From contig NZ_JAMQOP010000001.1 of the NCBI RefSeq assembly GCF_031624495.1, positions 868,001 through 932,000 on the forward strand: a DNA stretch of 64,000 nt. The letters run 5' to 3'. Below the pieces are notes generated by a model. That model saw only the letters and a program-made list of their open reading frames with translations, did no database searches and had not been told where the DNA came from. Below, piece after piece: positions 1 through 64,000 of this stretch. How positions within the stretch are numbered: the stretch's first letter is position 1; each line of letters begins with the position of its first letter. Source of the stretch: Halogeometricum sp. S1BR25-6 (lineage in GTDB: Archaea; Halobacteriota; Halobacteria; Halobacteriales; Haloferacaceae). The translations under genes were made by a program, and so were the position numbers.

Positions 1-809
1 GTGACGACGCGGTAGCCGAGCGACTCTATCACCCTCACCAACTCGGGCCGGTCGCCGTCGACGACGGCGTACTCGGCGTCGGAGGCCTCGAACGCCCGGC
101 GGATCACCTCGCGGTTGTCCCCGTTCTCGGGCGAACCCATCGCGTCAAGGGGCCAGTCCGCGCCGATGTGGCCGACCGCCCAGTCCGTCTCGCGGACGAT
201 GCGCTCGAAGCGGGGGGCGTAGTGACCGCCGCCGAAGCCGACGAGTTGTCGGTCCCGGTCGGCGTCGACCCCCGAGAGGTCGAGGACGGAGCGAGCGACG
301 GCGCGGGCGCCCTCGGGGTCCCCCCACTCGTCCTCGCCGCTACCGAGTTCGACGAACATCGCCGGCGCGCCGACGTCCGTCGGGCCGTGGTGGGTGCATT
401 CGACGCCAACTTCGTACCCCTCGGGCGCGTGGCGGTCGAACGCTTGGACGACGGCTTTCCCCGCGTTCGGGCAGGCGCGGGCGAACGTTCCCTCCTCGCC
501 GCCGTACTCCGCGGGGCCGAAGTTGCCGGTGAAGTGGGCGGTGAGGAGCGGTCCCGTCTCGCCGGAGTGCCGGGAGACGAACGCGACGAACGCTGGCGAC
601 CCGGAGAACGCGTCGGCGGCGCCCGCTAGTTCGATGTGCAGGTCGTCGAACTCGCGGAGTTCGAAATCCTCGTTCTCGTAGTAGGTCCCGCCGCCCGCGG
701 CGTCCGGGCGCGAGTCGTCGGTCCGCTCGTCCCACTCGCCGAGTTCGAGCAGGCGCTCTCCGATGTGGACCGATGCGCTGTCCGCGCGGCTGACGACGAC
801 GGCTATCAC
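1..809 (-). CDS. dtdA: D-aminoacyl-tRNA deacylase, partial (C-terminus beyond window)
   Basis: Hydrolyses D-amino acids from mischarged tRNA (archaeal/plant DtdA or GEK1-type, unrelated to bacterial DTD). The frame reads GTG, then IAVVVSRADSASVHIGERLLEL, the typical DtdA N-terminus. It continues through an SRHSG segment, AHFTGNFG and the conserved ECTHHGPTDVGAPAMFVELGS block. It stays open to base 1, giving 269 visible codons, so only the C-terminal part is cut off. I chose GTG at 809 because the family starts right before the IxxVVSRAD strand; another GTG lies three codons upstream. Identification is by recognisable family motifs and is strong. Confidence 0.9.
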   Translation of the reverse strand, partial: MIAVVVSRADSASVHIGERLLELGEWDERTDDSRPDAAGGGTYYENEDFELREFDDLHIELAGAADAFSGSPAFVAFVSRHSGETGPLLTAHFTGNFGPAEYGGEEGTFARACPNAGKAVVQAFDRHAPEGYEVGVECTHHGPTDVGAPAMFVELGSGEDEWGDPEGARAVARSVLDLSGVDADRDRQLVGFGGGHYAPRFERIVRETDWAVGHIGADWPLDAMGSPENGDNREVIRRAFEASDAEYAVVDGDRPELVRVIESLGYRVV

Positions 810-894
810 GGGAGGCACTGGCCGGTCGGGACGCTAAAGCGCGTCGAAGCCGGCGAAGCCGACGAAGCGGCCGGCCGAGCGACGCGGCGCGGGT

Positions 895-1161
895 TCAGAA
901 CAGGTCGACGACGGCGCCGAGCGCGAACCCGACGCCGAGCGCCAGCGTCGAGGAGAGGGCCTGCCGGGCCGTCGCGCGGAACACCCCCGAGAGGAGCACG
1001 CCCAGCGACGCGCCGAACAGGAAGCCGTGGACCGCGCCGTCGGCGGTGAAGAACGACGCGGCGGGGACGACGAGTTCGGCGACGAGGAGGCCGGCGACGC
1101 CGACGAGGAACCGCGCGCCGTCGCGTCTCAGGTCTCGCCGCTGTCTGTCGAGATTTAGCAC
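895..1161 (-). CDS. small membrane protein, unknown function
   Basis: An 88-residue protein with a charged, Arg-rich N-terminus (about residues 1-17) followed by three hydrophobic stretches near 18-38, 45-60 and 70-87, so it is probably a small integral membrane protein. The start is GTG at 1161, the only start in the frame before the first hydrophobic segment. It lies between dtdA and the sensor kinase, all on the minus strand, but gaps of about 100 bp argue against a tight operon. I do not recognise the family. It is supported only by codon composition and membrane-like content. Confidence 0.55.
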   Translation of the reverse strand: MLNLDRQRRDLRRDGARFLVGVAGLLVAELVVPAASFFTADGAVHGFLFGASLGVLLSGVFRATARQALSSTLALGVGFALGAVVDLF

Positions 1162-1263
1162 GGAAGGACGGTCGGAGCCGGCGGGAGATAACGTTTCCGT
1201 CGGTTGTCACGACGGCGGGCGAGCGTTCGGTCTCCGCGCGGGCGCTCGGACCCGGTGGGTCGC

Positions 1264-2370
1264 TTAGTGGACGAACGACACGCCGCGGAACTCGAAGCGC
1301 GCGCCGCCCGACTCGGCGTCCGCGACCCGCATCTCCCAGCCGTGTTCGGCCGCGACCGTCTGGACGATGTTCAACCCGTAGCCGCCGGTGTGGTCCGACG
1401 TCGATTCGACCGATTCCTCCCATTGCGCCTTGACGTGGTCCGGGAGACCCGACCCGTCGTCCTCGACGTAGAAGCCGTCCTCCTCGTCGAGAACGCCGAC
1501 GCGAACCGTCACGCGGTCCCCGTCGGACCCGCCGTCGCCGCCCTCGGCACCGCGTTCGACTGCGTCGTGAGACTCCGTCTCACTGCCCGTCGAACCGTGC
1601 TCCACAGCGTTGCGGATGAGATTCTCCACCAGTTGCCGGACCCGCCCTTCGTGCGCGCGGATGCGCCACCGCTCCGACGGGAGGACGAGCGTCGCTTCGT
1701 CGGTAACGACGCTCTGCCACGCCGCTTGGACCAGCTCTCGGAGCGGCGTCACCTCCGTCTCGTCGGCCGTCTGCGCGTCCCGGGCGTGCGCCAGCGTGTC
1801 GTCGATTATCTGTTCCATCCGGTCGAGGGACTCGGTCACCTTCCGCAGCACCTCGCTGTCGTCGTCGTCGCGGGCCAACCGGAGGTACCCCTGCGCGACG
1901 GAGAGCGGGTTCCTGAGGTCGTGCGAGAGGACGCCCGCGAACTCCTCCAGTTCGTCCGCCTGTTCGCGGAGGCGTCGTTCCCGCCGCTTCCGGTCGGTCA
2001 CGTCGGTGAAGACGCCGCAGAACAGCCGTTCGCCTCGATAGGTGAACTCCTCCATGCTCACCGACACCGGAACCTCGTGGCCGTCCTTGTGGAGGGCCGG
2101 GAGGTCGACGCCCGTCCAGTCGATGTGTCGTTCTCCGGTGTCGAGATACTGTGACAACCCCTCCTTGTGGGCCGACCGCAGTCGCTCCGGGATGATGACC
2201 ATCTTCTCTCGTCCGATCAGCTCCTCCGGCCGGTAGCCGAGGATGGGTTCGATAGCGGGGTTGGCGAACCGAATCCGGCTCTCGGTGTCGATGACGAGTA
2301 TCCCCTCGGTGGTGCTCTCGAGGAGGGATCGGAGGAACTCCTCGTCCCCCTCGAGAATCGCTCGGCTCAT
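1264..2370 (-). CDS. PAS-domain sensor histidine kinase
   Basis: A 368-residue cytoplasmic two-component sensor. A single PAS domain (about residues 12-126) contains the ILVID, RIRFANPAIEPILGY and VFTDVTDRKRRE signatures. The dimerisation/phosphoacceptor box FAGVLSHDLRNPL places the phosphorylated histidine at H150. The ATPase domain follows with the N-box NLIRNAVEHG and the glycine boxes DDGSGLP and GGYGLNIV. There are no membrane segments, so the ligand is likely intracellular. A TATA-like element on the minus strand at 2412-2420 would start transcription near 2390. No response regulator lies next to it, which is common for haloarchaeal kinases. Confidence 0.93.
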   Translation of the reverse strand: MSRAILEGDEEFLRSLLESTTEGILVIDTESRIRFANPAIEPILGYRPEELIGREKMVIIPERLRSAHKEGLSQYLDTGERHIDWTGVDLPALHKDGHEVPVSVSMEEFTYRGERLFCGVFTDVTDRKRRERRLREQADELEEFAGVLSHDLRNPLSVAQGYLRLARDDDDSEVLRKVTESLDRMEQIIDDTLAHARDAQTADETEVTPLRELVQAAWQSVVTDEATLVLPSERWRIRAHEGRVRQLVENLIRNAVEHGSTGSETESHDAVERGAEGGDGGSDGDRVTVRVGVLDEEDGFYVEDDGSGLPDHVKAQWEESVESTSDHTGGYGLNIVQTVAAEHGWEMRVADAESGGARFEFRGVSFVH

Positions 2371-2752
2371 GGCGACCGCTCACCACCCATACGAGAAGCT
2401 ATCTCGGCCACGTTATAAACAGTTATTGCCGCTTTTCGACGGGAAAACACCGAAACGAACGGATGCGCGGTGCGCAACTGAGTCCCCGGCGCGCTCTCAG
2501 TCCGCCCGACCGGGTTCGGGCAGCGATTCGCCGCGGACGTTCCTCGCCGTGAGTTCCCGCAGGCGGCGCGGGTCCCGGCGGCGGCGAACCCCGACGCCTC
2601 TCTCGTGCTTTCTCCGTCGCCCGGAGGAATGAAAGCCCACAGACCGGAGGAACAGCCCTGTTCTGTACGTTTCCGCTCCGCGAGATGGTAGGGAACCGCA
2701 GACGATGCCGACTCGGCGGCACTTATCCCCCTCCCGTCGAAACGCCACGGCC
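2371..2752. other. 382-bp intergenic region between divergent kinase and aroE
   Basis: No gene is convincing here. The left part holds the kinase promoter (GTTTATAAC on the minus strand, 2412-2420). The middle (about 2480-2640) is Arg-rich in every open frame, unlike a haloarchaeal protein. The right end contains GCACTTATCC (about 2719-2728), a plausible TATA element some 28 nt before the aroE start at 2753. Confidence 0.5.
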
Positions 2753-3553
2753 ATGCAGGTGTTCGGACTCCTCGGTAACCCCGTCGGCCACTCGCTGTCG
2801 CCGCCGATGCACGAGGCGGCGTACGACAGCCTCGGGATGGAGGCGCGGTACGTCACTTTCGAACCGTCGCCGGAGGACCTCCCGACGGCCGTCTCGGGCG
2901 CCGATGCGCTTGGAATCGCGGGACTGAACGTGACGATTCCCTTCAAACAGGAGATGGTGGACCTCGTCGAACCGGACGAACTCGCCGCCCGCATCGGCGC
3001 GGTGAATACCGTCGACTTCACCGGCGAGACGCCGCGAGGGTACAACACCGACGCGGCGGGCGTCCGACGGTCGTTCGCGCACCACGACGTGCCGCTTGAG
3101 GGGACGGACGCCGTCGTCGTCGGGGCCGGCGGGGCGGGGCGCGCCGCGTCGTTCGCCCTCGCCGACGCCGGCGCGTCGGTCCACGTGGCGAACCGGACGG
3201 CCGAACGGGCGACGGAACTCGCCGCGGACGTCCGAGGGGCCACCGGCGGCGGACTGGATACCCTGGACGAACTCGCCGGCGCGGACGTGTTGGTGAACGC
3301 GACCAGCGTCGGGATGGAGTCCGACGAGACGCCGGTCCCCGCCGACCGCCTCCACGGGGGACTCGCCGTCCTTGACGCGGTGTACGCGCCGGTGGAGACG
3401 CGCCTACTCCGGGAAGCGGCCGCCGCGGGCGCGACGACGATAGACGGCGCGTGGATGCTGCTGTTTCAGGGCGTCGAGGCGTTCGAGCGGTGGACCGGTC
3501 GGGACGCCCCCGTTGACGCGATGAACGACGCCCTCAGAGCGAATCTCGGATAG
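2753..3553 (+). CDS. aroE: shikimate dehydrogenase
   Basis: Reduces 3-dehydroshikimate to shikimate with NADPH in the aromatic pathway. It has 266 residues, the usual length. The N-terminal substrate site shows [17 protein letters not shown], with the catalytic lysine K65 in [10 protein letters not shown] and the catalytic aspartate D100 in GYNTDAAG. The Rossmann nucleotide motif [11 protein letters not shown] is at about 121-131, followed by NRT (NADP-binding) and NATSVGM. The frame is open 16 codons further upstream, but the start at 2753 sits directly before the [10 protein letters not shown] strand and behind a TATA-like element. It is upstream of the chorismate-using pab operon on the same strand, which is metabolically coherent. 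Confidence 0.95.
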
Positions 3554-3572
3554 GCAGACGGCGAGGTAACGA

Positions 3573-3582
3573 TTTTTAAATA
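3573..3582 (+). promoter_or_regulatory. TATA box for the acidic HHH protein gene
   Basis: TTTTTAAATA centred about 28 nt upstream of the ATG at 3606. This is the spacing expected for an archaeal leaderless transcript starting at or next to the start codon. Confidence 0.6.
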
Positions 3583-3605
3583 AGCGGCGTTCATACGGTG
3601 ACACA

Positions 3606-4562
3606 ATGGGTATATTCGACTCGATAAAGTCGTCGCTGCGGTCGCTTCTCGGCCGCGACGAAACGCCTTCTACCGATTCGTCGCGGAGTGAGACGCGCGT
3701 TTCGGTCGAGCGCGACACGCGGAACGAGGTCGACGCGGAGTCCGAGTCCGCCGTGAAAGAACCCGTCTCAGAGGAGACGCAGGCGTCGGCCTCCACCGAC
3801 ACGCTGGTCGACGAGGAGGCGGGACGGGAACCCGCCGAAGCGGTCGAGAGCGTCGAGACCGACGAGGACCCCGAGACCGTCATCGAGGAGGCCGAACCCT
3901 CCGAGACCGACGAGGCCGACGAGGCGGCCACGGTCGACGCGGACGCGGCGGCGTCGACCGATTCGATGGTCGACGAGGAGCGGAACGCGGCCGAGGCGGC
4001 CGAACCCGCCGAAGCCGTCGGCGCCACCACGACCAAGGACGCCGGCGTGGACGCGGACGCGGGGTCGGACGTCGGAAGCGACGAGGCCGCCGAGGACGAC
4101 GGCGCCGACGTCGAGAGCGACGAGTCGGACGGCGCCGAGGAGACGGCCGCCTCCGACGCGGACGCGGCGGCGTCGACCGACACGCTCCTCGACGACGAGA
4201 ACGCCCCCGACGAACCCGCCGAGGCGGCCGAACCCGCCGAAGCCGTCGGGCCGTCGTCCGACGAGATGGACACGGATATCGAGGCCGACACCGACCCCGG
4301 CGAGAGCGTCGAGGAGGACGTGGACGAACCGGACGCGGCCGGCGACGCCGAACCGGGGGAGGCGATGGCGTCGGGTGACGCCGAACCCGTCGACAACGTG
4401 AAAGGAATCGGTCCCGCCTACGCCGAACGCCTCGCCGACGTCGGCATCGAGACGGTCGAGGACCTCGCGACTGCCGACGTCGCCGACCTCGCCGAGAAGA
4501 TAGAGGTCTCCGAGACGCGCGTCCAGCGCTGGATCGACCGCGCGGCCGACCACGACGCGTAA
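3606..4562 (+). CDS. acidic repeat protein with C-terminal helix-hairpin-helix
   Basis: A 318-residue protein in three parts. Residues 1-17 ([17 protein letters not shown]) could form a basic amphipathic helix. Residues 20-262 are extremely rich in Asp, Glu, Ala and Ser, and probably disordered. Within them a motif of the form ASTD(T/S)(L/M)(V/L)D(E/D)E followed by an AEA..EPAEAV tail occurs three times (about 61-80, 115-138, 188-214). Residues 264-318 form a helix-hairpin-helix module ([24 protein letters not shown]...), a fold that usually binds DNA or other HHH proteins. No enzyme domain is visible and the function is unknown. The HHH call is confident; membrane or DNA tethering is only inferred. 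Confidence 0.8.
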
Positions 4563-4638
4563 CGCCGCGGCGCGGACGCTGGCTCTACTCGCCGGTATCA
4601 CGAACTCGTTTACCGACCGGTCTCCTACGTCCGACCAC

Positions 4639-6255
4639 ATGACCGACTCGCCCACGCCGACCGTTGCGACCGGACGGGCGGCGTTCCGAACCGCCGCCGC
4701 GGACGCTCCTGCGGGGGCGCGCGTTCCAGTCGAACTCCGCCTGCCGGTGACGGACCCGTTCGACGCCTACCGGCGGGCGCGCGAGGACGGCGGCGACGGC
4801 TTCTATTTGGAAACGACCGGCGGGCAGTCCGGGTGGGGCTACTTCGGCACCGACCCGGTCGAACGCCTCCGCGTCGGAAGCGACGCCGAGACGCTGACCG
4901 AGACGTCCGACGGGGGCGGACCGCGCGCGGCGTCCTCGCCGTCGCTCTCAGCGCTCGACGCCGCTCTCGCCGACGAGACGCTGGTCCGCGGGGAGACGGG
5001 CGTCGAGGTACCCTACCCCTGCGGCCTGTTCGGGTGGCTCTCCTACGACGTCGCGCGCGAACTCGAATCGCTCCCCGACCTGACCGACGACGACCGGGGT
5101 CTCCCGCACCTCCGACTCGGCCTGTTCGACCGCGTCGCCGCGTGGGAGGAACCGCGCGGGGAGACGGGAGAGACGACCCTGCGGGTGACCGCGTGCCCGC
5201 GCGTGCCCGAGGCCCGGAGCGATGACGCCCTCGACGACCTGTACGACGACGCCGTCGAACGCGCCCGCGAACTCGCCGAGGACGCCGTCTCGGGCGACCC
5301 GAGCGTCGGGCCGGCGCCCGTGCGACGCGACGAGATTCGCTTCGAGAGCGACTGCGGGCGGGCGGCGTTCCGCGACCGGGTACGCGCGGTGAAACGCTCC
5401 GTCCGCGAGGGCGACACCTTCCAGGCGAACGTCTCCCAGCGACTCGTCGCCCCCGCGGCGGTCCACCCCGTCGCAGCCTACGACGCCGTCCGCCGGGTCA
5501 ACCCCGCGCCGTACTCCGCGCTGGTGGAGTTCCCGGAGGCCGACCTGGTGAGCGCCAGTCCGGAACTGCTCGTCCGCGTCGACGGCGACCGACTCGTCAC
5601 CGAACCCATCGCGGGGACGCGCCCCCGCGGGTCGACGCCCGACGAGGACGCGGCGAACGAACGGGATTTGAGCGAGGACGACAAGGAACGGGCCGAGCAC
5701 GCGATGCTCGTCGACTTGGAGCGAAACGACCTCGGGAAGGTCTCGGAGTACGGGTCCGTCGAGGTGTCCGAGTACCGCCGCGTCGACCGCTACTCGGCGG
5801 TGATGCACCTCGTGAGCGTCGTGGAGGGACGGCGACGGCCCGGCGTCTCCGTCGCCGACGCGGTGGCCGCCGTCTTCCCCGGCGGCACCATCACCGGCGC
5901 GCCGAAACCGCGGACGATGGAGATAATCGAGGAGGTGGAGGCGACCCGCCGCGGCCCCTACACCGGAAGTATCGCGGCCTTCGGCTTCGACGACCGGGCG
6001 ACGCTGAACATCGTCATCCGGACGCTCGTCCGGGCGGGCGAGAAGTACCACCTCCGCGTCGGCGCGGGCGTCGTCCACGACTCGGACCCGGACGCCGAGT
6101 ACGACGAGACGATGGCGAAGGGGCGCGCACTCGTCGACGCCGTCGACGAAGCCCTCGGCGACGAGAACGAACGGCAGATGCGCGTTGTCGACGGCGGCGG
6201 CGTTTGTGACAGGGATGGAAACGGAAACGAGAACGAGGGGGACTCCGCGAGATGA
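4639..6255 (+). CDS. pabB: aminodeoxychorismate/anthranilate synthase component I
   Basis: A chorismate-binding aminase, 538 residues. Signature blocks are [25 protein letters not shown] (about 322-331), [10 protein letters not shown] and [18 protein letters not shown]. The TrpE tryptophan-feedback LLES motif is replaced by YLET. The partner amidotransferase overlaps by 4 bp and a class IV aminotransferase follows, so the operon context indicates p-aminobenzoate synthesis for folate or another pterin, not tryptophan. Oddly, position 325 is Ala, as in TrpE, where E. coli-type PabB has the catalytic Lys (PIKGT). The PabB name is therefore an inference from context, and anthranilate synthase activity cannot be excluded. 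Confidence 0.85.
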
Positions 6256-6839
6256 CGGAGATTCTGGTGATAGACAACTACGACTCGTTCGCGTACAACC
6301 TCGTCCAGTACGTCGGCGAGTTCGCCGACCGGGTGACCGTCCGCCGCAACGACGCCGTCGACGTCGCGGGAATCCGCGCGCTCGACCCCGACGGCGTCGT
6401 CGTCTCGCCCGGCCCCGGAACCCCCGCGGACGCCGGCGTCTCGGTGCCGGTGTTCCGCGACCTCTCGTACCCGACGCTCGGCGTCTGTCTCGGGCACCAG
6501 GCGCTGTGTGCGGCCCTCGGCGCGCCCGTCGGGCACGCGCCCGAGGTGGTCCACGGGAAGTCTACTCCCGTCGAACACGACGGCGAGGGCGTCTTCGCCG
6601 GCCTGCCCGCCCGATTCGAGGCGGGCCGGTACCACTCGCTGGCGGTCGAACGCGCGGACGTGCCCGACGAACTGGTCGAGACGGCGTGGACCGACGACGA
6701 ACGACGGGTGGTGATGGGCGTCCGCCGCCGCGACAGACCGCACGTCGGGGTGCAGTTCCACCCCGAGAGCGTCCTCACCGACCGCGGGAAGCGCCTCGTG
6801 GCGAACTTCGTCGAGTCGTGCGGAGGCGGGGATGACTGA
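6252..6839 (+). CDS. pabA: aminodeoxychorismate/anthranilate synthase component II (glutamine amidotransferase)
   Basis: A class I glutamine amidotransferase, 195 residues, that supplies ammonia to component I. It shows [17 protein letters not shown] at the N-terminus, the oxyanion strand VSPGPGTP, the nucleophile C79 in GVCLGHQAL, and the His-Glu pair in QFHPESVLT. The ATG overlaps the stop of component I (ATGA), and its own 3' end overlaps the next gene by 8 bp, so translation is probably coupled. TrpG and PabA cannot be told apart by sequence; the neighbourhood favours PabA, possibly shared. Confidence 0.9.
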
Positions 6840-7794
6840 GGACGCCGCCGGAGACGGGAGCGGAGACGGAGACGAACTCCTGTTTCACGTGGACGGCGAA
6901 CTCGTCCCCGCCTCGGAGGCGACGGTGAACGTCCGCGACCGGGGGTTCGCCTACGGCGATGCCCTCTTCGAGACGCTCCGGGCCTACGGCGGCGAGGTGT
7001 TCCGCTGGGAGGCGCACGCCGACCGCCTCGCCGAGGGCGCCGATATCTTGGAACTCGACCACGGCCTCTCGGACGCGGAACTGAAGCGTTGCGTGGACGA
7101 GACGCTGGCGGCGAACGACCTCTCGGACGCCTACGTCAAACTCTCCGTGACCCGTGGCGTCCAACCGGGGAAGCTGACGCCGGGTCCCGAGGTGGACCCG
7201 ACCGTCGTGGTGCAGGTCAAACCGCTCCCCCGAGGCGGGCGGGGCGGCGACCCCGTCTGGGACGGGCCGGCGACGCTCCAGACGGTGAAAACCCGCCGCG
7301 TCCCCGACGGAGCGATTCCCGCGCGGGCGAAGACACACAACTACCTGAACGGCATCCTCGCGCGCCTCGAACTCCGCGTCACCGGGGCGGACGAGGCGGT
7401 GATGCTGGACGACGACGGTAACCTGGCCGAGGGGGCGACGAGCAATCTCTTTTTCGTCCGCGACGACGCCCTCTGCACGCCGAGTCTCGACGGCCCCGTC
7501 CTTCCCGGAGTCACGCGAGCGGCGGTGCTCGACGTCGCCCGCGAGGAGGGTATCCCCGTCCGCGAGGGAGCGTTCGTCCCCGACGACCTGCGCAACGCGA
7601 CCGAGGCGTTCGTCACCAACACGACGTGGGAACTGCGCCCCGTCGAACGCGTGGACGGCATCGAACTCGGCGGCGTCTCCGAGCCCTCGGGGTCGGAGAC
7701 AGGAGGGACCTCGTCCCTTGGAGGCCCGGTGACGACGCTGCTCTCGCGACTGTTCGACGCGCGCGTGGAACGGAGGCACTACGCGGGGGAGTAG
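6832..7794 (+). CDS. class IV aminotransferase, probable aminodeoxychorismate lyase
   Basis: A fold-type IV PLP enzyme, 320 residues. Motifs include VNVRDRGFAYGDALFETLRAY near the N-terminus, the PLP lysine in RAKTHNYLNGILARLE, and EGATSNLFFVRDD and PGVTRAAVLDVA near the cofactor phosphate site. The family includes branched-chain aminotransferase, D-amino acid transaminase and 4-amino-4-deoxychorismate lyase (PabC). Overlap with the two chorismate-using subunits makes lyase the most likely role, completing p-aminobenzoate synthesis. Residues 278-300 (after ELGGVSEPSG) form a low-complexity insertion not typical of the family core. The substrate is inferred from context. Confidence 0.85.
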   Translation: MTEDAAGDGSGDGDELLFHVDGELVPASEATVNVRDRGFAYGDALFETLRAYGGEVFRWEAHADRLAEGADILELDHGLSDAELKRCVDETLAANDLSDAYVKLSVTRGVQPGKLTPGPEVDPTVVVQVKPLPRGGRGGDPVWDGPATLQTVKTRRVPDGAIPARAKTHNYLNGILARLELRVTGADEAVMLDDDGNLAEGATSNLFFVRDDALCTPSLDGPVLPGVTRAAVLDVAREEGIPVREGAFVPDDLRNATEAFVTNTTWELRPVERVDGIELGGVSEPSGSETGGTSSLGGPVTTLLSRLFDARVERRHYAGE

Positions 7795-7860
7795 GGACCC
7801 CGGACGCACCACGAATGTCCGAACCGCTACCCTTGAACCGCCCGCGCCCGTACGCCGGCC

Positions 7861-8280
7861 ATGAACGACGAGCGCCGGATTATCGCCGCCGACGACGTCC
7901 CCTCCGACGGCACCGTGCTCTTCACGGTCCGCGCGGGTACGGAGACGAGCGAGGCTATCCTGACGAGACTCGGGAACGGAACGGTCGTCGCCTTCGAGAA
8001 CTCCTGCCCGCACTGGACGGACGTGCGCCTCGACAAGGGGTCCGGCGCCTACGTCAGAAACGGCGAGTTGGTGTGCCAGAAGCACGGCGCGACGTTCCAA
8101 CGCGACTCGGGATACTGCGACTTCGGCCCCTGCGAGGGCGCCGTCCTCTCGACGTTCGACGTGACCGTCGCCGACGGCGAGGTGTACCTGACCGACGACG
8201 AGTTCTCCTTCGAACACCTCGGCGAGTCCGGCGACCACGACCTGTCGACGGGGAGCCGAATCGACTTCACGGGGAGTTGA
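7861..8280 (+). CDS. Rieske [2Fe-2S] ferredoxin-like protein
   Basis: A 139-residue soluble protein with both Rieske ligand pairs: C49-x-H51 in NSCPHWTDVRL and C72-x-x-H75 in LVCQKHGATFQ, followed by CDFGPCEGAVLSTF and the closing VADGEVYL strand. It has no signal peptide or membrane helix, so it resembles the small Rieske ferredoxins that pass electrons to oxygenases, or stand-alone haloarchaeal Rieske proteins. It stands alone with no oxygenase partner beside it. Its partner is unknown. Confidence 0.9.
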   Translation: MNDERRIIAADDVPSDGTVLFTVRAGTETSEAILTRLGNGTVVAFENSCPHWTDVRLDKGSGAYVRNGELVCQKHGATFQRDSGYCDFGPCEGAVLSTFDVTVADGEVYLTDDEFSFEHLGESGDHDLSTGSRIDFTGS

Positions 8281-8312
8281 GCGGACTTCGCCTCCGTCGT
8301 TCCGGGGACGAC

Positions 8313-8555
8313 TCAGTCCAGTAGCGCGAGGACGACGAGTCCGAGACACAGCGCTCCCACCGAGAACACCGCAGTTAAGAGCGCTCCGGGGGGGTCGTAT
8401 CCGCGGTGGACGAGACTGGTGGTGAGCAGGATACCCCCGACTCCGCCGAGGAGCGTGAAGACGGGGACCAGAAGCGTCGCTCTCGACGGATGGTTCCACT
8501 CCTCCCAGTTCCACGCCAACAGACGGGAGCGGAGTTTCTGGAGGCGGTCGGTCAC
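8313..8555 (-). CDS. small two-helix membrane protein, unknown function
   Basis: An 80-residue protein, starting VTDRLQKLRSRLLAWNWEEW, with two hydrophobic segments (about 32-52 and 62-79). The frame is open up to an ATG at 8630, but that ATG falls inside a degenerate tRNA-derived repeat. I prefer the GTG at 8555, which lies about 27 nt below a minus-strand TATA-like GTTATTA at 8579-8585, the leaderless pattern. No family is recognised. The W-rich amphipathic stretch before the first helix may lie on the membrane surface. Confidence 0.55.
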   Translation of the reverse strand: MTDRLQKLRSRLLAWNWEEWNHPSRATLLVPVFTLLGGVGGILLTTSLVHRGYDPPGALLTAVFSVGALCLGLVVLALLD

Positions 8556-8641
8556 GGTACCGCGATATGCGGACGACGTAATAACTGTTAGTTCAATCCT
8601 CTCGCTCGGACGTGCGAGTTCGGGAGGCATCGCGGGAGGTA

Positions 8642-8689
8642 GGTTTGAACGACGGGAACCTCGCTATCGCTCGGTTCTCTCGTTCAAAC
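8642..8689. repeat. inverted repeat in satellite unit 3
   Basis: Arms at 8642-8660 (GGTTTGAACGACGGGAACC) and 8673-8689 (GGTTCTCTCGTTCAAAC) can pair around a short loop. The outer arm is the tRNA T-arm sequence. Confidence 0.7.
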
Positions 8690-8777
8690 TCCCTGTACTC
8701 CCTCCGAAAACACGTGGTCACGGTGCGATAAAACGCATCGCTTGGGAGTGTGAAGTTCAGGAGAATAGCGGGAGGTA

Positions 8778-8834
8778 GATTTGAACCACGGTCGCTCCGT
8801 TCGCCGACGCTCACGTCGCTCCTCGGTTCAAATC
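8778..8834. repeat. inverted repeat in satellite unit 2
   Basis: Arms GATTTGAACCACGG (8778-8791) and CCTCGGTTCAAATC (8821-8834) pair with two mismatches. The bases between them are unrelated to the other units, so the arms were kept while the loop diverged. Confidence 0.65.
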
Positions 8835-8925
8835 TCCTCGGAGCTATGGTGCCGAACTCGGCCGTCGCTCGGCGATGAAACGCCTCGCTTGGGAACTGAG
8901 TCCGGCAAAACCATAGCGGGAGGTA

Positions 8926-8974
8926 GATTTGAACGACGAGAATCTCGCTGATGCTCGATTCTCTCGTTCAAATC
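8926..8974. repeat. inverted repeat in satellite unit 1
   Basis: Arms 8926-8944 and 8957-8974 (GATTTGAACGACGAGAATC and GATTCTCTCGTTCAAATC) pair almost fully around a 12-nt loop. This is the best-preserved hairpin of the array. Confidence 0.75.
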
Positions 8975-9052
8975 ACCCCTGCACTCTTCGCACAGAAATA
9001 CGTCGTCGCGCCGAGACAAGACTCGGCGCTCGGGAGTGTGAGTTCAGGAGAA

Positions 9053-9127
9053 TAGCGGGAGGTAGATTTGAACTACCGATCTCCGGGTTATGAGCCCGGC
9101 GGAATCTCCTGGCTATCCCATCCCGCT
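9053..9127 (-). tRNA. initiator tRNA-Met (CAU)
   Basis: Reading the minus strand gives a 75-nt cloverleaf without an encoded CCA. The acceptor stem is AGCGGGA paired with TCCCGCT, the anticodon arm is CCGGG-CTCATAA-CCCGG with anticodon CAT, and the T-arm is GGTAG-TTCAAAT-CTACC. The A1-U72 end pair and the three consecutive G-C pairs at the base of the anticodon arm are hallmarks of archaeal/eukaryal initiator tRNA. An AT-rich CCTTAACC at about 9150-9160 is a plausible promoter. Its 3' half is repeated three times downstream. Confidence 0.97.
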
Positions 9128-9197
9128 ACATCAACCAAACCGCGGGTTACGGTTAAGGATTGTGATTCGACCGCCGTATGTCAATTTCCACCGGTGC

Positions 9198-9647
9198 TCA
9201 CGACCCGGTGATGCGCCACGTGAACAGGCTCTCGGCGACGTAGTTCAACAGCATCGACGCGCCGATGGCGAGCGGAATCGGGAGCAGTTGCCAGACGTCG
9301 ACGCCGAGGACGACGTAGGAGAACCCGGCCTCGCGGAACGCCCGGACGACGAGGAACTGGACGGCGAGGCCGCCGCTTCTGACGAGATTCGAGGTGAGGA
9401 GGCGCCGGAGCGTCGGGAGGAGGCCCCCCTCGCCGGCGTCGGCGAACGTCCAGTGCTCGTTGATGAAGAACATGACCACGATGGCCACCTCCGCGCCGAC
9501 GAGTTTGGCGTACTCGTTCAGCACGTCGAAGAGGAAGATGAGCGCGGTGGTCGTCGTCACGTCGAAGACGGCGCCGACGGCGCCGACGGAGGCGAACTTG
9601 CCGAAGCGGACGCCGGAGAGGAGTGCCGACAGGGTGCGCTCGCTCAT
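9198..9647 (-). CDS. GtrA family membrane protein
   Basis: A 149-residue protein with four hydrophobic segments in GtrA arrangement: RFGKFASVGAVGAVFDVTTTTALIFLF, AEVAIVVMFFINEHWTFAD, a segment after RSGGLAVQFLVV, and LAIGASMLLNYVAESLFTWR. The FxxNxxWTF-like motif and the C-terminal LNYxxxxxFTWR are typical. GtrA-like proteins are thought to help move lipid-linked sugars across the membrane for surface glycosylation. The start codon at 9647 overlaps the upstream glycosyltransferase stop by 4 bp, so the two form a translationally coupled pair. Confidence 0.9.
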   Translation of the reverse strand: MSERTLSALLSGVRFGKFASVGAVGAVFDVTTTTALIFLFDVLNEYAKLVGAEVAIVVMFFINEHWTFADAGEGGLLPTLRRLLTSNLVRSGGLAVQFLVVRAFREAGFSYVVLGVDVWQLLPIPLAIGASMLLNYVAESLFTWRITGS

Positions 9648-10438
9648 TCGGAGGTGTCGGGCGTCTCCCCCTGTCGTTCGACCAGTGCGGGTTCGTGCTC
9701 CCGCGTCGCTTCGAGGAACGTGTGCAGTCTGTTCTCGCGGATGGTGCGGGCGCGGTGCCGCGAACTGAGGAGCGCGGCCGCCAGACTGAGCGAGGTGTCC
9801 ACCGGCGAGACGGTCGACCCGGGGTGGTCCTCCCACCGGACGGGTATCTCGACGATGCGTTCGCCGAGGGCGCCGGCGACGGCGATGAGTTCGATGTCCC
9901 ACGCGAACCCCGCCTCGTAGAGGTGCGGGCGCACCGAGCGCCACGCCTCCGCCGAGAGCGCTTTCGCGCCGCACTGGTAGTCGTACAGTCGCTCGTCGAG
10001 GAGGCGGCGCGCGATCCACGCGAAGCCGTCGCCGAGGCGGCGGCGGGCGAACGTCTGGTGGGACTCGACGACAGCGGCGGGGTGCCGTCGCGACCCGACC
10101 GAGAGGTCCGCCTCGTCCCTGCGGACGGGGTCGACGACCGCGGCGAACGATTCGGCGGGCGTGCTCCCGTCCGCGTCGGCGAACGCCAGCACGTCCACCT
10201 CGTCGACGAGGGCCTCGAACCCGGCGGTGACGGCCGCGCCCTTGCCGCGGCGCCCGTCGACGGCGTGCACCGTCGCCGGCAGGTCGTCGAGACGGTCGAG
10301 GACGCCCGGTCCGGGCGCGTCGAGTTCGACGCGGACGACGGCCGGCGAGACGTGTTCCCGGAGGGCGTCGACGTAGGCCTCGAGACGCTGGAGGTCCGGA
10401 CGGTAGGCGGGGACCACGACCCCCACGGTTCGGTCCAT
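9644..10438 (-). CDS. family 2 glycosyltransferase (polyprenyl-phosphate sugar synthase type)
   Basis: A 264-residue soluble GT-A fold enzyme. It shows the N-terminal VGVVVPAYRPD strand, the RRGKGAAVTAGFEAL nucleotide-sugar region, the metal-binding LAFADADGSTPAE motif, and GSRRHP, YDYQCGAKAL and FAWDIELIAVA blocks like those of dolichyl-phosphate glucose or mannose synthases. With GtrA downstream it probably charges dolichol phosphate with a sugar for S-layer or archaellin N-glycosylation. The sugar cannot be read from the sequence. A minus-strand TATA box lies about 28 nt upstream of the start. Confidence 0.9.
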   Translation of the reverse strand: MDRTVGVVVPAYRPDLQRLEAYVDALREHVSPAVVRVELDAPGPGVLDRLDDLPATVHAVDGRRGKGAAVTAGFEALVDEVDVLAFADADGSTPAESFAAVVDPVRRDEADLSVGSRRHPAAVVESHQTFARRRLGDGFAWIARRLLDERLYDYQCGAKALSAEAWRSVRPHLYEAGFAWDIELIAVAGALGERIVEIPVRWEDHPGSTVSPVDTSLSLAAALLSSRHRARTIRENRLHTFLEATREHEPALVERQGETPDTSE

Positions 10439-10460
10439 TGGCGTGGATTCGGTGTGGCGA

Positions 10461-10470
10461 GGATAAAAAA
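10461..10470 (-). promoter_or_regulatory. TATA box for the GT2-GtrA operon
   Basis: Minus-strand TTTTTTATCC centred about 28 nt upstream of the start codon at 10438, implying a leaderless transcript. Confidence 0.55.
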
Positions 10471-10593
10471 CGAACTGCTCCGGGCATCTGTCGATTTTCG
10501 GACCGGTCGGGGCGAGCGGTCTCGGGCACCGAGGCGGTGCTCGGCGGCCATCACAAGACGTATTGTGCCCGCCCGCGGTTCGTCCCGTAGAGA

Positions 10594-13056
10594 ATGGAGT
10601 ACGCGCTCGTCCTTCGTTGGGTGGTTCTCTACGCCGCCCTCTTCGCCGCCGGAGTCCCCCTCGCCGCCCGTCTCCTCCCCGACACCCGCGGCCGAGGCGT
10701 CGGCCTCGCCGTCCCCGCGGCGACGCTCGTGCTCGTGATTCCGGCGTACTGGGTCGGCCAGGTCGCCTTCGGCCTCCCGGCGCTGCTCGCCGGCGTCGTC
10801 GTCCTCTTCGCCGTCTCCGCCCTCGCGGCCCTCAACGTCGGTGCCCTGCGCGACGGCCGCGTCGAACTCGCCGTCGACGTCCCCCGCGGCCCGGCACTGG
10901 ACGCCGCCGCCGTCTTCCTCCTCTCGTTCGCCTTCCTCGTCCTCGTGCGGGCGTACGACCCCGCGGTGTTCGCGGGCGGCGGGGAGAAGTTTCTCGACTA
11001 CGGTCTGCTGAAGAGCCTCCGGCGGGCGTCCGTCCTCCCGCCGGAGGACATGTGGTTCGCCGGCACGCGCGTGAAGTACTACTACGGCGGCCACCTCGTC
11101 ACCACGCTGTTCGCGTGGCTGACCGGGACGCCGACGCGGTTCGCCTACAACCTCGCGCTTTCGGGGTTCTACGCGATGCTCGTCACGGCCGTCTACGAAC
11201 TCGCCGCGACGGTCGGCGAGGACCACGACCTCTCGCGGCGCGTGGCGGGCGGCATCGGCGCGTTCTTCGTCGGGTTCGCCGCCAACCTCGTCACCGCGTG
11301 GCGGTTCGGCATCCTCCTGCTGCCGGAGGGTCTGCGGCGGCCGGCGGCCGGGTTCGTCGCCGAGAACAGCGAGTACACCGTGGCGACGCTCTTGGAGGGG
11401 TTCGAGTCGTTCTCCTACTGGAGCGCATCGCGGGTCATCCCCGACACCATCAACGAGTTCCCGCTGTTCTCGTGGCTGAACGGCGACCTGCACGCGCACA
11501 TGACCGGCACCTCCTTTCTCGTTCTCGCCGCCGCCGTCGGCTACGCCTACTACCGGACCCCCGCGGCGGACCTGCGGCGCCGGCGCCTCCTCCTGACCGC
11601 GATTCCGGTCATCGCCGGCTGGCAGGCGATTCACAACACGTGGAGTTTCCCGAGCGTCCTCGCGCTCGGAACGCTGTCGGTCGCGCTCGCCCCCGCGGAC
11701 CCGCGGACGCTCGTCCCCGGTCTCTCGCGGATCGGCGACCGTCTCGCACCCGAGTCCCGGACCGGGTCCCGGCTCTCCGCGGAGGCGACGCGCCTCGCCG
11801 TCGCCCTCGGTGTCACGGTCCTCGGCGCCGTCCTCGCCGTCGCCGTCGCCGCCCCGTTCTTCCTCGGCACCGCCGTCAGCGGGAGCGAGCGGACCGTCGA
11901 CTTCCTCGGCCCGGAGATGCGGAGCAGCCTCGGCGGTCTCCTCCTCGTCCACGGCGCGTTCGTCGTCGGCTTCGCCGCGTACCTGCTCTCACGCCTCCGC
12001 GTCCGCCGCCCCGTCTACCTCGTCGGTGGCGTCTTCGCGGCCGCCTACGTCGGCACCCAAATCGGGCTGGCCGCCCTCGTCGTCTCCGTTCCGCTCGTCG
12101 TGTTCGGCTGGGTCGCCCTCCGGTCGGACGCGCCCGTCGGCTACGAGACGGTGCTCGTCGTCGCCGGCGCGGGTCTCGTCACGCTGGTCGAAGTCGTGTA
12201 CGTGAACGAGCAGGCCGGCCCCGGCCGGATGAACACGGTGTTCAAGACGTACATGCAGGTGTGGGTGCTGTGGGCGCCGGCGATGGGCGTCGCCCTCGCC
12301 GGTCTGATTCGAGGCGTTCCGAGCGCGGCGCGCGTCACCTCCCGCGTGCGCGAGGCCGCCCCCTCCGTCGCCGCCGACGGCTCCGGCGACGGGACGCGAC
12401 GACGGATGGCCGCCGTCGCCTTCGTCTGCCTCCTCGTCGTCTCGACGAGCGTCTACGGCGTCGCCGCCGTCGGGGCGCACTTACAGGAGGAACCGCCCGC
12501 CGGGACGACGCTCGACGCGACGCAGTTCGTCGAGACGTACCACCCCCAGCAGGCCGAAGCCATCGACTGGCTGGACGAACGCGAGGGGACGCCCGTCCTC
12601 GTCGAGGCGCCGGGAACGAGCTACTACCCCGACGGTGACGACGGCCGCGAGCGCGTGATGTACAGTTGGAACGCCAACCCGGCGTCGAGTCTCACGGGCA
12701 TCCCGTCAGTCGCGGGGTGGGGCCACGAAGTCGGTTACCGCGGCCCGGACGCCTACTACGAACGCGTCCGCGACGTCGACGACATCTACACCGGCGACGC
12801 GGCGACGCGCGCGCGACTCCTCCGCGAGTACGACGTGAGCTACGTCTGGGTCGGCCCGAGCGAACGCGGCCGCTACGGGGAGATAACGTTCGAGACGTCC
12901 GGCGTCAGCGTGGCTCACCAGTCGGGGTCGATAACGATATACGAGGTGGACCGGAGCGCGCTGCCGGCCGCGGCCGGGAACGAGTCGACGTCGGAGTCGC
13001 CGTCGCTCGCGTCGGCCGAGTCGGGACGGCCTACGAGGAGGGCCGCTTCGAGATAA
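10594..13056 (+). CDS. DUF2298 (YYY) multi-pass membrane protein
   Basis: An 820-residue integral membrane protein with more than ten hydrophobic segments. It carries the KYYYGGHLVTTLFAWLTGTPTRFAYNLA block with consecutive tyrosines that gives the family its name, plus DTINEFPLFSWLNGDLHAHM and NEQAGPGRMNTVFKTYMQVWVLWAP. The family resembles GT-C membrane glycosyltransferases; a conserved acidic/His motif (GDLHAHM) could be catalytic. The C-terminal soluble part (from about 640) includes YHPQQAEAIDWLDEREGTPVLVEAPG. It is divergent from the GT2-GtrA pair, suggesting a shared surface-glycan role. The last 26 bp overlap the convergent next gene. Confidence 0.88.
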   Translation: MEYALVLRWVVLYAALFAAGVPLAARLLPDTRGRGVGLAVPAATLVLVIPAYWVGQVAFGLPALLAGVVVLFAVSALAALNVGALRDGRVELAVDVPRGPALDAAAVFLLSFAFLVLVRAYDPAVFAGGGEKFLDYGLLKSLRRASVLPPEDMWFAGTRVKYYYGGHLVTTLFAWLTGTPTRFAYNLALSGFYAMLVTAVYELAATVGEDHDLSRRVAGGIGAFFVGFAANLVTAWRFGILLLPEGLRRPAAGFVAENSEYTVATLLEGFESFSYWSASRVIPDTINEFPLFSWLNGDLHAHMTGTSFLVLAAAVGYAYYRTPAADLRRRRLLLTAIPVIAGWQAIHNTWSFPSVLALGTLSVALAPADPRTLVPGLSRIGDRLAPESRTGSRLSAEATRLAVALGVTVLGAVLAVAVAAPFFLGTAVSGSERTVDFLGPEMRSSLGGLLLVHGAFVVGFAAYLLSRLRVRRPVYLVGGVFAAAYVGTQIGLAALVVSVPLVVFGWVALRSDAPVGYETVLVVAGAGLVTLVEVVYVNEQAGPGRMNTVFKTYMQVWVLWAPAMGVALAGLIRGVPSAARVTSRVREAAPSVAADGSGDGTRRRMAAVAFVCLLVVSTSVYGVAAVGAHLQEEPPAGTTLDATQFVETYHPQQAEAIDWLDEREGTPVLVEAPGTSYYPDGDDGRERVMYSWNANPASSLTGIPSVAGWGHEVGYRGPDAYYERVRDVDDIYTGDAATRARLLREYDVSYVWVGPSERGRYGEITFETSGVSVAHQSGSITIYEVDRSALPAAAGNESTSESPSLASAESGRPTRRAASR

Positions 13057-13291
13057 TCGTCAGCGCCTCGGCGTCGACGGCCACGGTGTCGAGGAAGTGC
13101 GGGACGAAGTCGCGCTTCTCGAACGCCTCGCGTTCGTCCTCGGTGCCGACCGTACACCACAACTGGGGGCGGTCCGGTCCGTGGTAGTCGCCCTGCCGGT
13201 CGATGGAGAAGCAGATGACCTCCTCGCCGTCGAGTTCGATGGTCGCGCCGCGTCGGATGCCGGGGTCGCCGCGGATGATGACCTTCTTCAT
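13031..13291 (-). CDS. HAH_0734 family protein
   Basis: An 86-residue acidic, soluble protein (MKKVIIRGDPGIRRGATIELDGEEVICFSIDRQGDYHGPDRPQLWC...) recognised as the haloarchaeal HAH_0734 family, of unknown function. No signal peptide or metal-binding pair is visible. It is convergent with the DUF2298 gene, with a 26-bp overlap of the two 3' ends. Confidence 0.85.
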   Translation of the reverse strand: MKKVIIRGDPGIRRGATIELDGEEVICFSIDRQGDYHGPDRPQLWCTVGTEDEREAFEKRDFVPHFLDTVAVDAEALTIISKRPSS

Positions 13292-13360
13292 ACCCCGTGG
13301 TTTACGCAGTCGGGGCTTAACGCCTTCGGAGACGGGTCGGGGAGGCGACGACCGTTCCGG

Positions 13361-14716
13361 TCACTCCGCGCTCGGACGGATGCGGTACACCGTGCCCGAC
13401 CCGGCTTCGAACGTCGACGCCAGCACGTAGAGTTCGCCGTCGGCGTCGCGGCCGAAGGAGAGCACCGGACTCCGGAACGGTTCCCCGTCGGTCGTCGTCG
13501 CGCGCACCGTCTCCATCGGCCACATCTCCTCGTCGTCCGTCGGCGTCGCGACGAACAGCGACCCGAGCACGTCGCCGAACACGTACTTGCCGTCGAGTTC
13601 GGGCACGTCCGTCCCGCGGTAGCGGTACCCGGCGATGACCGCCGAACCGAACGTCTCGCCGTCTCGGGAGTGAGGATAGCAGACGACGGGGTCGATGAGC
13701 GGTTCACCCATGGGCGTCGTCGTCGGACACACCGGGTAGGTTTGCTCGCCGCCCGTCACCTTCGCCAGCGCGGCCATCGAGAGCCGGTTGCTGAAACAGC
13801 GCGTCCCCTCCCTGACGTTCCAGCCGTAGTTGCCCCCGCGCCGCACGAGGTTTATCTCCTCGTACTTGTCCTCGCCCACGTCGCCGACGTACAGGTCGTC
13901 GCCGTCGAACGACATCCGGTAGGGGTTGCGGAACCCCCACGCGTACTGCTCGTCCAGTCCGTCGCGCCCGACGAGGGGGTTGTCCGACGGCACCGCGTAC
14001 GGTTCGTCGCCGCCGCCGTCGACGTCGATGCGGAGGATGCTGCCGAGGAGGTTGCTGGTCAGGTTCTGCCCGTTCCCGCCGCGGTTGAGCAGATACCAGT
14101 CGTTGGCGTGTCCGATCCCGCCGTCGCCGCCGCCGTTGTTTCCGTCGCCGACGGCGACGTAGAGGTAGCCGTCGGGACCGAACTCGATGGCGCCGGCGTT
14201 GTGGTTCCGGCCGTACTGGGGAATCTCCAAGATGGTCCGCTCGGAACCCGGAACAGTCCCGAGGAGGTCCTCCGTGGCCGTGAACTCCGAGAGCACGAAC
14301 GTGTGGTCGTAGTCGGCGGGCGTCCCCGGGCGGCGCGGCGCACTGTATCTGACGTAGTAGCGCCGCGTGTCCGCGAAGTCGGGGTGGAGTTCGAGGCCGA
14401 GCAGCCCCTGCTCCCACGAGACCAACTCCATGAGTTTGTCCCGGGCGTCGAGGAGCGGTTCGTCCCGGAGGCCCTCGCCGTCGTAGACGTAGATTCGCCC
14501 TAGTTTGTCGGCGACGTAGTTCCCCGTCCGTCCGGGGATGGACTCGAAGGCGACCGGCTGTTCGAGACCGGTCACCACGGGTTCGAGCGCGACGCTCGGC
14601 CCGTCGTCGACGAGGCTCGTCTGCGGACGCTGGACGCCCCACTCCGTCTGCCAGTTCAAGAGTCCGCCGACAACCGCCGACCCGGCGACGCCGCCGAGGA
14701 ATGTCCTCCGATTCAT
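13361..14716 (-). CDS. PQQ-dependent sugar dehydrogenase-type secreted protein
   Basis: A 451-residue protein of the soluble glucose/sorbosone dehydrogenase (GSDH) beta-propeller family. The N-terminus NRRTFLGGVAGSAVVGG is a twin-arginine signal, so the protein folds before export. Family blocks are VTGLEQPVAFESIPG, LLGLELHPDFADTRRYYVRYSAP, NHNAGAIEFGPDGYLYVAVGDGNNGGG, LLGSILRIDVDG, YAWGFRNPYRMSFDGDDLYVGDVGEDKYEEIN and a GGNYGWNVREGTRCF segment. It probably oxidises an aldose outside the cell with a quinone cofactor. Many family members have unknown substrates, and PQQ synthesis genes are not in this window. Confidence 0.9.
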   Translation of the reverse strand: MNRRTFLGGVAGSAVVGGLLNWQTEWGVQRPQTSLVDDGPSVALEPVVTGLEQPVAFESIPGRTGNYVADKLGRIYVYDGEGLRDEPLLDARDKLMELVSWEQGLLGLELHPDFADTRRYYVRYSAPRRPGTPADYDHTFVLSEFTATEDLLGTVPGSERTILEIPQYGRNHNAGAIEFGPDGYLYVAVGDGNNGGGDGGIGHANDWYLLNRGGNGQNLTSNLLGSILRIDVDGGGDEPYAVPSDNPLVGRDGLDEQYAWGFRNPYRMSFDGDDLYVGDVGEDKYEEINLVRRGGNYGWNVREGTRCFSNRLSMAALAKVTGGEQTYPVCPTTTPMGEPLIDPVVCYPHSRDGETFGSAVIAGYRYRGTDVPELDGKYVFGDVLGSLFVATPTDDEEMWPMETVRATTTDGEPFRSPVLSFGRDADGELYVLASTFEAGSGTVYRIRPSAE

Positions 14717-14956
14717 AGTGAAATGGGTCCCTTGGATGGATACTACTCGCTCCAGCGATAACTATCCTGGCACTAACTGTCGCTCAATCGGACATTTAAT
14801 ACGATTAGGGACGACGACCTCGGTCACGGCCGGGGGGTCGTACCGTCGGTTCTCGACCCGTCGCACGCGACGGACCGACGCGGCCCCGTCGGGCGGCGTC
14901 CGTGAACCAAACGGGTTTTAACGGGCGACGGCGAAACACGGACAAGGTCGATATCT

Positions 14957-15238
14957 ATGCAGATGCCACGCCGATTCAACACGTACTGCCCCAACTGCAA
15001 CGGGCATCACGAGCACGAGGTCGAGAAAGTCCGGACGGGGCGTCCGACAGGGATGAAGTGGAACGCCCGACAGACCCGCCGCGGTAAGGCGGTCATCGGG
15101 AACGCCGGCAAGTTCTCGAAGGTCCCCGGTGGCGACAAGCCGACGAAGAAGACCCACCTGAAGTACATCTGCTCGGACTGCGGCAAGGCCCACATGCGCG
15201 AGGGCTGGCGCGCCGGGCGACTGGAGTTCCAGGAGTAA
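14957..15238 (+). CDS. rpl44e: large-subunit ribosomal protein L44e
   Basis: A 93-residue basic protein starting [25 protein letters not shown], with a second CSDCGK pair near residue 72. The two CxxC pairs form the zinc site of L44e. The family length and the basic central KGGD-type loop are intact. It is the first gene of the L44e-S27e-aIF2alpha-Nop10-PAC2 operon. A TATA-like GTTTTAAC lies about 43 nt upstream, so the leader is short. Confidence 0.97.
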
Positions 15239-15241
15239 TTC

Positions 15242-15427
15242 ATGGCGGGTAACTTCTACCGCGTTCAGTGCACCGACTGCGACAACGAACAGGTCGTCTT
15301 CGGCAAGGCCTCCTCGGTCGTCAACTGCGCCGTCTGCGGGACGACGCTCGCGACGCCGACGGGCGGCGACGCCGAGATTCACGGCGAGGTCGTCGAGACG
15401 GTCGAACGCCGGTCCGCCGAGGCGTAA
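15242..15427 (+). CDS. rps27e: small-subunit ribosomal protein S27e
   Basis: A 61-residue zinc-ribbon ribosomal protein: FYRVQCTDCDNEQVVFGKASSVVNCAVCGTTLATPTGGDAEI, with both CxxC pairs present. It starts 4 nt after the L44e stop and ends 24 nt before aIF2alpha. Confidence 0.97.
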   Translation: MAGNFYRVQCTDCDNEQVVFGKASSVVNCAVCGTTLATPTGGDAEIHGEVVETVERRSAEA

Positions 15428-15451
15428 GCTCCCCTCCGGAGGTATTTACAT

Positions 15452-16252
15452 ATGAAGTACAGCGGTTGGCCCGACAGCGGTGAACTCGTCGTCGGAAAAG
15501 TAGACGAGATAACCGACTTCGGGGTCTTCGTCGACCTCGAAGAGTACGAAGACAAGCGCGGTCTCTGCCACATCAGCGAGGTCGCCAATGGCTGGATCAA
15601 GAACGTCCGCGACCACGTCCGCGAGGGACAGACGGTCGTCGCCAAGGTGCTCGACGTCGACACCGGCTCTCAGCAGATCGACCTCTCGATCAAGGACGTC
15701 AACGAGCACCAGCGCAAGGAGAAGATCCAGGAGTGGAAGAACGAGCAGAAGGCCGACAAGTGGATGAGCATCGCGTTCGGCGAGGACGTCTCCGACGAGG
15801 AGTACAGCGCCATCGCGAACGCCGTCCTCGTGGAGTACGATACGCTCTACGACGGATTCGAGCAGGCGGCCATCCACGGAACGGAGGCGCTCGACGACAC
15901 CGACCTCGACGAGGACGAAGTCGACGCCATCGTCGAGACGGCCCGAGACAACGTCTCGGTGCCGTACGTCAACGTCACCGGCTACGTCGACCTCCGGTGT
16001 CCGACCGGCGACGGCGTCGACCACATCAAGGAGGCGCTGAAGGCGGCCGAGGGCGAGGACGCCCAGGAGGGAGAGACCCAACTGGAAGTCACCTACGTCG
16101 GCGCGCCCGAGTACCGCATCAAGGTGCAGGCGCCCGACTACAAGGCGGCCGAGACGGCCCTCGAAGACGCCGCGGGACGCGCCGAGGACTCCATCGTGAC
16201 GGCCGGCGGAACGGCGCTGTTCCACCGCGAGCGCACCGAAGACGACGAGTAG
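15452..16252 (+). CDS. eif2a: translation initiation factor aIF2 subunit alpha
   Basis: A 266-residue alpha subunit of the archaeal aIF2 complex, which delivers initiator tRNA-Met to the small ribosomal subunit. The N-terminal S1/OB domain (about 8-85) shows [23 protein letters not shown] and the [12 protein letters not shown] strand. A helical domain follows, then a C-terminal alpha-beta domain that contacts the gamma subunit. A Shine-Dalgarno GGAGGT lies about 8 nt upstream of the ATG. Confidence 0.96.
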
Positions 16253-16256
16253 CGCC

Positions 16257-16439
16257 GTGAAGTCCGACATCCGCGTCTGCGGCGAGTGGCGGGAGGCCCA
16301 CGACCGACCCGTCTACACGCTCGCCGAGACCTGTCCGGACTGCGGCGCCGACGCCGTCAACAGCGCTCCGGCCCCGTTCAACCCCGAGGACCCGTACGGG
16401 GAGTACCGACGCGCTCTTAAACGCCGCGTCCGGGATTAG
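16257..16439 (+). CDS. nop10: ribosome biogenesis / H/ACA RNP protein Nop10
   Basis: A 60-residue protein (KSDIRVCGEWREAHDRPVYTLAETCPDCGADAVNSAPAPFNPEDPYGEYRRALKRR). It is one of four core proteins of H/ACA guide RNPs that make rRNA pseudouridines, contacting Cbf5. The single-Cys first knuckle and CPDCG second knuckle match archaeal Nop10, as does the PAPFNPEDPYGxYRR tail. The GTG start is 4 nt after the aIF2alpha stop. Conserved archaeal synteny supports the call. Confidence 0.95.
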   Translation: MKSDIRVCGEWREAHDRPVYTLAETCPDCGADAVNSAPAPFNPEDPYGEYRRALKRRVRD

Positions 16440-16443
16440 GGGC

Positions 16444-17202
16444 ATGGAAGATATCGAAGTGGAGACGCTGGCCGACCCCGAGCTCCGCGACCCCGTACTG
16501 GTCGAGGGGCTCCCCGGCGTGGGGCACGTCGGAAAACTCGCGGTCGAACACCTTCTCGAAGAACTCGACAGCGAACCCGTGCGCTACGTGTACGCCGACG
16601 AGTTCCCGCCGCAGGTCACCCTCGAAGACAACGTCGCAGAGTTGGCCCGCGCGGAGTTCCACGCGGTCGACGCGGGCGACCGCGACCTGCTCATCCTCAC
16701 CGGCGACCACCAGGCGCAGTCGAACGAGGGGCACTACCACCTCACCGACGCCTTCCTCGACGTCGCCGAGGAGTTCGGCGTCGAGGAGGGGTACGCGCTC
16801 GGGGGCGTCCCGACGGGCGAACTCGTGGACGAACCGAGTGTCCTCGGCGCGGTCACCGACTCGGACGACTTGGAGCGACTGGAGGACGCCGGCGTGGAGT
16901 TCCGCGAGGACGAACCCGCCGGCGGTATCGTCGGCGTCAGCGGTCTTCTCCTCGGACTCGGCGAACGCCGCGGGCTCTCGGTCGCCTGTCTGATGGGCGA
17001 GACCAGCGGCTACCTCGTTGACCCCCAGAGCGCACAGGAGGTGCTCGAAGTGATGCAGGACGTCATCGGCTTCGAGGTGGGCTTCGAGTCGCTCGAAGAA
17101 CGCGCCGAGGAGATGAAGGAAGTCGTCGGGAAGATACAGGAGATGCAGAACCAACAGCAGGGGCAGGCGATGAGCGACGACGACCTGCGCTACATCGGCT
17201 GA
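16444..17202 (+). CDS. proteasome assembly chaperone family (PAC2) protein
   Basis: A 252-residue PAC2 family protein: LRDPVLVEGLPGVGHVGKLAVEHLLEEL at the N-terminus, LLILTGDHQAQSNEGHY, YALGGVPTGELVDEPSV, and SGLLLGLGERRGLSVACLMGETSGYLVDPQSA. The C-terminal 50 residues are a charged helix probably forming a coiled coil. Eukaryotic homologues assist 20S proteasome assembly. Archaeal ones sit, as here, 4 nt behind nop10 in a translation operon. The archaeal role is inferred, not shown. Confidence 0.9.
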   Translation: MEDIEVETLADPELRDPVLVEGLPGVGHVGKLAVEHLLEELDSEPVRYVYADEFPPQVTLEDNVAELARAEFHAVDAGDRDLLILTGDHQAQSNEGHYHLTDAFLDVAEEFGVEEGYALGGVPTGELVDEPSVLGAVTDSDDLERLEDAGVEFREDEPAGGIVGVSGLLLGLGERRGLSVACLMGETSGYLVDPQSAQEVLEVMQDVIGFEVGFESLEERAEEMKEVVGKIQEMQNQQQGQAMSDDDLRYIG

Positions 17203-17263
17203 GGCGACCTGTCGTCTCTCGTTTTGGGTCCGTTCGGATGTTGGCCGGAGCGACGGCGCCGCC

Positions 17264-18169
17264 TCAGGCTTCGAGGATGTCGTCGTCCGCCGCGGGCGGA
17301 ACCGCGAGCGACCCATCGAGCGCCGTAACCGCGCGCCCCCCGACGCGAACCTCGTCGCCGACGCGGACGCGGACGCGGACGCGGCCGGGTCGGTCGACGA
17401 AGTGTCCCTGCTCGAAGGTCATCTCGTCGGGCAGGTCACCGTCGAAGGCGTCGACGTGGCGGAGGTATGCCCCGCAGGCGCCGCTCGCGGTGCCCGTGAC
17501 CGGGTCTTCGGGGATGCCGAGGCCGGGGGCGAACATCCGTCCGTGGAGCGTCGAGTCGGCGTCAAGGGCGTCGAACGTGAACGCGTAGACGCCGGCGGCG
17601 TCGTACTCCTCGGCAAGCGCCTCCAGGGCCGCGAAGTCCGGGTCCGCGCCGCCGAGGCGTTCGAGGAAGTTCACGGGGACGACGAGGTAGGGCAGGCCCG
17701 TCGAGGCGACGGCCGCGGAGAGGTCCGCGCCGACGTCGCGGAGGGCCGCGGAGTCGATGCCGAGGGCCTCGCCCGCGCGGTCGTAGTCGAGGTCGACCGT
17801 CTCGACGGTCGGTGACTCCTGCGTCATCCAGACGGTGCCGTCATCGGTAATCTCGACGTCGAGGACGCCGACGCTCGTCTCGACGGTGTGCGTCCCGGCG
17901 TCGAGGACGCCGTCCTCGTGGAGGTGCGCGTGCGCGGCCACGGTTGCGTGACCGCAGAGGCCCACCTCGCGGGTCGGCGTGAAAAAGCGGAGCCGTCGGT
18001 CGGCGTCCTCGGAGGACAGGACGAACGCCGTCTCGCTGACGGCGAGTTCGCGGGCGACCGCCCGCATCTGCGAGTCGTCGAGGTCACCGTCGGGGACGAC
18101 GCCGGCGGCGTTGCCCGAGAGCGGTTCCGTCGCGAAGGCGTCGACGAGGAGCGCGCGGCGCGTCTGCAT
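17264..18169 (-). CDS. PhzF family isomerase/epimerase-like protein
   Basis: A 301-residue protein with a duplicated diaminopimelate epimerase-like fold. The N-terminal half has LVDAFATEPLSGNAAGVVPD and LAVSETAFVL, whose Glu is the presumed catalytic acid/base, and RFFTPTREVGLCGHATVAAHAHL. The C-terminal half has GLGIPEDPVTGTASGACGAYLRH, the partner glycine-rich site, and FEQGHFVDRPGRVRVRV. PhzF isomerises a dihydroanthranilate in phenazine synthesis. Most archaeal homologues have unknown substrates, and no phenazine genes are near. Confidence 0.9.
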   Translation of the reverse strand: MQTRRALLVDAFATEPLSGNAAGVVPDGDLDDSQMRAVARELAVSETAFVLSSEDADRRLRFFTPTREVGLCGHATVAAHAHLHEDGVLDAGTHTVETSVGVLDVEITDDGTVWMTQESPTVETVDLDYDRAGEALGIDSAALRDVGADLSAAVASTGLPYLVVPVNFLERLGGADPDFAALEALAEEYDAAGVYAFTFDALDADSTLHGRMFAPGLGIPEDPVTGTASGACGAYLRHVDAFDGDLPDEMTFEQGHFVDRPGRVRVRVRVGDEVRVGGRAVTALDGSLAVPPAADDDILEA

Positions 18170-18227
18170 GCGTCCCTCGACGGCGCTCGCCGGTAAGAAT
18201 CCCGGCGGTCGCGGACGGGCGGTCGGG

Positions 18228-18404
18228 CTACTCGGTGACGGCGCTCCGGCCCGATGCCGCCGCGCCGTTCATCACCTCGCGCATGTTCATGCACGCCGGG
18301 CAGCCGAACACCTCGTCGTCGCTGTCGCCGAAGACGCGGACGAAGTCGCGGGTCACAAACTCCTCGCAGTTGTTGCACGTGTACATCGAATCGTTCCTTG
18401 ACAT
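18228..18404 (-). CDS. small zinc-ribbon protein
   Basis: A 58-residue protein too short for most gene callers: MSRNDSMYTCNNCEEFVTRD, then FGCPACMNMREVMNGAAASG. Two CxxC knuckles 27 residues apart would bind one zinc ion. Such tiny zinc proteins are abundant in haloarchaea, and some act in regulation or biofilm traits, but this one's role is unknown. A strong TATA box sits exactly 25 nt upstream of the ATG, indicating a leaderless transcript divergent from the phosphoribosyltransferase gene. Confidence 0.85.
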   Translation of the reverse strand: MSRNDSMYTCNNCEEFVTRDFVRVFGDSDDEVFGCPACMNMREVMNGAAASGRSAVTE

Positions 18405-18424
18405 ATGTTGACATACACCAATAG

Positions 18425-18433
18425 TATATAAAA
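18425..18433 (-). promoter_or_regulatory. TATA box for the small zinc-ribbon gene
   Basis: Minus-strand TTTTATATA centred about 25 nt upstream of the ATG at 18404, one of the clearest promoters in the window. Confidence 0.75.
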
Positions 18434-18536
18434 TTACGTGCCCGGTATCCGACGGGTGGACCGGTCCCGTCCCGGACGGCGGCGTGCGGCCGGCGCCCCG
18501 ACGACGAGACGGACACGTTAAAGATGCCTACGACCC

Positions 18537-18554
18537 GTTCACGAAGTGGTGAAC
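18537..18554 (+). promoter_or_regulatory. candidate operator upstream of the phosphoribosyltransferase
   Basis: An inverted repeat GTTCAC-N6-GTGAAC ends 7 nt before the ATG at 18562. A TATA-like ACGTTAAAG lies at about 18515-18523, so the palindrome would cover the transcription start, where archaeal repressors act. The regulator is not known. Confidence 0.45.
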
Positions 18555-18561
18555 GAAGCCC

Positions 18562-19275
18562 ATGGGCGACCTCCCCGACGAATTTAACTGCACTATCACG
18601 AACTGGGAGTACATCTACGGTCGCTGCCGCGACGTGAGCGACCAGGTGAAGGCCGCGGAGTTCGACCCGGACGTGGTGGTCGCACTCGCGCGCGGCGGCT
18701 GGTTCGCCGGTCGCTGCATCTGCGACTTCCTCGGACTGGACGACCTGACGAGCCTGAAGATGGAACACTACGTCGGGACGGCCCAGAAGACGAACGAACC
18801 CGAAGTGCGCTACCCCATGCCCGAGGGGAGCGTCGAGGGCAAGGACGTGCTCATCATCGACGACATCGCCGACACCGGCGGGTCCATCGAACGCGCCTAC
18901 GAGTACGTGACCGAACGCGACGCCGGCGAGGTGCGGACGGCGACGCTGCAACTTCTCCAGTCGAGCGAGTTCGAACCCGACTTCGTCGGCGAACGCCTCG
19001 GGGAGTGGACGTGGGTCGTCTATCCGTGGAACTTCATCGAGGACATGATCGACCTCACGACGGGCGTCATGGAGAAGGCCGACGAGGAGACGTTCGAGAT
19101 GGAGGACCTGCGACACTACCTCGCGGAGTACCACAGCGTCGACCGCATCGAGATGGAAATCGCTCAACCCGGCCGGATGCCGGAGGTGCTCTCGGAGATG
19201 GAGCGCCGCGGCTACGTCGAGTCCGCCGACGGCGACGCGTGGCGGTTGCTGGAGAACGAGGGCGTCGGCGCATAG
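18562..19275 (+). CDS. purine-type phosphoribosyltransferase with C-terminal extension
   Basis: A 237-residue type I phosphoribosyltransferase. The PRPP loop VLIIDDIADTGGSIE is at about 96-110, after the VVVALARGGWFAGRCICDFLGL base/pyrophosphate region (about 38-60). The core resembles xanthine/hypoxanthine-guanine salvage enzymes. The extra C-terminal 80 residues look like a winged-helix-type module (EDLRHYLAEYHSVDRIEMEIAQPGRMPEVLSEMERRGYVESADGDAWRLL), which may give regulation or substrate control. The exact base is uncertain. A palindrome overlaps its promoter. Confidence 0.85.
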   Translation: MGDLPDEFNCTITNWEYIYGRCRDVSDQVKAAEFDPDVVVALARGGWFAGRCICDFLGLDDLTSLKMEHYVGTAQKTNEPEVRYPMPEGSVEGKDVLIIDDIADTGGSIERAYEYVTERDAGEVRTATLQLLQSSEFEPDFVGERLGEWTWVVYPWNFIEDMIDLTTGVMEKADEETFEMEDLRHYLAEYHSVDRIEMEIAQPGRMPEVLSEMERRGYVESADGDAWRLLENEGVGA

Positions 19276-19344
19276 GACGAGAAAAGCCGACGCGCGGAAC
19301 GCGGAGTCGAATTTACCACCGTTCCCGACCGAGGGCCGACCATC

Positions 19345-19770
19345 ATGAACGAACGGTTTCGGCCGATAAAGCGATTCTTCTGGTCGCGACACGAGAACCC
19401 CGGCAGCGTTTGGACGCTGGTCTGCGCGTATCCGGTGTTGGTCGCGGCCCTCTACCGTCGGGACCGACGACTCCTCCTCGGGACCCTCCTGTTCGTCGCC
19501 GCGAACCCGTTTCTGTTCTCGGAACCCGATGGCGACGCCGCGTGGGCGACTCGCGTCGTGCGCGGAGAGCAGACGTGGCTCGACCGAGGACTCCGGTCGT
19601 CGCCGGTCGACGTCCTGTTCGTCTGTCTCGCGGCCCCGCTCTATCTGTCCACGCTCCGCGCGGCGGCCGAGCGACGACCGGTCGAGACGGCGTTCGGGAC
19701 GGTCGCGTCGGTCCTCGTCATGCTCCTGTTCTTCGACCGGATGGCGCGCCTGTACGACGAGTCGGCGTGA
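19345..19770 (+). CDS. small membrane protein (possibly DUF6653)
   Basis: A 141-residue protein with hydrophobic segments near 24-38, 43-56, 90-105 and 117-130, starting MNERFRPIKRFFWSRHENPGSVWTL. The charged FFWSRHENPxSxW opening and the HxNP motif recall the small haloarchaeal/bacterial DUF6653 family, but I am not certain. No function is known. It is flanked by the phosphoribosyltransferase and AEC transporter genes, on the same strand but with separate gaps. Confidence 0.65.
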   Translation: MNERFRPIKRFFWSRHENPGSVWTLVCAYPVLVAALYRRDRRLLLGTLLFVAANPFLFSEPDGDAAWATRVVRGEQTWLDRGLRSSPVDVLFVCLAAPLYLSTLRAAAERRPVETAFGTVASVLVMLLFFDRMARLYDESA

Positions 19771-19871
19771 ACGGTCACACCGCTCCGCGCCGGGTGTATC
19801 AGGGTCTTTCACGACGCGGTAAGCCGCGCCGTCTCCGAAGCCCTTGACCCGGTCGCTCGTGAGACGCGAAC

Positions 19872-20828
19872 GTGGCATCACTGCTGTCTATCTTCGCGAC
19901 GGCCATCCTCCCCATCCTCGCCGTCGGCGCCGTCGGCTTCGTCCTCGGCCGGACGAAGGACGTCGACACCGCTCCTCTGAACACCGTCGTCGTCTACGTT
20001 CTCGCGCCCGCGCTCGTCTTTCACAGTCTGGCGACGACGACGCTCGCGGGGTCGACGCTGCTCGAAGTCGTCGGCGTCGTCACCGCCTACCACCTCGTCA
20101 TGATACTGGTCGCGGAGGGCGTCGGCCGCGCCCTCGGCGAGCGGGACCCCCTCCTGAGTTCGCTCGTGCTCGTCTCCGCGTTCTCGAACTCCGGCAACTA
20201 CGGTATCCCCGTCTCGAACTTCGCGTTCGGCGAGACGGGCCGGGCGACGGCCGTCGTCTTCCTCTCCGTGCAGAGCATCCTCATCTACACGCTCGGCGTC
20301 TTCATCGCCTCGCGCGGCGGCGGGTCGGGCGGACTCTCCGGCCTGAAACACGTGTTCCGGATTCCGCTCGTCTACGCCGTCCTCGCCGCCCTCCTCGCGC
20401 GCGCCCTCGGCGTCGTCCCGCCGGCCGGGTCGACGGCGATGGAGACGCTCCAACTCGTCGGCGACTCCTCCATCCCCCTGATGCTCCTCATCGTCGGCGT
20501 CCAACTCGCCCGGACGGACGTGGGCGCGACGCTCCGCACCGTCGGCGTGGTGACGACGCTGAAGATGGTCGTCGCGCCCCTCGTCGGCCTCGCTCTCGTT
20601 CTCGCGGCGGGCATCGCCGACCCAACGGTGGCGAAAACCATCGTCCTCGAAACCGCGATGCCGGCGGCCGTCACCCCCCTCATTCTCGTCGCGGAGTTCT
20701 CCGAGGGGACGGTCCGGGGCGTCTCAGTCGCGGAGTTCGTCTCCACCGCCGTCTTCGTCACGACGCTGGTCAGCGTCCCGGTGCTGACGGGAGTCATCGC
20801 CCTCTTGGAGTCGGGGCTACTGTTCTGA
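19872..20828 (+). CDS. AEC (auxin efflux carrier) family transporter
   Basis: A 318-residue inner-membrane carrier with about ten hydrophobic segments in two halves. Family blocks include ILPILAVGAVGFVLGR, LVLVSAFSNSGNYGIPVSNFAFGE (the NxGNYG unwound-helix motif), SSIPLMLLIVGVQLA and ETAMPAAVTPLILVAEF. AEC proteins move organic anions or auxin-like acids; the substrate here is unknown. The GTG start is at 19872. The stop precedes mtaP by about 50 bp. Confidence 0.9.
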   Translation: MASLLSIFATAILPILAVGAVGFVLGRTKDVDTAPLNTVVVYVLAPALVFHSLATTTLAGSTLLEVVGVVTAYHLVMILVAEGVGRALGERDPLLSSLVLVSAFSNSGNYGIPVSNFAFGETGRATAVVFLSVQSILIYTLGVFIASRGGGSGGLSGLKHVFRIPLVYAVLAALLARALGVVPPAGSTAMETLQLVGDSSIPLMLLIVGVQLARTDVGATLRTVGVVTTLKMVVAPLVGLALVLAAGIADPTVAKTIVLETAMPAAVTPLILVAEFSEGTVRGVSVAEFVSTAVFVTTLVSVPVLTGVIALLESGLLF

Positions 20829-20878
20829 TTTCTGACCGAACTCACCACCCTTTAGCCCCCGCCCCGCGAGGAGAGAGT

Positions 20879-21739
20879 ATGACAATCGGCTTCATCGGCG
20901 GAAGCGGCATCTACGACGCCCTGCCCCTGACGGACACGCGCACCGTTGAGGTGGAGACGCCGTACGGCGACCCCTCGGCGCCGCTCACCGTCGGCGAGTT
21001 CGGCGACACCGGCCGAGAGGTTGTCTTCGTCCCGCGTCACGGACCGAAGCACCAGCGCTCGCCGACGACGCTGCCGTACCGCGCGAACGTCTACGCGCTG
21101 AAAGAACAGGGCGTCACGCACGTCCTCGCCTCGAACGCAGTCGGCAGTCTCCGCGAGGACCTGCCGCCGCAGACGCTCGTCATCCCCGACCAGATATACG
21201 ACCGCACGAAGCACCGCGACCTGACGTTCTTCGAGGAGGACGTCGTCGTCCACCAACCGTTCGCCGACCCCTACTGCGCGGAACTGAACGAGATACTCGC
21301 CGACGCCGCCAAGGAGGCGACGGACGCGGACGTCGTCCGCGGCGGCACCTACGTCTGCATCGAGGGGCCGCAGTACTCCACGCGCGCCGAGAGCGAGTTC
21401 TACCGCGAACAGGGCTGGGACGTCGTCGGAATGACGACGATTCCGGAGGCGAAACTCGCCCGCGAGGCGGAGATGGCCTACGCTACCGTCACCGGCGTCA
21501 CCGACTACGACGTCTGGAAGGCGGACAGCGAGGTCACCCTCCAAGAGGTGCTGAAGAACGCCGAGAAGAACGAGACGGCCATCAAAGAGACCGTCGAGGC
21601 CGCAATCGAGGCCATCCCGGACAACCACGAGTGTCCCTGTCACTCCTCGCTCGAAGGGACCATCAACACGCCGGACGACGCCATTCCCGGAGATGTGAAA
21701 TCCGACCTCTCTCCGCTCATCGGCGAGTACGTCGACTAA
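20879..21739 (+). CDS. mtnP: S-methyl-5'-thioadenosine phosphorylase
   Basis: A 286-residue purine nucleoside phosphorylase-family enzyme that cleaves methylthioadenosine for methionine and adenine salvage. It begins MTIGFIGGSGIYDALPL and contains RHGPKHQRSPTTLPYRANVYALKEQGV, SNAVGSLREDLPP, the nucleoside site GGTYVCIEGPQYSTRAES and VGMTTIPEAKLAREAEMAYATVTGVTDYDVW. The Asp in VTDYDVW is the family base-binding residue. The frame is open upstream across the AEC gene, but the ATG at 20879 follows a purine-rich GAGGAGAGAG ribosome site and matches the family start. Confidence 0.94.
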   Translation: MTIGFIGGSGIYDALPLTDTRTVEVETPYGDPSAPLTVGEFGDTGREVVFVPRHGPKHQRSPTTLPYRANVYALKEQGVTHVLASNAVGSLREDLPPQTLVIPDQIYDRTKHRDLTFFEEDVVVHQPFADPYCAELNEILADAAKEATDADVVRGGTYVCIEGPQYSTRAESEFYREQGWDVVGMTTIPEAKLAREAEMAYATVTGVTDYDVWKADSEVTLQEVLKNAEKNETAIKETVEAAIEAIPDNHECPCHSSLEGTINTPDDAIPGDVKSDLSPLIGEYVD

Positions 21740-21782
21740 CATCTCGCATTCCTCCCAACGAGTCGAAACCGCTTTACGTCTG

Positions 21783-21798
21783 TTTAGGCCTACCTAAA
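21783..21798 (+). promoter_or_regulatory. DtxR/IdeR-type iron operator
   Basis: TTTAGGCCTACCTAAA is an interrupted palindrome (arms TTTAGG and CCTAAA), matching the TTAGG...CCTAA core of metal-dependent DtxR-family boxes. It lies between a TATA-like CTTTACG (about 21772-21778) and the ATG at 21804, where a bound repressor would block initiation. This fits an iron-uptake gene. Confidence 0.7.
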
Positions 21799-21803
21799 AC
21801 AAG

Positions 21804-23063
21804 ATGGCAGACGAACCTACGCGGAGGACGTATCTGAAGCGGACCGGCGCGCTCGTCGCGGCGGGATTGGTCGCCGGGTGTTCCGGCGATTCGGGTGGCA
21901 CCGCGACGGAGGGCGCCGGGGCGAGCGACTCGGCGTCGGCGGAACCGACGGACACCGTGACGGGAGAAACGGACGGGACCGACGACGGAACCGAATCGTC
22001 CGCCTCGGCGTACACGGTGTCGATGTCGCCGGTGGGCGACGTCGAGTTCGACGGCGTCCCTGAGAACGTCTTCACCGTCTTCCCGCAGTACGCCGACATG
22101 GCGGTGGCGCTGGGCCACGGCGACGCCCTGAACTCCGTCTACGTCCCGGAGATGTCGGGGACGACGATGAACCACTACTACGAGCGTCTCGATGGCGTCA
22201 GCTTCGAGTGGGAGGGGCTGTACGACCCGCTGAACGGCGGGCTGAACAAGGAGAAGCTGTTCGAACTCGGCAGCGACGTCCACCTCACCGACCCCGCGTG
22301 GGCGTCGACGCAGGACAACTGGGACGGTTCGGACGTCGAGGAGATTCGCTCGCAGGTGGCACCGTGGTTCGGCAACTTCTACAGCGGCACCCACACCGAC
22401 GCGCCGGACGGCTACGGCAACTACCAGTACTACACGCTCTGGGAACTGTTCGGCAAGGTGGCGGGAGTGTTCCAAGAGACCGAGCGTTACGAGGCGCTGA
22501 GCGCGGTTCACGATGACCTCCTCTCGACCATCCGGTCGAACCTCCCGCCAAAGGAGGAGCGCCCGACGGCCGTCCGCGCCACCTACTCGGCGGAGAACGA
22601 GACCTTCTGGACGTACCACCTCAACCGGCCCGGCTACTGGCTGGCCGACACGCGACCGCTGGCCGCCAACGACGCCTTCGGCTCCGAGCAGTGGAACGGT
22701 CTCTGGGGCACTGTCGACTTCGAGACGCTGGCCGAGGCGGACCCCGACGTCATCCTGCATCTCTGGGGGATGACGCCGAACTACAAGATGTCGGAGGTGC
22801 GCGCCGCCCTCGAAGACCACCCGATCGGGGGACAACTGACCGCGGTGCAGAACGGGAACGTCTACCCCGCCGGGATGCGCTATCAGGGCCCCATCATGAA
22901 CCTCTTCCAGTTGGAGATGGGTGCCAAACAGCTCTACCCCGAGCAGTTCGGCGAGTGGCCCGAGTACGAGGACGGCGAACCGTACCCGGAAATCCCCGAG
23001 GGAGAGCGGTTGTTCGACCGGACGGCGGTGGCCGACGCGGTCAACGGCGACCTGCAGTCGTAA
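21804..23063 (+). CDS. siderophore/iron-type ABC transporter substrate-binding lipoprotein
   Basis: A 419-residue exported protein. TRRTYLKRTGALVAAGLVAGCSG combines a twin-arginine signal with a lipobox ending at C28, so it is membrane-anchored outside the cell. A Thr/Ser/Asp/Glu-rich linker (about 29-75) precedes a periplasmic-binding-type domain with FPQYADMAVALGHGDALNSVYVP, SDVHLTDP, DPDVILHLWG and LTAVQNGNVYPAG. The fold resembles type III (siderophore or cobalamin) receptors. Neither permease nor ATPase is adjacent, so it is an orphan receptor. The DtxR-type box directly upstream favours an iron ligand. Confidence 0.87.
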   Translation: MADEPTRRTYLKRTGALVAAGLVAGCSGDSGGTATEGAGASDSASAEPTDTVTGETDGTDDGTESSASAYTVSMSPVGDVEFDGVPENVFTVFPQYADMAVALGHGDALNSVYVPEMSGTTMNHYYERLDGVSFEWEGLYDPLNGGLNKEKLFELGSDVHLTDPAWASTQDNWDGSDVEEIRSQVAPWFGNFYSGTHTDAPDGYGNYQYYTLWELFGKVAGVFQETERYEALSAVHDDLLSTIRSNLPPKEERPTAVRATYSAENETFWTYHLNRPGYWLADTRPLAANDAFGSEQWNGLWGTVDFETLAEADPDVILHLWGMTPNYKMSEVRAALEDHPIGGQLTAVQNGNVYPAGMRYQGPIMNLFQLEMGAKQLYPEQFGEWPEYEDGEPYPEIPEGERLFDRTAVADAVNGDLQS

Positions 23064-23071
23064 CCCGACGG

Positions 23072-23545
23072 TCAGTTCGTTTCTCGGTCGAGGGCGCGGT
23101 CCACGGCGGCGGCCGACGCCGACCCGCCGTCGCCGTGTTCGACGGCGTGGCAGTCCCCGCAGTACCAGTTTTCTCCCGCTTCGACCGTCGACAGCGGAAC
23201 GCCCGCGACGACGAACTGCTCGCCGTAGCGCCGACAGACGCCCCCTTCGTCCCCACCGCCGCAGACCGTACACGAGGAAACCTGCGCCGGGAGCGCCTCG
23301 ACGCGCCGAACGGAGCCGAACTCGCTCGGCGAGTAGGCGACGTAGCCCGCGGCGTAGCAGTGCAACCAGAAGATGGGGAAGAACGCGAGCGCGGAGCCGA
23401 CGGCGGCGACGCCCGTTCCGACGGGGACGCCCAGCACGCCGCCGGCGAGGACCCCCGCGAGGAGGGCAAACAGCGCCGACGTGAGCAGGGAGACGGCGGC
23501 GGTGACTCTGCGGAGGGTGCCGGAGAGGAGGGTCTTCGGAGGCAC
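23072..23545 (-). CDS. membrane protein with zinc-ribbon tail, unknown function
   Basis: A 157-residue protein: two N-terminal hydrophobic segments (about 13-35 and 44-68), then a soluble tail with CTVCGGGDEGGVCRRYGEQFVVAGVPLSTVEAGENWYCGDCH. Two CxxC pairs about 37 residues apart suggest zinc or another metal. No family name is recalled with confidence. It converges on the binding-protein gene with an 8-bp gap, so the iron link is positional only. Confidence 0.7.
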   Translation of the reverse strand: MPPKTLLSGTLRRVTAAVSLLTSALFALLAGVLAGGVLGVPVGTGVAAVGSALAFFPIFWLHCYAAGYVAYSPSEFGSVRRVEALPAQVSSCTVCGGGDEGGVCRRYGEQFVVAGVPLSTVEAGENWYCGDCHAVEHGDGGSASAAAVDRALDRETN

Positions 23546-23591
23546 GACTCCGGATAGGCGTCGCAGGAGAAAAAGTTCCGCCGCCGTTCGG

Positions 23592-24569
23592 TCAGTCGGC
23601 TATCGCTTCCGCCTCGGCCGTCTCGTCCTCACTCTCGGCGTCCGCGTCCGAATCCGCATCAGACTCGTCCTCGACGCTCGCCGGGTCCCGCACCCACAGG
23701 TCGCCGAACAGGTCGTCCTGCTGGAGGCGGACGGTGCCGCGGTGCGAGAGGAACAAAAGCGAGAGGTACGTCGTCACCGGCGTCTCCGCCGCGGTGCGAA
23801 TCTCCGCGTACAGCACCTCCTCGCGCCCCTTCTCGTACTGCTCGCTCAGGGCTGTCTCGACGGCGGCGATGGAGGATTCGATGTCCTCGGTGTGGGCCGT
23901 CCCGGTCACGTCCGCGGCGGTGGGTTCGTCGTCCGCGCGGACGTCGTCGGCCGACCGGTAATCGAGCGTCTGCGTCCCGCGACTGTACCCGCGCGGCGAG
24001 TCGGAGGTGTCGTACTCGCGGCGGCGCTTCCACCACGACTCGCGTTCGGCCTCGCGGAGTTCGCGGACGAGTTCGTCCAGCGTTTCGGGCGACCCGCGGG
24101 CCTGCTTGCGTTCGAGGCGGCGGTCCATCTCGGCTTCGAGGGCGTCGACGGGGTCGAATCCCGAGTCCGACCCGGGCGCGCCGTCGGCCTCGCCGTTGGC
24201 CATCTCGCCGCCGTTCTCCAGGGCCATCTCCCACGGTTCGAGTTCGGGTTCCTCCTCCTCGGCGTCGGGTTCGAGGAGGGCGTCGGACTTCATCCGCAGG
24301 AGGACGGAGGCGTAGAACAGCGCCCGGCCCGAGGTCCGCAGGTCCGTCGCGTCGAGGCGCGCGAGGAAGGCGTCCGTCACGTCCACCACGTCGATGTCCC
24401 ACGGGTCTATCTCGCCCTCCTCGGCGAGTTGCACGAGCAGTTCGACCGGTTCGACCTCCCCGTCGTCGGCGTCGGTGTCCGTCTCCAGGTCGAGGTCGAC
24501 GCCGTCGGGAACGGCGCTCTCGGCGGTCGATTCGGGAGGCTCCGCGTCGGCGTCCGTCTCCTCAGTCAT
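23592..24569 (-). CDS. scpA: segregation and condensation protein A (kleisin)
   Basis: A 325-residue ScpA kleisin that bridges the two SMC heads. The N-terminal block VEPVELLVQLAEEGEIDPWDIDVVDVTDAFLARLDATDLRTSGRALFYASVLLRMKSDALLEP is the SMC-binding helical domain. A long acidic linker and a C-terminal winged helix (TPVTTYLSLLFLSHRGTVRLQQDDLFGDLWV) follow. The C-terminal about 20 residues are an acidic tail. It overlaps the 3' end of smc by 8 bp, so expression is coupled. No scpB gene is present here. Confidence 0.94.
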   Translation of the reverse strand: MTEETDADAEPPESTAESAVPDGVDLDLETDTDADDGEVEPVELLVQLAEEGEIDPWDIDVVDVTDAFLARLDATDLRTSGRALFYASVLLRMKSDALLEPDAEEEEPELEPWEMALENGGEMANGEADGAPGSDSGFDPVDALEAEMDRRLERKQARGSPETLDELVRELREAERESWWKRRREYDTSDSPRGYSRGTQTLDYRSADDVRADDEPTAADVTGTAHTEDIESSIAAVETALSEQYEKGREEVLYAEIRTAAETPVTTYLSLLFLSHRGTVRLQQDDLFGDLWVRDPASVEDESDADSDADAESEDETAEAEAIAD

Positions 24570-27500
24570 CCGCCGTCGCCTCCGGTTCGCCCGCCTCCTC
24601 GTCGTCCTCGCCGAGTTGGATGCCGGTCACCGCGCTGACGTTGTCGCCCTGCATCGTCACGCCGATGACGCGCTCGGACCGCTCTAAGAGGGCCGAGCGG
24701 TGCGAGACGACGACGAACTGGGCCTCGCCCGCCAAGTCGTCGACCATCTCGCCGACGCGTTCGGCGTTGGCGGCGTCGAGGAAGGCGTCCACCTCGTCCA
24801 AGGCGTAGAACGGCGCGGGGTTGTGCCGCTGGATGGCGAAGATGAACGCCAGCGCCGTGAGCGACTTCTCCCCGCCCGACATCGCGTTCAGCCGCTGGAT
24901 GGGCTTGTCGCCGGGTTGGGCCTTCATCGTCAGACCATCCTCGAAGGGGTCCTCCGGATTTTCGAGGAGGAGTTCCCCGGTGCCGTCCGAGAGGCGCTCG
25001 AAGATGTCGGTGAAGTTCTCGTTGATGGCGTCGAAGGCGTCCATGAACGTCGCCTTCTTCTGCGACTCGAACTGCTCGATGCGGTCGCGAATGCCGTCTC
25101 GCTCCGCTTCGAGTACGTCCCGGCGCTCCTGCATCTCTTCGAGGCTCTCCTCGACCTCCTCGTACTCGTCGATAGCGAGCATGTTGACCGGTTCGAGTTC
25201 CTCCATCTCCGCGGTGAGTTCCTCGACGTTCGCCTCGACCTCCTCGTGGTCGGGAATCGCCTCGGGGTCGTACTCGCCGACCTCCGCTTTGAGTTCGTCT
25301 ATCTCCCAGGCGAGGCGCTCGGCGCTCTCGCGCAGGTTCTCCACGCGGGACTCCGCGCGGTCGACCTTATCACGCTGTTCGTCGCGTTCGCTCTTGGCCT
25401 CGCGCACGTCCTCGCGGAGGTCGGAGCGTTCGGCCTTGAGTTCCTTCAACTCCGCTTCGAGGTCGGAGACGGCCTCGCGCTTCTCTTCGAGCGTCTCCTC
25501 TTTCGCCTCGATTTTCTCCTCCTTCTCGCGGACGGCGTCGCGGGCGTCGGCCTTCCGCTCCTGTGCGCTCTCGACCGTCTCGTTCAGGTCCTCGACGGCC
25601 TCCTCGGCGTACTCCTTCTCCAACTGGAGTTCGTTGAGGCGGCCGTCGAGTTCGTCCATCCGCGCCTCCTTCTCGTCGATGTCGGCGCGTATCTCGTCGG
25701 CCTTCGCCGTCAGTTCGGGAATCTCGGAGTCTTCGAGTTCGGATTCGAGGTCGTCGATGTCGGACTCGACGGCCGCGACGTCGGCGCCCAGCGAGTCGAT
25801 GTCGGCGTCCAGCGACTGCATCTCCTCGTCGACCTCCGCTCGCTCCTCGCGGAGTTCCTCGATGCGGGCTTCGAGGCGGTCTATCTCGTCTTCCTTCTCC
25901 TCGACGTCCGCCTCGGTGCGGTCGATGTCGCTTTCGACCGAGCGCACGCGGTCCGCGGCGTCGGAGGCCTTCTCGCGCGCGTCGTCCAGTCGGGACTCCA
26001 CGTCGCGGATCTCCCCCTGCAGGTCGCGGCGGTCGTCCTCCAACGAAGAAATCTCGGTCGCGAGTCGTTCGAGCCGACCGGACCCCGACTTCGAGAAGGA
26101 GTACCGGGAGCCGCCGCCCGACCCGCCGGTCATCGCGCCGGAGCGCTCCACCAGGTCGCCGTCGAGCGTCACCATCCGGAAGTCGCCCATGAACGACCGG
26201 GCGGTCTCCATGTCCTCGACGACGAGCGTCGACCCGAGGACGTACGAGAAGATGGGTTCGTACTTCGAGTCGTACTCGACGATGTTGCGCGCGAAACCGA
26301 CGACGCCGGGGTCGTTCGGCTTCGAGGGCAGGCCGCGGTCGTCCATCTTCGTGATGGGGAGGAACGTCGCCCGGCCCGCGTTTCTGGATTTCAAGTAGTC
26401 GATGCAGTCGGAGCCGACGCCGTCGTCGTCGACGACGACGTGCGCGAGACGGCCGCCGGCGGCCGTCTCGCAGGCGGTGGCGTACTCGCCGGGCACCGAC
26501 CCGAGTTGGCCGACGGTGCCGTGGACGCCCGACCGTCCCGCGTTCAGGATTGTCGTCACCGCGCGCGGCCACGACGTGTCGCCGTCCTTCCCCGCGCGCG
26601 CTTCGAGTTCGGCGTACTCGGACTGCTTCGAGCGCAGGTCCTCTTCGACCTCGTCGAGGTCGTCTTTCAGGTCCGAGCGCTCCCCGCGCAGGTCCTCGAT
26701 GACGCCGTCTATCTTCGCCTTGTTCTTCTCGGCCTTGTCGAGTTCCGAGTGCAGGTCCGACAGCGTCGCCTTCAGTTCCGGCAGTTCCTCGCGTATCTCG
26801 GCTATCTTCTCTTGGGTCTCCGAAATCTCCGAGGAGCGACGCCGCGTGTCGTCCAGCAGGCGGTCCTTCTCTCGCTGGAGGTCGTTGCGCTCGGTCTTCA
26901 GCTCCTCCAACTGAGCCTTCTTGTCGGCCAACTCCGCTTTGAGTTCGTCGAACTCCGTGTCGACGTCGGCGATTTCGGCTTCGACCTCGGCGAGGTCGGT
27001 CTCTCTCGACTGCACCTCGGATTTGACCGACGCCTTCTCGACTTTCACCGACCGAACGTCGTCCTCGACGTCGTCTATCTTCTCCTGCTTGCGGTCGAGT
27101 TCGACGAACGCCTTTCGCCGCTCCGTCTCGGCCTCGTCGATGCGGTCTTCTGCGGCCTCGACGGCGTTCTCCAGTCTGTCTATCTCGCCTTTGACCGACT
27201 CGATTTCGGATTTGATTCGGAGCTGTTCGTCCTCGCCCTTTCGCTCTATCTCCTTCGAGAGCTCCTCTAACTCGCTTTCGAGGCGTGAGACCTTCCCCTG
27301 CCGGGTGTCGAGTTCCTCGCGCAGGGAGTCGAGTTTCGCCTCCTTCTTCTCTGCCTTCGACTCGGTCTTCTCTAGGTCGGCGCGCTTGTCTTCGAGTTCG
27401 GCGGCCTTCAGATAGCTCTGGTACTCCTCGCGTTCCTCGCGGAGCGACTGGTACTTCAGCGCCGTCTCGCGTTCGTCCTCCAGTCGGTCGAGGCGGCCCT

Positions 27501-28158
27501 GCTTCTCCTCGATTCGGAGGTCCGCCTCGTCGATTCGCTCCTCGACGGCGTCGAGTTCGTCGAAGGCGTCCTCCTTCTTCGCGTCGAACTCCGCGACGCC
27601 GGCTATCTCGTCGATGATGCCCCGCCGCTGGTACGGGGTCATGTTGATTATCTCCGTCACGTCGCCCTGCATCACGACGTTGTACCCTTCGGGCGTGATA
27701 CCGGCCTGCGCGAGGAGGTCCTGGATATCGGATAAATTACAGGAGCGACCGTTGAGGTAGTAGTACGAGTAGTAGTTGTCGTCCGTCTCCTTGACGCGCC
27801 GCTTGACGCGAATCTCGGAGACGTCGCCGACGTCGTCGCTGCCGGCGGCGTTGACCACCTGCGAGCGGTCGAGTTTGCCGTCAGCGTTGTCGAGGACGAC
27901 GGTGACGCTCGCCTCCTTGGTGCCGCCGTTCGCCTCCGAATCGTCGGCGTGGCCGGGGTTGTAGATGAGGTCCGTCAGTTTCTCCGCTCGGATGCCCCTC
28001 GTGCGGGCGAGGCCGAGCGCGAACAGCACGCCGTCGATGATGTTCGACTTGCCCGACCCGTTGGGGCCGGTAACTACCGTGAAGTCCTCGTAGAACGGAA
28101 TCCGGGTCTTGCGCCCGAAGCTCTTGAAACCGTCAAGGACGAGCTCTTTGATGTGCAT
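24562..28158 (-). CDS. smc: chromosome segregation ATPase SMC
   Basis: A 1198-residue SMC. The Walker A GPNGSGKSN is at 31-39 after MHIKELVLDGFKSFGRKTRIPF. Long heptad coiled coils run about 170-520 and 680-1030 around a hinge (about 530-650: HGTVGQLGSVPGEYATACETAAGGRLAHVVV...TGGSGGGSR). The signature LNAMSGGEKSLTALAFIFAI and Walker B PFYALDEVDAFLD close the head. The MDELD-type D-loop and FVVVSHR switch are intact. An acidic tail ends the protein. It organises and compacts the chromosome with ScpA. The coiled-coil gene at 28189-28713 lies 30 bp upstream. Confidence 0.97.
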   Translation of the reverse strand: MHIKELVLDGFKSFGRKTRIPFYEDFTVVTGPNGSGKSNIIDGVLFALGLARTRGIRAEKLTDLIYNPGHADDSEANGGTKEASVTVVLDNADGKLDRSQVVNAAGSDDVGDVSEIRVKRRVKETDDNYYSYYYLNGRSCNLSDIQDLLAQAGITPEGYNVVMQGDVTEIINMTPYQRRGIIDEIAGVAEFDAKKEDAFDELDAVEERIDEADLRIEEKQGRLDRLEDERETALKYQSLREEREEYQSYLKAAELEDKRADLEKTESKAEKKEAKLDSLREELDTRQGKVSRLESELEELSKEIERKGEDEQLRIKSEIESVKGEIDRLENAVEAAEDRIDEAETERRKAFVELDRKQEKIDDVEDDVRSVKVEKASVKSEVQSRETDLAEVEAEIADVDTEFDELKAELADKKAQLEELKTERNDLQREKDRLLDDTRRRSSEISETQEKIAEIREELPELKATLSDLHSELDKAEKNKAKIDGVIEDLRGERSDLKDDLDEVEEDLRSKQSEYAELEARAGKDGDTSWPRAVTTILNAGRSGVHGTVGQLGSVPGEYATACETAAGGRLAHVVVDDDGVGSDCIDYLKSRNAGRATFLPITKMDDRGLPSKPNDPGVVGFARNIVEYDSKYEPIFSYVLGSTLVVEDMETARSFMGDFRMVTLDGDLVERSGAMTGGSGGGSRYSFSKSGSGRLERLATEISSLEDDRRDLQGEIRDVESRLDDAREKASDAADRVRSVESDIDRTEADVEEKEDEIDRLEARIEELREERAEVDEEMQSLDADIDSLGADVAAVESDIDDLESELEDSEIPELTAKADEIRADIDEKEARMDELDGRLNELQLEKEYAEEAVEDLNETVESAQERKADARDAVREKEEKIEAKEETLEEKREAVSDLEAELKELKAERSDLREDVREAKSERDEQRDKVDRAESRVENLRESAERLAWEIDELKAEVGEYDPEAIPDHEEVEANVEELTAEMEELEPVNMLAIDEYEEVEESLEEMQERRDVLEAERDGIRDRIEQFESQKKATFMDAFDAINENFTDIFERLSDGTGELLLENPEDPFEDGLTMKAQPGDKPIQRLNAMSGGEKSLTALAFIFAIQRHNPAPFYALDEVDAFLDAANAERVGEMVDDLAGEAQFVVVSHRSALLERSERVIGVTMQGDNVSAVTGIQLGEDDEEAGEPEATADD

Positions 28159-28188
28159 GGGTTGCTCGCGGGGGACAGAGCCACCCAG

Positions 28189-28713
28189 TTACGCGACGAT
28201 GATATCGCTGTCGTCTTCTGCGGACTCTGCCTCGTCGGTAGTCTCGGACTCCTCGGACTTGACTTCGTCGTCCGCGGAGTCGGTCGATTCGGCGTCGGCG
28301 CCGACGTCCGTCTCGTCGGGGGATACGGACGAAGACGAGGGCGTCGGCGTCGGTTCGTCGGCGTCGATGAAACTCGCGTCGTCGGAGGGCTGAGCGGACG
28401 TCTGGGCGCGCGACTGCGCCTGCGCGGGCGACTCGCGGAGGCTGGGTTCGCTCTCGTCGGCGTTTCCGCCGTCGGCGGCCGCCTCGGCTCCCGTCTGCTC
28501 CGATTCCGACTCGGACGCGGACGCCGACGTCGACTCCTCGGGCTGGGCGGGGGCGTGACCGACGGGGCGGGTCCCCGTCGTGAGGTCGACGTCCACCTGG
28601 TCTTCGAGCAGGCGGACTCGCTCTTTCGTCTCGACCAGTTCTTCGGTCAGTCCGTTGACGGCGGCCTGCAGTTCCGCAACTTTCGATTCGAGTTCCTCCA
28701 CCCGGTTACTCAT
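28189..28713 (-). CDS. coiled-coil protein with disordered acidic tail, upstream of smc
   Basis: A 174-residue protein. MSNRVEELESKVAELQAAVNGLTEELVETKERVRLLEDQV is a clean leucine-heptad coiled coil (about 1-42); the rest is Ser/Glu/Asp/Ala-rich and probably disordered, ending DSDIIVA. I chose the ATG at 28713, which opens directly on the coiled coil, over one nine codons upstream. It resembles the haloarchaeal DUF7518 family from memory. It lies 30 bp before smc in the same orientation, so it is likely cotranscribed. The role is unknown. Confidence 0.8.
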   Translation of the reverse strand: MSNRVEELESKVAELQAAVNGLTEELVETKERVRLLEDQVDVDLTTGTRPVGHAPAQPEESTSASASESESEQTGAEAAADGGNADESEPSLRESPAQAQSRAQTSAQPSDDASFIDADEPTPTPSSSSVSPDETDVGADAESTDSADDEVKSEESETTDEAESAEDDSDIIVA

Positions 28714-28841
28714 GCGTGTTATCCCCGTCCGCGGACACATAAACGTGCGTCAGACATATAGTCGGGAAATGATAGCTACCGGACAGATACGGGAGCCGTA
28801 TCCCGTCCGGAACCGCACGGAACCGACTGCCTGCGGCGCCG

Positions 28842-29675
28842 TCAGTGGAGGTGTCGGTCGAGAAAGCCCGCCGTCCAGTCGACGGCCCAGTCGAACTGCT
28901 CGCCGAGGACGTCGTGGCCCACGCCGTCTGCGACGACGCACTCCGCCTCGATATCGGCCTCCTCCAGTCCGTCGTAGAACAGTTCGGAGGCCATCGCGGG
29001 CACCACGTCGTCGTCGGCGCCGTGGAGGAGGAGAATCGGCGGACCGCCGCCTCCGAGGTGCGAGGACGGCGAGGCGAGGTCGTAGCGCTCCGGGAGGTCA
29101 CTCCGCGACCCGCCGAGGAACGCCGCGAGTTCGGCCTGCTCGGGCGTGTGCTCGAAGTTGTACAGGCCGGCGACGCCAACCGCCGCGGCGAGGGCGTCCG
29201 ACGCTTCGGAGACGGCGGCGGAGACGTGCGCCGGGTCGGGGGCGAACCGCGGGTCGTCCGCGGAGAGCGCTGCCAGAACGGCGAGGTGCGCGCCCGTCGA
29301 CGGTCCGAAGGCGGCGATTCGCGCGGGGTCGATTCCGAGGGCGTCCGCGTTCGCCCGGCACCACCGAACCGCCGCCTTCACGTCGCGTATCGCGGCCGGG
29401 AACGTCGCCGCGTCGCTGCCGCGGACGTTCGGCACGGCGCAGGCGAAGCGTCGCTCCGCGAGGGCGAACGCCACCTCCCGCAGGTCGGCTTTGTCGCCCG
29501 CGCGCCAGCCGCCGCCGTGGACGAGGACGACGAGCGCTCGGCGCGTCCCCTCTCTCTCCTCTTCTTCCCCTCCGGTCGGCCGGTAGACGTCGAGCGAGAG
29601 CGTCCCCTCCGGCGGCGAGGCGAACGCCGCGTCGCGGACGACTTCGACCGGCGGCGAACCGAACGGGTAGGGCAT
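28842..29675 (-). CDS. alpha/beta hydrolase (esterase/dienelactone hydrolase-like)
   Basis: A 277-residue hydrolase. The oxyanion motif LVHGGGWRAGDK is near residue 51, the nucleophile elbow is GPSTG (consensus GxSxG), and ILLLHGADDDVVP and DGVGHDVL supply the presumed Asp and His. It fits the BD-FAE/HSL-like carboxylesterase group with the HGGGW motif. The frame extends 23 codons upstream, but the ATG at 29675 precedes the conserved MPYPFGSPPVEVVRDAAFA strand. No signal peptide. The substrate is unknown. Confidence 0.85.
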   Translation of the reverse strand: MPYPFGSPPVEVVRDAAFASPPEGTLSLDVYRPTGGEEEEREGTRRALVVLVHGGGWRAGDKADLREVAFALAERRFACAVPNVRGSDAATFPAAIRDVKAAVRWCRANADALGIDPARIAAFGPSTGAHLAVLAALSADDPRFAPDPAHVSAAVSEASDALAAAVGVAGLYNFEHTPEQAELAAFLGGSRSDLPERYDLASPSSHLGGGGPPILLLHGADDDVVPAMASELFYDGLEEADIEAECVVADGVGHDVLGEQFDWAVDWTAGFLDRHLH

Positions 29676-29817
29676 CTGTCTCTGTGAGCCATCGCCGCAC
29701 GGGCCCGAATAAGTTCCGTTCGACCGAGGCGGCGCCGAACGCACGGCGGTCCTCGTCGAGTGCCGACCTCGCGCCGGTCCCGTTAGTCTTTAGCCGCGCG
29801 CCGTCAAATCGCGCGTA

Positions 29818-31308
<1,491 letters not shown>

Positions 31309-31341
31309 GAAGGGCCGTTCGGTCGAGTCGCTCCGCGCGCC

Positions 31342-31524
31342 TCACGCCTTCATGTCGTAGATGTACTGTTCGATGGGGACGAAGGCCGTCGACCCGCAGG
31401 CGGCACACTGGTCCGGCGCCGCGAACTCGTGCGTCTCGCCGTCGCTGTCGACGACGGTGCCGGCGTAGACGGCGTGACAACTCTCGCAGACGTACCGCTC
31501 GGGAAGGTCCGGGGTGTGGGACAC
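31342..31524 (-). CDS. small zinc-ribbon (rubredoxin-like) protein
   Basis: A 60-residue protein: VSHTPDLPERYVCESCHAVYAGTVVDSDGETHEFAAPDQCAACGSTAFVPIEQYIYDMKA. Two CxxC knuckles, in rubredoxin/zinc-ribbon spacing, would bind one metal ion. A GTG eight codons upstream is also possible, but the GTG at 31524 matches the start of the compact domain. The function is unknown; it converges with gatB. Confidence 0.75.
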   Translation of the reverse strand: MSHTPDLPERYVCESCHAVYAGTVVDSDGETHEFAAPDQCAACGSTAFVPIEQYIYDMKA

Positions 31525-31608
31525 GTTCGTTCTTCGACCGCCGGACACTTGGCCGTTTTCGGCGCTCGTTCCGACAGTCCGGAACCGTGACGCGCCGCGG
31601 AACCCAGT

Positions 31609-33021
31609 TCAGTCGGCCGTCGAGGGCGACTCCTCGCCGTCGGCGACGCCGTCCTCTCCGTCCCCGCTCTCGTCGTTCCTCCCGTCGTTCTCGACGACGG
31701 CCGAGCGCCACCCGCCGCGGAGGAACCAGAGACACCCGACGGCGAACGTCACCACGCCCGACAGCGACAGACTCCACCAGAGGCCGGTGACGCCCCACGA
31801 GAGGACGTAGGCGAGGACGAACGCCGCCGGGAAGCGGACGACCCAGCGCGAAATCAAGGAGAGCGCCATCGAGACGCGGGTGCGTCCGGCGCCGCGAAAC
31901 GCCCCCTGAATCACCATCAGCCCTCCGAGGAAGGCCCAGAACGGGGCGACGATGGTGAGCATCTCGACGCCCGCGGCGACGACGGCGGCGTCGTCGATGA
32001 ACACGCGCATGAACGCGGCCGGAATCGCCCAGACGACGGCGCCGACGGCGCCGAGAATCGCCATCGTCCCCGCCGTCGCCTTCCACGTCACCTCCGCCGC
32101 GCGGTCCGGCGTGTCCGCGCCGAGGTTCTGTCCGACGCCCGTCGCGGCGGCCTGCCCGACGGCGCCCGAGACGGTCCAGGAGACGGACATGAGACGGAGG
32201 CCGATGCCGTAGGCGGCGGTGGCGACGGCGCCGAACCGGGCGACGAGGGCCGCCAGCGCGACGGCCGCGAAACTCCGCGCGAGACCGTCCAGCGTCGCCG
32301 GATAGCCCACGTCGACGAGTTTTCGTAACAGGGTCGGGTCCGGCCGCAGGTCGGGCAGGCGGAGGCGCGCCCCCCATCCGCCGTGGAGGAGGATGGCGAG
32401 GCCGGCGGCGGCGGCGACGATGCGCGCGATGAGGGTGGCGACGGCGGCGCCGCGCGTTCCCATCGGTTCGACCCCTCCCCACCCGAGGATGAATATCGGG
32501 TCCAAAACGACGTTCAGACCGGCGCTGACGACGACCAGCCACATCGCCGTGCGGGTGTCGCCCGCGCCCCGCAACACGGCGCGGAAGGCGAAGAAGACGA
32601 ACGTGAACGGCAGGGTGACGAACAGCACCTCGGCGTAGGCGAGGGCCTCGGTGTAGACGCGCCCCTGCGCGCCGATGAGTTCGAGGAGGGGGTGTCTGCC
32701 GAGGTAGCCGACGATGCCGAGGAGGACGCCGACGGCGACGGCCAAGAGGAGCGTCTGCCCGACGACCCGTTCGGCGCTCCGGTCGTCGCCCGCGCCGACG
32801 TGCTGGGAGACGAGGGCGACGGCCGCGGCGGTGACGCCCATGGCGACGGAGACGAACATCCACGCCGTGGGGAACATGAGCGAGACGGCGGCGACGGCCT
32901 CAGGGCCGACGCGACCCACCCAGAACATATCGGCGAGGTTGTAGACCGTCTGGAGGAGGTTGCCCGCGACGAGGGGCCACGAGAGGGAGACGAGTTTGGG
33001 CGTCACCGCCCCGTCGGTCAT
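31609..33021 (-). CDS. MATE family efflux transporter
   Basis: A 470-residue protein with twelve hydrophobic segments in two six-helix bundles. Motifs include LSWPLVAGNLLQTVYNLADMFWVGRVGPEAVAAVSL in helix 1, RAVLRGAGDTRTAMWLVVVSAGLNVVLDPIFI and the parallel second-half QGAFRGAGRTRVSMALSLISRWVVRFPAAF. The NLADMFW and VLDPIF motifs are typical of the NorM/DinF type. It exports cationic drugs or other solutes with Na+ or H+. The frame is open over 100 codons upstream, but the ATG at 33021 is the family start. It is divergent from topA. Confidence 0.93.
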   Translation of the reverse strand: MTDGAVTPKLVSLSWPLVAGNLLQTVYNLADMFWVGRVGPEAVAAVSLMFPTAWMFVSVAMGVTAAAVALVSQHVGAGDDRSAERVVGQTLLLAVAVGVLLGIVGYLGRHPLLELIGAQGRVYTEALAYAEVLFVTLPFTFVFFAFRAVLRGAGDTRTAMWLVVVSAGLNVVLDPIFILGWGGVEPMGTRGAAVATLIARIVAAAAGLAILLHGGWGARLRLPDLRPDPTLLRKLVDVGYPATLDGLARSFAAVALAALVARFGAVATAAYGIGLRLMSVSWTVSGAVGQAAATGVGQNLGADTPDRAAEVTWKATAGTMAILGAVGAVVWAIPAAFMRVFIDDAAVVAAGVEMLTIVAPFWAFLGGLMVIQGAFRGAGRTRVSMALSLISRWVVRFPAAFVLAYVLSWGVTGLWWSLSLSGVVTFAVGCLWFLRGGWRSAVVENDGRNDESGDGEDGVADGEESPSTAD

Positions 33022-33259
33022 GTCGATTCGGCTCTCTCGTCCGGACACGGTAGCGTCCACTTCGCGCGACGGCACGTATCTGTTGGGTACGCGCTCCCGG
33101 TTGCCGGTTCGTCGGGCGGCGTCGCGTCCGGACCGCTCGCGGATTCGGCTATTTCGCTTACACGTCCGGCCGCGCTCCCGCGCGTACGCCCGCGCTGGCC
33201 GTCGATTCGAGGGATTCGCCGCGAAAGGTTTAGGCCGACCCCTCGCATATCGCCGCCCA

Positions 33260-35767
33260 ATGAGTAAGGGTCCGGAACTCATCATCACCGAGAAGGACAA
33301 CGCCGCTCGGCGCATCGCCGACATCCTGAGCGGCGAGTCCGCGGAGGCCGACCGCGTCAACGGCGTGAACGTCTACAAGTGGGGCGGCAAGCGGTGCATC
33401 GGGCTGTCGGGCCACGTCGTCGGCGTGGACTTCCCGCCGGAGTACAACGACTGGCGCGACGTGGAACCGGTGGAACTCATCGGCGCGCCCATCGACAAGC
33501 ACCCCACGCAGGAGAACATCGTCGCCGCCTTGCGACGACTCTCCCGCAACGCCCGCCGCGTCGTCATCGCCACCGACTACGACCGCGAGGGGGAACTCAT
33601 CGGAAAGGAGGCGTACGAACTCGTCCGCGAGGTGAACGAGGACGCCCCCGTCGACCGAGTGCGCTTCTCCTCTATCACCGAACGGGAGGTCACCGAGGCG
33701 TTCGAGAACCCCGACGAACTCGACTTCAACCTCGCGGCGGCCGGCGAAGCCAGACAGATTATCGACCTCGTGTGGGGCGCCGCGCTCACCCGCTTTCTCT
33801 CGCTGTCGGCGCGCCAACTCGGCGACGACTTCATCTCCGTCGGCCGGGTGCAGGGTCCCACCCTCAAACTCATCGTCGACCGCGAACGCGAGATAGACGC
33901 CTTCGACCCCGAGGACTACTGGGAACTGTTCGCCGACTTGGAGAAGGACGCGGAGTCGTTCGAGGCGCAGTACTTCTACCTCGACGAGGACGGCAACGAG
34001 GCCGAACGCGTCTGGGACGGCGACGACGCCGAAGAAGCGTACGAAACTCTCAGGGGCGCGGAGACGGCGACGGTCGAGTCAGTCCGCCGCCGCACCCGGA
34101 CGGACGACCCGCCGGCCCCGTTCAACACGACGCAGTTCATCCGCGCCGCCGGGTCCATCGGTTACTCGGCCCAGCGTGCGATGAGCATCGCGGAGGACCT
34201 CTACACGGCGGGCTACATGACCTACCCGCGGACGGACAACACCGTCTACCCGGAGGACCTCGACCCGCGGGAACTGCTCGACGCCTTCACCGCCAACCGG
34301 ACGTTCGGCGAGGACGCGGAGTCGCTCCTCGGCCAAGAGGAGATAGAACCGACCGCTGGCGACAACGAGACGACCGACCACCCGCCCATTCACCCGACGG
34401 GCGAACTCCCCTCGCGCGCCGACCTCTCGGAGGACGAGTGGGAGGTGTACGAACTCGTCGTCCGGCGCTTCTTCGCCACCGTCGCCGAGTCCGCCGAGTG
34501 GGAGCACCTGCGCGTCGTCGCCGATGCGGCCGGCCTCTCGCTGAAGGCCAACGGCAAGCGCCTCGTGAAAGAGGGTTACCACGCGGTGTACCCGTACTTC
34601 AACGCCAGCGAGTCGTTCGTCCCCGACGTCGAGGAGGGCGAGGAACTCGCCGTGACGGACACGGAGATGGAGGCCAAGCAGACGCAACCGCCCCGTCGCT
34701 ACGGCCAGTCGCGCCTCATCGAGACGATGGAGCAGATGGGTATCGGGACGAAGGCGACGCGGCACGACGTGATTCAGAAGCTCTACGACCGCAACTATAT
34801 CGAGAGCGACCCGCCGCGTCCGACCCGCCTCGCCCGCGCCGTCGTCGAGGCGTCCGAGGAGTTCGCCGAACTCATCGTGAGCGAAGAGATGACCGCTCAA
34901 CTGGAGGAGGACATGCAGGCCATCACGCGCGGGGAGGCCACGCTCGACGACGTCACCGAGGAGTCCAGAGAGATTCTCGAAGGCGTCTTCGAGGGGCTGA
35001 TGGAATCCGGCGACGAGGTGGGCAAACACCTCCAGAAGTCGCTGAAGGCGGACAAGACGGTGGGGCAGTGCCCCGAGTCCGACCACGACTTGGTCATCAG
35101 AAAGAGCCGCCGCGGGTCGTACTTTATCGGCTGTGACGGCTACCCCGACTGCACGTACACGCTGCCGCTCCCGTCGACGGGCAAGCCCCTCATCCTCGAA
35201 GAGTCCTGCGAGGAACACGACCTGAACCACGTGAAGATGCTCGCCGGCCGGAAGACGTTCGTCCACGGCTGTCCGCTCTGCAAGGCCGAAGAGGCCGACG
35301 AGGAGGAGGACCTCGTCATTGGAACGTGTCCGGAATGCGGCGACGAGCACGGCGGCGAACTGGCGATAAAGCGGCTCCGTTCCGGCTCTCGGTTGGTCGG
35401 TTGCACGCGCTACCCCGACTGCGATTACTCGCTGCCCCTCCCGCGCCGCGGCGATATCGAGGTGACCGACGAGGACTGCGAGGAGCACGACCTGCCGAAG
35501 ATTCGAATCACCTACGAGGACAACGACAGGGAGCCGTGGGACCTCGGCTGTCCCATCTGCAACTACCGGGAGTACCAGGCCGAACAGGTCGACGGCTCCG
35601 AACTGGAGAGCGTGACGGGTATCGGCGAGAAGACGGCGGAGAAACTGAAGGCCGCGGGCGTCGAGGACGTGCCGTCGCTGAAGGAGGCCGAACCGGACGC
35701 GTTGGCCGACCTGATGGACGGCGTGGGGCCGGATACGGTGCGGAAGTGGCAGACGTCCGCTGATTAA
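33260..35767 (+). CDS. topA: DNA topoisomerase I (type IA)
   Basis: An 835-residue enzyme that relaxes negative supercoils. TOPRIM region: PELIITEKDNAARRIADILSG, and DYDREGELIGKEAYEL with the metal-binding acidic residues. The active-site tyrosine is Y322 in AGYMTYPRTDN, followed by DHPPIHPTG. The C-terminus has repeated zinc-ribbon motifs (CPESDHDL...CDGYPDCTY, CPLCKAEE, CPECGDEHGG, CTRYPDCDY, CPICNYRE) and a final HHH module (VTGIGEKTAEKLKAAGVEDVPSL). The ATG at 33260 is preceded by a TATA-like GGTTTAGG about 30 nt upstream; the much longer open frame upstream is antisense to the MATE gene. Confidence 0.97.
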   Translation: MSKGPELIITEKDNAARRIADILSGESAEADRVNGVNVYKWGGKRCIGLSGHVVGVDFPPEYNDWRDVEPVELIGAPIDKHPTQENIVAALRRLSRNARRVVIATDYDREGELIGKEAYELVREVNEDAPVDRVRFSSITEREVTEAFENPDELDFNLAAAGEARQIIDLVWGAALTRFLSLSARQLGDDFISVGRVQGPTLKLIVDREREIDAFDPEDYWELFADLEKDAESFEAQYFYLDEDGNEAERVWDGDDAEEAYETLRGAETATVESVRRRTRTDDPPAPFNTTQFIRAAGSIGYSAQRAMSIAEDLYTAGYMTYPRTDNTVYPEDLDPRELLDAFTANRTFGEDAESLLGQEEIEPTAGDNETTDHPPIHPTGELPSRADLSEDEWEVYELVVRRFFATVAESAEWEHLRVVADAAGLSLKANGKRLVKEGYHAVYPYFNASESFVPDVEEGEELAVTDTEMEAKQTQPPRRYGQSRLIETMEQMGIGTKATRHDVIQKLYDRNYIESDPPRPTRLARAVVEASEEFAELIVSEEMTAQLEEDMQAITRGEATLDDVTEESREILEGVFEGLMESGDEVGKHLQKSLKADKTVGQCPESDHDLVIRKSRRGSYFIGCDGYPDCTYTLPLPSTGKPLILEESCEEHDLNHVKMLAGRKTFVHGCPLCKAEEADEEEDLVIGTCPECGDEHGGELAIKRLRSGSRLVGCTRYPDCDYSLPLPRRGDIEVTDEDCEEHDLPKIRITYEDNDREPWDLGCPICNYREYQAEQVDGSELESVTGIGEKTAEKLKAAGVEDVPSLKEAEPDALADLMDGVGPDTVRKWQTSAD

Positions 35768-35774
35768 CTACGAC

Positions 35775-35956
35775 CTTTTACGCTGCGTTCGGCGGGCTTC
35801 GCCGCGCCTCGCTCGGTAAAAGCTCGGCCATCGCCAGAAACCAACGATTTCTGGCTGTTCAGCCAGAACACGTAGTGTTCTGGCGACAAAAGCACTCGTC
35901 GCTCACTTCGCTTCGCTCCGTTCGCTCCTCGGCCGAAAATCGCGGAGCGATTTTCG
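35775..35956. repeat. array of four intergenic hairpins between topA and GGGP synthase
   Basis: Four inverted repeats lie in tandem: 35775-35822 (arms CTTTTAC and GTAAAAG enclosing a GC-rich hairpin), 35833-35855 (GCCAGAAA and TTTCTGGC), 35862-35884 (GCCAGAACAC and GTGTTCTGGC, 3-nt loop) and 35934-35956 (CGAAAATCGC and GCGATTTTCG, 3-nt loop). The second and third share a GCCAGAA arm. The 320-bp gap (35768-36087) holds no gene. It could act as a topA terminator or be a mobile palindromic repeat. TTTTTAACG at about 36058-36066 is the likely promoter of the next gene. Confidence 0.75.
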
Positions 35957-36087
35957 TACGGTGCGGTGTCCGCAGTACATCATCGGCTTTCGTCGCGTGC
36001 TCGCCGCCGCGCTCGAACACGACACCTGTCCGACATTTCACGTCCCATCCGCGCCATTTTTAACGCCTCCCGGTGGTAGTACGCCCA

Positions 36088-36816
36088 ATGACCGGGCCCT
36101 GGACCGAGTGGAATCACATCCTCAAGATCGACCCAGATAAAGACCTCGTCGGTGACGAGACGTTCGAGGACGTCTGTCAGACCGGGACGGACGCCATCGA
36201 AATCGGCGGCACCCTCGACATCACCGCGGACAAGATGCAACGGGTCGTCGACGCCTGCGCCGAATACGACGTACCGCTGTACCAAGAGCCGTCGAACCCC
36301 GGCGTCGTCGTCGACGACGACGCCCTCGACGGCTACCTCATCCCGACGGTGTTCAACGCGAAGGACGCCTTCTGGATCACCGGCGCCCACAAGGAGTGGG
36401 TCCGCATCGAGAACGGGATGGACTGGGACCGCACGCACACCGAGGCGTACATCGTGCTCAACCCCGACGCCTCCGTCGCGCAACTCACCGACGCCAACTG
36501 CGATTTAGCCGTCGACGACGTGGCCTCCTACGCGGCCGTCGCGGAACGGATGTTCGGTCAGGAGATCGTCTACATCGAGTACTCCGGCACATTCGGCGAC
36601 ACGGAGAAGGTGCACGCCGCGTACGACGCCTTGGACGAGTCGACGCTGTTCTACGGCGGCGGCATCCACGACTACGACTCGGCGTACGAGATGGGCCGTC
36701 ACACCGACGTGGTCGTCGTCGGCGACCTCCTGCACGACGAGGGCGTCGACGCGGTCCGCGAGACGGTGGAAGGCGCGCGCGACGCGATGGCCGAACGCGC
36801 CGAAGCCGAGCAGTAG
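36088..36816 (+). CDS. phosphoglycerol geranylgeranyltransferase (GGGP synthase)
   Basis: A 242-residue TIM-barrel enzyme that makes the first ether bond of archaeal lipids from sn-glycerol-1-phosphate and GGPP. Motifs: [96 protein letters not shown] (substrate strand) and [33 protein letters not shown] (phosphate-binding loop). It belongs to the group I, halophile-type enzyme. The start at 36088 is preferred over a GTG five codons upstream, as [11 protein letters not shown] is the usual opening. Confidence 0.95.
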
Positions 36817-37153
36817 TCGGGCCGCCGACCGGGGCCTCCCAGCGCCTCTTTTTGCATCGAAAAGCGGACGATGACCCCGGCGACGAGCAGCGTCAGCAGG
36901 TGAACGAGTGAGGGTCGAGTGAGTCGAAACCGAGACACGACTGATGGACGCTCTGCGCACTGTCGCCGAGAAAAGTAAACGAACCCCAACCGCTACGAGA
37001 GAATAGCAGCTATACGTCCATTCATCTGCGCAGGGATTCCCGGGCACGGCGTGGCCGTTGTACATCATCGAAGATGCACGGAGACGCGGTCGTAGGGGCG
37101 GCGCTCGGGTCGAAACGACCGTTTTTAAGACCGGGCAGTCGGAATCACGCCAC
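36817..37153. other. 337-bp intergenic region before aspS
   Basis: A T-run at 36849-36853 shortly after the GGGP synthase stop may terminate it. The middle has no convincing gene on either strand: a minus-strand frame (36989 leftwards) contains a hydrophobic patch but runs on antisense to GGGP synthase. The right end carries the aspS promoter. Confidence 0.5.
37108..37129 (+). promoter_or_regulatory. aspS promoter with adjoining palindrome
   Basis: TATA-like TTTTTAAG at 37122-37129 lies about 28 nt upstream of the ATG at 37154, giving a leaderless transcript. Directly before it is a 13-nt perfect inverted repeat GGTCGAAACGACC (37108-37120), overlapping where TFB would contact DNA. Confidence 0.6.
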
Positions 37154-38458
37154 ATGCAGAACCGAACGTACACGGCAGACGCCGAACCCGGCGACAGCGT
37201 CACCGTCGCGGGGTGGGTCCACGAGGTCCGCGACCTCGGGGGCATCGCCTTTCTCATCCTCCGCGACAAGAGCGGCAAGATCCAGATCAAACTGGAGAAA
37301 GACGAGATGGACGACGAACTCGTCGAGACGGGTCTCGACGTCGCCCGCGAGAGCGTCGTCGCCGTCACGGGCGAGGTAAAAGAGGAGCCGCGCGCGCCGA
37401 CGGACGTCGAAATCGTCCCCGAGAGCATCGATGTGATGGCCGAGGCTGACACGCAACTTCCGCTCGACCCCTCCGGCAAGGTCGACGCCGAACTGTCGAC
37501 CCGCCTCGACAACCGGACGCTCGACCTGCGGAAAGAGGAGGTCAAGGCCGTCTTCGAGATTCGCGGAGAGATACTGCGCTCTGTCCGCGACGCCTTCCGC
37601 AGTCTGGGCGCCTCGGAGATCAACACGCCGAAAATCGTCGCCACGGGAACCGAGGGCGGCACAGAGCTGTTCCCCATCACGTACTTCGGCAAGGAGGCGT
37701 TCATGAACCAGTCGCCGCAGTTGTTCAAGCAGCTCATGGTCGGCTCGGGACTTGAGCGTGTCTTCGAGGTCGGACCCATCTTCCGCGCCGAGGAGCACAA
37801 CACGCCGCGGCACCTGAACGAGGCGACGTCCATCGACTTCGAGTCGGCCTTCTTCGACCACACCGAGGCCATGGACGCCTGCGAGCACGTCGTCAAGGCC
37901 GCCTACGAGGGCGTCGCCGAGAACTGTCAGCGCGAACTCGAGCTGCTCGGTCTCGAAGAGGAGTTCGAGACCCCCGACGGCGAGTTCCCGCGGCTGACCT
38001 ACGAGGAGGCCATCGAGCGCATCAACGCGACGGGCGAACTCGACGAACAGCTCGTCTGGGGCGACGACCTGCCGACCGAGGGCGAGCGAGCGCTCGGCGA
38101 CGACGTCGGCGAGCACTACTTCATCACCGACTGGCCCTCCGAGATCAAGCCGTTCTACATCAAGGACCACGACGACGACGAGCAGCTCTCCACCGGGTTC
38201 GACATGATGCACCCGCGCATGGAACTCGTCTCCGGCGGGCAGCGCGAACACCGCTACGACCGCCTCGTGGAGGGCTTCGAACAGCAGGGACTCGACCCCG
38301 ACCAGTTCGAGTACTACACGAAGATGTTCAAGTACGGCATGCCCCCGCACGCGGGTTGGGGCCTCGGCGGCGAGCGCCTCGTCATGACGATGCTCGGACT
38401 CGACAACATCCGGGAAGCGGTGTTGTTCCCGCGAGACCGGCAGCGGCTGTCGCCGTAG
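37154..38458 (+). CDS. aspS: aspartyl-tRNA synthetase (archaeal, probably non-discriminating)
   Basis: A 434-residue class IIb synthetase. The anticodon-binding OB domain (about 1-105: [27 protein letters not shown]) is followed by the catalytic core. Motif 2 lies in [28 protein letters not shown] and motif 3 in [28 protein letters not shown]. The archaeal-type short form lacks the bacterial insertion. With gatB in the same window, it is probably non-discriminating, charging both tRNA-Asp and tRNA-Asn. The protein ends [10 protein letters not shown]; that stretch and the stop are echoed 86 bp downstream. Confidence 0.96.
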
Positions 38459-38510
38459 GCGACGCCGCGAGGGCGAACGCAGGAACGGGGAGCGGCTCTG
38501 TCGCGACCGA

Positions 38511-38545
38511 GTTCCCGAGAGACCGGCAGCGATTGAGTCCGTAGG
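38511..38545 (+). repeat. recoded echo of the aspS 3' end
   Basis: A 35-bp copy of aspS positions 38425-38459, matching at 29 of 35 bases. In its own frame it encodes [10 protein letters not shown] and a TAG stop, identical to the AspRS C-terminus; every coding difference is synonymous (for example CGA/AGA, CTG/TTG, TCG/AGT). Similarity stops abruptly on the left. This looks like a displaced or foreign aspS 3' end left by integration or recombination. Confidence 0.85.
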
Positions 38546-38557
38546 ACGACGACACGA

Positions 38558-39127
38558 CTACCTGTTTTCTCGTTCTTTCGCGGCTTCCTCGACCAGCCGA
38601 TACGCCGTTTCGCGGAGTTCGCCGGTCATGTGAAGTCCCTGCGAGTCGAGGCGACGGACGAGTTCTTTCGCCTCGTCCGGGTCCATCTCCTCGTGAACAG
38701 CGCGGACGACGACGCCGATGGTGCCGGTTACGGTCGCTCCGAGGCTCTCGGCGACGGTTCGGACGCGTCTGTCGTCGGAAACGACGGCTACGAGAGATGC
38801 CATCGAGGTACCCTCGCGTCGGTCCATACTGCTTCTTTGAACCCCGATTAGTACTCCTGCGATAACCTCGGCATCACCGTTTAGTTCAGAATCACCAAGC
38901 AAGTCTTTCGCTTCGGTTAGTTTGGCGTCCGACAGCGCAGACGTCGGCCGTCTGCGGACACCGCTCCGCTGGCCGAACTGGTCGAGATTGGTTCTCGCCG
39001 GTTCAGCCGAAACTTCGTTCGCTACTCGTGGCGTTATCACTATCTGTCCGTCGAAGTCGAGCAACAACTCCAACTCCCCGACGTTCCCCAACGCGATGAG
39101 CGTCGTCGCGTCCACGTAGATATCCAT
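38558..39127 (-). CDS. PIN-like toxin of a toxin-antitoxin pair (DUF3368-like)
   Basis: A 189-residue protein with PIN-fold features: MDIYVDATTLIALGNVGELELL with the first acidic metal ligand, VITPRVANEVSAEPA (the conserved Glu position), the central GDAEVIAG acidic pair, and a late VVSDDRRVRTVAESLGATVTGTIGVVVRAV strand. This resembles DUF3368-type nucleases. Its ATG adjoins the stop of the UPF0175-type gene upstream. The codon use is AT-richer than neighbours, and it begins 13 bp beyond the aspS echo. RNase activity is inferred from the fold. Confidence 0.8.
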   Translation of the reverse strand: MDIYVDATTLIALGNVGELELLLDFDGQIVITPRVANEVSAEPARTNLDQFGQRSGVRRRPTSALSDAKLTEAKDLLGDSELNGDAEVIAGVLIGVQRSSMDRREGTSMASLVAVVSDDRRVRTVAESLGATVTGTIGVVVRAVHEEMDPDEAKELVRRLDSQGLHMTGELRETAYRLVEEAAKERENR

Positions 39128-39430
39128 CTACAAATCGAGCGCCGCGTCCGCGTCTCGTTCTAAATCCTCGGGCTTCAACTGCGTCGTCAGATTTCGCTCG
39201 CGACAGATTTCCAGCCACTCCGCAAGCGAAACGCCGGCGACGCGGGCAGCCTGATTGACCGAAATCTCTCCGGACTGGTAGCGTTCGGCGGCGACGCGAA
39301 CGCGAATCTGCTTGAGACCCTCGTCCAGCGCCTTCCGAATCGTCGCGCTCTTGTCTTCGCCGAGGAGTTCGGCAACTTCCTCCAACTCGTCTCGCTCGTC
39401 GTCGGGGATGCGGGCGCTTATCGAGGGCAT
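39128..39430 (-). CDS. UPF0175-type antitoxin
   Basis: A 100-residue protein with an N-terminal ribbon-helix-helix-like part (MPSISARIPDDERDELEEVAELLGEDKSATIRKALDEGLKQIRV) and a C-terminal small HTH (AAERYQSGEISVNQAARVAGVSLAEWLEICRERNL), the arrangement of UPF0175 antitoxins. It lies directly before the PIN-like gene with no gap, the usual antitoxin-first order. It probably binds its promoter, where GTATACG...CGTATTC (39431 onward) forms an imperfect inverted repeat. Confidence 0.85.
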   Translation of the reverse strand: MPSISARIPDDERDELEEVAELLGEDKSATIRKALDEGLKQIRVRVAAERYQSGEISVNQAARVAGVSLAEWLEICRERNLTTQLKPEDLERDADAALDL

Positions 39431-39525
39431 GTATACGTTGTGCTACAGCGTATTCGTACTTGAACGTTCGTCTCGAATCCAACGGCCGCATCACCTTTTG
39501 TGCGGAGGTCCTAACCTTGGACCAC

Positions 39526-40116
39526 ATGGCCGAAACCGAGGTCGACCTCGTCGACGAAATCATCGAGACGGCGACCGAACGCGGAGAGTTCCTCGTCACC
39601 ACCGAACTTGCGATGCTCATCGAACGACACGACCCGGCGGTCATCGAGTCCAACGAGTTCGGCGTGAGCGAGGACCGACTCATCTCCTACGTGGAGGCCC
39701 TCCGGTCGGGCGCCGAGTTGCTCTCCGTGTCGGACGTCCGAGACGCGCTGTCCGAGGAGACGGTGCAGAGCGACACGTGGGTCGGCGAAGAGAGACTCTA
39801 CGTCACCGACGAGAACCACGTGAGCGTCTACCCGCGCGACTGGCACGAGGCGCTCGCGGGCGAAGACGACATCGTTCGATTCGCCGAGTACATCATCGCC
39901 GCCGTCGAGGACTCCAAAGAGGCGTTCCCGGGCGGCGGACAGGGTGCCGGCATTCCCGAGGAGACGTTCCTCAACATCGTGACCACGCTCGGTCCGCTCA
40001 CTTGGGAGGAGGCCAAACAGGAGATAGAACGCCTCCGGGACGAGGACGTATTCTCCGAGGACGCCGACCAACACCCCGAGGCCCGCGTCGCCCTCGTCGG
40101 CGTCGACCACGACTGA
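39526..40116 (+). CDS. conserved haloarchaeal protein, unknown function
   Basis: A 196-residue acidic soluble protein (MAETEVDLVDEIIETATERGEFLVTTELAMLIERHDPAVIESNEFGVSEDRLISYVEALRSGAELL...). It seems fully alpha-helical with a Gly-rich GGGQGAGIPEETFLNIV turn near residue 140. There is no membrane segment or metal cluster. The frame is open 22 codons upstream, but the ATG at 39526 fits the base composition and lies at the edge of the AT-richer toxin-antitoxin region. No family is recognised. Confidence 0.75.
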   Translation: MAETEVDLVDEIIETATERGEFLVTTELAMLIERHDPAVIESNEFGVSEDRLISYVEALRSGAELLSVSDVRDALSEETVQSDTWVGEERLYVTDENHVSVYPRDWHEALAGEDDIVRFAEYIIAAVEDSKEAFPGGGQGAGIPEETFLNIVTTLGPLTWEEAKQEIERLRDEDVFSEDADQHPEARVALVGVDHD

Positions 40117-40194
40117 GCGAGGAGCGCTCGCGGCGGAGCGTGCGGCGCCGCCCGAAACCGTATCGGACATAACGCTCGCCCCCGACCTCCGGGT

Positions 40195-41046
40195 ATGACC
40201 GACGAGGCGACGGCGTTCGTCCCCGGGCACGTCACGGGTTTCTTCAGCGCCCACCCGCACGAGGACCCCGCGAGGGCCGGGTCCCGCGGGGCGGGCATCG
40301 CACTCTCACACGGCGTGCGCGTGACGGTGCGGCGAGCGGACGACGGCACGGAAGCGGACTCCGAGACGACCCTCAACGGCGAGTCCGTCGCGATGCCGCC
40401 CGTCGGCGGCGTCCGAGAGCGACTCGGCGTTCCCGGCGCCGCCGTCGACGCCGAGACACCGCTCCCCCTCGGCTCCGGATTCGGCGTCAGCGGTGCGATG
40501 GCGCTCGGCACCGCTTACGCGGCGAACGCCGTCTTCGACCGTCGGCTCTCGGAAAACGCCCTCGTCGCGGCCGCCCACTGCGCCGAAGTCGAGGCGGGGA
40601 CCGGTCTCGGCGACGTGGTCGGGCAGGCCCGCGGCGGACTGCCGATTCGCCTCGAACCGGGCGCACCGGACCACGGCGCGATGGACGGCGTGCCGGCGCG
40701 TCCGCGCGTGGAGTACCTGGCGTTCGGCGAGGTGTCGACCGAGGAGGTGCTCTCCGGAGACACGGCGGCGCTGACGAGAGCGGGCGAACGCGCCCTCGCG
40801 GACCTCCGAGAACGCCCGACGCCGGACCGACTCGTCGCACTCTCCCGACGGTTCGCCCGCGAGGCGGAACTGACGACGGACCGCGTCGAGTCGGTCGTCG
40901 CGAACGTCCGCGCCGCCGGCGGCGACGCGGCGATGGCGATGCTCGGCGACACCGCGTTCGCGTTCGGGACGGCGCTGTCGGACGCGGGCTACGACCCCGT
41001 CGTCTGCGACGTGCATCGGGCGGGGTCGGGTCTCGTCTCGGAGTAA
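40195..41046 (+). CDS. pantoate kinase
   Basis: A 283-residue GHMP-superfamily kinase that phosphorylates pantoate in the archaeal CoA route. FVPGHVTGFFSAHPHEDPARAGSRGAGIALSHGV is the N-terminal motif, and LPLGSGFGVSGAMALGTAYAANAVF is the phosphate-binding loop (PxGSGFGxSGA). AHCAEVEAGTGLGDVVGQARGG corresponds to motif 2 for the archaeal PoK family. It works with the phosphopantothenate synthetase encoded at 41779-42534, but a lipoprotein gene separates the two. Confidence 0.93.
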   Translation: MTDEATAFVPGHVTGFFSAHPHEDPARAGSRGAGIALSHGVRVTVRRADDGTEADSETTLNGESVAMPPVGGVRERLGVPGAAVDAETPLPLGSGFGVSGAMALGTAYAANAVFDRRLSENALVAAAHCAEVEAGTGLGDVVGQARGGLPIRLEPGAPDHGAMDGVPARPRVEYLAFGEVSTEEVLSGDTAALTRAGERALADLRERPTPDRLVALSRRFAREAELTTDRVESVVANVRAAGGDAAMAMLGDTAFAFGTALSDAGYDPVVCDVHRAGSGLVSE

Positions 41047-41099
41047 TCGGTCCCGAACGAGGGTACGTTCAAGTCGACTCGTCCGAATTCCTACGGGAG

Positions 41100-41708
41100 A
41101 TGTCCCCCCGCTCGCGCCGTGAATTGCTCGCCGCCGGAATCGCGTGTCTGGTGCTGTTCACGGGTTGCTCGGAGGCTCCGTCGGGGGACGCGGAGCCATC
41201 GGCCGGTGATTCTTCGAACGGAGCGCCGGTGACGGCGACGGAGACACGCACCGAGAGGTCGAGGACGGCGACACAGACGACTCCCGTACCGAAACCCGAA
41301 CTCGATTGCGAGGCGGCGTCGCGTCCCGACCCCGCGGTCGACGACGCCGACGACGTCGAACCGGTACCGTACCCGGACGCGCCGACGTTCCCGGTCGAAA
41401 CCGAGTGGGTCGTCGAACACGAGCGGGCGTACCTCGTGAATCGGGCGATAGCCGAGTACGACCTCGCAGACTGGCACGGAACGATGATCGAGGAGACGCG
41501 ACGGGAGTCGTTCTCTCACGGTGTCGTCGTTCGCGTCGCGTACACGTACGGGATGCAGACGAGCGAGTGGATAGCCGACTCACCCATCGAGACGGCCGCG
41601 TACTACGTGAACGACCGCGGTGCGCTCCGCGCCCACTCCAGGGCGGGCGGCGGCCCGGCGTCGGACCTCGACCCGATCGTCGAGGACGTCCCGGTCGTCT
41701 GTTTCTGA
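41100..41708 (+). CDS. predicted lipoprotein, unknown function
   Basis: A 202-residue exported protein. SRRELLAAGIACLVLFTGCS combines an RR-type signal with a lipobox, so Cys (residue 21) is the likely lipid anchor. A Ser/Thr/Glu-rich linker precedes a mature domain beginning PKPELDCEAASRPDP and ending EDVPVVCF. Two further cysteines (in LDCEA and VVCF) may form a disulfide. It is inserted between the two archaeal CoA genes, which are usually adjacent. No family is recognised. Confidence 0.75.
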   Translation: MSPRSRRELLAAGIACLVLFTGCSEAPSGDAEPSAGDSSNGAPVTATETRTERSRTATQTTPVPKPELDCEAASRPDPAVDDADDVEPVPYPDAPTFPVETEWVVEHERAYLVNRAIAEYDLADWHGTMIEETRRESFSHGVVVRVAYTYGMQTSEWIADSPIETAAYYVNDRGALRAHSRAGGGPASDLDPIVEDVPVVCF

Positions 41709-41778
41709 CCCGCGGAGATACCGCCGCCCGTCGCCTCACATCGTCCCGCTTTTCTCCCACTGCGACTCACACTCCCGC

Positions 41779-42534
41779 ATGAGCGACGTCGACATCCCCG
41801 AGAGCCACCCGCGCTACCTCTCGCTTCTCACCCGGCACCGCATCGAGGAGGGCGTGGAGAAGGGAATCACCTCGAAGCAGGGTCTCATCGCGGAGGGACG
41901 CGGCGAGGCGTTCGACTACCTTCTCGGCGAGGAGACCATCCCCTCCGCCGACGCCGCCGAACGCGCCGCCGCGGCGCAGTTGCTCCTCGCGGAACGTCCC
42001 GTCCTCTCGGTCAACGGCAACGTCGCCGCCCTCGTCCCCGGCGAGATGGTGGAACTCGCGGCGGCGGTGGGCGCGGACCTCGAAGTGAACCTGTTCAATC
42101 GCACCGACGAGCGGATTCGGGCCATCGCCGCGCACCTGCGCGACCACGGCGCCGAGGCGGTGAAGGGGCTGACCGCCGACGGCGAGATTCCCGGGTTGGA
42201 CCACGAACGCGCCAAGGTCGACGCCGACGGCATCGGCGCCGCCGACGTGGTCCTCGTCCCCCTCGAAGACGGTGATAGGGCCGAGGCGCTGGCGGCGATG
42301 GGAAAGACCGAAATCGTGATCGACCTCAACCCGATGTCCCGGTCGGCGCAGTCCGCGGCGATTCCGATAATCGACAACATCCTCCGAGCGATTCCCGCCG
42401 TCACCGACCACGCTCGCGACCTGTCGGGGTCGGACACCTCCCCCGAGGAACTACAGCGTATCGTCGACGAGTTTGACCGCGAACGGGCGCTGGAGGCGGC
42501 CGAAGCGGCGATTCGCGGCGGCGACCTCGACTAG
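41779..42534 (+). CDS. 4-phosphopantoate-beta-alanine ligase (phosphopantothenate synthetase)
   Basis: A 251-residue archaeal PPS that joins 4-phosphopantoate with beta-alanine using ATP. Family blocks: SHPRYLSLLTRHRIEEGVEKGITSKQGLIAEGRGEAFDYLLGE, ERPVLSVNGNVAALVPGEMVELA, LEVNLFNRTDERIRAI and KTEIVIDLNPMSRSAQSAAIPIIDNILRAIP. It starts at the ATG 41779; a longer frame to the left is antisense-like. It completes the two-step archaeal substitute for bacterial PanC/CoaA. Confidence 0.94.
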   Translation: MSDVDIPESHPRYLSLLTRHRIEEGVEKGITSKQGLIAEGRGEAFDYLLGEETIPSADAAERAAAAQLLLAERPVLSVNGNVAALVPGEMVELAAAVGADLEVNLFNRTDERIRAIAAHLRDHGAEAVKGLTADGEIPGLDHERAKVDADGIGAADVVLVPLEDGDRAEALAAMGKTEIVIDLNPMSRSAQSAAIPIIDNILRAIPAVTDHARDLSGSDTSPEELQRIVDEFDRERALEAAEAAIRGGDLD

Positions 42535-42544
42535 ACCGGCCGAC

Positions 42545-43678
42545 TCAGTCGAACCCGCTGACCAACACCGCCAGCCACTGCGCGGCGTCTCTGCTCCGCC
42601 GAACCTCGACCGACTCGACCCACTTCACCCACTGAAATCCTCGTCTGTCGGGGGCGACGAGTCGGCACGGGAATCCGTGGCCGTGCGACAGTCGTTCTCC
42701 GCCGACGTGCGTGGCGAGGAGCATCCCGCGCGCCTCGTCAAGCGGAAACGACCACCGGTAGCCCGTGACCGACCGGACCGTCACCCACCGCGCCCCCTCG
42801 CGGACGCCCGCGGCGTCGAGGACGGCGCCGAGTTCGACGCCGCGCCAGTCGCGTTCGGCGTACCATCCGCTGGTGCAGTCGAGGAGGACGGTCCGCTCCG
42901 TCTCGGCAGTCAGGTCGGCGGCCGAGAGCGAGCGGGGAGCGTCGACCAGTCCGCCGACGCGGAGTCGCCACGCCGCCTCGTCTATCGGGTCGGGGTCGTC
43001 GGCGACCCAACTCGTCACCGGAAACGAGGCGTTTCCGCTCCCGACGTCGCCTTCGGGCGCTAGCCCGTCGTTCTCGACCGGCTTGGACCCGGTGAACCGT
43101 CGCGCGCGGCCGCCGGTGTCGAGGGCCGCGTTGAGGCGTTCTTGGAGTCGGACGAGGAGGGCGCCGCCAACGAGGAGCGTCCCGAACTTCAGCGCCGTTC
43201 GCCGCCCCTCGAAATCGGCGCGCGAGGGCGTCCGGAACCGCGTGTACAGGTGCGCGAGGACGAGGGGGACGAGAGCGAGTCCGAGGCCGACGTGGAGGTT
43301 TAGGAGGTTCCAGTACCCGAACACCGAAGCGTTGCCGCCGAGCACCCACGCCGTCCCGGTGAGGAGGGCGCTCACGGCGACGACGGCGAGGAGCACCGAC
43401 AGTCCGGTCGACCGGGTCCACAGCCGCGAGTCGGTGACGCGCCGCCGGACCCGGCGGAACTTGTAGAACAAGAGAAAGACGAGCGTCAGGCCGACGACGG
43501 TGTGGAGCGTGAACAGGAGCCACTGAGACGGCGCTCCGGCACCGAAGCTGAGGACGCCGCTGCCCGCCTCGAACAGCACGCACGCGAGGATGGACCAGTC
43601 CACGAGTCGCGGCGGCGGCTCTATCCCCGCGAAGAGGCGGCGGAGGCGAGCGAGGTGGCCTGCGCTCCCGTCGCTCAT
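42545..43678 (-). CDS. membrane-anchored molybdopterin (sulfite oxidase-like) oxidoreductase
   Basis: A 377-residue fusion. Residues 1-180 contain four hydrophobic helices (about 27-47, 55-72, 92-112, 123-147) with histidines H59, H129 and H143 placed like cytochrome b561/MsrQ heme ligands, plus a fifth segment near 163-176. Residues 190-377 match the Moco-binding sulfite oxidase domain: WRLRVGGLVDAPRSLS, ERTVLLDCTSGWYAERDWRG (Moco-ligand C268), YRWSFPLDEA, LSHGHGFPCRLVAPDRRGFQWVKWVESVEV. It probably takes electrons from or gives them to the quinone pool. The substrate is unknown. Confidence 0.88.
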   Translation of the reverse strand: MSDGSAGHLARLRRLFAGIEPPPRLVDWSILACVLFEAGSGVLSFGAGAPSQWLLFTLHTVVGLTLVFLLFYKFRRVRRRVTDSRLWTRSTGLSVLLAVVAVSALLTGTAWVLGGNASVFGYWNLLNLHVGLGLALVPLVLAHLYTRFRTPSRADFEGRRTALKFGTLLVGGALLVRLQERLNAALDTGGRARRFTGSKPVENDGLAPEGDVGSGNASFPVTSWVADDPDPIDEAAWRLRVGGLVDAPRSLSAADLTAETERTVLLDCTSGWYAERDWRGVELGAVLDAAGVREGARWVTVRSVTGYRWSFPLDEARGMLLATHVGGERLSHGHGFPCRLVAPDRRGFQWVKWVESVEVRRSRDAAQWLAVLVSGFD

Positions 43679-43741
43679 GGTCTGGATACGGAGTCGGTGA
43701 GAAAGAAGGCGTCGCCGGAATGTAGGAGGTCTGCGGATGTA

Positions 43742-43771
43742 CCACGAGGCTCGCGTTCGCTCGCCTCGTGG
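43742..43771. repeat. intergenic hairpin
   Basis: Arms CCACGAGGC (43742-43750) and GCCTCGTGG (43763-43771) pair perfectly. It is followed on the plus strand by a T-rich CAGATTTTTGG. It lies between two minus-strand genes. Confidence 0.65.
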
Positions 43772-43830
43772 CAGATTTTTGGTCCAGCTTTTTGCAACGA
43801 GTGGTCGCCCAAAGCACGACCCGAGTCAGC

Positions 43831-43835
43831 AAAAA
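43831..43835 (-). terminator. T-run terminator of the GST-like gene
   Basis: Minus-strand TTTTT lies 5 nt after the stop codon at 43841; archaeal termination needs little more than such a U-tract. A second T-run follows about 40 nt further on. Confidence 0.4.
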
Positions 43836-43840
43836 GGTGG

Positions 43841-44842
43841 TTAGTCGTCGGCGGGCGCCGCGTCGCCGCGGAGCGATTCGGGGAGGTCCGCGGACAGTCG
43901 GTCCCGGTCGTGCGACTCGAAGAAGTCGATGTCCGGGCCGGTGGCGACGATGCGCGAGGGGTTCACGTCGCCGTGGCTCTCGTAGTAGTGGCGCTTGATG
44001 TGGTCCAGGTTTATCGTCTCCTCGACGCCCGGCAGTTGCGCGAGTTCCTTCGCGTAGTTCCAGAGGTTCGGATACTCGTGGATGGCCCGCCGGTTGCACT
44101 TGAAGTGGGTGTGGTAGACGTGGTCGAATCTGACCAAGGTGGCGAACATGGCGATGTCGGCCTCGGTGAGTACGTCGCCCGCGAGGAAGCGGTTCTCCTC
44201 CAACACGGATTCCCAGCGGTCGAGGGCGTCGAACAGGTCGTCCACCGCCTCGTCGTACGCCTCTTGAGACTTCGCGAACCCCGCGCGGTAGACGCCGTTG
44301 TTGATTGGGTCGTAGATGTCGTCGATAATCTCCTCGACCTCCTCGCGGTGGCCCTCGGGCCAGAGGTCCACGTCGCGTTTCGCGTGGTCGTCGAATTCGG
44401 TGTTCAGCATCCGCATGATCTCGCGGGACTCGTTGTTGACGATGGTCTCTTCTGTCTTGTCCCAGAGCACCGGCACCGTGACGCGTCCTGTGAACTCGTC
44501 GTCCGCGCGGACGTAGATGTCGCGCAGGAACTCCTCGCCGTGGAGGGGGTCGGGGTACTCCTCGGAGAACTCCCAGCCGTCGTCGATGCGGACGGGTTCG
44601 ACGACGGAGAGCGAAATCGCGTCTTCGAGGCCCTTCAGACGGCGCGTCATCGCCGCGCGGTGCGCCCACGGGCACGCCCGCGAGATGTAGAGGTGGTAGC
44701 GACCCGACTCGGCTGGGAACTCGGCGTCCGGGTCGTCCTGGACCCAGTCTCGGAACGACGTCTCCTGTCTGTCGAACTCGCCGTCCTCGTTGGTGCTCTC
44801 GTAGGCGTCGGTGCGCCACTCGCCGTCGACGAGCATGTTCAC
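43841..44842 (-). CDS. Xi-class glutathione S-transferase / glutathionyl-hydroquinone reductase-like protein
   Basis: A 333-residue protein. Its thioredoxin-like N-terminal half has the Xi-class active site C57-P-W-A-H in YISRACPWAHRAAMTRRLKGLE, and VTVPVLWDKTEETIVNNESREIMRMLN. The C-terminal helical domain has INNGVYRAGFAKSQEAYDEAVDDLFDALDRWE, FLAGDVLTEADIAMFATLVRFDHVYHTHFKCN and the family Tyr motifs. Xi-GSTs reduce glutathionyl-hydroquinones using the Cys. Haloarchaea generally use gamma-glutamylcysteine, so the real thiol here may be that. Confidence 0.92.
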   Translation of the reverse strand: MNMLVDGEWRTDAYESTNEDGEFDRQETSFRDWVQDDPDAEFPAESGRYHLYISRACPWAHRAAMTRRLKGLEDAISLSVVEPVRIDDGWEFSEEYPDPLHGEEFLRDIYVRADDEFTGRVTVPVLWDKTEETIVNNESREIMRMLNTEFDDHAKRDVDLWPEGHREEVEEIIDDIYDPINNGVYRAGFAKSQEAYDEAVDDLFDALDRWESVLEENRFLAGDVLTEADIAMFATLVRFDHVYHTHFKCNRRAIHEYPNLWNYAKELAQLPGVEETINLDHIKRHYYESHGDVNPSRIVATGPDIDFFESHDRDRLSADLPESLRGDAAPADD

Positions 44843-45010
44843 CGTCGGACACCTCTGAACTCCGAACCGCGTCGTCCTGTCATCGTACTCACTTGGCTCT
44901 CGAAGGCGTAAGTCGTTCGGCGGACGGACGCGTCCGATGCACGACCATTCGGGTCCGCTGTCTGTCCGTCACCTCGGAAAATCGGGACCGGCGACCCCAT
45001 CCGAACAGTT

Positions 45011-45036
45011 TAGTAGCAAGTGGTAGCACTAGGTGG
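45011..45036 (+). promoter_or_regulatory. tandem 13-bp repeat at the thi4 start, candidate ThiR site
   Basis: TAGTAGCAAGTGG (45011-45023) is followed immediately by TAGCACTAGGTGG (45024-45036), matching at 9 of 13 positions, and the ATG begins at 45038. A TATA-like GTTTAG lies at 45008-45013. AGTG-N4-CACT is also a small inverted repeat. The position suits a repressor blocking the start site. Confidence 0.45.
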
Positions 45037-45037
45037 T

Positions 45038-45967
45038 ATGTCCGAATTCAGCGGATTCGCGGACGTGAGCGAAGCACAGGTGACCAAGGCCATCGCCTCC
45101 GATTGGACCGAAGAGTTCATGGACCGCATCGATACGGAGGTCATCGTCGTCGGCGGCGGCCCCTCGGGGCTGATGGCGGCGAAGGAACTCGCCGAACGCG
45201 ACGTGGACGTGACTATCGTCGAGAAGAACAACTACCTCGGCGGCGGATTCTGGCTGGGCGGGTTCCTGATGAACAAGGTCACCGTCAGGGACCCCGCGCA
45301 GTCGGTGCTGGACGAACTCGGCGTTCCCTACGAGGAGGCCGAGGAGGCGCCCGGCCTCTACGTCGCCGACGGCCCGCACGCCTGTTCGGCGCTGATTCAG
45401 GCGGCCTGCGACGCGGGCGCGACGGTCCAGAACATGACCGAGTTCACCGACGTGGTCGTCCGCGAGGACCACCGCGTCGGCGGCGTCGTCCTCAACTGGA
45501 CGCCCGTCCACGCCCTCCCCCGGGAACTCACCTGCGTCGACCCCGTCGCCGTCGAGTCCGACATCGTCCTCGACGCCACCGGTCACGACGCCGTCGTCAT
45601 CTCGAAACTGACCGAACGCGGCGTCCTCGACGCCCCCGGCATCGAACACGCGAAGGAACACAAGACGGGGATGGACCAAACCGAGGACGGCGAGTACGGC
45701 GCTCCCGGCCACGACTCGCCCGGCCACGACTCGATGTGGGTCGGCGAGTCGGAGGATGCCGTCGTCGAGAACACGGGTCTCGTCCACCCCGGCGTCGTCG
45801 CCTCCGGGATGGCCGTCGCCACCGTCAACGGCCTGCCGCGCATGGGGCCGACGTTCGGCGCGATGCTTATCTCCGGAAAGCGCGCCGCCCAGTCCATCAT
45901 GGACGAACTCGGACGGGAGGGTCCCGAAATCGACTTCGCGTCGTCGCCGACGCCCGCGGACGACTAG
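45038..45967 (+). CDS. thi4: thiamine thiazole synthase (Thi4), suicide-Cys type
   Basis: A 309-residue FAD/NAD-fold protein that builds the thiazole of thiamine from NAD and glycine. It shows [47 protein letters not shown] (dinucleotide and iron/substrate region) and [51 protein letters not shown]. Cys166 in LTCVDPVA aligns with the sulfur-donor Cys of yeast/plant Thi4, where methanogen enzymes have His. A GTG six codons upstream exists, but the ATG at 45038 is the family start. Confidence 0.95.
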
Positions 45968-45986
45968 CCAGCATTTTGCAGATTCG

Positions 45987-46034
45987 GGTGCGCCGGCCGG
46001 CGCACCGCTCTCGCGAGAACGCTCGGGTTCTCGC
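45987..46034. repeat. two hairpins downstream of thi4
   Basis: A perfect 20-bp palindrome occupies 45987-46006 (halves GGTGCGCCGG and CCGGCGCACC). Next to it, GCGAGAAC (46013-46020) pairs with GTTCTCGC (46027-46034). They may form the thi4 3' untranslated structure or terminator. Confidence 0.6.
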
Positions 46035-46117
46035 TCGCGATACAACGACTTGCGGTGAAACGGGACGACGCTCGTACGAACGGTCGGTCGCGAATCGCGT
46101 CAGTCGATTCCGTCCCC

Positions 46118-46375
46118 TCAGATGAACCGCCACAGAAGTACCAGCAGGAGCACCGCGGCGGCGAACACGGCGAGCGTCACCGCGACTTTGAACAGCACTG
46201 ACGTGAGAAGCGCCGTCCCCGACGCGGTGGCGGCTTCCTCTTCGTCGGCCTCGCCGCCGCCGTATCCCAGCGCTGCGAGCGACGACTCGTCGGAACCGGG
46301 GGCGTCATCTTCCACCTCGGATTTGCTCTTGTACTCGCCCGCGCCCCAGACGTCGTCTCCGCTGTCGGCGTCCAT
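46118..46375 (-). CDS. small acidic single-helix membrane protein (haloarchaeal, DUF7312-like)
   Basis: An 85-residue protein: an acidic soluble N-terminus (MDADSGDDVWGAGEYKSKSEVEDDAPGSDESSLAALGYGGGEADEEEAATA, about 1-52) and one C-terminal hydrophobic helix (TSVLFKVAVTLAVFAAAVLLLVLLWRFI). A tail-anchored arrangement is likely. The frame extends over the methyltransferase antisense region; the ATG at 46375 is the credible start. The family name is from memory and not certain; the role is unknown. Confidence 0.7.
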   Translation of the reverse strand: MDADSGDDVWGAGEYKSKSEVEDDAPGSDESSLAALGYGGGEADEEEAATASGTALLTSVLFKVAVTLAVFAAAVLLLVLLWRFI

Positions 46376-46422
46376 GCGCAACAGTCGTCGCCGCCCTCCG
46401 ATAAGAATTGTCTGCGCTCTGA

Positions 46423-47103
46423 CTATCGTCCGAGCCGCACCCGACCACCGGCCACCCGCGCGAATCCGAGCGCTCGCGTCTCTCGGCGAACGTCCTCGCA
46501 CCGATTCGTCAGTTCGCGGTGGGCGGCGACGAGACGCGAGTCGAGGATATCCGTCGGCGACCCCGACATACTGCGCGTCCCCGGCGGCGACGACGCGCGG
46601 ACGAGTCCTCTGAAAATCGTATTCAGCGGTTTGTACGGCGTCCGCGTCGTCCGAGCCAAGTCGGCGAGCGCGAGTTTCCCGCCGGGGCCGACGAGTTCGG
46701 CCCACCTCCACACCGCCGCGGCCGGGTCCGCGAGCATCCCCGAGACGAACGTGGCGAGGACGGCGTCGGCTTCGCCGACGGGCGGACGGGTGGCGTCGCC
46801 GCGGACGACGTGGACGTTCTCCCACCCTTCCTTTCGAATCCGGTCGCGGGCGACGGCGAGCACACCCGGAGTAAAGTCGACGCCGACGACGGTTCCCTCG
46901 GGGCCGACTCGCTCTCTGAGGTAGGGGAAGTTCGCGCCCGTCCCGCAGCCCATCTCGACGACGACGTCGCCGGGGTCCGGGTCGAGAGCGTCGGCGACGG
47001 CGCGCCGGAGTCCGCGGACGCCCGGCGTTCGACGGGCGATGTCGTCGTACAGCGCCGCGTAGCGGGTGTAAAACTCCTGCGTGGTGGTGATGCCCTCGGT
47101 CAT
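46423..47103 (-). CDS. class I SAM-dependent methyltransferase
   Basis: A 226-residue methyltransferase with motif I VVVEMGCGTGANFPYL (about 44-59), the acidic end of beta-2 in VVGVDFTPG, motif II VHVVRGDATRPPV, and ADAVLATFVSGML. The pattern is close to UbiE/phospholipid-methyltransferase types. It follows thiR with a 1-nt gap, so dcd-thiR-methyltransferase is one transcription unit. Its substrate is unknown. Confidence 0.88.
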   Translation of the reverse strand: MTEGITTTQEFYTRYAALYDDIARRTPGVRGLRRAVADALDPDPGDVVVEMGCGTGANFPYLRERVGPEGTVVGVDFTPGVLAVARDRIRKEGWENVHVVRGDATRPPVGEADAVLATFVSGMLADPAAAVWRWAELVGPGGKLALADLARTTRTPYKPLNTIFRGLVRASSPPGTRSMSGSPTDILDSRLVAAHRELTNRCEDVRRETRALGFARVAGGRVRLGR

Positions 47104-47104
47104 C

Positions 47105-48013
47105 TCACTCGGAGAGGAGGCTCCGGACCGCGCGGGCGACCGAGGGCGCGTCCGGGCCGAGGACGTAGGTGATGGCCTCGATGCCGTACGCGCCGGTCTG
47201 GTACACCACGAACGTGTCCGAGAGGTCGTCTCGACCCGAGAGGGCGGCGGCGATGGGGTCCTCCGGCGCGTCGGGGTCGAACTCGACGGCGTCGTAGCCG
47301 GCGGCTTCGAGCGAGGAGACGACGTCGGGGTCGTACCGGACGTTGACCGCGGCCCGGACGTCTCTGCCCGCCCCGCGCGCCGAGAGCAGGACGTTCGCGA
47401 CGTGTTCGCTCACGCCGAACTCGGGGTCGCCGGGTACCGTCGCCTGACCCTTCACGTCGAAGATGCGTCCGGGGATACCCGCTACGTCTTCGATGCCGTC
47501 GGCGTCCGGCAGACACTCCACGAGGTTCGAGCCGACGTTCGGGATGAGGCCGGCGAACCCGCTGGCGTTCGTCAGTGTCCGCAGGCCGCGCCGGACCGAC
47601 GAGCGGACCCGTTCGGCCGTCCTGAGCGTGCTGTCGGGGTCGTGGACGCTGAGGGCGCCGTCGTACTCGGCCAAGGCCGGCATCGCCTCCTCGTGGAGCG
47701 TCGCGAGGAGGTCGCCCTCCTCCAGACGTCGGACGAGCACCTCGGCCTCGACGAGCGCCTGTACGGGCGTCATATCGCCCGTCGAGAGCCCTTCCGCGAT
47801 GCGCTCGACCAGTTCTCGCACGCGGTCGTCTTCGAGGAAGGCCTCGTTTCGGCTCACCTCTCCGTGGGCGTACTTCGAGACGGCCGACTGGCTGATTCCG
47901 AGCGCCTCGGCGACCTCCCGCTGCGTGAACCCGCGGTCGCGAAGTTCCTCGGCGAGCATCGACCGGAACGTGGGCAGGAACGCGTCGACGACGATCTCCT
48001 CGATGAACCGCAT
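47105..48013 (-). CDS. thiR: ThiR-like regulator: HTH fused to thiamine-phosphate synthase (ThiN) domain
   Basis: A 302-residue fusion. N-terminal XRE-type HTH (about 20-55: LRDRGFTQREVAEALGISQSAVSKYAHGEV). C-terminal ThiN domain (from about 125: GLRTLTNASGFAGLIPNVGSNLVECLPDADGIEDVAGIPGRIFDVKGQATVPGDPEFGVSEHVANVLLSA...). In archaea this architecture is a known repressor class, sensing thiamine phosphates to control thi4/thiC. thi4 lies 1.1 kb away on the opposite strand. The ATG at 48013 overlaps the dcd stop by one base. Confidence 0.9.
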   Translation of the reverse strand: MRFIEEIVVDAFLPTFRSMLAEELRDRGFTQREVAEALGISQSAVSKYAHGEVSRNEAFLEDDRVRELVERIAEGLSTGDMTPVQALVEAEVLVRRLEEGDLLATLHEEAMPALAEYDGALSVHDPDSTLRTAERVRSSVRRGLRTLTNASGFAGLIPNVGSNLVECLPDADGIEDVAGIPGRIFDVKGQATVPGDPEFGVSEHVANVLLSARGAGRDVRAAVNVRYDPDVVSSLEAAGYDAVEFDPDAPEDPIAAALSGRDDLSDTFVVYQTGAYGIEAITYVLGPDAPSVARAVRSLLSE

Positions 48014-48678
48014 CAGCTCCCACCCGTCTCGTTCGTCCCCTCCACGTCCGTCTCCGCGCTTTCCTCCGACTCTGCTTTGGACTCTGCCTCGGCGCGCGCG
48101 GCGGCGAACTCGGGGTCGGAACCGATGCGGGAGGCCTGCGGTCCCTCCTGGTCTTGGTACTTCGACCCGCGTTCGACGCCGTACGGGCGGTCGGCGGGGT
48201 TTTTCATCTCGGTGAACACGAGTTGGGAGACGCGCATCCCCGGCGAGAGGGCGACGGGCGCGGTGCCGAGGTTCGACAGTTCGAGCGTAATCTGGCCGTG
48301 GTACCCCGGGTCGACGATTCCAGCTGTTGCATGGATGACGATGGCGAGACGGCCGAGCGACGACCGTCCCTCGACGGTGGCCAGCAGGTCCGGCGGAATC
48401 TCGACGCGCTCTTTGGTCGTCCCGAGGACGAAGTCGCCGGGGTGAAGGATGAACTCCTCGCCCTCCGCGACGTGCGTCTCGCGGACGTACTTCGACACCT
48501 CGTTCTCCCGGTTCGGGTGGATACAGGAGATGTTCGTCCGCTGGAACTCCAGGAACTCCTCGCCCAGTCTGAGGTCGACGCTCGCCGGTTGGACCTGCAT
48601 GTCCACGTCGTCGAGCGGTTCGACGACGAGGTCCCCCTCCCCCAGTCGGTCGAGGATGTCCACGTCGGACAGTATCAT
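48013..48678 (-). CDS. dcd: dCTP deaminase
   Basis: A 221-residue trimeric deaminase/dUTPase-fold enzyme giving dUTP (possibly dUMP) for thymidylate synthesis. It has [63 protein letters not shown] (substrate site with catalytic Glu) and [13 protein letters not shown]. The C-terminal Ala/Glu tail (about 190-221) exceeds the usual length and is probably disordered halophile extension. It is the first gene of the unit with thiR and the methyltransferase. Confidence 0.94.
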
Positions 48679-48824
48679 ATCGACAGAGGTGCGTCGCGGC
48701 GACGTAAAGGACTCGTCTCGGAGTCGCGTCTCCGCCCGACGACGGGCGAGGATGGGCGACGATGGTGTCCCGGTCCGACCGTTCGGGCACAAGACCTTCC
48801 GGGCAGCCGAGAGTAACGAGTGGT

Positions 48825-50096
48825 ATGAAGTCGTTCTCCTCGCTCTCCTCGGAGTCGCTGATGGACCGCTCCCGGGTCGGTTGGTGGGCGTACGTGCTGG
48901 CGCTGGGCGTCGTTCTCGGGTTCGTCGTCTACTCGTTCATCGGGACGTTCGTGCTCGGTATCTTCGCCTACTACGCGGCTCGGCCGCTGTACGGTCGTAT
49001 CAGTCGAGTGATCGACTCGGACGGGATTGCCGCGGCGGCGACGGTGCTCGGGTTCGTGTTACCCGTCGTCCTGTTGCTCCTGTACGCGGGCGTCCACGTC
49101 GCGACGAGTCTCCAAGCGTCTCTCGGAAGCCTGCCCGGCCCGATTCGGATGCTCATCCAGCGGTTCACCGGCATCCAGTCGCTCTCGGGCGCGCAGTGGC
49201 AGTCGCTCTCGCAACTGGTCTCGAACCCGCCGCGGTCGTTCAGCATGGACCAACAGACCGTCCAGACGGTACTCCAGCAGGGCACCGCCGTCCTCGGAAC
49301 GGCGGTGAACGTGCTCTTGCACCTCGTCCTCGCGCTGGCGATGGCGTTCTACCTGCTCCGCGACGACGACGGCATCGTCGGGTGGTTCCACGACAACGTC
49401 GCGAGTAAGGAGTCGACCACGGGACAGTACATGGCCGCCGTCGACACCGACTTGGAGTCGCTGTACTTCGGCAACGTCCTGTTCGTCGTGGTCATGTCGG
49501 TCATCGCCGCGGCGGTCTACTACGGGACGAACATGCTGGCGCCGCAGGGTCTCTCCATCCCGATTCCGCTCGTCCTCGCGGTGCTGACCGGCGTGTCGAG
49601 TCTCATCCCGCTGGTGGTGAGCAAGGTCGTGTACGTCCCGATAGCGGCGTACCTCGCCCTCTCGTCGATACAGACGCCCGGAAACCAACTCGCGTTCGTG
49701 GGCGGCTTCCTCGTGGTCTGTCTCGCGGTGTTGGACCTCGCGCCGCAGGGCGTCATCCAACCCTACATTACGGGTCGAAAGCTCCACCCGGGACTCCTGC
49801 TGTTCGCCTACATCCTCGGCCCTATCGTCTGGGGCTGGTACGGGTTCTTCCTGCTCCCCCTCGTCGTCGTCCTCGTCATCGAGGTGGTGCGGGTGACGTT
49901 CACCGACCTCGTCCACGGCGACTCGCTGACGCCGCACGTCGACGCCGCCCGGTCGCTCGGGACGACCGAACCGGCGGCGTTCTCCGAGGACGAGGACGCC
50001 GGCGACGGCGCGGACGAGAGGGCGACGGACGACGGATCGCCGAACGACTCCGACGGCGGACGCGGGTCGGGGTCGAACTCCCCTGGCGACGCCTGA
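48825..50096 (+). CDS. AI-2E family membrane transporter
   Basis: A 423-residue protein with seven to eight hydrophobic segments. Family blocks: [66 protein letters not shown] and [45 protein letters not shown], the P-G-rich motif of this (UPF0118/TqsA-like) group. The C-terminal 60 residues are an acidic disordered tail. Members export autoinducer-2, small solutes, or Na+/H+; the substrate here is unknown. I chose the ATG at 48825, since codons further upstream lie antisense to the dcd leader. Confidence 0.9.
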
Positions 50097-50141
50097 GAAC
50101 GACTCGGCACTGATTTACCGCCGGGGCGGCGACTGCGCCCC

Positions 50142-50480
50142 ATGAAACAGGCCATCGTCGCCCGGGCGGACCTCGGCATGGGCCGCGGCAAACTCGCCGC
50201 GCAGGTCGCCCACGCCAGTCTCTCGGCGTACGAGGACACCGACCGAAAGGCGCGGACGGAGTGGAAGGGTTCCGGACAGAAGAAGGTCGTTCTGAAGGCG
50301 AACGGCGAGGACGAACTGTTCCGTCTCGCGGACGACGCCGAGCGTCAGGGGCTCCCGCACGCCATCATCCGGGACGCGGGGCACACCCAGTTGGACCCGG
50401 GGACCGTAACCTGCCTCGCCGTGGGGCCGGGTCGGGACGAGTTGGTCGACAAGGTGACCGGCGACCTTTCGCTGTACTGA
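50142..50480 (+). CDS. pth2: peptidyl-tRNA hydrolase Pth2
   Basis: A 112-residue archaeal/eukaryal peptidyl-tRNA hydrolase: [82 protein letters not shown]. The GKxAAQVAHA motif and the DAGHTQ loop carry the conserved catalytic residues. It releases peptidyl-tRNAs from stalled translation. Confidence 0.96.
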
Positions 50481-50569
50481 GTTCTCCCGACGGAAACCGC
50501 CGAACAACCACATCTTGCGGCGAGGAATAGCCGAACGACTTACAACGCACCACCGCCGATACCTCGGCG

Positions 50570-51946
50570 ATGAGGGACTTCGCGGCGTCCGACTCGCAGT
50601 CGCTTCTCCAGATACTGGAGAACGTCAACGACGTCATCACGGTCCGGGACGCCGAGACCGGCGAGACGCTGGCGGTCAGCGGCGCCGTTGAGGAGGTGTA
50701 CGGCTACACCCCCGAGGAGTTCCGCGACCTACCCATCGAAGCCTACAGCGCCGGCCCGCCGGAGTACTCCGAGGACCGCGCCCACGAACTAATCGAGGAG
50801 GCGAAGCGGACGGGGGAGAGCACGTTCGAGTGGAAGGCCAAACGCGCCGACGGCACCGAGTTCTGGGTCGACATCGACATCTCGAAGACCGACATCGACG
50901 GTCGGGCGGTGCTCGTGAGCGTCATCCGCGACGTGACCGACCGCAAGGAGCACGAACTCGAACTCGAACGGTACAAACGACTCGTCTCGCTCATCTCCGA
51001 CCCGGTGTTCACGTTCGACGGAGAGGACCGCATCGACTACGTGAACGAGGCGACGCTGGATCTGACCGGCTACTCGCGCGAGGAACTGATCGGCGCGCAC
51101 CCGACGAAACTGGCGCTCAGTTCCACGACGTCGCGCGAACACCTCGAGGCCATCCACGGCCTCCAGGGGTCCGAACAGGACTCGGTCCGTCTGGAGGGGA
51201 CTATCACCCGCGCGGACGGGAGCGAGCGCACCGTCGAATCGCACATGGCGCTGTTGCCCCCGCGGGGCGACGCGTCGTTCGGCGGCGCGGTCGGCGTCGC
51301 CCGCGACATCACCCGCCGGAAACACCGAGAGGAGAAACTCGAACGGTTCGCCAGCGTGCTCAGCCACGACCTGCGAAACCCGCTGAACGCCGCGATGGCG
51401 CAGTTGACGCTCCTTCGGGAGGTCGAGGGCTGCGACAACGAGTACGTCGACACGCTGGAGGACCTGACCGACCGGATGGCCGAGATAATCGACGACGTGC
51501 TGACGCTAGCCCGCGAGGGCCGGTACGTCACCGACCCCGAGACGTTCCCGCTCTCGGCGGCCGTCGAGGAGGCGTGGAACACCGTCGATTCCCCCGCGGC
51601 CACCCTCGTCGTCGCCGACGACCTCGGGGTCGTCGAGGGCGACAGGCGGCGCGTCCGCCGCCTCTTAGAGAACCTCTTCGACAACGCGACCCGCCACGGC
51701 GGGGAGACGGTCACCGTCACGGTCGACCGCCTCGACGACGGGTTCGCCGTCACCGACGACGGACCGGGCATCCCCGCCGAGGAGCGCGAGGACGTGTTCG
51801 AGTACGGCTACTCGACGGCGGACGACGGAACGGGCTTCGGACTCAACATCGTCGCCGAGATAGTCGACGCCCACGACTGGGACGTCGCCGTCTCCGAGGG
51901 CGACGACGGCGGCGCCCGCTTCGAGGTCACCGGCGTGTCCGACTGA
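50570..51946 (+). CDS. sensor histidine kinase with two PAS domains
   Basis: A 458-residue soluble kinase. PAS1 (about 10-125) has ILENVNDVITVRDAETGETLAVSGAVEEVYGYTPEEFRDL and ends VIRDVTDRKEHE. PAS2 (about 135-250) has DPVFTFDGEDRIDYVNEATLDLTGYSREELIGA and ends GVARDITRRKHRE. The phosphoacceptor H266 is in SVLSHDLRNPLNAAM; the ATP domain shows NLFDNATRHGGE, TDDGPGIPAEE and GTGFGLNIV. It closely resembles the kinase at 1264-2370, with an extra PAS. No response regulator is adjacent. Confidence 0.94.
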   Translation: MRDFAASDSQSLLQILENVNDVITVRDAETGETLAVSGAVEEVYGYTPEEFRDLPIEAYSAGPPEYSEDRAHELIEEAKRTGESTFEWKAKRADGTEFWVDIDISKTDIDGRAVLVSVIRDVTDRKEHELELERYKRLVSLISDPVFTFDGEDRIDYVNEATLDLTGYSREELIGAHPTKLALSSTTSREHLEAIHGLQGSEQDSVRLEGTITRADGSERTVESHMALLPPRGDASFGGAVGVARDITRRKHREEKLERFASVLSHDLRNPLNAAMAQLTLLREVEGCDNEYVDTLEDLTDRMAEIIDDVLTLAREGRYVTDPETFPLSAAVEEAWNTVDSPAATLVVADDLGVVEGDRRRVRRLLENLFDNATRHGGETVTVTVDRLDDGFAVTDDGPGIPAEEREDVFEYGYSTADDGTGFGLNIVAEIVDAHDWDVAVSEGDDGGARFEVTGVSD

Positions 51947-52045
51947 CGGACCGAATTGAACTCAGGGACCGCGAACCGAGAACCGAGACCGAGACCGGAG
52001 GGACCTTACCCGCCCGAGCGAAACGCCGAGCAACCGGAGACACAG

Positions 52046-53425
52046 ATGCGCGAGGCTCACTCACTCGAACGGCGCGTCGGCATCGACTACTACGCGAGCG
52101 ACGCCGAGGGCACGGGCGGCCGCCTCCGCGTCGACCCCGAGGACTTCCGCGTCCGCGAGGTGGAGGCGATGGACCCCGTCGACGTCGACGCCGACCCCGG
52201 CGACTACCCGCACCTCCTCCTGCGCGCGACGCTCCGCGAGTGGGATACGAACGACTTCGCGCGCCGCCTCTCGGACGCGATGGGCATCAGCCGCGAACGC
52301 GTCGCGTGGGCGGGCACGAAGGACAAGTACGCCGTCACGACACAGTTGTTCTCGGTTCGGGACGCCGACCCCGAGGCGATTCCCGACGTGCGCGACGCGG
52401 AGATAGACGTACTCGGACGAGTCGGGCGCGACCTCGGATTCGGTGACCTGGCGGGCAACGACTTCGAGGTGCGCGTCCGCGACGCCGACGACCCGGAGAA
52501 CGCCGCCGCGGTGACGGCCGACCTGACCGAGTTCCTGACCGGCGAGCGCAGCGACGACCCCGCGGGCGAGACGGCCGCCGTCGCCGTCCCCAACTACTTC
52601 GGCCACCAGCGCTTCGGCAGTCGTCGACCAGTCACGCACGTCGTCGGCCTGCACGTCGCCCGCGGCGAGTGGCGCGAGGCCGTCCTCGCCTACGTCGGCA
52701 ACCCCGCCGAGGCCGAACCCGAGGGAACCCGCGAGGCCCGACGGTTCGTCGACGAACAGGCCGACTCCGAGAGCCCCGACTGGCGGGCCTGCTTGGAGGA
52801 GATGCCGCACCGCCTGCGCTACGAGCGGTCGATGCTGCACCGCCTCGCCGAGGACGGCGCCGAGACGGAGGAGGAGTGGCGGCACGCCCTCGAAGCGGTG
52901 CCCAGAAACCTCCAGCGCCTGTTCGTCAACGCCGCGCAGTCGTACGCGTTCAACCGCATCATTTCGGAGCGTCTGGAACGGGGACTCCCGCTGACCGAAC
53001 CCGTCGAGGGCGACGTGGTCTGCTTCGCCGACCGCGACGTGCCGGACCGCCTCTACCGCGCGGACCCCGACCGGACCCAAGTCGCGACGGGGCGCCGCGT
53101 CGACGTGATGGCCCGCCACTGCGAACGCGGCCGGGCGTTCGTCACCGCGCCCCTCGTCGGCACCGACACCGAGTTGGCCGACGGCGAACCCGGCGAGGTG
53201 GAACGCGCGGTGCTCGACGAACTCGACCTTGACCCCTCGGACTTCGAGTTGCCCGGCGAGTTCGACTCCTCGGGGACGCGGCGGGCCGTCCTCCTGCGGA
53301 CCGACGTCGAGACGACCGTCGACGCCGACGCGGACGCCTACGAACTCGACTTCTCGCTGCCCTCGGGGTCGTACGCGACCGTGCTTCTCAGGGAGTTCCT
53401 GAAAGCGACGCCGACCGACCTCTGA
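52046..53425 (+). CDS. truD: tRNA pseudouridine(13) synthase TruD
   Basis: A 459-residue TruD-family pseudouridine synthase. [29 protein letters not shown] opens the domain. The catalytic segment [18 protein letters not shown] carries the Asp of the GTKDK motif. [17 protein letters not shown] and [21 protein letters not shown] are family blocks in the TRUD insertion. It isomerises U13 in tRNA. A frame open upstream is not used: the ATG at 52046 fits the family N-terminus. Confidence 0.95.
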
Positions 53426-53478
53426 TTCGGGCCAAGCGGAACAATCGCGCTTTTATGCAACCGCCCGCTCTTGTTCGT

Positions 53479-54201
53479 ATGGACTGCGGGCGGTGCGGCA
53501 CGCCGTTGGAGAAGCCGGGAGACTACTGTCTGACGTGCAACACCGCCAACTGCGACACCGTCGTCGCCGTCCTCGACCGGGACCGCGCGACGCTGACGAT
53601 GCTGGACGACGAAGAGGTGGTGGCGACGACGACGGTGACGACTATCCCCGAGGACGGCGAGGAGGCGAAGGTGGTCGAACTGCGGAACTTCGCGGGCCTC
53701 GTCGCCGACGAGATACGGCGCAAGCGCCCCGAGGAGGTGTACGCCGCGGGCGACCGGGACGTACTCCGCGAGACCCGCGCGCAGGTGCACCACGAGTTCT
53801 ACCGCGTCGCCGGCGAGGACCCCGTCGAACGCGTACTCGAACGCCGCGGAGAGCGTTCGCTGGAAGTCGTCGAGACGCCGCCGCGCGAGAAACTGGGCGG
53901 GTCGCACTCGACGCTCATCGGCGACCGGAAGGGCAGACGCGCCATCGGCGTCGTCGCCGACCACCCGCACGTGAAGAAGGTCATCCCCGGCCCCATCGAC
54001 GCCGGGGGGATGGGGTCCCAGAAGGGCCTCCGCGCGAAGGTGACGCGCGCAGACGCCAACGGCAACGTCCGTCTTCTTCTTCGAGACGGGTCGAGCGTGC
54101 AGGAGAACCGCATCGTCACCACCGCCATGGACAAAGAGACGGGCGAGTTCGTCCGCGAGGACCTGAACGAAGCGTTGCGCGAGGCGGAGTTACAGGACTA
54201 A
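53479..54201 (+). CDS. DUF2103 family zinc-ribbon protein
   Basis: A 240-residue archaeal protein. A zinc knuckle at the N-terminus (MDCGRCGTPLEKPGDYCLTCNTANCDTVVAVL) is followed by a domain containing GGSHSTLIGDRKGRRAIGVVADHPHVKKVIPGPIDAGGMGSQKGLRAKVTRADANGNVRLLLRDGSSVQENRIVTTA, the recognisable DUF2103 core. The function is unknown, but the R/G-rich loop suggests nucleic acid contact. The ATG eight codons upstream is possible; I prefer the one abutting the knuckle. Confidence 0.85.
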   Translation: MDCGRCGTPLEKPGDYCLTCNTANCDTVVAVLDRDRATLTMLDDEEVVATTTVTTIPEDGEEAKVVELRNFAGLVADEIRRKRPEEVYAAGDRDVLRETRAQVHHEFYRVAGEDPVERVLERRGERSLEVVETPPREKLGGSHSTLIGDRKGRRAIGVVADHPHVKKVIPGPIDAGGMGSQKGLRAKVTRADANGNVRLLLRDGSSVQENRIVTTAMDKETGEFVREDLNEALREAELQD

Positions 54202-54296
54202 CGAAAAGCGCCGACGAATCGGTCTGCGAGTTCGGTACTCGCTGCGTCCGACCACTCGATGACATCGCTTCAGCGGCGATAGCTATCAATAAGCCA

Positions 54297-54304
54297 TCTA
54301 TATT
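54297..54304 (+). promoter_or_regulatory. TATA box for the small lipoprotein gene
   Basis: TCTATATT centred about 28 nt upstream of the GTG at 54329, consistent with a leaderless transcript. The surrounding 54202-54328 stretch is AT-richer than its neighbours and has no gene. Confidence 0.55.
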
Positions 54305-54328
54305 GCGACCACAGCCATATTTCGGGGT

Positions 54329-54757
54329 GTGAACCGAGAATTGGCCGTACTACTGACTGCGTTGCTGGTCACGGCCGGTTGCATCTCCAGCCCCGCGTCA
54401 CCGGACGCCGGAACAGCTGAGAGCAACGAGTCAACCGCCCGGTCGGGGGTAGAAACGACGAGCCGGATACCGTCCGGATACGTCGACGTGTCCATCGTAG
54501 GGACGGTCCCCGAGAACGCGACGACGGTGAACTCTACCGATAGCCGGATACGTAACGTGTCACAGATACAGGAAGCGTTGGACCGGGCGGAGGCGTCGCA
54601 GGGTAACGCCACGGTGTACGTTTCGGGGAGCGACGTGGGAGAGATTCAGGAGGCGCTGAACAGACTGCCCGGATACACCGGTCGCGAGGGCCCGTCCGGA
54701 TACTACATCGAACACCGCGATGATACGTTCGTCGTCTATCTGGCGGTGGAACAGTAG
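54329..54757 (+). CDS. small predicted lipoprotein
   Basis: A 142-residue exported protein: NRELAVLLTALLVTAGCISSPA is a signal ending in a lipobox (TAGC), with C18 as the lipidated residue. The mature part starts with a disordered Ser/Thr/Glu stretch, then a folded part (YVDVSIVGTVPENATTVNSTDSRIRNVSQIQEALDRAEASQGNATVYVSGSDVGEIQEALNRLPGYTG...). Two IQEAL helices 40 residues apart hint at an internal duplication. The gene is AT-richer than neighbours; the family is unknown. Confidence 0.75.
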   Translation: MNRELAVLLTALLVTAGCISSPASPDAGTAESNESTARSGVETTSRIPSGYVDVSIVGTVPENATTVNSTDSRIRNVSQIQEALDRAEASQGNATVYVSGSDVGEIQEALNRLPGYTGREGPSGYYIEHRDDTFVVYLAVEQ

Positions 54758-54849
54758 GGCGACGGGATGGTCGCTCGCCGAATCGCCGCGACGTGTGACG
54801 AGTCGGACTCGCAGGGTTTATCCCGGTACCGCGGGTAGGAGGCGATACT

Positions 54850-55134
54850 ATGGCCGAAAACAAAGCGCGACAGACGGGGAGCGCCGGACGCTTCGGCGCG
54901 CGCTACGGACGCGTCGCCCGCCGCCGCGTGAAGGAGATCGAAGCCGAGATGCGCAGCGCGAAGGTCGACGGCGAGGACGTCACCCGCGTCGGCACCGGCA
55001 TCTGGAAGAACGAGAAGACGGGCGAGAAGTTCACCGGCGGCACGTACCGCCCCGAGACGCCCGGCGGCAAGCAGGTCCGCCGCTCCATCCGCGCCGCCCT
55101 CTCCAGCGACGGCGAGGAAGAGGACGACGAGTAA
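54850..55134 (+). CDS. rpl37ae: large-subunit ribosomal protein L37ae lacking its zinc cysteines
   Basis: A 94-residue L37ae: [77 protein letters not shown]. The fold and flanking motifs are intact, but the two CxxC knuckles of standard L37ae are gone: the first lies at AKVDGED and the second at KNEKTGEK. This appears a cysteine-free lineage variant rather than a defect. A Shine-Dalgarno GTAGGAGG precedes the start. It leads the L37ae-rpoP-pcc1-pfdB operon. Confidence 0.93.
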
Positions 55135-55167
55135 TATATCACGCCCGACCACTACCTCTAACACACG

Positions 55168-55302
55168 ATGAGCTACAAGTGTTCTCGGTGCAAGCGCGAC
55201 GTCGAACTCGACGAGTACGGCGGCGTGCGGTGTCCGTACTGCGGCCACCGCGTGCTCCTGAAAGAGCGCGCACCGACCGTCAAGGAAGTCCCGGTCCGGT
55301 AA
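55168..55302 (+). CDS. rpoP: DNA-directed RNA polymerase subunit P (Rpo12)
   Basis: A 44-residue zinc-ribbon subunit: [44 protein letters not shown]. Both CxxC pairs are present. It corresponds to eukaryotic Rpb12/RPABC4. It is a short gene, 33 bp after L37ae, in the usual archaeal order. Confidence 0.96.
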
Positions 55303-55327
55303 CGACTCCGATTTTCGCTTCTCGCAG

Positions 55328-55579
55328 ATGTCCCGCCGCCACGACGTGACGCTCTCGTTTCGCTACCCCGAGGAGCGGCGCGCGCGGGTCGTCGCCGAGA
55401 GCGTCCGCGTCGAAGAAGGGGAGATAGCCGACGCCCGTTCGTCCGCGTCGGTCGAACGCGACGGCCGGGTCGTTCGGGTCCGCGTGGAGGCGTCCGACCT
55501 CGTCGCCCTCCGGGCGGGCGTGAACACGTGGACCCGCCTCGTCGGAACGGCCGAAACGGTCTCCGAGCGGGCGGCGTAG
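55328..55579 (+). CDS. pcc1: KEOPS complex subunit Pcc1
   Basis: An 83-residue dimerising subunit of KEOPS, which makes the t6A modification of t[32 protein letters not shown]...[27 protein letters not shown] has the two-helix, three-strand Pcc1 fold and the C-terminal LRAGxNTWxRL motif. It is encoded 25 bp after rpoP in the conserved rpl37ae-rpoP-pcc1-pfdB order. Confidence 0.9.
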
Positions 55580-55646
55580 GCTCGCGCGAGGGGGCCGCGA
55601 GCGGAGAATACTGGTCTTTTTCAGTCCGGGTCTCCTGGGACCCAGT

Positions 55647-56045
55647 ATGCAGGGTAATCTACCGCCTGAAGCACAGGAGAAGCTCGAAGAACTGCAGGAC
55701 CTTCAAGAGACCGCACAGAAGGTTTCCGCGCAGAAACAGCAGGCCGAGTCCACGCTCAACGAGTCGCAGACGGCCCTGGAAGCCCTCGACGACATCGACG
55801 AGGACACGCTCATGTACCGCGAAGTCGGCGAACTCCTCGTCGAGACGGAGTACGAGGCGGCCCACGACGACCTGAGCGAGAAGGTCGAGAGCCTCGAAGT
55901 CCGCGTCGAGCAGCTCCAGAAGCAAGAAGAGCGCGTCCAAGAGCAGTTCGAGGACCTCCAGAGCGAACTTCAGCAGATGCTGCAGGGCGGTGCCGGCGGC
56001 GCGGGCGGCGGCCCGATGGGCCCCGGCGGCGCGGGTGGCGCGTAA
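55647..56045 (+). CDS. pfdB: prefoldin subunit beta
   Basis: A 132-residue prefoldin beta subunit. Two coiled coils (about 6-45 and 75-112) flank a beta hairpin ([27 protein letters not shown]); the [16 protein letters not shown] segment is diagnostic. The C-terminal [19 protein letters not shown] tail is an unusual Gly-rich extension. It forms a jellyfish-shaped chaperone with the alpha subunit. Confidence 0.95.
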
Positions 56046-56049
56046 ACGT

Positions 56050-56328
56050 ATGCCCACGGACGCAGAAGTCGTCGAGACGGCCGCCGAGGCGGCCGAGGGC
56101 GTCATCTTCGCGCGGTACAAACAGTCCGAGGTCAAAGACTTCGACGTGACGGTGACGTTCGAGGACGGCGTCCTCGACGTCGACGTCTACGTCAACGCTC
56201 CCGCCGACGGGGAGTCCGACCCGGACGCCGTCGCCGACGAGGCGGCGCGGACCGCGCAGGACGCCGTCGACGAACTGTTCGCGGACGATGCGGATGCGGA
56301 CGCAGACCCGGACGCGAACGCGGCGTAA
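56050..56328 (+). CDS. DUF3194 family protein
   Basis: A 92-residue protein: MPTDAEVVETAAEAAEGVIFARYKQSEVKDFDVTVTFEDGVLDVDVYVNAPA, followed by a helix and an acidic D-A repeat tail. It lies 4 nt after pfdB and is recognised as DUF3194, which commonly accompanies prefoldin beta in archaea. The function is unknown. Confidence 0.88.
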   Translation: MPTDAEVVETAAEAAEGVIFARYKQSEVKDFDVTVTFEDGVLDVDVYVNAPADGESDPDAVADEAARTAQDAVDELFADDADADADPDANAA

Positions 56329-56509
56329 CTCGCGTTCGGACCTTTCTCACGTGCCGTTCTGTGACGAGTTCGCCCCCGAGCGACGCGTCCGGCCTCCCGA
56401 GGGTCGAAGGCGGTGCCAGCCTCGAACCCACGAGCGGGGCGGCGGAAGAAGACATACGTGACTGACCGTCGGCGAGCGAAAAGGACTGGTATACGCCGGC
56501 GCGGTCCGC

Positions 56510-56749
56510 TCAGTTGTCGAGCGTTCCGTCGTCGCGTTCGTAGGTGACGGTCAGCGTTCCCGCCGCCGGGTCTCTCGCGGCGTCCCGGAGCGTCTCGAAC
56601 TCCCGCAGGAGCGCCGCCGCGTCGTCCGTCCCCTCCCGGACGCTTCGCGACTCCTCTCGAATCGTGTCGTAGACCTGCTCTAAGATGCGTCGGGCGGCGT
56701 AGGCGTCTGTTTTGGAGTCTATCTCGAAAACGGCCTCGTATCGTGACAT
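56510..56749 (-). CDS. small conserved haloarchaeal protein
   Basis: A 79-residue soluble protein: MSRYEAVFEIDSKTDAYAARRILEQVYDTIREESRSVREGTDDAAALLREFETLRDAARDPAAGTLTVTYERDDG. A strand-helix-helix-strand pattern faintly resembles Pcc1-like folds, but I do not assign it. I chose the ATG at 56749 over one nine codons upstream that opens on an unrelated Arg-rich stretch. Confidence 0.65.
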   Translation of the reverse strand: MSRYEAVFEIDSKTDAYAARRILEQVYDTIREESRSVREGTDDAAALLREFETLRDAARDPAAGTLTVTYERDDGTLDN

Positions 56750-56816
56750 TCGAATCGATTGGCGCGCCGAGGGCATAAGCGTCGCCGCGGCTTCCGGCGT
56801 CGACGGCTATCCGTCG

Positions 56817-58238
56817 TCACGTCCCCGCCCCGTCCGCACCGCTTCCGTCGTCGTCGGCGCGGCCGTCGTCGCTGTCGTCGTCGTCGGTTCCGTCCGGGTC
56901 GTCGCCGTCCGTCTCCCGGTTCGCGTCGCTCTCGCCGCGTCGTATCGAGAGCTGTTCGATTCGGGCGTCTTCGGTCGCCTCGACGCGGAGGAGACAGCCG
57001 TCCTGTTCGACTTCGTCGCCGACCTCGGGTACGTGCCCGAGGTGACTGAAGACGAACCCGCCGATGGTCTCGACGTCGTCGCTCTCGAAGGCGGTGTTCA
57101 GCCGGTCGTTCACGTGCTGGACCGGAACGCCGCCGTCGACGACGTACACCCCCTCCGAGCGCTGCTCGATGGACGGTTCGTCGGTCGGCGCGTCGAACTC
57201 GTCTCGGATGTCGCCGACGATCTCCTCGAGGACGTCCTCGATGGTGACGATGCCCTCGAAGACCCCCCACTCGTCGATGACGACCGCCATCTGACCCTCC
57301 CCGCGCGCCTGGAAGTCGGTGAGAATCTCGTCGATGCGGCGCGTCTCCGGCACCGCGAGCACCTCCCGGGCGAGGTCGCCGGCGGTCAGCGACTCGTCGG
57401 CCTCCTGTTCGTCCGCCCTGAGGAGGTCTTTCACGTGGACGAAGCCGACGACCTGGTCGCCGTCGTCCTCCAAGACGAGATAGCGGGTGAAGCGTCCGCG
57501 GGCGGCCACGGTTCGGAGTTCCGCCAGCGGCATGGACGCCCGAATCGTCTCCACGTCGGGTCGCGGCACCATGATTTCGCGGGCGACGGTGTCGCCGAGT
57601 TCGAAGACGCTCTCTATCATCTCGACCTCTTCGAGGTCGATGCGGCCCGTCTCCTCCGAGCGGGCGAGGATCATCCGAATCTCCTCTTCGGAGTGCGTCT
57701 CCTCGCCCTCCGAGGCGGGGGAGACGCCGAACAACCGGGTGAACTGGTTGGCCGTGCCGTTGAACACGATGATACCCGGCATGAAGACGTAGTAGAAGAA
57801 CTTCATCAGCGGCGCGACGAGCAGCGAGATGCGCGTCGCCTCCTGGATGGCGAACGTCTTCGGGGCGAGTTCGCCGAAGACGACGTGCAGGAAGGTGATG
57901 AATCCGAACCCGAGGGCGAACGCGACGAGATGGACCGACCCCTCGGGGAGGTAGCTCCCAAGGATGGGTTCGATGAGCGCCGCCACGGCCGGTTCGCCGA
58001 CCCAGCCGAGACCGAGCGAGGAGAGCGTGATACCCAGTTGGCTCACCGCGAGGTAGCCGTCGAGGTTGTCGAGGGCGTCTCGGACGAGGGACGCACCCGC
58101 TTTCCCCTGGTCGGCCAGCGCGTCGATCTGCGTCGGGCGGACTTTGACGAGTGCGAACTCCGCCGCGACGAACACGCCGTTCATGACCACGAGAAACAGC
58201 GCGAGAACGACGCCGCCGACGGACAGGAGGTCTACCAT
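56817..58238 (-). CDS. CNNM/CorC-type CBS-domain membrane protein (hemolysin family)
   Basis: A 473-residue protein. An N-terminal DUF21 membrane domain (about 1-175; VVMNGVFVAAEFALVKVRPTQID, VSQLGITLSSLGLGWVGEPA, FGELAPKTFAIQEATR) is followed by two CBS domains (about 205-325: REIMVPRPDVETIRASMPLAEL, GFVHVKDLL, MAVVIDEWGVFEGIVTIEDVLEEIVGDI) and a transporter-associated domain (YVVDGGVPVQHVNDRL). The last 45 residues are an acidic tail. Relatives export Mg2+ or other divalent cations; bacterial names such as hemolysin are historical. Confidence 0.93.
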   Translation of the reverse strand: MVDLLSVGGVVLALFLVVMNGVFVAAEFALVKVRPTQIDALADQGKAGASLVRDALDNLDGYLAVSQLGITLSSLGLGWVGEPAVAALIEPILGSYLPEGSVHLVAFALGFGFITFLHVVFGELAPKTFAIQEATRISLLVAPLMKFFYYVFMPGIIVFNGTANQFTRLFGVSPASEGEETHSEEEIRMILARSEETGRIDLEEVEMIESVFELGDTVAREIMVPRPDVETIRASMPLAELRTVAARGRFTRYLVLEDDGDQVVGFVHVKDLLRADEQEADESLTAGDLAREVLAVPETRRIDEILTDFQARGEGQMAVVIDEWGVFEGIVTIEDVLEEIVGDIRDEFDAPTDEPSIEQRSEGVYVVDGGVPVQHVNDRLNTAFESDDVETIGGFVFSHLGHVPEVGDEVEQDGCLLRVEATEDARIEQLSIRRGESDANRETDGDDPDGTDDDDSDDGRADDDGSGADGAGT

Positions 58239-58320
58239 GTGCTCGTCGGTACGGTTGGGCCACTTATGCCTCTTCTCAACGAGGCGTCCCGCGGTTCGCC
58301 GGACGACCCCGACATGGATA

Positions 58321-58329
58321 ATAGTTAAC
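58321..58329 (+). promoter_or_regulatory. TATA-like element for the zinc-finger gene
   Basis: AATAGTTAAC region centred about 29 nt upstream of the ATG at 58354, indicating a leaderless message divergent from the CBS-domain gene. Confidence 0.5.
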
Positions 58330-58353
58330 ACACTGGTTGACGTATGGTATCAT

Positions 58354-58569
58354 ATGTCGTATCAGAGCGGGATCGGTACCACGACGCTGGACAGCCTTCG
58401 CGAGCGTTACAACGAGACCCGCATGCGCTGTACGGCGTGCGGATATCACGACGCCGACGGGAAATGGACGGCGGCGACGACGGGCGGCGAGATATCGTAC
58501 GAGCACGTCTGTCCGAGTTGCGGCCACGTCGACGAGGTAGTCATCAAGCGGAAGGGGGCCGACGAGTAG
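58354..58569 (+). CDS. HVO_0649-type zinc finger protein
   Basis: A 71-residue protein: MSYQSGIGTTTLDSLRERYNETRMRCTACGYHDADGKWTAATTGGEISYEHVCPSCGHVDEVVIKRKGADE. Two CxxCG knuckles about 28 residues apart make a zinc ribbon. Recognised as the small haloarchaeal HVO_0649 family; function unknown. It converges with DUF2070, ending 4 bp away. Confidence 0.85.
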   Translation: MSYQSGIGTTTLDSLRERYNETRMRCTACGYHDADGKWTAATTGGEISYEHVCPSCGHVDEVVIKRKGADE

Positions 58570-58573
58570 GGTA

Positions 58574-60496
58574 TCAAGCGAACAGGAAGATGAGGACGCT
58601 CACGGCCATCGCCGCGAGAATTATCGAGGCGGCGAACGCGCCGCCCATGGCGACGACGGCGTTGGCGTGACTGGCGAGCGTCTCCGTCCGGTCGTTACCG
58701 AAGACGGTCACCTCGGCGCGTTCGACGGCCATCCCCGCCTCGACGGGTTCGACGTCCGCGAGGGCCTCTCGGGTGAGCGCGACGATTCGTTCCCGGAGTT
58801 CCGTCGTATCGAGCGCCGCGCCGACCTGGTTGTCGGCCTTTACCGTGTTGACGATGTGAGTGTCCGTCGTCATCGCCTCGGCGACGTCGACGAGGGCGTC
58901 GCTTCCGTTCCCGTCCGCCTCGGTGAGATCCGAGACGATGGCGTCGCGGAGACCCGGTTCCATGTTGTTACCGTCGACGAGGACGTACGCCGTCGCCTGC
59001 CCGTCCACCGCGGTGACGGCGACGCGGATTCCGAGGGGTCCGATTCCCTCCGCCGGCGTCCACGGCGTCTCCTCCCAGGCGACGCCCATCGAGAGGTCGC
59101 CGCGCGGTGCGCCCGCCAGCGCCTCGCCCGCGCGGCCGGCGGCGGTTATCATGTCGAACGAGCGCTTCGACCCCGGCGTGACGTGCCCTAAATCGGGACC
59201 GCTGAGACCGTCGTTGCTGTTGTGGGCGTCCACGAGGAGCACGTCGTCCAGTCCGGTCGTGCGCGCCTCCGCCGCCGCCGAGAGGCCGACGGCGTACTCC
59301 ACGTCGTCGGCGAACGCGGGCGCGTACGTGGAGACGAGGACGGCGTCGTCGCCGAACGCCTGCCCGAGCATCTTCGCCTCGCCGGAATCGGTGTTGACGC
59401 TCCGCGTCGCCTCGGTTCCGTACTCGATTCGGTCGTGGGCGGCGTCGGCCGCTTCGAGGATGGTGTCCACCTCGCGTTCGGTGACGAGGTTGAAGTCGTG
59501 CCCGGCGGTGGCGTGCGGGGGGAACGCCAGCCCCTCAGAGCGGGTGGCGACGCGTTCGGGAAAGTTACCGCCGCCGATTTCCCCCATCGGTCCGGGGTGG
59601 ATCATCGGCAGGATGAACCGCGCTTTCTCCTCGGCGGCCGTTCGGAACGAGAGCACGGTGACGGGGACGATGGCCTCCTCGCCGAGTTGCTCGAAGAACT
59701 CCTCCAGTTCGCGGGAACCCTCGGCGATGTGGCCGATGAACCCGCGGAGGAAATCCAGCATCGAGACGCCGAGGCTCCGGCGCCACGGCCGGTCGACGAC
59801 GGCGACGAAGACGTAGACGCCGAAGGCGTAGACGGCGCAGGTGAGGCCGAGTAGGAGGAAGTGGTTCGGCCCGATGTACGACAGCGCCGCCGGCGCGTGG
59901 TCGGCCCGCGAGAGGTACGGGAGCAGGTAGGCGTCGAGGATAGGCCCGCCCACCGAGAGGAAGGTGAGCGTGCCGCTGTAGATGAACAGGAGCACCGCCG
60001 CCGCCGCCGTCTGGAGACTCGCCGGCACCGCCGCGACGAGCAGCGACGACCGGGAGACGGCCATGACGACGAGGAGGCGGAAGGCGAACGTGGAGGCGAG
60101 GGCGACGACGAGGGCGTCGAAGACGAACCGCTGGCCGAGGCCCGTGAACACCGAGACGGTGGCCGCCGCCGTGACGATGGTGACGATGAGTATCTCACAG
60201 ACCAACGCGAGCAGCGACGACCGGTTCGGGGTGAGCGTCCCGCCGACGAGTCTGTCGACGCCGGAGGTGCCGAACGCCGCGATGACGGTGGGGACGCCGA
60301 TGAAGAAGATGCCCTGCCAGGCGTCCTTGCCGAGGAAGAACAGCCCGCGCCACGTCCGCATCGACTCGCCGGAGTCGAACGCGGCGACGCCGGCCATGGC
60401 GGCGATGAGGAGGGCGAACGCCAGGCTGGTGTACCAACTGGGGGCGCGGAAGATGTATCGCGACAATCCCGCCAGGTCGCTTTGAGTGGCAGTCAT
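58574..60496 (-). CDS. DUF2070 family membrane protein
   Basis: A 640-residue archaeal protein. The N-terminal half (about 20-230) holds seven or more hydrophobic helices. The C-terminal soluble half includes FILPMIHPGPMGEIGGGNFPERVA, THxHTAGHDFNLVTEREVDTIL-like and DVLLVDAHNSNDGLSGPDLGHVTPGSKRSFDMI, with clustered His, Asp and Asn that look metal-dependent. One final hydrophobic helix closes the protein. The function is not known. Confidence 0.88.
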   Translation of the reverse strand: MTATQSDLAGLSRYIFRAPSWYTSLAFALLIAAMAGVAAFDSGESMRTWRGLFFLGKDAWQGIFFIGVPTVIAAFGTSGVDRLVGGTLTPNRSSLLALVCEILIVTIVTAAATVSVFTGLGQRFVFDALVVALASTFAFRLLVVMAVSRSSLLVAAVPASLQTAAAAVLLFIYSGTLTFLSVGGPILDAYLLPYLSRADHAPAALSYIGPNHFLLLGLTCAVYAFGVYVFVAVVDRPWRRSLGVSMLDFLRGFIGHIAEGSRELEEFFEQLGEEAIVPVTVLSFRTAAEEKARFILPMIHPGPMGEIGGGNFPERVATRSEGLAFPPHATAGHDFNLVTEREVDTILEAADAAHDRIEYGTEATRSVNTDSGEAKMLGQAFGDDAVLVSTYAPAFADDVEYAVGLSAAAEARTTGLDDVLLVDAHNSNDGLSGPDLGHVTPGSKRSFDMITAAGRAGEALAGAPRGDLSMGVAWEETPWTPAEGIGPLGIRVAVTAVDGQATAYVLVDGNNMEPGLRDAIVSDLTEADGNGSDALVDVAEAMTTDTHIVNTVKADNQVGAALDTTELRERIVALTREALADVEPVEAGMAVERAEVTVFGNDRTETLASHANAVVAMGGAFAASIILAAMAVSVLIFLFA

Positions 60497-60535
60497 CGTG
60501 TAGAGAGAATCCGGAGGCGCTCGTGGGCGCCGGGG

Positions 60536-61087
60536 TCAGGACTCGCAGACGGCGCGGAAGTTCTCGAAGACGGCCTCGCCCTCCTCGGTGTGTGCGACCT
60601 CCGGGTGCCACTGGACGCCGTACAGGTCGCGGTCGGCGTCGCTCATCGCCTCGATGTCGCAGACGTCGGAGGTGGCCGTGTGGGTGAACCCCGTCGGCAC
60701 CTCTTTCACCTCGTCGGCGTGACTCGCCCAGACGCGCGTCTCGGGGGCGAGCGACCCGACGAGCGGGTCGTCTTCGTCCAAGATGTCGACGGTCACGTCG
60801 GCGTAGCCGCCGTAGTCGCCGCCGCCGACGCGGCCGTCGAGTTCGGCGGCGATGATCTGCATCCCCAGACAGATGCCGAGCACCGGCACGTCGAGGTCGA
60901 GATAGTCGGGGCAGTTGCCGATGCGGTCCATGTCCGGGCCGCCCGAGAGCACGATGCCGTCGGCGTCTATCTCCTCGGCCGGGGTGTCGTTGTCGACGAG
61001 TTCGGTGTCGACTCCCAGGTCCCGGAGCGCCCGGTGTTCGAGGTGCGTGAACTGCCCGTGGTTGTCGATGACGACGATGCGGGTCAT
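60536..61087 (-). CDS. guaAA: GMP synthase subunit A (glutamine amidotransferase)
   Basis: A 183-residue class I amidotransferase that feeds ammonia to a separate ATP-pyrophosphatase subunit in GMP synthesis. IDNHGQFTHLEHRALRDLGVDTELVDND, LSGGPDMDRIG, nucleophile C73 in LGICLGMQIIAAELDG, and VQWHPEVAHTEEGEAVFENF. Archaea split GMP synthase; the B subunit is not in this window. A longer upstream frame is Arg/Thr-rich and not used. Confidence 0.93.
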   Translation of the reverse strand: MTRIVVIDNHGQFTHLEHRALRDLGVDTELVDNDTPAEEIDADGIVLSGGPDMDRIGNCPDYLDLDVPVLGICLGMQIIAAELDGRVGGGDYGGYADVTVDILDEDDPLVGSLAPETRVWASHADEVKEVPTGFTHTATSDVCDIEAMSDADRDLYGVQWHPEVAHTEEGEAVFENFRAVCES

Positions 61088-61199
61088 CAGTTGAAGGGAG
61101 GTATTCGGTTGGCGGGCAAAAAGCGTCCGGAACGCGGCGCGGACGCCGAACCCGCCGACGGCACGGGAACTCAAGTCGGTCGGTCCCCTTCGGGGAGAC

Positions 61200-62240
61200 G
61201 TGGACTCTCCGCGCACGCGCCCCCGCGTCCGCCCGGCCGTCCGAGCGGTCGTCGGTCTCGCCCTCGCCCTTCTCGTTCTCGCCGTCTTCGTCTGGCTGAC
61301 GGGCGGACGGACCGTCCTCCGCGCCCTCGCGCGGGCGGACCCCGGCGTGGCCGCCGTCGCCGCCCTCGGGGGCGTCCTCGCCATCTCGCTGTGGGGTGAG
61401 TCGCTCCGGCGGGCGTTCGGACGGACGCACCCCGTCGGCGGCCTCCGCTACCGGTTGGCGTATCTCTCCGGCGACTTCGCCCGGCAGGTGCTCCCGATGG
61501 GTCGGTTGAGCGGGTCGGCCATCATCGGCTACGCCGTCTCCAGACCGTTCGACATCCAGTACGAGGAGGCGTTGGCGGCGGTCACGGTCACCGACCTCCT
61601 GAACCTCCTGTCTGCGGTGACGGTGTCGGCGGTGGGGTTGTCGCTGCTCTTCGAGTCGGCGACGGGCGACGTGCGGTTGTTCCTGACGGGCCTCGCCGGC
61701 GCCCTCGCCGTCGTCGCCGCCGCCGTCTTCCTTGTCGCGCGCCGGCGCGACCTGCTCGAACGCGTCGTCGTCGCCGTCGCCGCCGCCGGTCACCGACTCG
61801 CCGTCCGATTCGGCGTCTCGACGCTCGAACGCCACCTCGACCCCGACTCGGTCGAACGGCGCGTCGAGAGCTACTTCCGAACGCTGGACGCGGTGGCGGA
61901 CGACCGGCGGCGCGTCGCCCTCGTCGCCGCCTTCGCCGCGCTCGGGTGGGTGTCGTTCGCCGCCACCCTCGCCGGCGCCGGGGTCGCGCTCGGCGTCTCA
62001 GTTCCGTTCGCCGCCGCCCTGTTCGTCGCGCCCGCGTCGGGTCTCGTCGGGTGGTCGCCGCTGCCGGGCGGGTCCGGCGGCGTCGAAGTCGCCGTGACCA
62101 CGGGTCTGGTCGCCGCGGCGGGCGTCCCCGTCAGCGCCGCCGCCGCAGTCGCCCTGCTCTACCGCGTGTGTAGCTACTGGTCGGTCGTCTGCGTCGACGC
62201 GGCCGCGACGGGGCTGCTCGCCGTGTTGTACGCGGAGTGA
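61200..62240 (+). CDS. flippase-like membrane protein (UPF0104/LPG synthase TM family)
   Basis: A 346-residue protein with eight hydrophobic segments. Family blocks: SLWGESLRRAFG, YLSGDFARQVLPMGRLSGSAIIGYAVSR, VTVTDLLNLLSAVTVS, LFVAPASGLVGWSPLPGGSGGVEVAVTTGLVAAAGVP, and ALLYRVCSYWSVV. This is the YbhN/AglD-tail type domain, associated with moving lipids or lipid-linked intermediates. The GTG at 61200 is the first start in frame. The target is unknown. Confidence 0.88.
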   Translation: MDSPRTRPRVRPAVRAVVGLALALLVLAVFVWLTGGRTVLRALARADPGVAAVAALGGVLAISLWGESLRRAFGRTHPVGGLRYRLAYLSGDFARQVLPMGRLSGSAIIGYAVSRPFDIQYEEALAAVTVTDLLNLLSAVTVSAVGLSLLFESATGDVRLFLTGLAGALAVVAAAVFLVARRRDLLERVVVAVAAAGHRLAVRFGVSTLERHLDPDSVERRVESYFRTLDAVADDRRRVALVAAFAALGWVSFAATLAGAGVALGVSVPFAAALFVAPASGLVGWSPLPGGSGGVEVAVTTGLVAAAGVPVSAAAAVALLYRVCSYWSVVCVDAAATGLLAVLYAE

Positions 62241-62251
62241 GCGCCGGACGG

Positions 62252-62812
62252 TCAGCCGTCCTCGGACGGGCCGTACCGCTCGGCCGCCGAACTGAACCCG
62301 TACTCGTCGACCTCGCGGGACCGGCGCTCCTCGCGCGCGGCGAACGCTTCGGGGTCCGGCGAGGCGTCGTCGTCGACGCGGGCGAACGATTTGTGCACCT
62401 TCGTGTGACACCATCGGCAGAGCGCGACCGTCACCTCGTGGGAGGGGTCGGCGCCGGCGCTCGCGCCTCCGTCGTCCCCGTCTCCGGACCCCCCGTACGA
62501 GAGGTGGTGCTCTTCGAGGAGGGGGCGCGCGCCCGTCTCGTGGGCCATGCGAACCTCTTCGAGGCCGCACCGGACGCACTCGCGGCCGTCGGTGGTCGAG
62601 CGGTAGTGCGGGCAGTCGCGGAACTCACATTCCTCGTCGGCGGCGACGCAGGCATAGTCGTCGGCGCGCCGGGCGGCCGCGAACGAGGGGTCGTCGCCGG
62701 CCCGGTCGAGGGCGAATCGACACCGGCCGTCGCCCGTGAGGTGGTCGCAGACGCCCGCGTGGTCGTACGGGTCGTCCACGCCGACGGGCGTCCCCGTGGG
62801 CGTCTTCTCCAT
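62252..62812 (-). CDS. HNH-like zinc-binding protein, haloarchaeal
   Basis: A 186-residue Cys/His-rich protein: CDHLTGDGRCRF, CVAADEECEFRDCPHY, ECVRCGLEEVRM, LLEEHHLSYGG and VTVALCRWCHTKVHKSF. The HH...LCxxCHxxVH pattern resembles an HNH nuclease beta-beta-alpha-metal site, and the other cysteines could bind a second zinc. It is possibly a nuclease, but the role is unknown. It converges with the membrane protein gene with an 11-bp gap. Confidence 0.75.
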   Translation of the reverse strand: MEKTPTGTPVGVDDPYDHAGVCDHLTGDGRCRFALDRAGDDPSFAAARRADDYACVAADEECEFRDCPHYRSTTDGRECVRCGLEEVRMAHETGARPLLEEHHLSYGGSGDGDDGGASAGADPSHEVTVALCRWCHTKVHKSFARVDDDASPDPEAFAAREERRSREVDEYGFSSAAERYGPSEDG

Positions 62813-62971
62813 AGCGGTCGGTGGGCGTCGACCGTCTTCAATGCGGGGTCCGGAACCGACCGCTCGTGGCGGAACCCCCGACGACCGAGCGTTCGAATCG
62901 CCGTTACGCCGTCACCGCCCGTCGGGAGGGGGCGGGCGGTTCTCGCCGGCGAGATTCGGCGCGAGAGATTT

Positions 62972-63346
62972 ATGTATCCGCTGGATGACACCCCGGTCGT
63001 GCACGTCGAACACCGTCGGAACGGAACGCCCCGAACCCTCGCCAGCGACGTGGAAGTCGCGGACAGTTTCCTCTCGAAGTCGCGCGGGCTGATGTTCCGC
63101 CGGAGGGTTCCCGACGACTACGCCCTCGTCTTCGAGTTCGACAGTCCCGACAGGCGGAGCCTCCACATGGTGTTCGTTCCCTTCCCTATCGACGCCCTGT
63201 GGCTGGTCGGCGAGGAGGTGACGAAGAAGAAGCGCCTGCGCGGGTGGGTCGGTATCGGGTTCGGACTCGCCGACCGAATCGTCGAACTGCCGGCCGGGGC
63301 CGCCGAGGACGTCGAACGCGGCGACACCGTCCGCCTCGTCGAGTGA
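62972..63346 (+). CDS. DUF192 family protein
   Basis: A 124-residue protein: VVHVEHRRNGTPRTLASDVEVADSFLSKSRGLMFRRRVPDDYALVFEFDSPDRRSLHMVFVPFPIDALWLV...VELPAGAAEDVERGDTVRLVE. The SRGLMFR, HMxFVPFPID and ELPAG motifs define DUF192 (YdiF/TTHA-type small beta protein). No signal peptide is seen. The ATG at 62972 is the best start after an AT-rich GAGATTT. The function is unknown. Confidence 0.85.
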   Translation: MYPLDDTPVVHVEHRRNGTPRTLASDVEVADSFLSKSRGLMFRRRVPDDYALVFEFDSPDRRSLHMVFVPFPIDALWLVGEEVTKKKRLRGWVGIGFGLADRIVELPAGAAEDVERGDTVRLVE

Positions 63347-63402
63347 CGGGAGCGCGTCGTTGGGGGCGGAACCGAACGGCGAAAACTGTCGGGAGGCGCT
63401 TG

Positions 63403-63410
63403 TTTAAGTA
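63403..63410 (+). promoter_or_regulatory. TATA box for the LeuA/CimA-family gene
   Basis: TTTAAGTA about 40 nt upstream of the GTG at 63446, which would give a short leader of about 12-15 nt. Confidence 0.45.
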
Positions 63411-63445
63411 CGTCGACGGTAACGAAGCGTGTGAGCACATGACTC

Positions 63446-64000
63446 GTGGTCGATTTATTCGGGGGTAACCCCACAACACCCCTCGCATCCGTTCTGGATT
63501 CTGACGACACGGTACAGCTCTTAGATACGACGCTGCGCGACGGCGAGCAGGCGCCGGGCATCTCGCTGTCCCCCGAGGAAAAGGCGGACATCGCCCGCGC
63601 GCTCGACCGGGCGAACGTCCCGTTCATCGAGGCGGGCAGCGCCTGCACCGGCGAAGGCGAGCGCGAGACCATCAGGCGGGTCACGGACCTCGGTCTCGAC
63701 GCGACGATAACCAGTTTCGCCCGCGGCGTGCAGAAGGACGTCGACCTCGCCCTCGACTGCGACGTGGACGGCGTCACCATCGTCGTTCCCGCCAGCGACC
63801 GCCACGTCGAGGACAAGGTCGGTACGACCCGCGACGGCGTCGTCGAGACGACCGGCGACCTCGTCGCCTACGCGAAGGACCACGGCCTCTGGGTCGAGGT
63901 CATCGGCGAGGACGGCTCCCGCGCGGACCTCGATTTCCTCGTCGACATCGCGGAGTCGGCCTTGGACGCCGGCGCCGACCGGACGTGCTACGCCGACACC
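63446..64000 (+). CDS. 2-isopropylmalate/citramalate synthase family (partial)
   Basis: 185 codons are visible, ending at the window edge. From GTG it reads VDLFGGNPTTPLASVLDSDDTVQLLDTTLRDGEQAPGISLSPEEK, the DRE-TIM metal signature of acyl-CoA condensing synthases. IEAGSACTGEGERETI, VDGVTIVVPASDRHVEDKVGTTRDGV and VEVIGEDGSRADLDFL follow. An in-frame TGA at 63440 fixes the GTG. Haloarchaeal relatives are (R)-citramalate or isopropylmalate synthases for isoleucine or leucine; specificity cannot be decided from the N-terminal part. Confidence 0.9.
   Translation, partial: MVDLFGGNPTTPLASVLDSDDTVQLLDTTLRDGEQAPGISLSPEEKADIARALDRANVPFIEAGSACTGEGERETIRRVTDLGLDATITSFARGVQKDVDLALDCDVDGVTIVVPASDRHVEDKVGTTRDGVVETTGDLVAYAKDHGLWVEVIGEDGSRADLDFLVDIAESALDAGADRTCYADT

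Follow-up and report, generated by a model that had tools for sequence, protein, structure and literature searches.

The RtT repeats of Escherichia coli, known from the older literature, are the closest known case of the arrangement described here and were tested as such. In E. coli K-12 the RtT repeats (RF00391, rttR, tpr) are found at tyrT/tyrV, 175-178 bp apart. They stand in tandem directly behind tRNA-Tyr, each terminates in the last 19 nt of this tRNA, and an inverted copy of the T-stem/acceptor segment, GCGGGGAAGGAT, is placed inside the unit. The E. coli strain SK1144 has no annotated RtT array at the tyrT/tyrV locus. Other systems are comparable in part of their properties. In integron attC sites and in the attP of the CTX phage, a folded single strand recreates the double-stranded core, and both serve here as functional analogies only. 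The REP/REPIN sequences, with RAYT, are doublets of imperfect palindromes of about 100 bp and have the character of DNA hairpins. Haloarchaeal integrative elements, among them those with SNJ2-type integrases and the pleolipovirus proviruses, target the 3' ends of tRNA genes and leave direct repeats (PMC8371274, PMC7911831).

The locus under study lies in a window of 64 kb, the whole stretch of DNA analysed, from Halogeometricum sp. S1BR25-6 (the source genome). It consists of an initiator tRNA-Met gene (tRNA-iMet) and an array placed on the 3' side of the tRNA, with the following features in window coordinates.

9053..9127, minus strand: initiator tRNA-Met(CAT) (Rfam RF00005, 60.5 bits; ARAGORN 9052-9128; anticodon stem GGG..CCC, as in initiators)
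9053-9073, minus strand: template block, the last 21 nt of tRNA-iMet (G53 to N73)
8914..9052, minus strand: unit 1, type b, 139 nt, with hairpin 1, inverted T-loop arm, apex and exact tRNA-end copy
8914..8934, minus strand: copy 1 of the 21-nt tRNA-iMet 3' end, exact
8766..8913, minus strand: unit 2, type a, 148 nt, with hairpin 1, inverted T-loop arm (8826-8837), apex and exact copy
8766..8786, minus strand: copy 2 of the 21-nt tRNA-iMet 3' end, exact
8630..8765, minus strand: unit 3, type b, 136 nt, more degenerate, with hairpin 1, inverted T-loop arm (8682-8693), apex and copy
8630..8650, minus strand: copy 3 of the 21-nt tRNA-iMet 3' end, two mismatches

The tRNA-iMet 3' terminus, in plus-strand reading TAGCGGGAGGTAGATTTGAAC, begins at 9053. 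The original prediction placed repeats of this 21-nt end at 8914 and 8766 (exact) and at 8630 (two mismatches), with spacings of 139, 148 and 136 bp, and these values were all recovered. When searched with up to three mismatches, the 19-mer of the tRNA-iMet end occurs only at these four sites in the whole 4.5-Mb genome and its reversed control pattern gives zero matches, which excludes chance. A flank common to the units, GGGAGTGTGAGTTCAGGAGAA, had also been proposed; it is present in units 1 and 3, and unit 2 lacks it and has a different body. The array is thus not one unit tripled, as its order is b, a, b, with two sequence types under one common architecture. Type b (unit 1) is also found in Haloferax, and type a (unit 2) in Haloferax and in other Halogeometricum. 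The order tRNA-iMet, array and Rieske-like gene is conserved in several relatives, so the locus itself looks stable. A minus-strand frame of 105 aa (window 8313-8630) starts within the last tRNA-end copy.

Read in the direction of the tRNA, the units follow a common plan. Hairpin 1 starts from the tRNA end and is followed by hairpin 2, which is composed of an inverted T-loop/T-stem arm, an apex and the copy of the tRNA end. In unit 1 the stem of hairpin 1 is formed by GCGCCGAG/CTCGGCGC at 9008-9029 and the inverted T-loop arm occupies 8966-8977. In unit 2 hairpin 1 starts at the GCTA of the tRNA end (GCTATGG..GCCGGACTC / GAGTTCGGC..CCATAGC). The same plan was measured over 72 units; units of this class contain no genes and are about 85-180 bp long. 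The copied block corresponds exactly to G53-N73: the match is 0.88-1.00 over the 21 positions and then falls to 0.64, 0.49 and 0.29. In all isotypes the block has a sharp start at the T-loop and runs to the discriminator base. The inverted arm, of about 11 nt, comprises the T-loop and the greater part of the T-stem. With no more than one mismatch in nine positions it was detected in 49 of the 72 units, against 2 of 72 with shuffled queries. It fits the T-stem of its own tRNA better than those of other tRNAs (3.2 vs 2.3 of 5, p<0.001); in tRNA-Gly(ccc), for example, the T-loop is TTCAATT and the arm AATTGAA. The apex measures 22-57 nt in nearly all units.

The association with tRNA genes extends over the source genome and beyond it. 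In the flanks of all 46 tRNA genes of the source genome, copies of the gene's own 3' end lie downstream of 16 tRNA genes, on the same strand; upstream copies occur at two, both adjoining duplicated neighbouring tRNA genes, and cross-pairings with the ends of other tRNAs match in 18 of 2070 cases. With full tRNA copies excluded, units follow 14 of the 46 tRNA genes in the source genome, 22 of 51 in Haloferax massiliensis and 15 of 63 in Haloarcula argentinensis. Among sampled tRNA genes, units follow 5 of 12 in Hgm. limi and 11 of 30 in Hfx. prahovense. At three loci of the drafts of Haloferax gibbonsii and prahovense, unit counts are inflated by short false repeats, in which a single N is followed by a duplicated stretch of tRNA. 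These false repeats resemble the 90-bp assembly artefacts already reported (PMC7911831). A null with permuted ends gives 0.2-1.4 tRNA genes across the five genomes, with 0.4 expected for the source genome. The hosts span 14 amino-acid types and the median spacing, which is the unit length, is 121 nt. Tandem copies of the tRNA-iMet end were found in 27 of the 57 haloarchaeal genomes with a match, in 10 families, and exact pairs 128-158 nt apart at 38 haloarchaeal loci; among the copies in 60 genomes no gene-bearing tRNA-iMet cassette was found. In three non-haloarchaeal genomes of the phylum, used as control, a single tRNA of 25 scored, and this one proved to be a plain tandem duplication with a larger part of the tRNA in it.

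Further observations concern the tRNA genes of these genomes. The elongator tRNA-Met of Hgm. limi is followed by three units. In Haloarcula argentinensis (C27:216765-223762) a dozen or more extra tRNA genes are arranged in tandem over 7 kb, as in tRNA-rich viruses and plasmids. Duplicated neighbouring tRNA genes (Val, Phe, Asp) are present in Haloferax massiliensis (C6:102875-103069, C2:1622138-1625566, C2:1747547-1747721), and the Phe genes of this species have related downstream units, which indicates that units are also duplicated along with their tRNA gene.

The use of the initiator tRNA as host had been considered special, and this view is not maintained, given that many isotypes serve as hosts and the units are tRNA-wide. 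Nor is the supposition of a single initiator tRNA general, as Haloferax prahovense has two tRNA-Met loci with the same 3' end. On the other hand, the link to tRNA genes itself stands. The outcome that would have contradicted it, a dispersed family unrelated to tRNA genes, was absent: the four best other genome matches of the array adjoin other tRNA genes and the 19-mer is confined to four sites, so that a dispersed repeat or REP family was rejected. The units share with REP/REPIN the palindrome doublets of about 100 bp and the DNA-hairpin character, but differ in containing a tRNA end and in having their best other matches beside tRNA genes instead of dispersed. A relation to the palindromes that are ubiquitous in haloarchaea was likewise rejected, as the 64-kb window contains neither GAGCGNAGCGAG nor GCGANCGNAGNGAGC.

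The comparison with RtT is closer. The haloarchaeal units likewise stand in tandem directly behind the tRNA, end in a copy of its terminus and carry the inverted arm inside. The apex motif GAGCGNNAGCGAG (GAGCGCCAGCGAG, GAGCGTCAGCGAG in RtT) is the same in both, and the apex has the form GAGCG-loop-AGCGAG in haloarchaea as in RtT. RtT differs in being present at one tRNA locus, against a quarter or more of all tRNA genes in haloarchaea, in its longer unit, and in its annotation as a small RNA with the overlapping tpr ORF. No match to RF00391 above the gathering threshold was obtained in haloarchaeal arrays from three sources, whereas the E. coli repeats score 133-138 bits; the haloarchaeal arrays are consequently not members of RF00391 as defined.

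The array at tRNA-iMet is best regarded as one case of gene-less, tRNA-anchored palindromic units distributed across the haloarchaea, which would serve as minimal cassettes, swapped at the 3' end of the tRNA by an enzyme that we infer; the probability of this reading is about 0.5. In its favour are the occurrence of units at many tRNA genes, each with the end of its own tRNA, the sharp edge of the copied block and the inverted arm. The differences by entire units between sister species, the related bodies on different tRNAs and the DNA-type fold, all given below, support it as well. A tyrosine recombinase or a similar strand-exchange enzyme most likely would act at the edge of the T-loop. The folded single strand, made up of inverted arm, apex and tRNA end, would recreate a double-stranded core, as in attC and in the attP of the CTX phage. 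A recombinase working on a folded strand is favoured because hairpin 2 rebuilds the core duplex, the copied block begins at the T-loop and each unit ends in the sequence of its host tRNA. The 21-nt direct repeats would in turn allow copies to be lost and the array to be reshuffled by recombination between them, and losses by this route are very likely under any mechanism. Neither an enzyme tied to the units, in the window or at units elsewhere in the genomes examined, nor an excised circle or a fresh (de novo) insertion, among the genomes compared, was found, and for this reason the movement of cassettes and the reading as a whole are set at about even odds.

The resemblance to integrons extends to several points. 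In both systems there is a fixed anchor, each unit closes with an imperfect palindrome, the last arm of which carries the anchor core again, the 5' boundary is G|TT, and the action may take place on folded single strands. In the haloarchaeal units the terminal hairpin repeats the anchor core GTTCRANTC, as an attC-like hairpin does. Unlike integron cassettes, the units carry no genes, have no adjacent integrase and use this tRNA-specific core instead of GTTRRRY. A wider proposal, which is tentative and rather improbable as a whole, would place the haloarchaeal units and the E. coli RtT repeats in one class of cassettes, tiny palindromes that would pass from one tRNA gene to another and restore the 21-nt end of every new host by recombination of a folded single strand.

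Among the alternatives, the one that survives best, though it is considered unlikely, takes the units as RNA devices. In this explanation the hairpins in a read-through transcript would be terminators, processing signals (for tRNase Z, an acceptor/T-arm minihelix) or precursors of small RNAs; such a role was reportedly proposed before for the E. coli RtT repeats, and the annotation of E. coli K-12 lists RttR as a small RNA. The strict position of the units 3' of tRNA genes and on the same strand agrees with it. Hairpins are also frequent directly 3' of tRNAs that have no units (22.8% with z<-2 vs 6.5% at +600). Compensatory changes in the stems between genera, with the pairing kept through two-sided changes in 6 of 29 pairs, are those that a functional RNA would show. 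The type of mismatch tells against it. With a scoring that gives no preference to wobble pairs, and with the units being mutually related and not independent samples, G.T and A.C mismatches stand at 104:80 in the unit stems and at 86:10 in the acceptor and T stems of tRNAs from the same genomes. Selection for RNA pairing should give a tRNA-like bias, and its absence argues against a selected RNA and for an element of DNA. The A.G:C.T mismatches, at 169:45 in the unit stems, show that the two strands are not equivalent, with a bias in the tRNA-sense strand. Most apex loops are triloops of the form C-GNA-G (62) or tetraloops of the form C-GNNA-G (at least 15, among those listed); the tetraloops are not of the GNRA type, since their third base is a pyrimidine in 15 of the 15 listed. 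On G-C stems, loops of the GNA and GNNA kinds give DNA mini-hairpins of extraordinary stability (PMC4686876). Above threshold, the only Rfam matches in the arrays are tRNA, and a role in RNA leaves the precise 21-nt copy of the tRNA end without a reason. Together, the statistics on mismatches and loops speak for a fold that is maintained in the DNA, the tRNA-sense strand being favoured.

A second and still less probable alternative is the tandem duplication and deletion of a host-derived 3' flank, through slippage or unequal crossing-over, while gene conversion would maintain the identity of the tRNA-end copies. Types a and b at tRNA-iMet are common to Haloferax and Halogeometricum in different orders, and a/b/a and b/a/b arrays can come from unequal exchange. 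Repeat-mediated deletions, partial tRNA duplications included, have been described in Haloquadratum (PMC3119063). The number of copies does vary, as had been suggested for checking: at Ser(tga), Val(cac) and Thr(ggt) the difference between Hfx. prahovense and Hfx. massiliensis amounts to exact whole units. At Ser(tga) an extra 143-nt unit lies between the tRNA and a common 148-nt unit (124 of 128 positions identical); only one of the two Haloferax species has a 122-nt unit at Val(cac); a 97-nt unit at Thr(ggt) is likewise limited to one species, and the flanks align from the first base (170/200). Each single case of presence or absence could reflect a deletion across direct repeats. At Ser(tga) the extra unit and the resident one are largely unrelated and have only short patches in common, a relation that tandem duplication does not explain. 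Neighbouring units are often unrelated, yet kin occur on different tRNAs: near-identical stretches of 33-47 nt link units of Leu and Val (38/38 identical), Ala and Arg, Ala and Thr, and Gly and Ser, and 461 of 2596 unit pairs exceed the null maximum for shared bodies. The bodies recur on different tRNAs, while each unit ends in the sequence of its own host. In the Ala(cgc) unit of the source genome, the arm GCGGAGATTTGA is fully complementary to the Arg(gcg) end as far as its CCG and the terminal copy belongs to tRNA-Ala; it looks like a body from one tRNA joined to the end of another, as one example and not a statistic. Tandem duplication also leaves the inverted arm and the sharp T-loop boundary unexplained, and it probably accounts for part of the change in copy number.

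The original prediction pointed to repeated integration and loss of elements as a source of such ladders, with a duplication process tied to the tRNA as an alternative. In its ordinary form the first reading means a ladder of att-site scars, left in the tRNA by pleolipovirus-like proviruses or plasmids. Haloarchaeal elements do target tRNA 3' ends (PMC8371274, PMC7911831), proviruses are present at such tRNAs in the same genomes, and the block from the T-loop to the end is what a crossover in the T-loop would displace. The part of the claim that sets a process at the tRNA end is borne out by this sharp block, present in all isotypes, and by the copy number, which changes from species to species in exact units; the ladder in its usual form is not. 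Six integrated elements were recognised from integrases near tRNAs, with a second tRNA-end copy, full or partial, 1.5-14 kb downstream, and their ends have neither hairpin 1 nor the inverted arm. In two of these places, the Haloarcula Thr(ggt) element and the Thr(cgt) element of the source genome, typical units lie beyond the far copy. The Thr(cgt) element (within C1:1093000-1110000) measures 10.9 kb; a frame of 370 aa close to its far end encodes a tyrosine integrase, and a typical unit of 100-150 nt follows just past its far copy. Since the element ends lack the plan and units lie beyond the elements, the units do not represent ordinary provirus scars. Most simply, they would have preceded the elements, which entered between tRNA and units. 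Both kinds of sequence stand at tRNA 3' ends with direct repeats, but the elements comprise kilobases and an integrase, whereas the typical units, at 83-180 bp, are too short for an integrase gene. No PF00589 match occurs within the window coordinates of the source genome, no integrase gene was found in the window next to the anchor tRNA or between the repeats, and the array and its surroundings are free of integrase remnants. The narrow range of unit length and the conserved, covarying fold across genera also stand against scars. The reading as scars of ordinary proviruses is largely refuted and is given little probability.

Elsewhere in the source genome (C1:627389-638000) the elongator tRNA-Met is closely followed, on its downstream side, by two strong tyrosine integrases (627894 and 637324), and no second end copy of this tRNA was found within 20 kb. 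A haloviral origin through the tRNA-iMet core was tried and rejected: the exact 19-mer is present in only two IMG/VR records, which have their own tRNA-Met genes. No haloarchaeal virus is among the best BLAST matches of phage records, and the best plasmid matches are haloarchaeal plasmids with tRNA-Met-like DNA. Copying from the mature tRNA by reverse transcription is ruled out, as no CCA follows the copies. That the units are DNA structures selected by the host, as supercoil-absorbing cruciforms or bound palindromes behind strongly transcribed tRNA genes, is also improbable: the DNA-type loops, the near-equal wobble classes and the conservation between genera are in its favour, but many tRNA genes have no units, sister species differ freely and the exact tRNA-end copy is left unexplained.

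No account of the haloarchaeal units was found in a literature search that included two Haloferax genome papers and covered mainly papers outside the subscription journals, and the units are apparently an undescribed, widespread repeat system. This haloarchaeal class is far wider than the single known RtT locus, and in several haloarchaeal genomes a quarter to nearly half of the tRNA genes carry units. Provirus finders that rely on repeated tRNA ends will misread these units as integration scars. The isolated RtT repeats of E. coli would gain a class that crosses domains, with the exact 21-nt tRNA-end copy, the inverted T-loop arm and hairpin loops of DNA type. The exact unit differences between sister species of Haloferax, a tractable archaeon in the laboratory, make the process accessible to experiment.
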